This document shows, piece after piece, positions 1 through 22,264 of a DNA stretch of 22,264 nucleotides. The stretch lies in NCBI RefSeq assembly GCF_000003605.2, contig NW_003112965.1, positions 56,149 to 78,412 on the forward strand, written 5' to 3'. The stretch's first letter is position 1; each line of letters starts with the position of its first letter. This DNA comes from Saccoglossus kowalevskii (Eukaryota > Hemichordata > Enteropneusta > Harrimaniidae). Below the pieces are notes generated by a model. That model did not search any database, was not told the origin of the DNA, and was given only the letters and a program-made list of their open reading frames with translations. A program made the translations under genes and the position numbers.

Positions 1-986
1 GATCTATGGTCGGTTTTCAGAGGAGAGTCGGTTTATTCAGAGTGGGCGTGACTTCGGTTGAAACAACAATTACACATGCTGTAAACACGGGACAAATGAA
101 AGACACCAGAGTTTGTCTCCGGTGATTATACATGTATTTACATTTATTGTATTGTTTCCATGCGTCAAGTCACAGTCGTTGTGGGGTCAATAATTTGACT
201 GTCATTGCAATTTATGTCATCGTTGTCCGTAGATTCATGGTTTTCTTTGTCTGCAAGAAACTTCTCAACAATCTGTTGCTCTTGCTCGCCGTCATACATT
301 GCTTCAGTCGGTATACGTTCATCAAAGTAGAGGTATTCATCAACGCTACACTGTGTTTGTGGGTCTGCAACATACTAAATAAGATTTCTGAATTCTTGTC
401 GTTGTCGTCTGCTTCTTCGTCATCATAAATTTCAGTCTTGAAGCCCCCTTTACGGAAACATTCGAAAGCACAAAATTGTCGATCAGAATCGTTATGGAAA
501 GAAGAAAACTCAATGTTTTGATCATTGAAGAAGTGATAATGCAGTGTGCTTCACCGTAATTGAAGTTAATGACCCTGATTATTTGTTTATATCCGGGGTC
601 ATTACACTGTCCAGACATCACGCGATGCGAGGGCGTGTGGTGTGAAAAACTTAATCAGTTGCTATTGTTTTACACGAGACGTTACTTGTAGTGTGAGATT
701 TGTTATCGTTTCTGTGACGTTCACAGTAAATTTAACACAATGCACACTTTTTAGGTCGTACAGACCGGTTTACAAGATAGCGGATGTGGTGCAACTGGTC
801 GGATGGTCGATGTATTCAGTGTGAATATTGGACTTGGGACCGATCAATGCAGTCGGTGTTCGGAGTAGACAGTGGTCGGATTTAACAGGTTGATTTAACA
901 TAGGCGTCTATGGAGAAATTTCGGGACTACATAAATCGGTTGGTTCTGACGCATTATCCAGGGGTCGGTTTTGACAGGTTTTACTG
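1..986 (-). mobile_element. pogo/Tigger-type DNA transposon, internally deleted, left end outside the window
   Basis: On the minus strand the element starts at 986 with CAGTAAAACCTGTCAAAACC, the form of terminus typical of Tigger elements, next to a TA dinucleotide (987-988), the target site of this group. The GGTCGGTTTT words seen inside this end recur near position 8-17, so the other terminus should lie just left of the window. Between them lies only a C-terminal remnant of transposase; the catalytic part is missing, so the copy is non-autonomous. Confidence 0.65.
165..490 (-). pseudogene. Tigger/pogo transposase C-terminal remnant, frameshifted
   Basis: The minus-strand translation gives CFRKGGFKTEIYDDEEADD and EILFSML in one frame, then VDEYLYFDERIPTEAMYDGE in another, ending at a TGA (165-167). 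The acidic tail followed by a 'DEYxxFDxxxPTE' segment resembles the C-terminus of Tigger transposases. One frameshift lies near 370-380. No DDE catalytic region is visible, so this is a remnant and not a gene. Confidence 0.5.
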
Positions 987-1170
987 TAGATGATAATGGA
1001 AACATTGAGCAACATTTTCTGAATATAAGGAAAGTATGGATAACTGAATAGATGATAATGGAAACATTGAGCCATATTTTCTGAGATTTAGGAAATTATG
1101 GATAACTGAATGGAAAATAATGGAAACATTAAGTCACATTTTTTGATAATAGGAAATGATAGCAGAATAG
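987..1170. repeat. 62-bp tandem repeat, about three copies
   Basis: Units start at 988, 1050 and 1112, each beginning AGATGATAATGGAAACATT or a variant and ending GGATAACTGAAT. The third copy is degenerate and overlaps the region after exon 8. The transposon at 1-986 abuts the TA of the first unit. Confidence 0.85.
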
Positions 1171-1182
1171 ATGATACCATAC

Positions 1183-1262
1183 ATTTGCATTGGTTAGTAT
1201 ATATGCCCAGCAAGATGCAGAGTGTTCAAATACACACTTATCCAATACACCATCTTTACCAT
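1183..1262 (-). CDS. Exon 8: last exon seen, end uncertain
   Basis: The acceptor is GTTTCCATAG. In phase 1 it gives D-GKDGVLDKCVFEHSASCW followed by AYILTNAN. The proposed donor GTATGG at 1177-1182 is weak. If it is not used, the frame runs another 17 codons into the degenerate 62-bp repeat and stops at 1129-1131 (TAA), which would make this the terminal exon. Confidence 0.6.
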
Positions 1263-4200
1263 CTATGGAAACGAACAAGAGGATTAGTTAGACACATTGT
1301 GTTGTAACATAGTTCAGCACTGCCAACAACTAACATTTATAATATATATAAACCTCATCAGCTGTATCATGGAAAACAATAATTGAAATTTATATTCGAA
1401 TTTCTAAACCACTGATAAATGTACACAGAGAATACAATACCGGTTCCAGGCTTTGGTAGTAACCGTCTGAACAGGAAGTATAATCCTTCAACCAAACACA
1501 CCTGTGACAAATATGGGAATGATAAAGATTGTGAAAAAACCTTTTTAGCATCATTTTGAACCAAATTCATAAGCATCAATTCCATCAACTTGCCTAGACT
1601 TCCACAGCCATCCAGACCTGATCACTTCCCCAAACCACTTCCTTTCAAACCTGATAACTTCCCTAACCACTTCCCTTCCAGACCTGGTCAAATAACTGAC
1701 CACTCCCCCTTAGACCTGATCACTTCCTTCCACTACTTCCATGATCACCTCCCCAAACCACTGGCCTAGAAGACCTGATCACCTCCCCAAACCACTGGCC
1801 TACAAGACCTGATCACCTCCCCAAACTACTGGCCTTCAAGACCTGATCACCTCCCCAAACCACTGGCCTTCAAGACCTGATCACCTCCCCAAACTACTGG
1901 CCTTCAAGACCTGATCACCTGCCCCCAACCACTAGCCGTCAAGACCAAATCATTTCACCAACCACTTGCTTTTCAGACCTGATCACTTCCCTAAACAATC
2001 TGGCTTCCAGTCACATCCCCCAAACACCTTCATTTTAATATGATATATACCTGTAGTAGATAATACTCGGTAAGCTTAGTCCTAAATAACTATTAAAAAT
2101 AGGTAGATGTTTCGAGCAATGGCTCTTTATCGATAGAATATAAGTAAATGTTTAAACGTATAGAAGATATTATCTACTATATATCATATTTATCTGTCTG
2201 AACAGGGTTTATTCATTAACCACTTACCTTTTAGACCTTACCACTTTCCCAAACCCTTCCCTTCAGACCTGATCAGTGGACACTGATTCTGTGTAAAGAA
2301 GTTGATGTAATAATACATACCTTTTGTGCAAAGTTCATATTTCGTTGGTGTAACTGCAGATCCAAACTTGCAACAAGCGGTGGAAATGCAGTGAGTTTTC
2401 GTACAAAGCCAAGAACATTCTTATTGTTTATCTTTGAGTGGTTATGACTAATCTAAATGTATAAAACATGTATTACTAGAGTTTAATAGAAGCACACATG
2501 CACCAAAACTTATATAAAATGCAATTTAATATATAATCGATCATCAAAATATGGCTTATTAAATATGAGATTGTTACTTGAGCTACCTGGTAGTGTGATT
2601 CATTCAGCACAGAGAACAGAATACTATAATCACTCTGACTACTGTTATCATGATTAAATTTTCAATACTACTAAAATTCTTGATTTTCCAATATTTAATG
2701 AATTCATGATTTCGCATGATGGTCATGGCAAATAGAACTGAGTTGTTTATTCAACAAAACTATCCAATGACTTTATATGGCAAGTAGAATCATGTTGTCA
2801 ATTTTGGTACTTTGATTTCATATATGATGTCATAATCAGGTTTCATAAAATAACTGAGATTCTAGAATGCATATGGTCCAACTCAAAAAAGCATCATTGC
2901 TGCAAAGTGCAATTTTGACTAAAACAATTACAAAACTTTTGCACGAGTTTTTAAGCAAAACAAGCTGAAGTATACTTACAACTACATTCAAAACTGAGTA
3001 AAATACAGCCAGTCCAGTCAGTGTTTGTTCCGTGTATGTGTTGATATCAGCATCAAATTGGCGACTCTTACTGACATAGTTATCACATGTCAGCGATGAA
3101 AGTGCCACCATTATTGTCTGACCATCAACAACCCCGTGTTTATCAAGACTGTCATCATCCGAGTTTTTCCAACTACAATCATCCAATCTAGCAAAGAAAT
3201 TAGACATTATTTTGAATGAGTTTGAGAAGGGTAAATAAAGTATGTTACCACTATATCAGTACTTTTCATTCGCAGTACATGTTTACTGAAATCAGTCACT
3301 GACTAGTAGTTGTGCATGTGACAAGTTAGACAAGATTTTTAACGAAAAAATAAGCTATGCATGTCTGTATTCTACTGTTCCTTCGATGGTTTAATATTTC
3401 ACACACTATACCTTTCTAATTTGGTTGTCTGATTTAGACTCATATTACGAAAACTGTTGTATTTGAAAACTTGTATTTGGTGTTAGCACTGTATATTATA
3501 CATCTGTCACCGTAACGCCATAAGTTACAGCGTGCCATAATTTTGTGGTATTTTACAGGGTATTTTTTTCCTACCATATAAGAAAATGCAAATTCCAAAT
3601 ATGGAATGATTATGCGCGAAAGCATCCTCTAATAATAAAAACAAACATGGCTGCCACCAGGGTTTGATCGGACTCTACACAAAGAAGTTCGCTGATTCTG
3701 TTCTAAACTTTTAGATTTCAGCATTCCCATGATGTATCCTTGGAAGGAAAAGACATATAATAATAGGGTTATTATGAGAATACCTCAAAGTATGCACTCA
3801 GACAGTACGCCATGCATTGACGATACTCCAGCTGTACTGTTGTCTTCGTGCATATTTGAGGTATTCTCGTAATAACCTCATATTATCACTATGTTGAATA
3901 TAAATACCTGAGCCTTTGACAGCTTGTCTCAATACCAGTGGCCGAGTAGATCTTTCGTTTTAGAGTCTAATGTAAAAGATAAGAAACATTCATTCTTTCT
4001 CACAGTCCCTTTTTTTTGTACTCATATTAAATAAATTATTTGTTATTTTAATGAATAATATGCATTAGGTTATACTGTAAAATACTTTATTTTAACTGGA
4101 ATTAATTTTCGCTAAAAAGACTTTTTGGATGTTTTGTATGGAATTTATTTTCACTGATTTTTGACGAGTTGAATGTAAAATATAGGAAAAAAAGTATATT

Positions 4201-7200
4201 CGCTGGATTTTATTTTCACTGAACCATTCCTACAGCGAAAATAGAGTGACAGCGGCATTCATGCATGCAAAATTTGCAGCTCTTTCTCAGAATTTGATTC
4301 AGGTAACCATGACTGTTTAGGTTCTTTATGATATGTATTATACTGAAGCATGATGTGAACATCAAGATGTCACATTCAATAATAAAACCAACCAGAAAAT
4401 TGATCATGTTTTATACAGAAAAGACAAGTGTTTATCAAGGCTTGGTGATTTGTATAATCCGGAACATAAAAATCTGGAGCGCTTCCTGATTACACTTGAC
4501 AATTTTTCCTTGTTTTTATGGTTTGTTTTGGCACGCGGCAGTCAAGCTAAATCAACATTTCGCTATTACGTCATTTTACCACAATTTGCTAAAATTGCAT
4601 GTCACTTTTTCAACATGTTTTACAGTATGTCTGTGAATCACTGTAGTAGAGTGTTTCCCTATCGTCGGAAAAAGGAACTAATCTGATAGGAGTCCACCCA
4701 AGGTAACTACATAGAACATATAAAAGCAATTAGACTGGTAACTTTTAAGAAAAAGTGGAGAATATAATTTTTTACCAAAAATATTTGCTAAAAATAAAGA
4801 ATTGAAGACATCAACACAAAATGAACTAATCTGACGGAGGTCCACCCAATGTACATACATACCAAGTATAAAAGCTGTCTTCCTCGATGACAGTAAAGCT
4901 TAGAAGTTGACAATGATAATCTGAAGCCTATTTTAAATTATATTTGAACCAAAATAAACAAAAGCAATTGAAAAAAAATGTTGGCAGAATAAACGATGGC
5001 GTTCAAATAATATTTATTACATAAACTAGAGCAATTATGTTACTGATATTAATATACATGTAGTAATAAATTGCATGTATTGATTGACCGATGGAAAGTA
5101 ATAGAAACTGAACATTACCAATACTGTGTCATTTGCCAAGTCTACATGTACTTTGTATGTGTCACCCATCATGATATGGACATATAGTATCGCCATTCCA
5201 ACCTCATGGTCTAGCTTCTCCTCAGTAATTAGTGTCATGTCTCGTAAACCAGTCTTAGTAAAGATCACAAATAAAACTGATCCAGACTCAATTTTACGTT
5301 TCTTTAGAGTCCCTGTGAAACATAAAACATTATAATATCAAATCAAAAAAAGAAATAAATTTGATTGTGGTTTTCAGTCTGATTCATTTAAGAGCACAAT
5401 TGAAAAATAAAGTGTGGTTATTGAGATAGAAAACTGCCTAACTTGTGCAAATTAGGTAATTAAGAAATAATATTAATTAATAACATAAATTAATAATAAT
5501 ACTAAGGTCTGTGGATTATTTCAGAAGCACTCTTTATTGTTCAAGTTTTATTAAAATCTGTTTGGTGGTTCATGTGAAAATCAGGCTTGTTACTATTCAT
5601 CATGAATTGTGTGTTATCACAGAACATCTATGTACATGTATTAAGTTCGATTGAAATCTGTGAATTGGTTCTTGAGATATCAATTAAATTACTTCCTAAA
5701 TAACTAAGTAGTTTTGTTTATGTGAAAAAAAGATTGAGATTCATAATTTGTTGAAATTTTCAGTGGTAGAAAGTGTTTAGATCTGTGATAGAGATCACCG
5801 AAATTGATGTATTCATCAAGAAATGTCACGTTTTAAAACCTGGATAAGGTCAAGTAGTACTTACCACTGTAAAAGAGAGTGTATACTGTGAATGGGGGAA
5901 GGGGTGTTACCGACAACCGCGAGTGGTGGAGTAATGACAACCAAGTAAAGGGGAGTACTGACAACCTTTTTGGGGGATGGGGTAATGACAACCGTGAGTG
6001 GGGGAGCACTGACAACCGTGAGTGGGGGAGCACTGACAACCGTGAGTGGGGGAGTACCGGGTACTTACATTTATTGAGGAACACATCACATGTGATAGGA
6101 ATACCCTCTGCTGTATAAATCTGAACTTCACAATCTTCCGTCAATGGATCCACTTTGGATAACAAACATATCAGGTAATCTACTGTGTGTTTATCAGGAT
6201 CCAAGCCATCTATCTTACGACTCACAGTCTTCAGTAAACAATCAAAGGTTTTGTAGAAAATAACATATTGTTCACAATTTGAATGAGTTGGCTTGAGTTG
6301 ACAAGCAACTGTCTGATATAAAAATTGACAATCAGATTGGTCGCTAGTTAGATGGTCTGGAGACTTCTTGTGAGACTGGTCATGAGCATTGACTGAAAAA
6401 TCTGACAACTGAAAACCAGTTTGACCACTCTGCTCATCCGACTGATCCATTGGACAGTGCTCAATGGATGGAGGCAACTGGATATCAGGTAAACTCAAGT
6501 CTGATTCCATTGGTTGGTGTAAACCTTGCTCAACAATTGCAGGAGACTTGACATCACATAAACACAAACTTGATTCCAAAGACTGACTTTGATCTTGCTC
6601 AACAGCTGAAGAATACTTGGTATCATGTGAACTGGAATCTGATGCTATTGGTTGATGTAAATCTTGCCCAGAGGCTGGACATGACTTGACATCATGTATA
6701 CTCAAACTTGATTTTATTGATTGATGTAAAGCTTGACCAATGGCTGGAGAAAACTGGACATTAGGTGAAATAAAACTTGCTTTCATTGGCTGATGGTCTT
6801 GCCAAATGGCTGGAGAAGTTAAGACATTGTGTGAACTCAAACCTGATTCTATTGGTCGATGTAAATCTTGTCCAATGGCTGGAGAAGACTGGACATTAGG
6901 CGAAATCAAACTTGCTTTACGTGGCTGATGATCTTGCCCAATGGCCGAAGAAGTCAGGACATTGTGTGAACTTAAACCTGATTCTATTGGTCGATGTAAA
7001 TCTTGCCCAATGGCTTGAGAAGACTGGACATTAGGCGAAATCAAACTTGCTTTCAGTGGCTGATGATCTTGCCCAATGGCCGAAGAAGTCAGGACATTGT
7101 GTGAACTTAAACCTGATTCTATTGGTTGATGTAAATCTTGCCCAATGGCTTGAGAAGACTGGACATTAGGCGAAATCAAACTTGCTTTCAGTGGCTGATG

Positions 7201-9855
7201 ATCTTGCCCATTGGCCGAAGAAGTCAGGATATTGTGTGAACTTAAACCTGATTCTATTGGTCGATGTAAATCTTGTCCAATGGCTGAAGAAGACTGGACA
7301 TTAGGTGAAATAAAACTTGCTTTCAGTGGCTGATGATCTTGCCCAATGGCCGAGGAAGTCAGGACATTGTGTGAACTTAAACCTGATTCTATTGGTTGAT
7401 GTATATCTTGCCCAATGGCTGAAGAAGACTGGACATTAGGCGAAATCAAACTTGCTTTCAGTGGCTGATGATCTTGCCCAATGGCCGAAGAAGACAGTAC
7501 ATCATGTGAGCTTAAACCTGATTCTATTGGTCGATGTAAACTTTGCCCAATGGCTTGAGAAGACTGGACATTTGATGAAATCATTGGCTGATGATGGTCT
7601 TGTCGAATGGATGGGGAAGTTAGAACATCGTGTGAACTTAAATTTGATTCTATTGATCGATGTAAACTTTGCCCAATGGCTTGAGAAGACTGGACATTTG
7701 GTGAAATCATTGGCTGATGATTGTCTTGTCGAATGGACGGGGAAGTTAGAACATTGTGTGAGCTTAAACCTGTTTCTATTGGTCGATGTAACCCTTGCCC
7801 AATTGCTGGAGGAGACCAAACATCAGATGAACTCAAACCAGACTCCAACTGCTGACATTGACCTTGATGAAAGGTGTGCGGTGACTGGATATCTTGTGAA
7901 TTAGTACTAGTACTATTATTTGAAGTTGGTGATAGAATCCCTCTGGGTAGAATAGAATCAGTTGTTTTATCATCACCTCTCAATTCAGAACACATTCGAT
8001 TAAACCGATTTCTTTGAATTTTAGTCATTCCTGTGGGAAAAACAAACAAAAAAGCATCTAGATAAATCTTCTGCATGATAAAGATACTGAGCACAAAGAA
8101 GGGAATTCAAAAAAATATTCACTTCAAACATATTAAAACAAGAGTTAGACAAAACTGGTTCTTGAGAATATTATGAGATTATTACGAAGATACCTCAAAG
8201 TATGCACGAAAACAGTACAGCGGGAGTATCAACCAACACGCAGTGTAGGTTGATGCGATGGCGTACTGTCTGAGTGCATACTTTAAGGTATCCTTGTAAT
8301 AACCTTATTATACATCTTTTCCTTGTCGAAATCCGAAAGGTTTAGAACACCCTGGTGGCAGCCATGTTTGTTTTTATTATTAGAGGACGCTTACGCGCGT
8401 AATCATTTCATATTTGGAATTCGCATTTCTTTATATGGTAGGATGAAAATACCCCGTAAAATACCGCAAAATTCGCATTTCCTTATATGGTAGGATGAAA
8501 ATACCTTGTAAAATACTGCAAAATTATGGCACGTTGTAACTTATGGCGTTACGGTGACAGATGTATAATAAACAGTGCTAACACTAAATACAAGTAATTG
8601 ACATGTTCCCGGTGCTTTAAAGTTATTAGCTTAAAATAAAGTTGGTATAATTGGAGTTTATAAAGATAGTTGGAGTATACCACTCGATTTTTACCACTTC
8701 ATTCCAAATACATATGTTGTGAAACGTAGTACCAGTATACTCAGTAACTTGTCTCAAATTTAATGAAACAAATTTGTTCATTATTATATTAATAATAATA
8801 ATATAATAATAACCTTTATTATAACCGTAAAGAAGTTACAATTCTTTTTTGGTTTGTAAATAATAAAGTATTTTTTTTTTTTTGTTGTTGATATATTGTA
8901 TATAAACACCAACTTAACTACTAGTTAGTGCTAGTCTTTTAGTAAAAGCATTGTTTAAGTATCTGATAACATGTCTAAGCAGAGATGGCTCTGTCGTGTT
9001 TGAAATCATTTTGAATTTGTCGATGTAATTCTGTGTTGAGAAATTATTGTATATTCTGTTAAATTGTTCATAAACTTCTTGTCTTTCATTTGTATATATT
9101 TGACAGTGTAATGTGAAATGTATTTCGTCTTCTGTTGTTTTACATATTTTGCAAATTCTTTCATCAGCTGGTGTTTTAGGACGTGTATTTCTCCCACCTT
9201 CAATTTCTACGCTACGGAAGCTTAGTCTTAGTTTGGCTAGTGTTTTAATATCTTGATATTTTTTCATAATGTTTAAGTAGGGTGCACATTTAATTGTGTT
9301 ATTTAAAGGTTTGTATGTGCGAAGTTTAGAGTTTTCTCTATTGTTGGTCTCATTCCAGATATTTGTATATTAATATTATTCAGTCGACACACTGCTCATT
9401 AATAACTGAAACACCCATTTTTAGCAGGATTCAGGTTTTTCTTAGTAATATATTTACAGCAAAAGTACCTAAAAGTTATTATTATTAATCTAACAGGTCC
9501 TTCAATTCACATCTGCTTTCACGTGTGAAACGCAGTTTATTGGCTACTCGCACCCCGTACATCCGGGTCTCTTTCAAAACAAGATCTACAATGTTTACGT
9601 TTGAGATTTAGTGAAGATAACAAAACAGACCTCAGCATACGATTTGGATATGATTGTGCTAAAAATTAAAACATACACAATTCAACACAAGGATGTAACT
9701 GGCAACAAATACAAACCTAAAGATAGAAGATCATCATTGAAGACGTCCAGTAGATCGTCTGTGTTTTCCACTCCAAGGCTACGAAAGGCGTTGATGAAGT
9801 TGTCAAGACGATTCTGTCGTAGCATCGCTATCCATGCATGGCTGACACGACTCAT
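1183..9855 (-). CDS. SAM domain / 45-residue repeat / tandem ubiquitin-like protein, 8 exons, 3' end open
   Basis: I do not recognise this gene by name. Eight exons (9717-9855, 6069-8030, 5119-5312, 3908-3966, 2980-3187, 2321-2452, 1441-1501, 1183-1262) have GT donors and AG acceptors and compatible phases at all seven junctions, giving 945 codons with no stop. Visible domains in order: a SAM domain at residues about 5-70 (WIAMLRQNRL, then LLSLGMTKIQRNRF across the first splice); S/Q/H-rich tandem repeats at about 94-577; ubiquitin-like fold 1 at about 625-717, ending TLKKRKIESGSVLFVI; ubiquitin-like fold 2 at about 740-817, containing TLKRKI, TGIETSCQRLRLDD and VVDGQTIMVAL; then a helical part with LVEGLYFLFRRLLP and FEHSASCWAYIL. 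No signal peptide or membrane segment is visible. SAM domains usually mediate self-association and Ubl folds usually mediate protein contacts, so a signalling scaffold is a reasonable inference. The 3' end is uncertain: the last exon either splices to exons left of the window or reads on to a stop at 1129-1131. Confidence 0.82.
1441..1501 (-). CDS. Exon 7: helical region
   Basis: The acceptor is ATTTGTCACAG and the donor GTATTG. The 61 nt enter in phase 0 and leave in phase 1. It encodes VCLVEGLYFLFRRLLPKPGT, a strongly amphipathic segment. Its end phase matches exon 8. Confidence 0.75.
1611..2275. repeat. 34-bp minisatellite in intron 6, split by a MITE
   Basis: Units follow GACCTGATCACCTCCCCAAA plus CCACTGGCCTTCAA. 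Copies at 1765-1920 are almost identical; outer copies are diverged. The array stops at about 2030, resumes at about 2218-2275, and is interrupted by the palindromic element at 2037-2190. Confidence 0.88.
2037..2190. mobile_element. Short MITE-like element with 24-bp inverted ends
   Basis: The left end AATATGATATATA-CCTG-TAGTAGATAATA is matched on the opposite strand by the right end TATTATCTACTATATATCAT plus ATT, apart from the 4-base CCTG. The element is about 154 bp, AT-rich, with no coding capacity, and sits inside the 34-bp minisatellite. Confidence 0.7.
2321..2452 (-). CDS. Exon 6: helical region
   Basis: The acceptor is CATTTAG and the donor GTATGT. It has 44 codons, phase 0 at both ends, and no stop. 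It encodes NNKNVLGFVRKLTAFPPLVA and ends NMNFAQK. The even mix of hydrophobic and charged residues and the exact frame fit with exons 5 and 7 argue that it is coding, although no long open frame marks it. Confidence 0.78.
2453..2979. other. Intron 5, no feature seen
   Basis: AT-rich intron sequence with no recognised element. The minus-strand frame of exon 5 runs on to 2836 but leaves through a consensus donor at 2974-2979. Confidence 0.45.
2980..3187 (-). CDS. Exon 5: C-terminal half of Ubl 2 and helical linker
   Basis: The acceptor is TTTCTTTGCTAG and the donor is a consensus GTAAGT. The exon starts in phase 2 (completing Arg) with LDDCSWKNSDDDSL, then VVDGQTIMVALSSL, the final strand of the ubiquitin-like fold. 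It continues with FDADINTYTEQTLTGLAVFY, a probable helix. The open frame extends upstream with an ATG at 3205-3207, but the pyrimidine-rich acceptor and the phase fit favour the exon start used here. Confidence 0.82.
3470..3877 (-). mobile_element. MITE family 1, copy 1 (intron 4)
   Basis: One end is an almost complete palindrome (3767-3877): GGTTATTATGAGAATACCTC pairs with GAGGTATTCTCGTAATAACC. The body includes AACATGGCTGCCACCAGGG and CTGTCACCGTAACGCCATAA. The whole element is also found reverse-complemented at 8176-8594. No open frame is present. Confidence 0.8.
3908..3966 (-). CDS. Exon 4: 59-nt exon encoding the core helix of Ubl 2
   Basis: The acceptor is TTTACATTAG and the donor GTATTT. 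The 59 nt enter in phase 0 and leave in phase 2, exactly what exons 3 and 5 require. It encodes TLKRKIYSATGIETSCQRL plus part of an Arg codon. This matches the ubiquitin pattern of a helix, then GIP, then Q-x-L before the LxD turn. No other tract found between 3188 and 5118 meets phase, splice sites and fold together. The donor lies about 25 bases from a palindromic MITE. Confidence 0.75.
4073..4250. repeat. Diverged interspersed repeat (TACTGT... TTTTCGCTA type)
   Basis: This stretch in intron 3 begins TATACTGTAAAATACTTTAT and holds several words such as TTATTTTCACTGA and AATTTTCGCTA. The reverse complement of 15880-16020 shares TACTGTGAAA...TTATTTTCACT and related words. Both look like old copies of one family; the alignment by eye is loose. 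Confidence 0.35.
4675..4880. repeat. Imperfect direct repeat in intron 3
   Basis: GAACTAATCTGATAGGAGTC (from 4676) and GAACTAATCTGACGGAGGTC (from 4822) are followed by CACCCAA and then diverging sequence with AAAAGC about 40 bases on. The copies are about 146 bases apart. The origin is unknown. Confidence 0.6.
5119..5312 (-). CDS. Exon 3: end of Ubl 1 and start of Ubl 2
   Basis: The acceptor is TTTCACAG and the donor is GTAATG. The phase-1 junction with exon 2 yields W followed by TLKKRKIESGSVLFVI, which resembles the last strand region of ubiquitin (TLSDYNIQKESTLHLV in the family). The exon then enters a second fold with AILYVHIMMGDTYKVHVDL, equivalent to the first beta hairpin of ubiquitin, and ends at NDTVL in phase 0. 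Confidence 0.82.
5313..5832. other. Intron 2 left part with weak internal duplication
   Basis: Two related stretches (about 5538-5570 and 5642-5680) share the form TTCAAGTTTTATTAAAATCT / TTCGATTGAAATCTGTGAAT followed by TGGTTC, as in many degenerate invertebrate transposon remnants. There is also an AATTAATAAT-rich run (5460-5510). No gene is seen. Confidence 0.35.
5885..6058. repeat. 24-bp intronic minisatellite beside the exon 2 donor
   Basis: The plus strand carries repeats of the form GTGAGTGGGGGAGCACTGAC plus AACC. Copies are near-perfect next to the donor and degenerate leftward. The unit is 24 bp, a multiple of three, so the minus-strand frame stays open past the donor, with an eight-residue motif VLPHSRLS, to a stop at 5833. 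Confidence 0.85.
6069..8030 (-). CDS. Exon 2: end of SAM domain, 45-residue repeats, start of Ubl 1
   Basis: This is a 1962-nt exon. The acceptor is CCCACAG ending at 8031 and the donor is a consensus GTAAGT at 6063-6068. The first codons (GMTKIQRNRFNRM) finish the SAM domain. Then comes a Ser/Thr-rich linker, then repeats of the type SSHNVLTSSAIGQDHQ paired with ISPNVQSSQAIGQDLH. The exon ends with a non-repetitive part, including CEVQIYTAEGIPITCDVF, that belongs to the first ubiquitin-like fold. The open frame extends upstream to 8094, but that stretch (hydrophobic, ending at the acceptor tract) is intron. Confidence 0.88.
6440..7900 (-). repeat. Coding VNTR, 135-bp unit (45 residues, two half-units)
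   Basis: Within exon 2 the DNA repeats every 135 bp. Each unit encodes two related halves of about 22 residues with the shared pattern S-x-(N/D)-V-x-S-x-A-I-G-Q-(D)-x-H-x-P. The central copies (about 6760-7500) differ at only a few bases, while copies toward either end are increasingly divergent. That gradient is typical of arrays growing by unequal exchange in the middle. The frame is kept throughout. Confidence 0.9.
8176..8594 (+). mobile_element. MITE family 1, copy 2 (intron 1), inverted relative to copy 1
   Basis: The palindromic end is at 8176-8304 and the body runs to TGCTAACACTAAATACAAG. It is close to copy 1 along its length but contains an internal tandem duplication of about 54 bp (about 8418-8471 and 8472-8525, each with TTATATGGTAGGATGAAAAT). 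Confidence 0.8.
8785..9375 (-). mobile_element. 5'-truncated CR1/L2-like LINE, ORF2 C-terminus (intron 1)
   Basis: The minus-strand frame is open from about 9360 to a TAA at 8914, longer than its first ATG (9265) suggests. It contains ADERICKICKTTEDEIHFTL followed by HC, the C-x2-C...H-x-C type motif near the end of non-LTR retrotransposon ORF2 proteins. After the stop, a short 3' region ends in AATAAAGGTTATTATTAT-type repeats, a microsatellite tail typical of this group. The reverse transcriptase is absent through 5' truncation. Confidence 0.75.
9717..9855 (-). CDS. Exon 1: start codon and N-terminal half of SAM domain
   Basis: The ATG at 9853-9855 is preceded in frame by a TAG six codons upstream, so this is the only plausible start for this frame. 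It encodes 46 residues beginning MSRVSHAWIAMLRQNR and ending DDLLSL, the first helices of a SAM domain. The donor is GTTTGT (9711-9716), a weak but usable site, in phase 1. The exon is too short to appear as a long open frame, and was found because it completes the SAM domain begun in exon 2. Confidence 0.8.
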
Positions 9856-10655
9856 GATCTCTGTTGATCGCTAATGGTGATGCCAAGCTGTCTCACAGAT
9901 TGGAATGCAACTTCTGATACTCTATGGAATGATTAAAAATTGTGATTGCGATGTGATTACTGATATAATCAAACTTGTAAACATCGGCACACAATGCACC
10001 TCAGCCAACTTTCTTTGCCTGGAGCTCTGACTCTACCGCTAGAGGGCGTATTTAAGTACCCGGATGACAGGTGTTGGACGTCTGGAGTGCACCAGATTAG
10101 CGTTATTTAACATGCTTTATAATAAACATGTCATGAATTTTAAATACTTCAGCCTGAAGGCTGAGTATATATATATTTTTTTCGGTTTGGAAAACATAAG
10201 TAAGTAAAGTAAATAACTTTATTGATTTCGTATCCTTATTTGAATCTTTAAATAAACAACAGCTAGCTAAAAAAAGTAACAAACTAAAGTAAACAATTAG
10301 AAAATTAGATCAATAAGTAAAACAGAACAAAAATTTAAAAAATACAATAAATGTAAAATTGAGTGATTATTTTGGGGCAGCTGGTGGTTTTTTCAGTGCA
10401 ATATCTCTGCAGTTAAAAATGAATTACTATCCCTGCTACTGGCTCCTGTCATCCATGGCCTGTCCTACTATTAAAACGGCAAAGGATCCCATAAGTGCCT
10501 TAAACCATAGACCCTCCACTGGAGGGTCTATGCTTAAACGTAGCTCATTCATACTTGAAGCTATACCAACAAGAGGGCGCTTATAACTCAAAACTTGTTT
10601 TCACGTTGATGAAATCATGGACCTCCATGATAATACCACGGTACCCACCTAGCAT
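9856..10655. other. Upstream region of the SAM-Ubl gene and intergenic DNA
   Basis: The 5' UTR and promoter of the minus-strand gene should lie here, but I see no clear TATA box or initiator. The region contains CGCTAGAGGGCG-type words (10038-10049), an AT-rich stretch with ATAACTTTATT (10218-10230), which may be a LINE tail on the minus strand, and a perfect palindrome at 10506-10532. No gene is supported. Confidence 0.5.
10506..10532. repeat. 27-bp perfect palindrome
   Basis: CATAGACCCTCCA and TGGAGGGTCTATG are exact reverse complements with one central base. No poly-T follows, so this is unlikely to be a pol III terminator. It may be the tip of a short interspersed element. Confidence 0.8.
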
Positions 10656-11075
10656 GATAATACAGATAAGTTGGCTGTGCAAGTCGCGGACTCTGCCGGA
10701 ATCAAACTTACACCTAACGAAATTGACGTGAGCCATCGCTTACTATCAAAACCAGGCCGCGACCAGCACCCATTATTGTGCGATTTGTCAGCGCAAGAAA
10801 ATATATAAAAAAATAAATCAACAAATGACATGAATATATATCACAATACAACAAATACCGTTTATATTAACGAGAACTCAACAGCTGCCAACAAACACCT
10901 CTTTCATAACGCGAACGTGGTCAGAAAACAATGTGAATGGAAGTTTATATGGACAGTCGGCAGTAAGATTTATGTACGACGATGTGAGGGAACCAGTGCT
11001 CTAAGGATAACATCACTTAAAGATATTGAGCGTATCCGACAACCGTCTTCTGATGTTACCACCGCCGACAGCTAA
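10656..11075 (+). pseudogene. LINE ORF1 remnant
   Basis: The frame gives NEIDVSHRLLSKPGRDQ, shifts near 10765 (PIIVRFVSARKYI lies in another frame), and returns with TVYINENSTAANKHLFHNAN and WKFIWTVGSKIYVRRCEG, ending at a stop at 11075. The 'AHRL...IIVRF...YINENLT...WKYIWT..GKI.VR' series is characteristic of ORF1 proteins of invertebrate non-LTR elements. At least two shifts and one stop show decay. ORF2 follows about 60 bases downstream, as expected. Confidence 0.7.
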
Positions 11076-11136
11076 TACACGTAAATATAATAAACGTGAA
11101 CATGAACCAATGTAATAAACATAAACATGAACCATT

Positions 11137-12843
11137 ATGGATACACAAAATGACAATGCCAACGTTAAGTACTAGTATAACTGTAATTCTTACTCAGTTG
11201 ACCAATTCAATTCACATTCTAACTTTTCATATTTCTCGCATAATTTAATTCATTTTAATATCAGATCTTTATCTAAACATTTTGACGAACTTATTACATT
11301 TTTTAGTGTCGTAAAACATAATTTTCTTTTTCTTGGCCTCGTCGTAACATGGCTGAATTCAAACTCTAACCGTTCTAAGTATAATTTACCGTCCTATAAT
11401 TTAATTACATGTAAGCGTGACAATTCAAAAGGCGGAGCACTGTACATTCACGAATCCTTGTCTTTTACCCGTATGCACTGTGAATCGATCTTTGTGGAAA
11501 CCTGCATAAACAACAACACGATTATCATAGGCGTTAAGTACCGTACACCTAACACCCCATATCATGAATATTTTGACAGTTTGGAGCTATGTCTACACCA
11601 GTTGACAGCCAAGGCTATTGATTCTATTATACTTGGCGACGTGAACATTGCCACGTCTGTTGATTCCCCGCCTGTCACTCACTCACCTGACTCACTACAA
11701 TACTATTCTCAATTCGTACAATTGTTTCCACTTATTATCACATCTACTAGGGTCCCTGATACTTCTAGTACTGCAATTGATCACGTGCTTACGAATACAT
11801 CCGGCCATTTCATACAATGCGGAACTATTCACACCGATATTAGAGACCATTATCCTGTTTTTTGTAATTTTAAAAATTGTCAGCACGCTTTTATAGAAGA
11901 TAATACGGTCTTGAACTATGAGTATACTAATTACAATCATGGAGGTAACAACTTTTCACCTCCATGTTACAATCAAAGCGCGTTTATTGCGGACTTAAAA
12001 TCTTGGCAACCAGTGTATGATCACTCCGACCCTAATGATGCATATAATACATTTTATGACTTAGTTTATACGGTTTTGTGTAAGCATTTGCAGGTCAAAT
12101 TAAATAAAAGAAAATTTAAACATCTATCTAAACCTTGGTTGTCAAAAGGTATAATTAAATCACTCCAAACCAAACACAAATTATTTGCCAAGATAAAAAA
12201 AATCCTGGCAACTTTGAAAAAGAAACGAAATATAAAACATATAGAAACCTTTTGACTAAACTCCTCAAGTCAGCAAAGAAACGCTAAAGTTAAATATGTA
12301 ACTGTGGTCTGGGAGAACCTTGCTGCTGTTTAATTTTTCAGAGATTTTCTAATTTTTATTTCTTTTCTTTTGTTGAATTTCATTGTATTTTAATTTTAGT
12401 GTTTTAGTTTGTCTTATTTTATTTGTCTTTGTCTCATTTTGTACCTTACTAAACCCACAGATGGTTAAGTTGCATAATAAAGTTATTATTATTCAAATAA
12501 CTTCAAGTACGCGCATGGCAATACTAACAAAACGTGGCAAGTGATAACTAATATTTTAAATAAATCAACTAAAACACCAGTTACTCTGTGAAAAAAATAT
12601 TATTGAAGAGTTTAACCATTTTTTCACCAATATCGGATCTAAACTCGCGGATAACATTACTGTCCGGGCGACTTTACTCAATATTTGACTGGCAATTATC
12701 GTGACTCTTTTTATTTTCGACTTGTGAATGAGAGCGATATAATCAATGAAATATATGAAAAGCAGTAGGACATAATGACGTTCCCCCTAAAATAGTCAAG
12801 CATGCAAGCCATATCAACTTCTCACCAACCCGGAACCGGATCT
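11137..12843 (+). pseudogene. LINE ORF2 remnant: endonuclease and start of RT, interrupted
   Basis: Seen in order: a possible ATG at 11137, an early TAG (11173), HFNIRSLSKHFDEL, FLGLVVTWLNS, GALYIHES, ILGDVNIA, AIDHVLTN and IRDHYPVFCNF. These are the blocks of an APE-type endonuclease of CR1/L2-like LINEs. A frame slip at an A8 run (about 12194) separates it from NPGNFEKETKYKTYRNLLTK. After an inserted segment (12286-12495) the frame resumes with YFKYAHGNTNKTWQVITNIL, EEFNHFFTNIGSKLAD and GHNDVPPKIVKHASH, the entry to the RT fingers. Homology fades after about 12835. The copy is dead. Confidence 0.8.
12286..12495 (+). mobile_element. 5'-truncated LINE 3' end nested in the ORF2 remnant
   Basis: This segment interrupts the ORF2 reading between KLLKSAKKR and YFKYAHGN. 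It is T-rich and non-coding and ends CATAATAAAGTTATTATTAT, a LINE-type 3' tail much like that of the element at 8785-9375. Confidence 0.65.
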
Positions 12844-13154
12844 CAGTCGCATATGGACAGATTCTGTTCAAACTTGGTATATACGTTGAGCATAATGGGA
12901 CTATAATGCACGGATCTGGTTCAATATGTTTTAACACGGTTATTAGAAGAATTCTTCTAGTAACTGTGGTTTTAAAGAATACAGCTCCCTATCTATATAC
13001 ATGTATTCGACATTATACATAATGAGTGTTATAAAACATCTGTATGTCATCATGAACTTAAGAAATGCGTCATTGTCATGAAACAACGAACCAACAAAGA
13101 TACTTATCATCGGTGTGTTATCGTGTCAATGTAATCATTAATTTAACTTGAAAA
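12844..13154. other. Unassigned intergenic DNA
   Basis: Between the LINE remnant and the 40-bp array. The first part (to about 13000) still reads in the RT frame without resembling RT, so the LINE may extend here in diverged form. I see nothing else. Confidence 0.4.
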
Positions 13155-13660
13155 GTAAGCATTCCCACTTGTAGACGACCTCTCACTGACCCCTATAAGC
13201 ATTCCCACTTGTTGACAGCCTTTCACTGACCCCAGTAAGCATTCCAACTTGTAGACGACCTCTCACTGACCCCTGTAAGCATTCCCACTTGTTGACAGCC
13301 TTTTACTGACCCCAGTAAGCATTCCCACTTGTAGACGACCTCTCACTGACCCCTGTAAGCATCCCCACTTGTTGACAGCCTTTCACTGACCCCAGTAAGC
13401 ATTCCCACTTGTAGACGACCTCTCACTGACCCCTGTAAGCATTCCCACTTGTAGACGACCTCTCACTGACCCCTGTAAGCATTCCCACTTGTTGACAGCC
13501 TTTCACTGATCCCAGTAAGCATTCCCACTTGTAGACGACCTCTCACTGACCCCTGTAAGCATTCCCACTTGTTGACAGCCTTTCACTGACCCCAGTAAGC
13601 ATTCCCACTTTTAGACGACCTCCCACTGACCCCTTTAAGCATTCCCACTTGTAGACACCC
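13155..13660. repeat. 40-bp minisatellite with A/B alternation
   Basis: About 12.6 units of 40 bp start GTAAGCATTCCCACTTGT. Type A continues AGACGACCTCTCACTGACCC plus CT; type B continues TGACAGCCTTTCACTGACCC plus CA. The order by unit is A B A B A B A A B A B A plus a partial copy, i.e. an 80-bp higher-order unit with one B missing between units 7 and 8. Confidence 0.93.
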
Positions 13661-14620
13661 TTTACAGCAAGAAGTATTGGGCGTACAAGTGATAATATGA
13701 TAAATGCGATTAATCCACCGATATTTACTATATGGCGGGAGCCATCTTGAACACTGATTGAAATCAGGGAGAAAATAAATTTTCACATTCAAACAATTTG
13801 TTGGGTTAACATTAAACCAACCGCTAATAAAATTTGACTTTATTCATCATTTTTGCGTGGACAATCCCTTGTATATGAACACCTCATTACACAAAGAAAA
13901 TATAACACTTTCCCTGGTATTTTGAAAGCGAGATCGCCATCCAACTACATTGTAAAGTATGACGACCGTCCCTTACTGTTATATAGATTCACCCAGAGTG
14001 GGAGTGACCACAGGACGGCGCCAGCGAGATTCGAAAGCCAACCGTTCAGTCAAAACCAAAGCAGTTAGCCAATTTGCTAGCGAGTTTGCAAATTGGCTGT
14101 CCCAATACTTGCTGCAAATAAAAACATTGTATGTAAGTTTGTGTTAGCTTGAGACCTACACACAACATACAAGTTATGTTCTAATTTTGTTCAAACAGGA
14201 ACAAAAAAATCTCACTGCGAGTAAGGTTTCTTTCACTTAAAATATTTATTGATAACAATGGCAAAACCAACATACTTTACACACATTTGTTTACAACCTT
14301 AATGAAATAAGTAAAAAACATTCAGACATACCGGTACGATTCTTCTCAATACGAGTCTCTGCTGAAGCAATCGTTTCGTATTTAAAAATGAGGCAATGTT
14401 TTTACAATCAAATTAAAAAATATTATTTACAAATAGTATCATATAGAACACAATTTTCACATTAAAGTTACTGATACTATTCTCATCAATAATACATGTA
14501 TATCGGATATTATGTTACAAGTGTTCTAAAAATCAATAACATATTTTTTCAGCTTCATAAATAGTCTACAGAACTAGATAGGGACGGAATGACAGCTGTT
14601 GAAAGGAACTGTTTTAAAAT
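13661..14620. other. Intergenic DNA downstream of CFAP47
   Basis: It contains a short plus-strand frame (13853-14068) with no recognisable product, and a hairpin with an 11-bp perfect stem (14067-14077 with 14088-14098, AGCCAATTTGC). A second AATAAA on the minus strand at 14245-14250 could serve as a distal poly(A) site. Nothing else is supported. Confidence 0.45.
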
Positions 14621-14621
14621 C

Positions 14622-14627
14622 TTTATT
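14622..14627 (-). promoter_or_regulatory. Poly(A) signal AATAAA of the CFAP47-like gene
   Basis: AATAAA on the minus strand, about 250 bases after the stop codon, within AT-rich sequence. It is the first canonical signal downstream. A second at 14245-14250 is an alternative. Confidence 0.55.
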
Positions 14628-14876
14628 TTGTTCACAATTTGTTTACATACATTACTATAATAAGTAAAGTATACAGGAAACCATAAAATTTTCTTCATCT
14701 TCAAAAAATGTTTGTGATTTGAAAATCTAAAAACATTGATGAAGATTGACAAGTATCAGTTTGACTCTCTGTTTATAGAAGCTGTATTTAAAAAATATAT
14801 ATCTAAATTCATGAAAAATTGATCTGTTGTGAAATTACAGCGGTTTACAGTATACAAGAAACACCGGGTTATGTAT

Positions 14877-15095
14877 TTATAGTTTCATTTTAGAATTCAA
14901 AATTGGGGCTCCTTTCACAGGTGAAGACACGGCAGTTGTTGTCAATCGAAGATTATTGCGAACATAATTTAATGGTCTACGATGATATTTGGGTTTAGGA
15001 TGTGGCCCAGCTATTGGTCTTTCTGACTGTCCTGTAGGTGGTGCATATGATGGTGTAATGCCTTTGATGTCATATGTCCACTGCATATCAGCAGT
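14877..15095 (-). CDS. CFAP47: CFAP47 terminal exon
   Basis: The acceptor is ATGTTTTTAG. It starts TADMQWTYDIKGITPSYAPP and continues with a basic, Pro-rich tail (HPKPKYHRRPLNYVRNNL), ending in TAA. The tail after the last Ig fold is normal for this family. Confidence 0.88.
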   Translation of the reverse strand, partial: TADMQWTYDIKGITPSYAPPTGQSERPIAGPHPKPKYHRRPLNYVRNNLRLTTTAVSSPVKGAPILNSKMKL

Positions 15096-18000
15096 CTAAA
15101 AACATAAATACAAACGCAATTGTTATAGTTGTGTATTAAATATTTAAACATTCCTGGCAACACAGTCACAAGATAATCCTAATGCGGTTGTCTTTCATTT
15201 TTAATTGAATTTTAATTGAATAACACGAATCCTTGCAGTGGTTCTGATAATCAGTTTGGAAGATGGCTTACAACACAGCGAAACACTTGGTTTCTATTCT
15301 AGACTTGATGGCACTGTTTAACAGATGGTGTACTATGTGTGTGTAATGATTTGAGGCTATGACCTTTAGTTTAGTTATTTGCATAATGATATTGATACAT
15401 TGTATGGAACATCTCCTGAGTATTTAGACTCAGTTCCAGGCCTAGCAGTTGAGCAATAAACACTTTGGCTACAAGAGCTCCTCTCCAGTGTGTTATTCTC
15501 CTCCCGGATTTGGTGACCAATACTCACTTGGTTCACTTTACCTTGAGAAGTCTGTTCTCAGTTTATAGTGTGATTCACTATTTTATAGGGTGCTAAACAT
15601 TGTGTCTATATTCAGTAACTATTATTTAATTCTTATTTATCTACATTGTATGTGATTCAAGAAATGTATTCCAATGAATGTATCATTTTGAAAAACTTTA
15701 CATATATGTAGTATGACAATGAATGAATTAAAAGTATGGTAATGCCTTGATGCCGTTTAAAATAGTCTTTCCTTCACAATTTCAGTTTTTTTACATTTTG
15801 ATCTTAAAATTAGGTGTCCTCAAATAAGGCACCCTGTAAATTTATGTATGACTGATCCCCATTCCTTCACTCGTTTTTAATTTTGCTATTTTCGTTGGAA
15901 AGTGAAATTCGCTAAATTAAATCCACATGAACATGTAGAATAACACTTAAAACCCAGTGAAATTGCTTAAAACATCAAAATAGTGAATTGAAACGCTAGT
16001 GAAAATAAATGGTTTCACAGTACACAATGTAATCCTTACCTGTACAACTAATTTTCCAATGTACGTTTTACCATAAATTTTGGGTGTGAATGATATTGTA
16101 ATTAAAGTTCCATTTGTACCAAGTGGTAGCAGTTCACCAGACTGGGGGCTTACAGAAAACTCAACATCACTGCCAGCTACAAAGTAACTATTAAAAGCAA
16201 TTGGATGTCTGCAGAGAAATAAACAATAATATGGTTAGACTGAAAGAAATGTTACATCTATAACTAAGAAATATCATACCCATTAATTATATTACATATA
16301 AACCAAAGATTTTAAATTGGGTCATTATAATATGAGTTTATTATGAGAATACCTCAAAGTATGCACGAAGACAGTACAGCTGGAGTATCGACCGACGCGC
16401 AGTGCAGCATACTGTCTGAATAATATGCAGGTAATCATTCCATATTTGGAATTCGCATTTCCTTATATGATAAGAGAAAGGTACCCCGCAAAATACCGCA
16501 AAATTTATGGCGTTACAGTGACAGATGTATATAAATGAATTATTGTGACCACAGATATATCTCTGTTGCAACATAGTATCAATTGCTACAGTACTAATAG
16601 AGTAAATACGGTATTGTACAAATGCAGACTTTTTATCTCAGATGAGACTTGATTAATTGTATGAATATGTGCATGTGGTATGAATCTAATATGAAATAAA
16701 TGATAAAACAGAAACAGAAACATGTGCAGTTTTGTAAAAACTACTTCTGTTGTACAGTCAGAGCTGATTAGGAGAAAACAAAGTACACACCTTGCCTGAC
16801 TAGTCAGTCGGAATCCTACAGCTGATGTCTTGCCAAGACCCGCTGCCTCTATCGTTATAGTGTCGTCTACTATTGGTTCAGTTGATATGAATCGTAATGG
16901 GAACGTCCACACACCGCCGGTTGCTGCAACTATACGTAACTTCACATCATAACTGTCAAGAGAAAGAATACAATTATTATCTGGCAACCATTATAATCTG
17001 AACAATGACGCTGGAAATTCACACTACCCATACGTAATCTACTAATTAGAAACCTTTATTTATTGTTGATATTTAAATTTGTACATGTGTTCATTTCATT
17101 TCATTTGTTACACATATAAATCTAAGAGTATTGTACAAAATATAATTTGAAATAGGTATAGGGGAAAGAAAATAGCTGCAGCTAATCCAGTCTGTTCCCC
17201 GTTCAAACAAATATTTAAATAAATAAATTATAGGGCAAAAAGTAGCTGTACATCGTACTATTAATTTGTAATGAATAAATAGATATATGATAGAAATATA
17301 TATATACGCAATATACCTCTATATATATATTTATACACACACACACATAATAAAAACTCGAATGAATAAATAGAATATATCAGGAGAAGTTAAAGAAGCA
17401 AATACTAAATATGTACACTCCACATATTAACTGTCAATTATAATTTTTGAGTACATAGAAGACAAATAAAGCAATATGCTGAAAGTAAAACCAAAATGTG
17501 AGAAACCACCACCAGAGACATATAAATACAAGCATTTCATTGAAGATTAATTAAAAACAGTGGATGTGGTATGATGTGATGTGATGTGGTGCTGAGGAGC
17601 ACAGTGTAGTACACAACCACTATGTTAATCACAAGAATACATTCAACTTACTTCATGACTTTGTACGGTGCAAATACTACATTGAATAACAATGTGACAA
17701 TGCCAGTAGATTTATCTCTCATTTTACGCACTAAGCTGATAGCTACAGAGTTACCAAGCTGTGCGTTGGCTTCCTCTGTGTCATATATTATCTCATAAGA
17801 AAACTCTTCTGTTACAGTGTTACCTGTATAACAGAAATAAAGAAATTATAAGTCAGAAACAATCATCAAATATTAGATGAGTAGGGAGAGATGTGTCAGA
17901 TGCAGTATCATGTGTGAGTAATAAATAAATCCACATGTTATAGGAAACAAAACTAATATGCACTTTCCATAACATTAACTTTGACAATTGAATATTCAAC

Positions 18001-21000
18001 TGATCTCCAATATGTTGGCTTTTAACCTTTTCACCACCAGTTCCCTCTTTTCATCACAAATTTATTGGATTGGAATAAAAATAGCCAAATTTTTGGAGAA
18101 AAACTGAAAATTTACTCAAATTTTGTCTGTTGACTTCAAAATTAGGGTTCATTTCCAGAAATATTGAAGATTATAAGAAAAAAGTGCAAAAAAATTTGGG
18201 TGAGAAAGTCAGGTGGTGAAAAGGCTAAAGACAGTCAAGTCAGATCATTGCTTGATGTAAGACATTAAACATGTATTTCCAAGATATAATTGACAGCTTA
18301 TACCATTAAATGCCCCGATATATACAAAAAATGTGAAAAGTACCCTCACACACATTATTTGCTGTAAACGTTGATGTACAGCATCATCACCCTTGACATT
18401 TCTTTTTACTTTTGTTTGAAAGTAAGCCACTGTATGGAAATTTATGTCAAAATTGTCATTAACTATTGGTTTAAAGTGTGTTAAAGTAGTCAGGTAATTT
18501 GATTTTTTTTAAAGGTGACCATGGTAAATACAAGTTTTGTATTAAATGATTATATTGACATTAACTATGTTGAGTCTAGTAATTACTGATACAGTCATCC
18601 TAACCTTCCAAAATTTTCCCGGTGTACGTTGACACTATCTATAACTAGTTGAGTTCTTGACCAAGAAATGATTTTAGCAAAATCGAAGATCAACCTCAAG
18701 CATAAATTATGTTACCGATGGCAAATGGTTGTATCCTAGATTATTCCATATTGGGTTTCAGGTAATAATAGTATTAAGTCATAATTCAAGAGTTGAATCT
18801 AAATGGTTGTCTAATTTGTATTCTAAGAACCACTACAGAAATACAGCCGATACCATCAGGCTTCAATACAACAAACATACCTTCTCCAACTACCACACCA
18901 TCACTAGTGCTGGGTGTATGAGTCTCATCTTTGGGAGTGACTGCTCTAGTTGACACAACCTTTTCATATCCACTAGCTGAGCTAGGTACAGCACCCATGA
19001 GTGTAGCTTCTAGTCTTTCTTCTATGCGACTACGTGTCTGACACTCAACAACAGCACTGTATGTTGCATCAGTTACGGGATGTGACTCTGGGATACCATT
19101 AATTGGATATAACCATCGAATATCTTTGAGACCACCGCTTGGTGAACGTCTGTCAGTATCTCTGTAAAATTACAATAGATAAACAATTAAATCACGTTTT
19201 ATGAAAGGCAATAGTAACATTATGTGAATCTCTATCATATCTACTTTTTTTTTAAAGGTTTTTTTGTGCCAGCCGACCCCGGACATTGAATGTCACTGTT
19301 GTCTCTCCTGATTTTTTTTTGTATGTGCAAATTGCAAGTTCTAGTGCTGACATAGTGCATTTTTGCCACAGAAGTCATATTCATGTTTGGGACTACATGA
19401 CAGGGCTGTGCGGCCATCTTCCTATCAAATGGCAATTTAATGCGATAGACTGGCGTCAACCAGGCTCGGTCGAACACAAGCACCTACGGACTTTAACCAA
19501 GGTTCCCCCAAAGTCGCATTCGTTAGTGAATGAATACATATCTACTAAATTTGTAGATTTAAGCCATTTTTTACCAGTAAATATTATGCAATAATAAGGT
19601 AATCACATTACCTTCTACCATTTGGTTGATCAGGTTGTGTTGGTGGCAGGTAATCCCAACTAGAGTTGTCTTCTGGTCTGATAGAGACAATCATCAATGC
19701 TTCATGTAGATTCATGTTATCGGGTGCAAATGTTATCGGTATGTCCAGGGTTGATTTAGGTGACACTGCAACACCAGTAGAGTTCTTCAATAACAGACAA
19801 AATGCTGATTCTGGCTTCACATTGTTTTTATCTAGATAAGTTTGATCTAAGACATTCTTATTATCTGTAAAATAAATTCACTTTGTCATTAGTGTCCTCA
19901 GATCAGATCGATGTCAAATCAAAATCAATGAAACTGGTTCGTTAGCTACCATTCAGTGCTAATGATAGCGTTCATTTTATATATATAACCAATGGGGGAG
20001 GGAGTGCAGAAAAGTGTTTTCAACAAATTATTGGTGAATGTATAAAACTAAACAATATCATTAATTTCTATAATTGGTTTTTCACAGTCAAGCTTGTTAA
20101 TATTGTACATGACCCATTTTTTGATAAATCATGATATTTCTTTGAAGACGTATTAAAAACATATGTAGGACCAGAAGCTTTACCTAAGTTCTGGACAAAA
20201 CTAATCAGACATCTATGAATTCCAACCACAAAGTGAAATCTTACCTGATAATATAACATCTACAAGTACTGTCTGGTCCATTGGATTACGGAATGGTATT
20301 ATTAATGATGTGTTGCCGCCTATAGAAGCACTGATACTAACTGGATCTACTGGTTGTGGAGTGAAACCACTCCCTGATGCTAAGTATACCAGATCACCAA
20401 GCTGTAATGTAAAGAACAAAGCACTTCAGTCATTCTCTTTATTAATACTTGTGGATTGAACCCACAGTCTCAGTATTGTAAAGCAGGCATGTCAACCCCA
20501 TTACAGCCTGATTCTTTGCAGTTGTTTGTCCATGGTGGAGATATCCTGGGTGTAAGATGATAAAATCCGGTATTGTCCTGATTCATATCGTTGTGCACCA
20601 TCATAAAATGAAATTACTCATATTCATATTCAATTCACTATCTGAAATGGCATCTAAGATGAAATGGATGATAGACCCAGACAGAAATGAGGATTAAATA
20701 TATTTACCTGATCACAAGAGAAAGCAATCTTGGCTGACTGATAGCCTTGTCCCAGACAAGATGGCATGAACTGTAGAGGCAGTTCTACACTAGAATGTGG
20801 TGCTAGAATAATCTGAAAAATAATATAAACCATCAAGTCAGCAAATATCAAAACTACAGGTGAATATATTTTTAGTTCACTAAGATAATAAATATTCATT
20901 TGAAATAATTCTCATATAATCTAAAATAATATTATTATATTTCTATTTCTCCACTACTCAAGCGTTACATGTATGTGTCTAAGCACAAGGACGATACAAA

Positions 21001-21812
21001 CATAATAGGCATAGAAAATAAATGTTATTTATTTTCAACAAGTCCTTACCCTTTTATCTATATCAATTTCCAGTGTAAAGTTATTCATGTTAGTATTAGT
21101 TGGTCTTAGCTGTAAGGTTTCTTCAGTGGGATTGGACAGTTTGATATACTGCCGTGTCCATTTTCCTAATTCACATTCTAAGTGTGGCAATATCACTGGC
21201 GATGGTGTTTCCGCTATCAGACGCAAGTCATACCAAAATTCACCAACATTCTCATTTTGGAATATTAAACTGAAATAAATGAAAAGTTAGAACAGGATGG
21301 CGAGAATAAACTCTAAACAAGACTTGACCAAATACAGACTTAATATTGAGATACCAAGTCTGTATGTAGCATAACATGAATGTTTTAAATGATTTCAAGT
21401 TGAGATGAAGGATCAGCTAGGCAGTGAAGAATACAAGGTCAACCATAACATAGTTATTTAGTTTTAGTTGGCATTGCTGGCCAAATGCTTCCATTTTACA
21501 GGAATTTGGTACTACACTCATCAACATATTAACAAACAAATTATAGCAAGAAAGCAATATACAAACACTGTGACAACTTATCGGGAGTATGGATTGATAA
21601 ATGTAAGAATATATTAGAATTAAGTAGAAAACTGACCTTCCAGTGAATTCACCAACTATAGCAGGTGCATAGGTCAACTGATACATTGCTCTCTGACCTG
21701 GTGTGAGTGTTATCGTATCATCACCATTCAAACCATCACCATCAATTATGACATCAAATGTCAGGTCAGTCACTGTGGGATTCAAGATACTCACTTCCAT
21801 TACAGCTGCAGA
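14877..21812 (-). CDS. CFAP47: Cilia- and flagella-associated protein 47-like, C-terminal ten exons
   Basis: Ten exons join in frame into 637 residues and a TAA stop; every junction phase fits. The exons are 21637-21812, 21050-21269, 20708-20812, 20245-20401, 19612-19864, 18881-19161, 17652-17823, 16791-16952, 16040-16208 and 14877-15095. The product is a chain of ASH/MSP-like immunoglobulin folds, with repeated 'xxNPTxxx...VxxxP...G.FxGR' blocks such as LSNPTEETLQLRP, IIPFRNPMDQTVLVDV and GGVWTFPLRFISTEPIVDD. These and VGFRLTSQAR, SGELLPLGTNGTLITISF and TADMQWTYDIKG match my recollection of the CFAP47 C-terminal half. CFAP47 is known as an axonemal protein needed for sperm flagella in mammals. 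The vertebrate protein is about 3,200 residues, so most of the gene, including its calponin-homology region, lies beyond the right edge. HYDIN or CFAP65 relatives are less likely. Confidence 0.88.
15880..16020. repeat. Diverged interspersed repeat, possible relative of 4073-4250 in opposite orientation
   Basis: This lies in the last CFAP47 intron and ends GTGAAAATAAATGGTTTCAC plus AGTA. It resembles the opposite strand of 4073-4250. It has no coding potential. Confidence 0.35.
16040..16208 (-). CDS. CFAP47: CFAP47 exon i
   Basis: The acceptor is TTTCTCTGCAG and the donor GTAAGG. It encodes PIAFNSYFVAGSDVEFSVSP and GELLPLGTNGTLITISFTPK, the last complete Ig-like fold of the protein. Confidence 0.87.
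16334..16543 (+). mobile_element. MITE family 1, copy 3 (CFAP47 intron), internally deleted
   Basis: It has the same start (TTATTATGAGAATACCTCAA) and the same body end (GGCGTTACAGTGACAGATGT) as copy 2, but lacks the right arm of the palindrome and part of the body. Confidence 0.75.
16625..16790. other. Intron sequence, no feature seen
   Basis: The part of the CFAP47 h-i intron between MITE copy 3 and exon h. It is AT-rich with no conserved frame or repeat recognised. Confidence 0.4.
16791..16952 (-). CDS. CFAP47: CFAP47 exon h
   Basis: The acceptor is TCTCTTGACAG and the donor GTGTGT (weak). It encodes YDVKLRIVAATGGVWTFPLR and EAAGLGKTSAVGFRLTSQA, one of the best-conserved CFAP47 segments. 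Confidence 0.87.
16953..17651. other. CFAP47 g-h intron with AT and CA microsatellites
   Basis: It contains (TA)n-rich stretches at about 17295-17332, a (CA)n run at about 17335-17347, and a TGATG-type run at about 17570-17592. No gene is seen. Confidence 0.7.
17652..17823 (-). CDS. CFAP47: CFAP47 exon g
   Basis: The acceptor is CTGTTATACAG and the donor GTAAGT. It has no long open-frame signature but fits phase 1 in and 2 out. It encodes NTVTEEFSYEIIYDTEEANA and TLLFNVVFAPYKVM. Confidence 0.84.
18021..18229. mobile_element. MITE-like element with CCTTTTCACCACC inverted ends
   Basis: The left end TTTAACCTTTTCACCACCAG is matched in inverse by the right end CAGGTGGTGAAAAGGCTAAA. The element is about 209 bp, in the CFAP47 f-g intron, with no coding frame. 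An outward TTAA/CTAA could be a degraded target site. Confidence 0.7.
18230..18880. other. Rest of the CFAP47 f-g intron
   Basis: AT-rich sequence with short open frames on both strands that lack splice or homology support. I see no further element. Confidence 0.4.
18881..19161 (-). CDS. CFAP47: CFAP47 exon f
   Basis: The acceptor is AATTTTACAG and the donor GTATGT. It encodes LKDIRWLYPINGIPESHPVT, a conserved CFAP47 block, then a Ser/Thr-rich, less conserved tail (VVSTRAVTPKDETHTPSTSD) before the next fold. Confidence 0.86.
19162..19611. other. CFAP47 e-f intron with unexplained complex sequence
   Basis: Between two poly-T runs (about 19243-19266) and position 19520 the DNA is less AT-rich than other introns, and a plus-strand frame stays open from 19286 to 19594. 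The frame gives no recognisable domain. It may be a remnant of an inserted element. Confidence 0.35.
19612..19864 (-). CDS. CFAP47: CFAP47 exon e
   Basis: The acceptor is ATTTTACAG and the donor GTAATG. It encodes FCLLLKNSTGVAVSPKSTLD, ITFAPDNMNLHEALMIVSIR and a Pro/Gln-rich linker ending NGRR. Phases are 1 in, 2 out. Confidence 0.87.
19865..20244. other. CFAP47 d-e intron, no feature seen
   Basis: Ordinary AT-rich intron sequence with a short GGGGGAGGGAG tract near 19995. Nothing else is supported. Confidence 0.4.
20245..20401 (-). CDS. CFAP47: CFAP47 exon d
   Basis: The acceptor is TTACATTACAG and the donor GTAAGA. It encodes LGDLVYLASGSGFTP and IIPFRNPMDQTVLVDVILS, the start of another Ig-like fold, ending in phase 1. 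Confidence 0.86.
20402..20707. other. CFAP47 c-d intron, no feature seen
   Basis: Ordinary intron sequence without recognised repeats or conserved frames. Confidence 0.4.
20708..20812 (-). CDS. CFAP47: CFAP47 exon c
   Basis: The acceptor is TATTTTTCAG and the donor GTAAAT. It has 35 codons, phase 0 at both ends, encoding LAPHSSVELPLQFMPSCLGQ and ending FSCDQ. Confidence 0.86.
21050..21269 (-). CDS. CFAP47: CFAP47 exon b
   Basis: The acceptor is TTATTTCAG and the donor GTAAGG. It begins SLIFQNENVGEFWYDLRLIA and continues with a new fold, KLSNPTEETLQLRPTNTN. The 'GEFWYDL' block is a hallmark of CFAP47-type Ig repeats. Confidence 0.88.
21270..21636. other. CFAP47 a-b intron, no feature seen
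   Basis: The minus-strand frame of exon a runs on into this intron to 21417, but it leaves through a proper donor (GTCAGT), and exon b completes the Ser codon and the fold. Confidence 0.5.
21637..21812 (-). CDS. CFAP47: CFAP47 exon a (first in window)
   Basis: The acceptor is TTTATTGCAG and the donor GTCAGT. It starts in phase 0 and ends in phase 2. It encodes an Ig-like block with SILNPTVTDLTFDVIIDGD and LTPGQRAMYQLTYAPAIVGE. Upstream is the intronic tandem array reaching the window edge. Confidence 0.85.
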
Positions 21813-21822
21813 CTGCAATAAA

Positions 21823-22264
21823 ATGATATGTCAAAGAGATAAACTGACATGTCAAATGAATAATCTAAAATGTCAAATAGACAACCTGGCATGCCAAATA
21901 GCAAGTCAAATGATAATCTGACATGTCAAATGGACAACCTGGCATGCCAAAAGATGTCAAATGGACAACCTGACATGTCAAATAGCAAGTCAAATGATAA
22001 TCTGACATGTCAAATGGACAACCTGGCATGCCAAATAGCAAATCAAATGATAATCTGACATGTCAAATAGCAAGTCAAATGATAATCTGACATGTCAAAT
22101 GGACAGACTGGCATGTCAAATGACAATCTGACATGTCAAATAGACAACCTGGCATGCCAAATAGCAAATCAAATGATAATCTGACATGTCAAATGGACAA
22201 CCTGACATGTCAAATAGCAAGTCAAATGATAATCTGACATGTCAAATGGACAAACTGGCATGTC
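21823..22264. repeat. Tandem array with about 53-bp composite unit, CFAP47 intron
   Basis: The units combine a 21-base block (CTGACATGTCAAATGGACAA) with blocks TGGCATGCCAAATAGCAA and TCAAATGATAAT. Each block carries a small palindrome (GACATGTC or TGGCATGCCA). The array starts about ten bases from the exon a acceptor and runs past the window edge. Several plus-strand open frames here are by-products of the repeat. Confidence 0.9.

Follow-up and report, generated by a model that had tools for sequence, protein, structure and literature searches.

The minus strand of the window, the 22,264-nucleotide stretch of Saccoglossus kowalevskii DNA analysed here, carries a real multi-exon gene of animal type, which appears to be a new combination of known domains, each part being of a known kind. 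From its N-terminus, the product of about 942-971 residues would consist of a probable SAM domain, a long and young S/Q-rich tandem repeat, a tentative ubiquitin-like domain (Ubl1), a solidly assigned ubiquitin-family domain (Ubl2) and a C-terminal region. As judged by its sequence, the protein may be an intracellular adaptor that is clustered by the SAM domain and presents the Ubl folds on a flexible spacer, a reading to which we assign a probability of about 0.45.

Gene structure

Exon borders on the minus strand were taken from splice sites and phase, and six exons bounded by GT/AG together give an open frame of 898 codons. Splice signals and the joined frame place exon 1 at 9855-9717, with the ATG at 9855 and the first 46 residues, which make up most of the SAM domain. 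Exon 2 (8030-6069), defined by its open frame and splice signals, encodes the remainder of the SAM domain, the tandem repeat and the initial part of Ubl1. The tail of Ubl1, a linker and the opening strands of Ubl2 are encoded by exon 3 (5312-5119; acceptor, phase and domain match), the Ubl2 helix by exon 4 (3966-3908, 59 nt; phase scan and Ubl2 match), and the end of Ubl2 together with the beginning of the C-terminal region by exon 5 (3187-2980; joined frame and Pfam). Exon 6 (2452-2321; splice signals and joined frame) continues the C-terminal region, with no family above cut-off.

The largest exon, exon 2, sits inside a 757-codon stop-to-stop frame (5833-8106). No frame exceeded 199 codons in 200 first-order Markov windows, a comparison that overstates the case, since an array open in one repeat unit remains open in the others. 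The small exons, each left out in turn, had codon scores of -0.153, -0.205, -0.069, -0.014 and -0.082; windows of intron averaged near -0.4, with the 95% point at -0.061 for 29 codons and at -0.091 for 44 codons. The small exons thus score above the average intron, with exons 1 and 3 still in the upper intron range; these scores lean on exon 2 and are hence weak.

Since the phases of exons 3 and 5 do not agree, the intron between them was searched for an exon that would bridge them in phase. Two candidates were found, one terminating in a stop and the other, exon 4, encoding TLKRKIYSATGIETSCQRLR, which corresponds to the helix needed by the ubiquitin fold at that place. The eight exons of the original prediction may already include exon 4. 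Direct joining of exon 3 to exon 5 was rejected, as it gave a phase mismatch and no ubiquitin match, just a chance-level YukD line (E 0.24). Junctions 1-2, 3-4 and 4-5 are backed by sequence homology created through splicing, because the SAM and ubiquitin matches appear or grow only once the exons are joined. Junction 2-3 is supported by splice signals, phase and the weak Ubl1 match; for junctions 5-6 and 6-7 the support comes down to signals and phase.

An alternative division at junction 2-3 would give two genes, namely one for a SAM-repeat protein ending past exon 2 at the stop at 5833, and a short one that begins within exon 3, at the MAILYV Met. The frame of exon 2 is indeed open beyond its donor, no significant domain match belongs to the 2-3 junction itself, and Ubl2 would become N-terminal, as in many Ubl proteins. 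However, the donor of exon 2 is present (AAAT/GTAAGT), the acceptor of exon 3 is good, only one of the three phases leaves exon 3 open after exon 2 (no stops versus eight and seven), and exon 3 opens with a region resembling the last strand of a Ubl. Two separate genes are therefore considered quite unlikely, and a single gene running through this junction is preferred.

The 3' end of the gene

A seventh exon at 1588-1502 (29 codons), with a weak acceptor and a good donor, likely belongs to the gene, its codon score of -0.025 exceeding -0.061, the 95% point of 886 open windows of intron that overlap one another. Beyond exon 6, four endings were compared. Exon 7 followed by a possible last exon at 1262-1194, which was drawn from splice signals, contains a stop and is one among several indistinguishable endings, gives 949 codons, and exon 7 followed by 1361-1314 gives 942. 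Omission of exon 7 and reading from an acceptor at 1501 likewise gives 942 codons, and reading through from 1588 to a stop at 1367 gives 971. The ending via the 1501 acceptor (44 codons) was not favoured; its acceptor is good, but its codon score, a weak measure, was -0.504 and fell below the mean of -0.408 in 365 overlapping open intron windows. The range of protein lengths given above spans the four endings.

The original prediction of eight exons and an uninterrupted frame of 945 codons therefore stands as regards the spliced minus-strand frame from the ATG at 9855, with 898 codons over six exons and a likely seventh, and the figure of 945 codons was reproduced by none of these endings. Position 1183, where the gene had been thought to end, is a weak donor-like site (4/7). 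A stop at 1183 occurs in none of the four endings tested, and the one closest to it stops at 1196-1194.

The probable SAM domain

Neither exon 1 alone nor exon 2 alone matched any Pfam family, and a SAM match was obtained only after joining. The best Pfam family of joined exons 1 and 2 was SAM_TNK (PF22931; E 6.1e-5, 23.4 bits; E 5.6e-5, 23.6 bits in a second version). The first of these scores is 1.6 bits under the cut-off of 25; SAM_EPH and SAM_1 were weaker, and all three SAM models remained below their curated cut-offs. When the SAM piece was searched against PDB sequences, all four chains listed were SAM proteins, with weak values (Caskin-1 constructs, E 0.28, 0.38 and 1.1; EphA1, E 0.85). 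The predicted N-terminal SAM domain is thus probable, at E values near 6e-5 in the joined exons but with a bit score under the curated threshold.

The charge of the domain is split, with no basic and six acidic residues at positions 27-46 and five basic and two acidic residues at positions 47-66. The tankyrase SAM domain is described as polymerising head to tail and as having a basic end-helix surface and an acidic mid-loop surface (PMC4980433), and the present SAM piece is split in a similar way, its mid-loop side being acidic and its end-helix side basic. Fifteen tankyrase-2 interface residues named there were placed on the present SAM domain by hand, ungapped and without a tankyrase sequence for alignment, and in this placement six of the 15 are kept in kind. 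Three are acidic (D902, E906 and E911, corresponding to D33, D37 and D42) and three hydrophobic (M907, I915 and Y920, corresponding to V38, L46 and I51). The other nine, E897, Q898, I899, V903, A919, G921, H922, K928 and R932, are replaced by G28, V29, E30, D34, K50, Q52, R53, M59 and L63, respectively, the mildest of these changes being that of H922 to Arg. A further difference from tankyrase is that no PARP family was among the Pfam listings for the pieces of the protein that were searched. Head-to-tail polymerisation of this SAM domain is accordingly plausible as far as its sequence goes. The earlier proposal of a polymerising scaffold or adaptor has the charge split and the SAM_TNK match in its favour, and against it the nine interface positions that are not kept in this placement by hand.

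The tandem repeat

The long 45-residue repeat that had been predicted is real and can be refined into pairs of related half-units, one with 23 residues and the other with 22. In the array at 7830-6700 on the minus strand, seen in a pattern count, by TRF and in self-comparison, a simple pattern count gave 17 half-units of 19-23 residues across residues 114-490, mostly alternating between 23 and 22 (a 135-bp pair) and with 19 residues in two early ones; more degenerate half-units lie beyond. TRF reported 8.4 copies of a 135-bp unit at 90% matches, and ungapped 300-nt copies were 73-85% alike. Residues 91-600 consist of 21% S and 12% Q.

No in-frame stop was present in the nine A and six B half-units tested. 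Six 45-codon units, as compared with their consensus, showed 13 synonymous, 15 non-synonymous and one stop-type change, against an expectation of 7.9, 19.7 and 1.3. With stop-type changes left aside, 13 of 28 changes are synonymous (P about 0.034), the events not being independent. The six B half-units gave 8, 9 and 0 changes in these classes versus 4.8, 11.7 and 0.6 expected, a small synonymous excess, and the nine A half-units alone showed no such excess (8, 18 and 1 versus 7.4, 18.1 and 1.5). This synonymous lean may be taken as weak evidence of constraint on the repeat units.

The weakness of this signal, the likeness of the 135-bp pairs and the occurrence of several non-coding minisatellites in the same window would suit a gene in decay, or one private to its lineage, in which the repeat is a functionless coding minisatellite and the spacer length drifts freely. 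Against this, the frame is unbroken through the array and domain matches stand at both sides of it, and we regard such decay as very unlikely. The repeat is better read as part of a spacer within the adaptor.

Pfam assigned Hisat_C (PF24066) to the array (residues 197-608, window positions 6346-7581) at E 2.1e-10 and 41 bits, with a cut-off of 27. This identity was rejected as an artefact of summed copies, the best stretch covering 32 of 124 profile positions. Single units and short runs gave 12.3, 13.2, 14.9 and 24.6 bits (E 0.16, 0.087, 0.025 and 2.6e-5, respectively), all under the cut-off, and for the stretch after the array Pfam gave no listing. Automatic annotation may therefore misname the protein as Hisat_C.

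The solid and the tentative ubiquitin-like domain

Ubl2 matched the Pfam ubiquitin family (PF00240) at E 6.3e-8 and 32.7 bits, above the cut-off of 25.4. The match was built up by splicing: exons 3 and 5 without exon 4 gave none, exons 3 and 4 gave 24.5 bits, and addition of exon 5 raised the score to 32.7 bits and extended the match from profile positions 3-41 to 3-70. On our own profile, the score was 5.5 bits without exon 4 and 18.6 with it, a value that was not reached in any of 1000 trials in which the exon-4 residues were shuffled. Ubl2 is thus solidly assigned by its sequence as a true ubiquitin-family domain. In a search of PDB sequences, the first chain that was neither polyubiquitin nor engineered ubiquitin was yeast DSK2 (E 0.0033), the better E values of polyubiquitin chains being the sum of many weak copies.

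The roles of the di-glycine and of the Leu8/Ile44/Val70 patch in ubiquitin are well established. In a MAFFT alignment of Ubl2 with ubiquitin, Leu8 is replaced by Met, Ile44 by Arg and Val70 by Ala, and Ubl2 is not followed by a di-glycine, the sequence continuing as VALSSLTCDNY. The missing di-glycine and the Arg at the Ile44 position argue against a modifier or a canonical shuttle. Ubl2 would thus not be a modifier, and its use of the canonical patch is unlikely.

Ubl1, the exon 2 part of which lies at 6279-6069 on the minus strand (protein residues 631-700) and was placed by a weak profile match, is tentative as a second ubiquitin-like domain. Against a profile built from ten hand-entered Ubl sequences it scored 8.6 bits, the aligned part being just residues 69-92 of 93, and this score was reached by one of 2000 shuffles (1635 of which were listed). 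The signal is carried by the last strand region, which begins exon 3. No match for Ubl1 was found in the Pfam ubiquitin family, and a sub-threshold Pfam match to a USP7 Ubl region spans it (E 0.082 and 0.096). Among PDB sequences it gave eight lines with E of at least 0.89, which were beta-lactamases and a nucleoporin and included no ubiquitin fold. A structure predicted for the exon 2 part alone (74 residues, no alignment) had a mean pLDDT of 54.5, too low to use. Ubl1 likewise lacks a di-glycine and continues as FTKTGLRDM. Hence, of the two ubiquitin-like folds originally predicted, one is confirmed above the Pfam cut-off and the other is tentative.

A role in the ubiquitin pathway, which had also been put forward, would make the protein a receptor, shuttle or ligase cofactor with a Ubl2 that binds to the proteasome or to ubiquitin-binding domains. 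The family membership of Ubl2, the DSK2 chain and the USP7 line over Ubl1 speak for it, and like ubiquilin/DSK2 and RAD23 the protein has a Ubl of the ubiquitin family. However, in contrast to these proteins the Ubl is internal and carries Arg at the Ile44 position, Val70 is also changed, and UBA, zinc-finger, RING and protease families were not listed by Pfam for the pieces covering residues 1-927. The proposal is weakened by the altered Ile44 and the missing di-glycine, and we consider it unlikely; an adaptor that binds partners in another way remains the preferred reading.

The C-terminal region and database searches

In the C-terminal region, Pfam found nothing above cut-off in three versions, one of which gave two chance-level lines (E 0.077 and 0.11), and a search of PDB sequences gave one line (E 0.25). 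The helical character ascribed to this region is an impression from the residue pattern; a resemblance to ARM repeats, seen by eye, was discarded, as Pfam gave no match. Rfam returned no match at gathering score, and NCBIfam a single chance-level line (E 0.1). When the 319-residue C-terminal part was compared with two collections of bacterial, archaeal and viral sequence that hold no animal genomes, genome_contigs and viral_contigs, 15 and 4 pattern hits, respectively, were obtained and none was confirmed. A literature search, whose scope excluded most subscription journals, found no protein with the order SAM, repeat, Ubl, Ubl.

Proposed function and comparison with known proteins

In the proposed adaptor, the SAM domain would cluster the protein or polymerise it head to tail, and the S/Q-rich region of roughly 500 residues would serve as a flexible spacer or carry many motifs. 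Partners would be bound by the Ubl end and the C-terminal region via faces other than the Ile44 patch, and self-assembly would then raise the local concentration of these partners. A somewhat unlikely variant is a lineage-specific SAM-polymer scaffold belonging to no named family, in which the tandem Ubl folds lack the ubiquitin-binding patch and a fast-evolving repeat length tunes assembly.

In Ste50, Ste11 and ARAP, SAM is found alongside RA or RBD domains, which have the ubiquitin fold. Like these, the protein would pair SAM and a ubiquitin fold in one adaptor, but its Ubl2 belongs by its match to the ubiquitin family proper (PF00240), and for the pieces searched Pfam listed none of the RA, kinase, PH and GAP families.

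The original prediction also considered an immune-signalling adaptor. In such an innate-immune role, the tandem Ubl would be used as in OASL or ISG15, to which the protein is similar in having two Ubl-like folds in tandem, provided that Ubl1 is real. Tandem Ubl is reported for OASL (PMC6307210), and RLRs with an N-terminal SAM are reported for one mollusc species (PMC8998645). However, nucleotidyl transferase, helicase, death-fold and TIR families were not listed by Pfam for the pieces covering residues 1-927, so that the nucleotidyl transferase unit that precedes the Ubl pair in OASL was not found; in its place, SAM and the repeat precede the Ubl. The absence of a di-glycine is a further difference, and Ubl1 itself is unproven. 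An immune role is accordingly given a very low probability, and the SAM-clustered adaptor is retained.

Should this order of SAM, repeat and two Ubl hold, the gene would add a protein in which a self-assembly domain is coupled to folds of the ubiquitin family. It would also be an instance from nature where the number of repeats between SAM and Ubl may vary, and a testable model of scaffold evolution via domain joining. By itself, the order has no bearing on a long-standing open question.

Neighbouring sequence

A 69-codon minus-strand frame with an acidic tail (165-374), which we take to resemble the end of a pogo/Tigger-type transposase, gave just a chance-level RRM line in Pfam (E 0.081). 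In intron 1, a 151-codon minus-strand frame (8914-9369) resembles, on visual inspection, the C-terminus of a LINE reverse transcriptase, and Pfam gave just a chance-level HTH line for it (E 0.084). On the plus strand, a 359-codon frame at 11176-12255 has a sub-threshold match to an endonuclease-reverse transcriptase (PF14529; E 0.0017) and is likely a LINE remnant.

Open pieces of a neighbouring gene with an Ig/ASH-like look lie at 15947-21286 on the minus strand. Two of eight pieces gave Pfam lines under cut-off (CFAP65, E 0.0043; Cep192, E 0.0013) and a third was TMEM131-like (0.092); this gene perhaps encodes a cilium protein.

Minisatellites occur at 13155-13656 (unit of 40 bp), 21820-22264 (21 to 126), 1742-2004 (34) and 5908-6057 (24). 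Three copies of one dispersed element, with pieces mostly 80-92% alike and partly inverted with respect to each other, are found at 3469-3813, 8168-8595 and 16327-16505, in two introns of the SAM-Ubl gene and presumably in one intron of the neighbouring gene.
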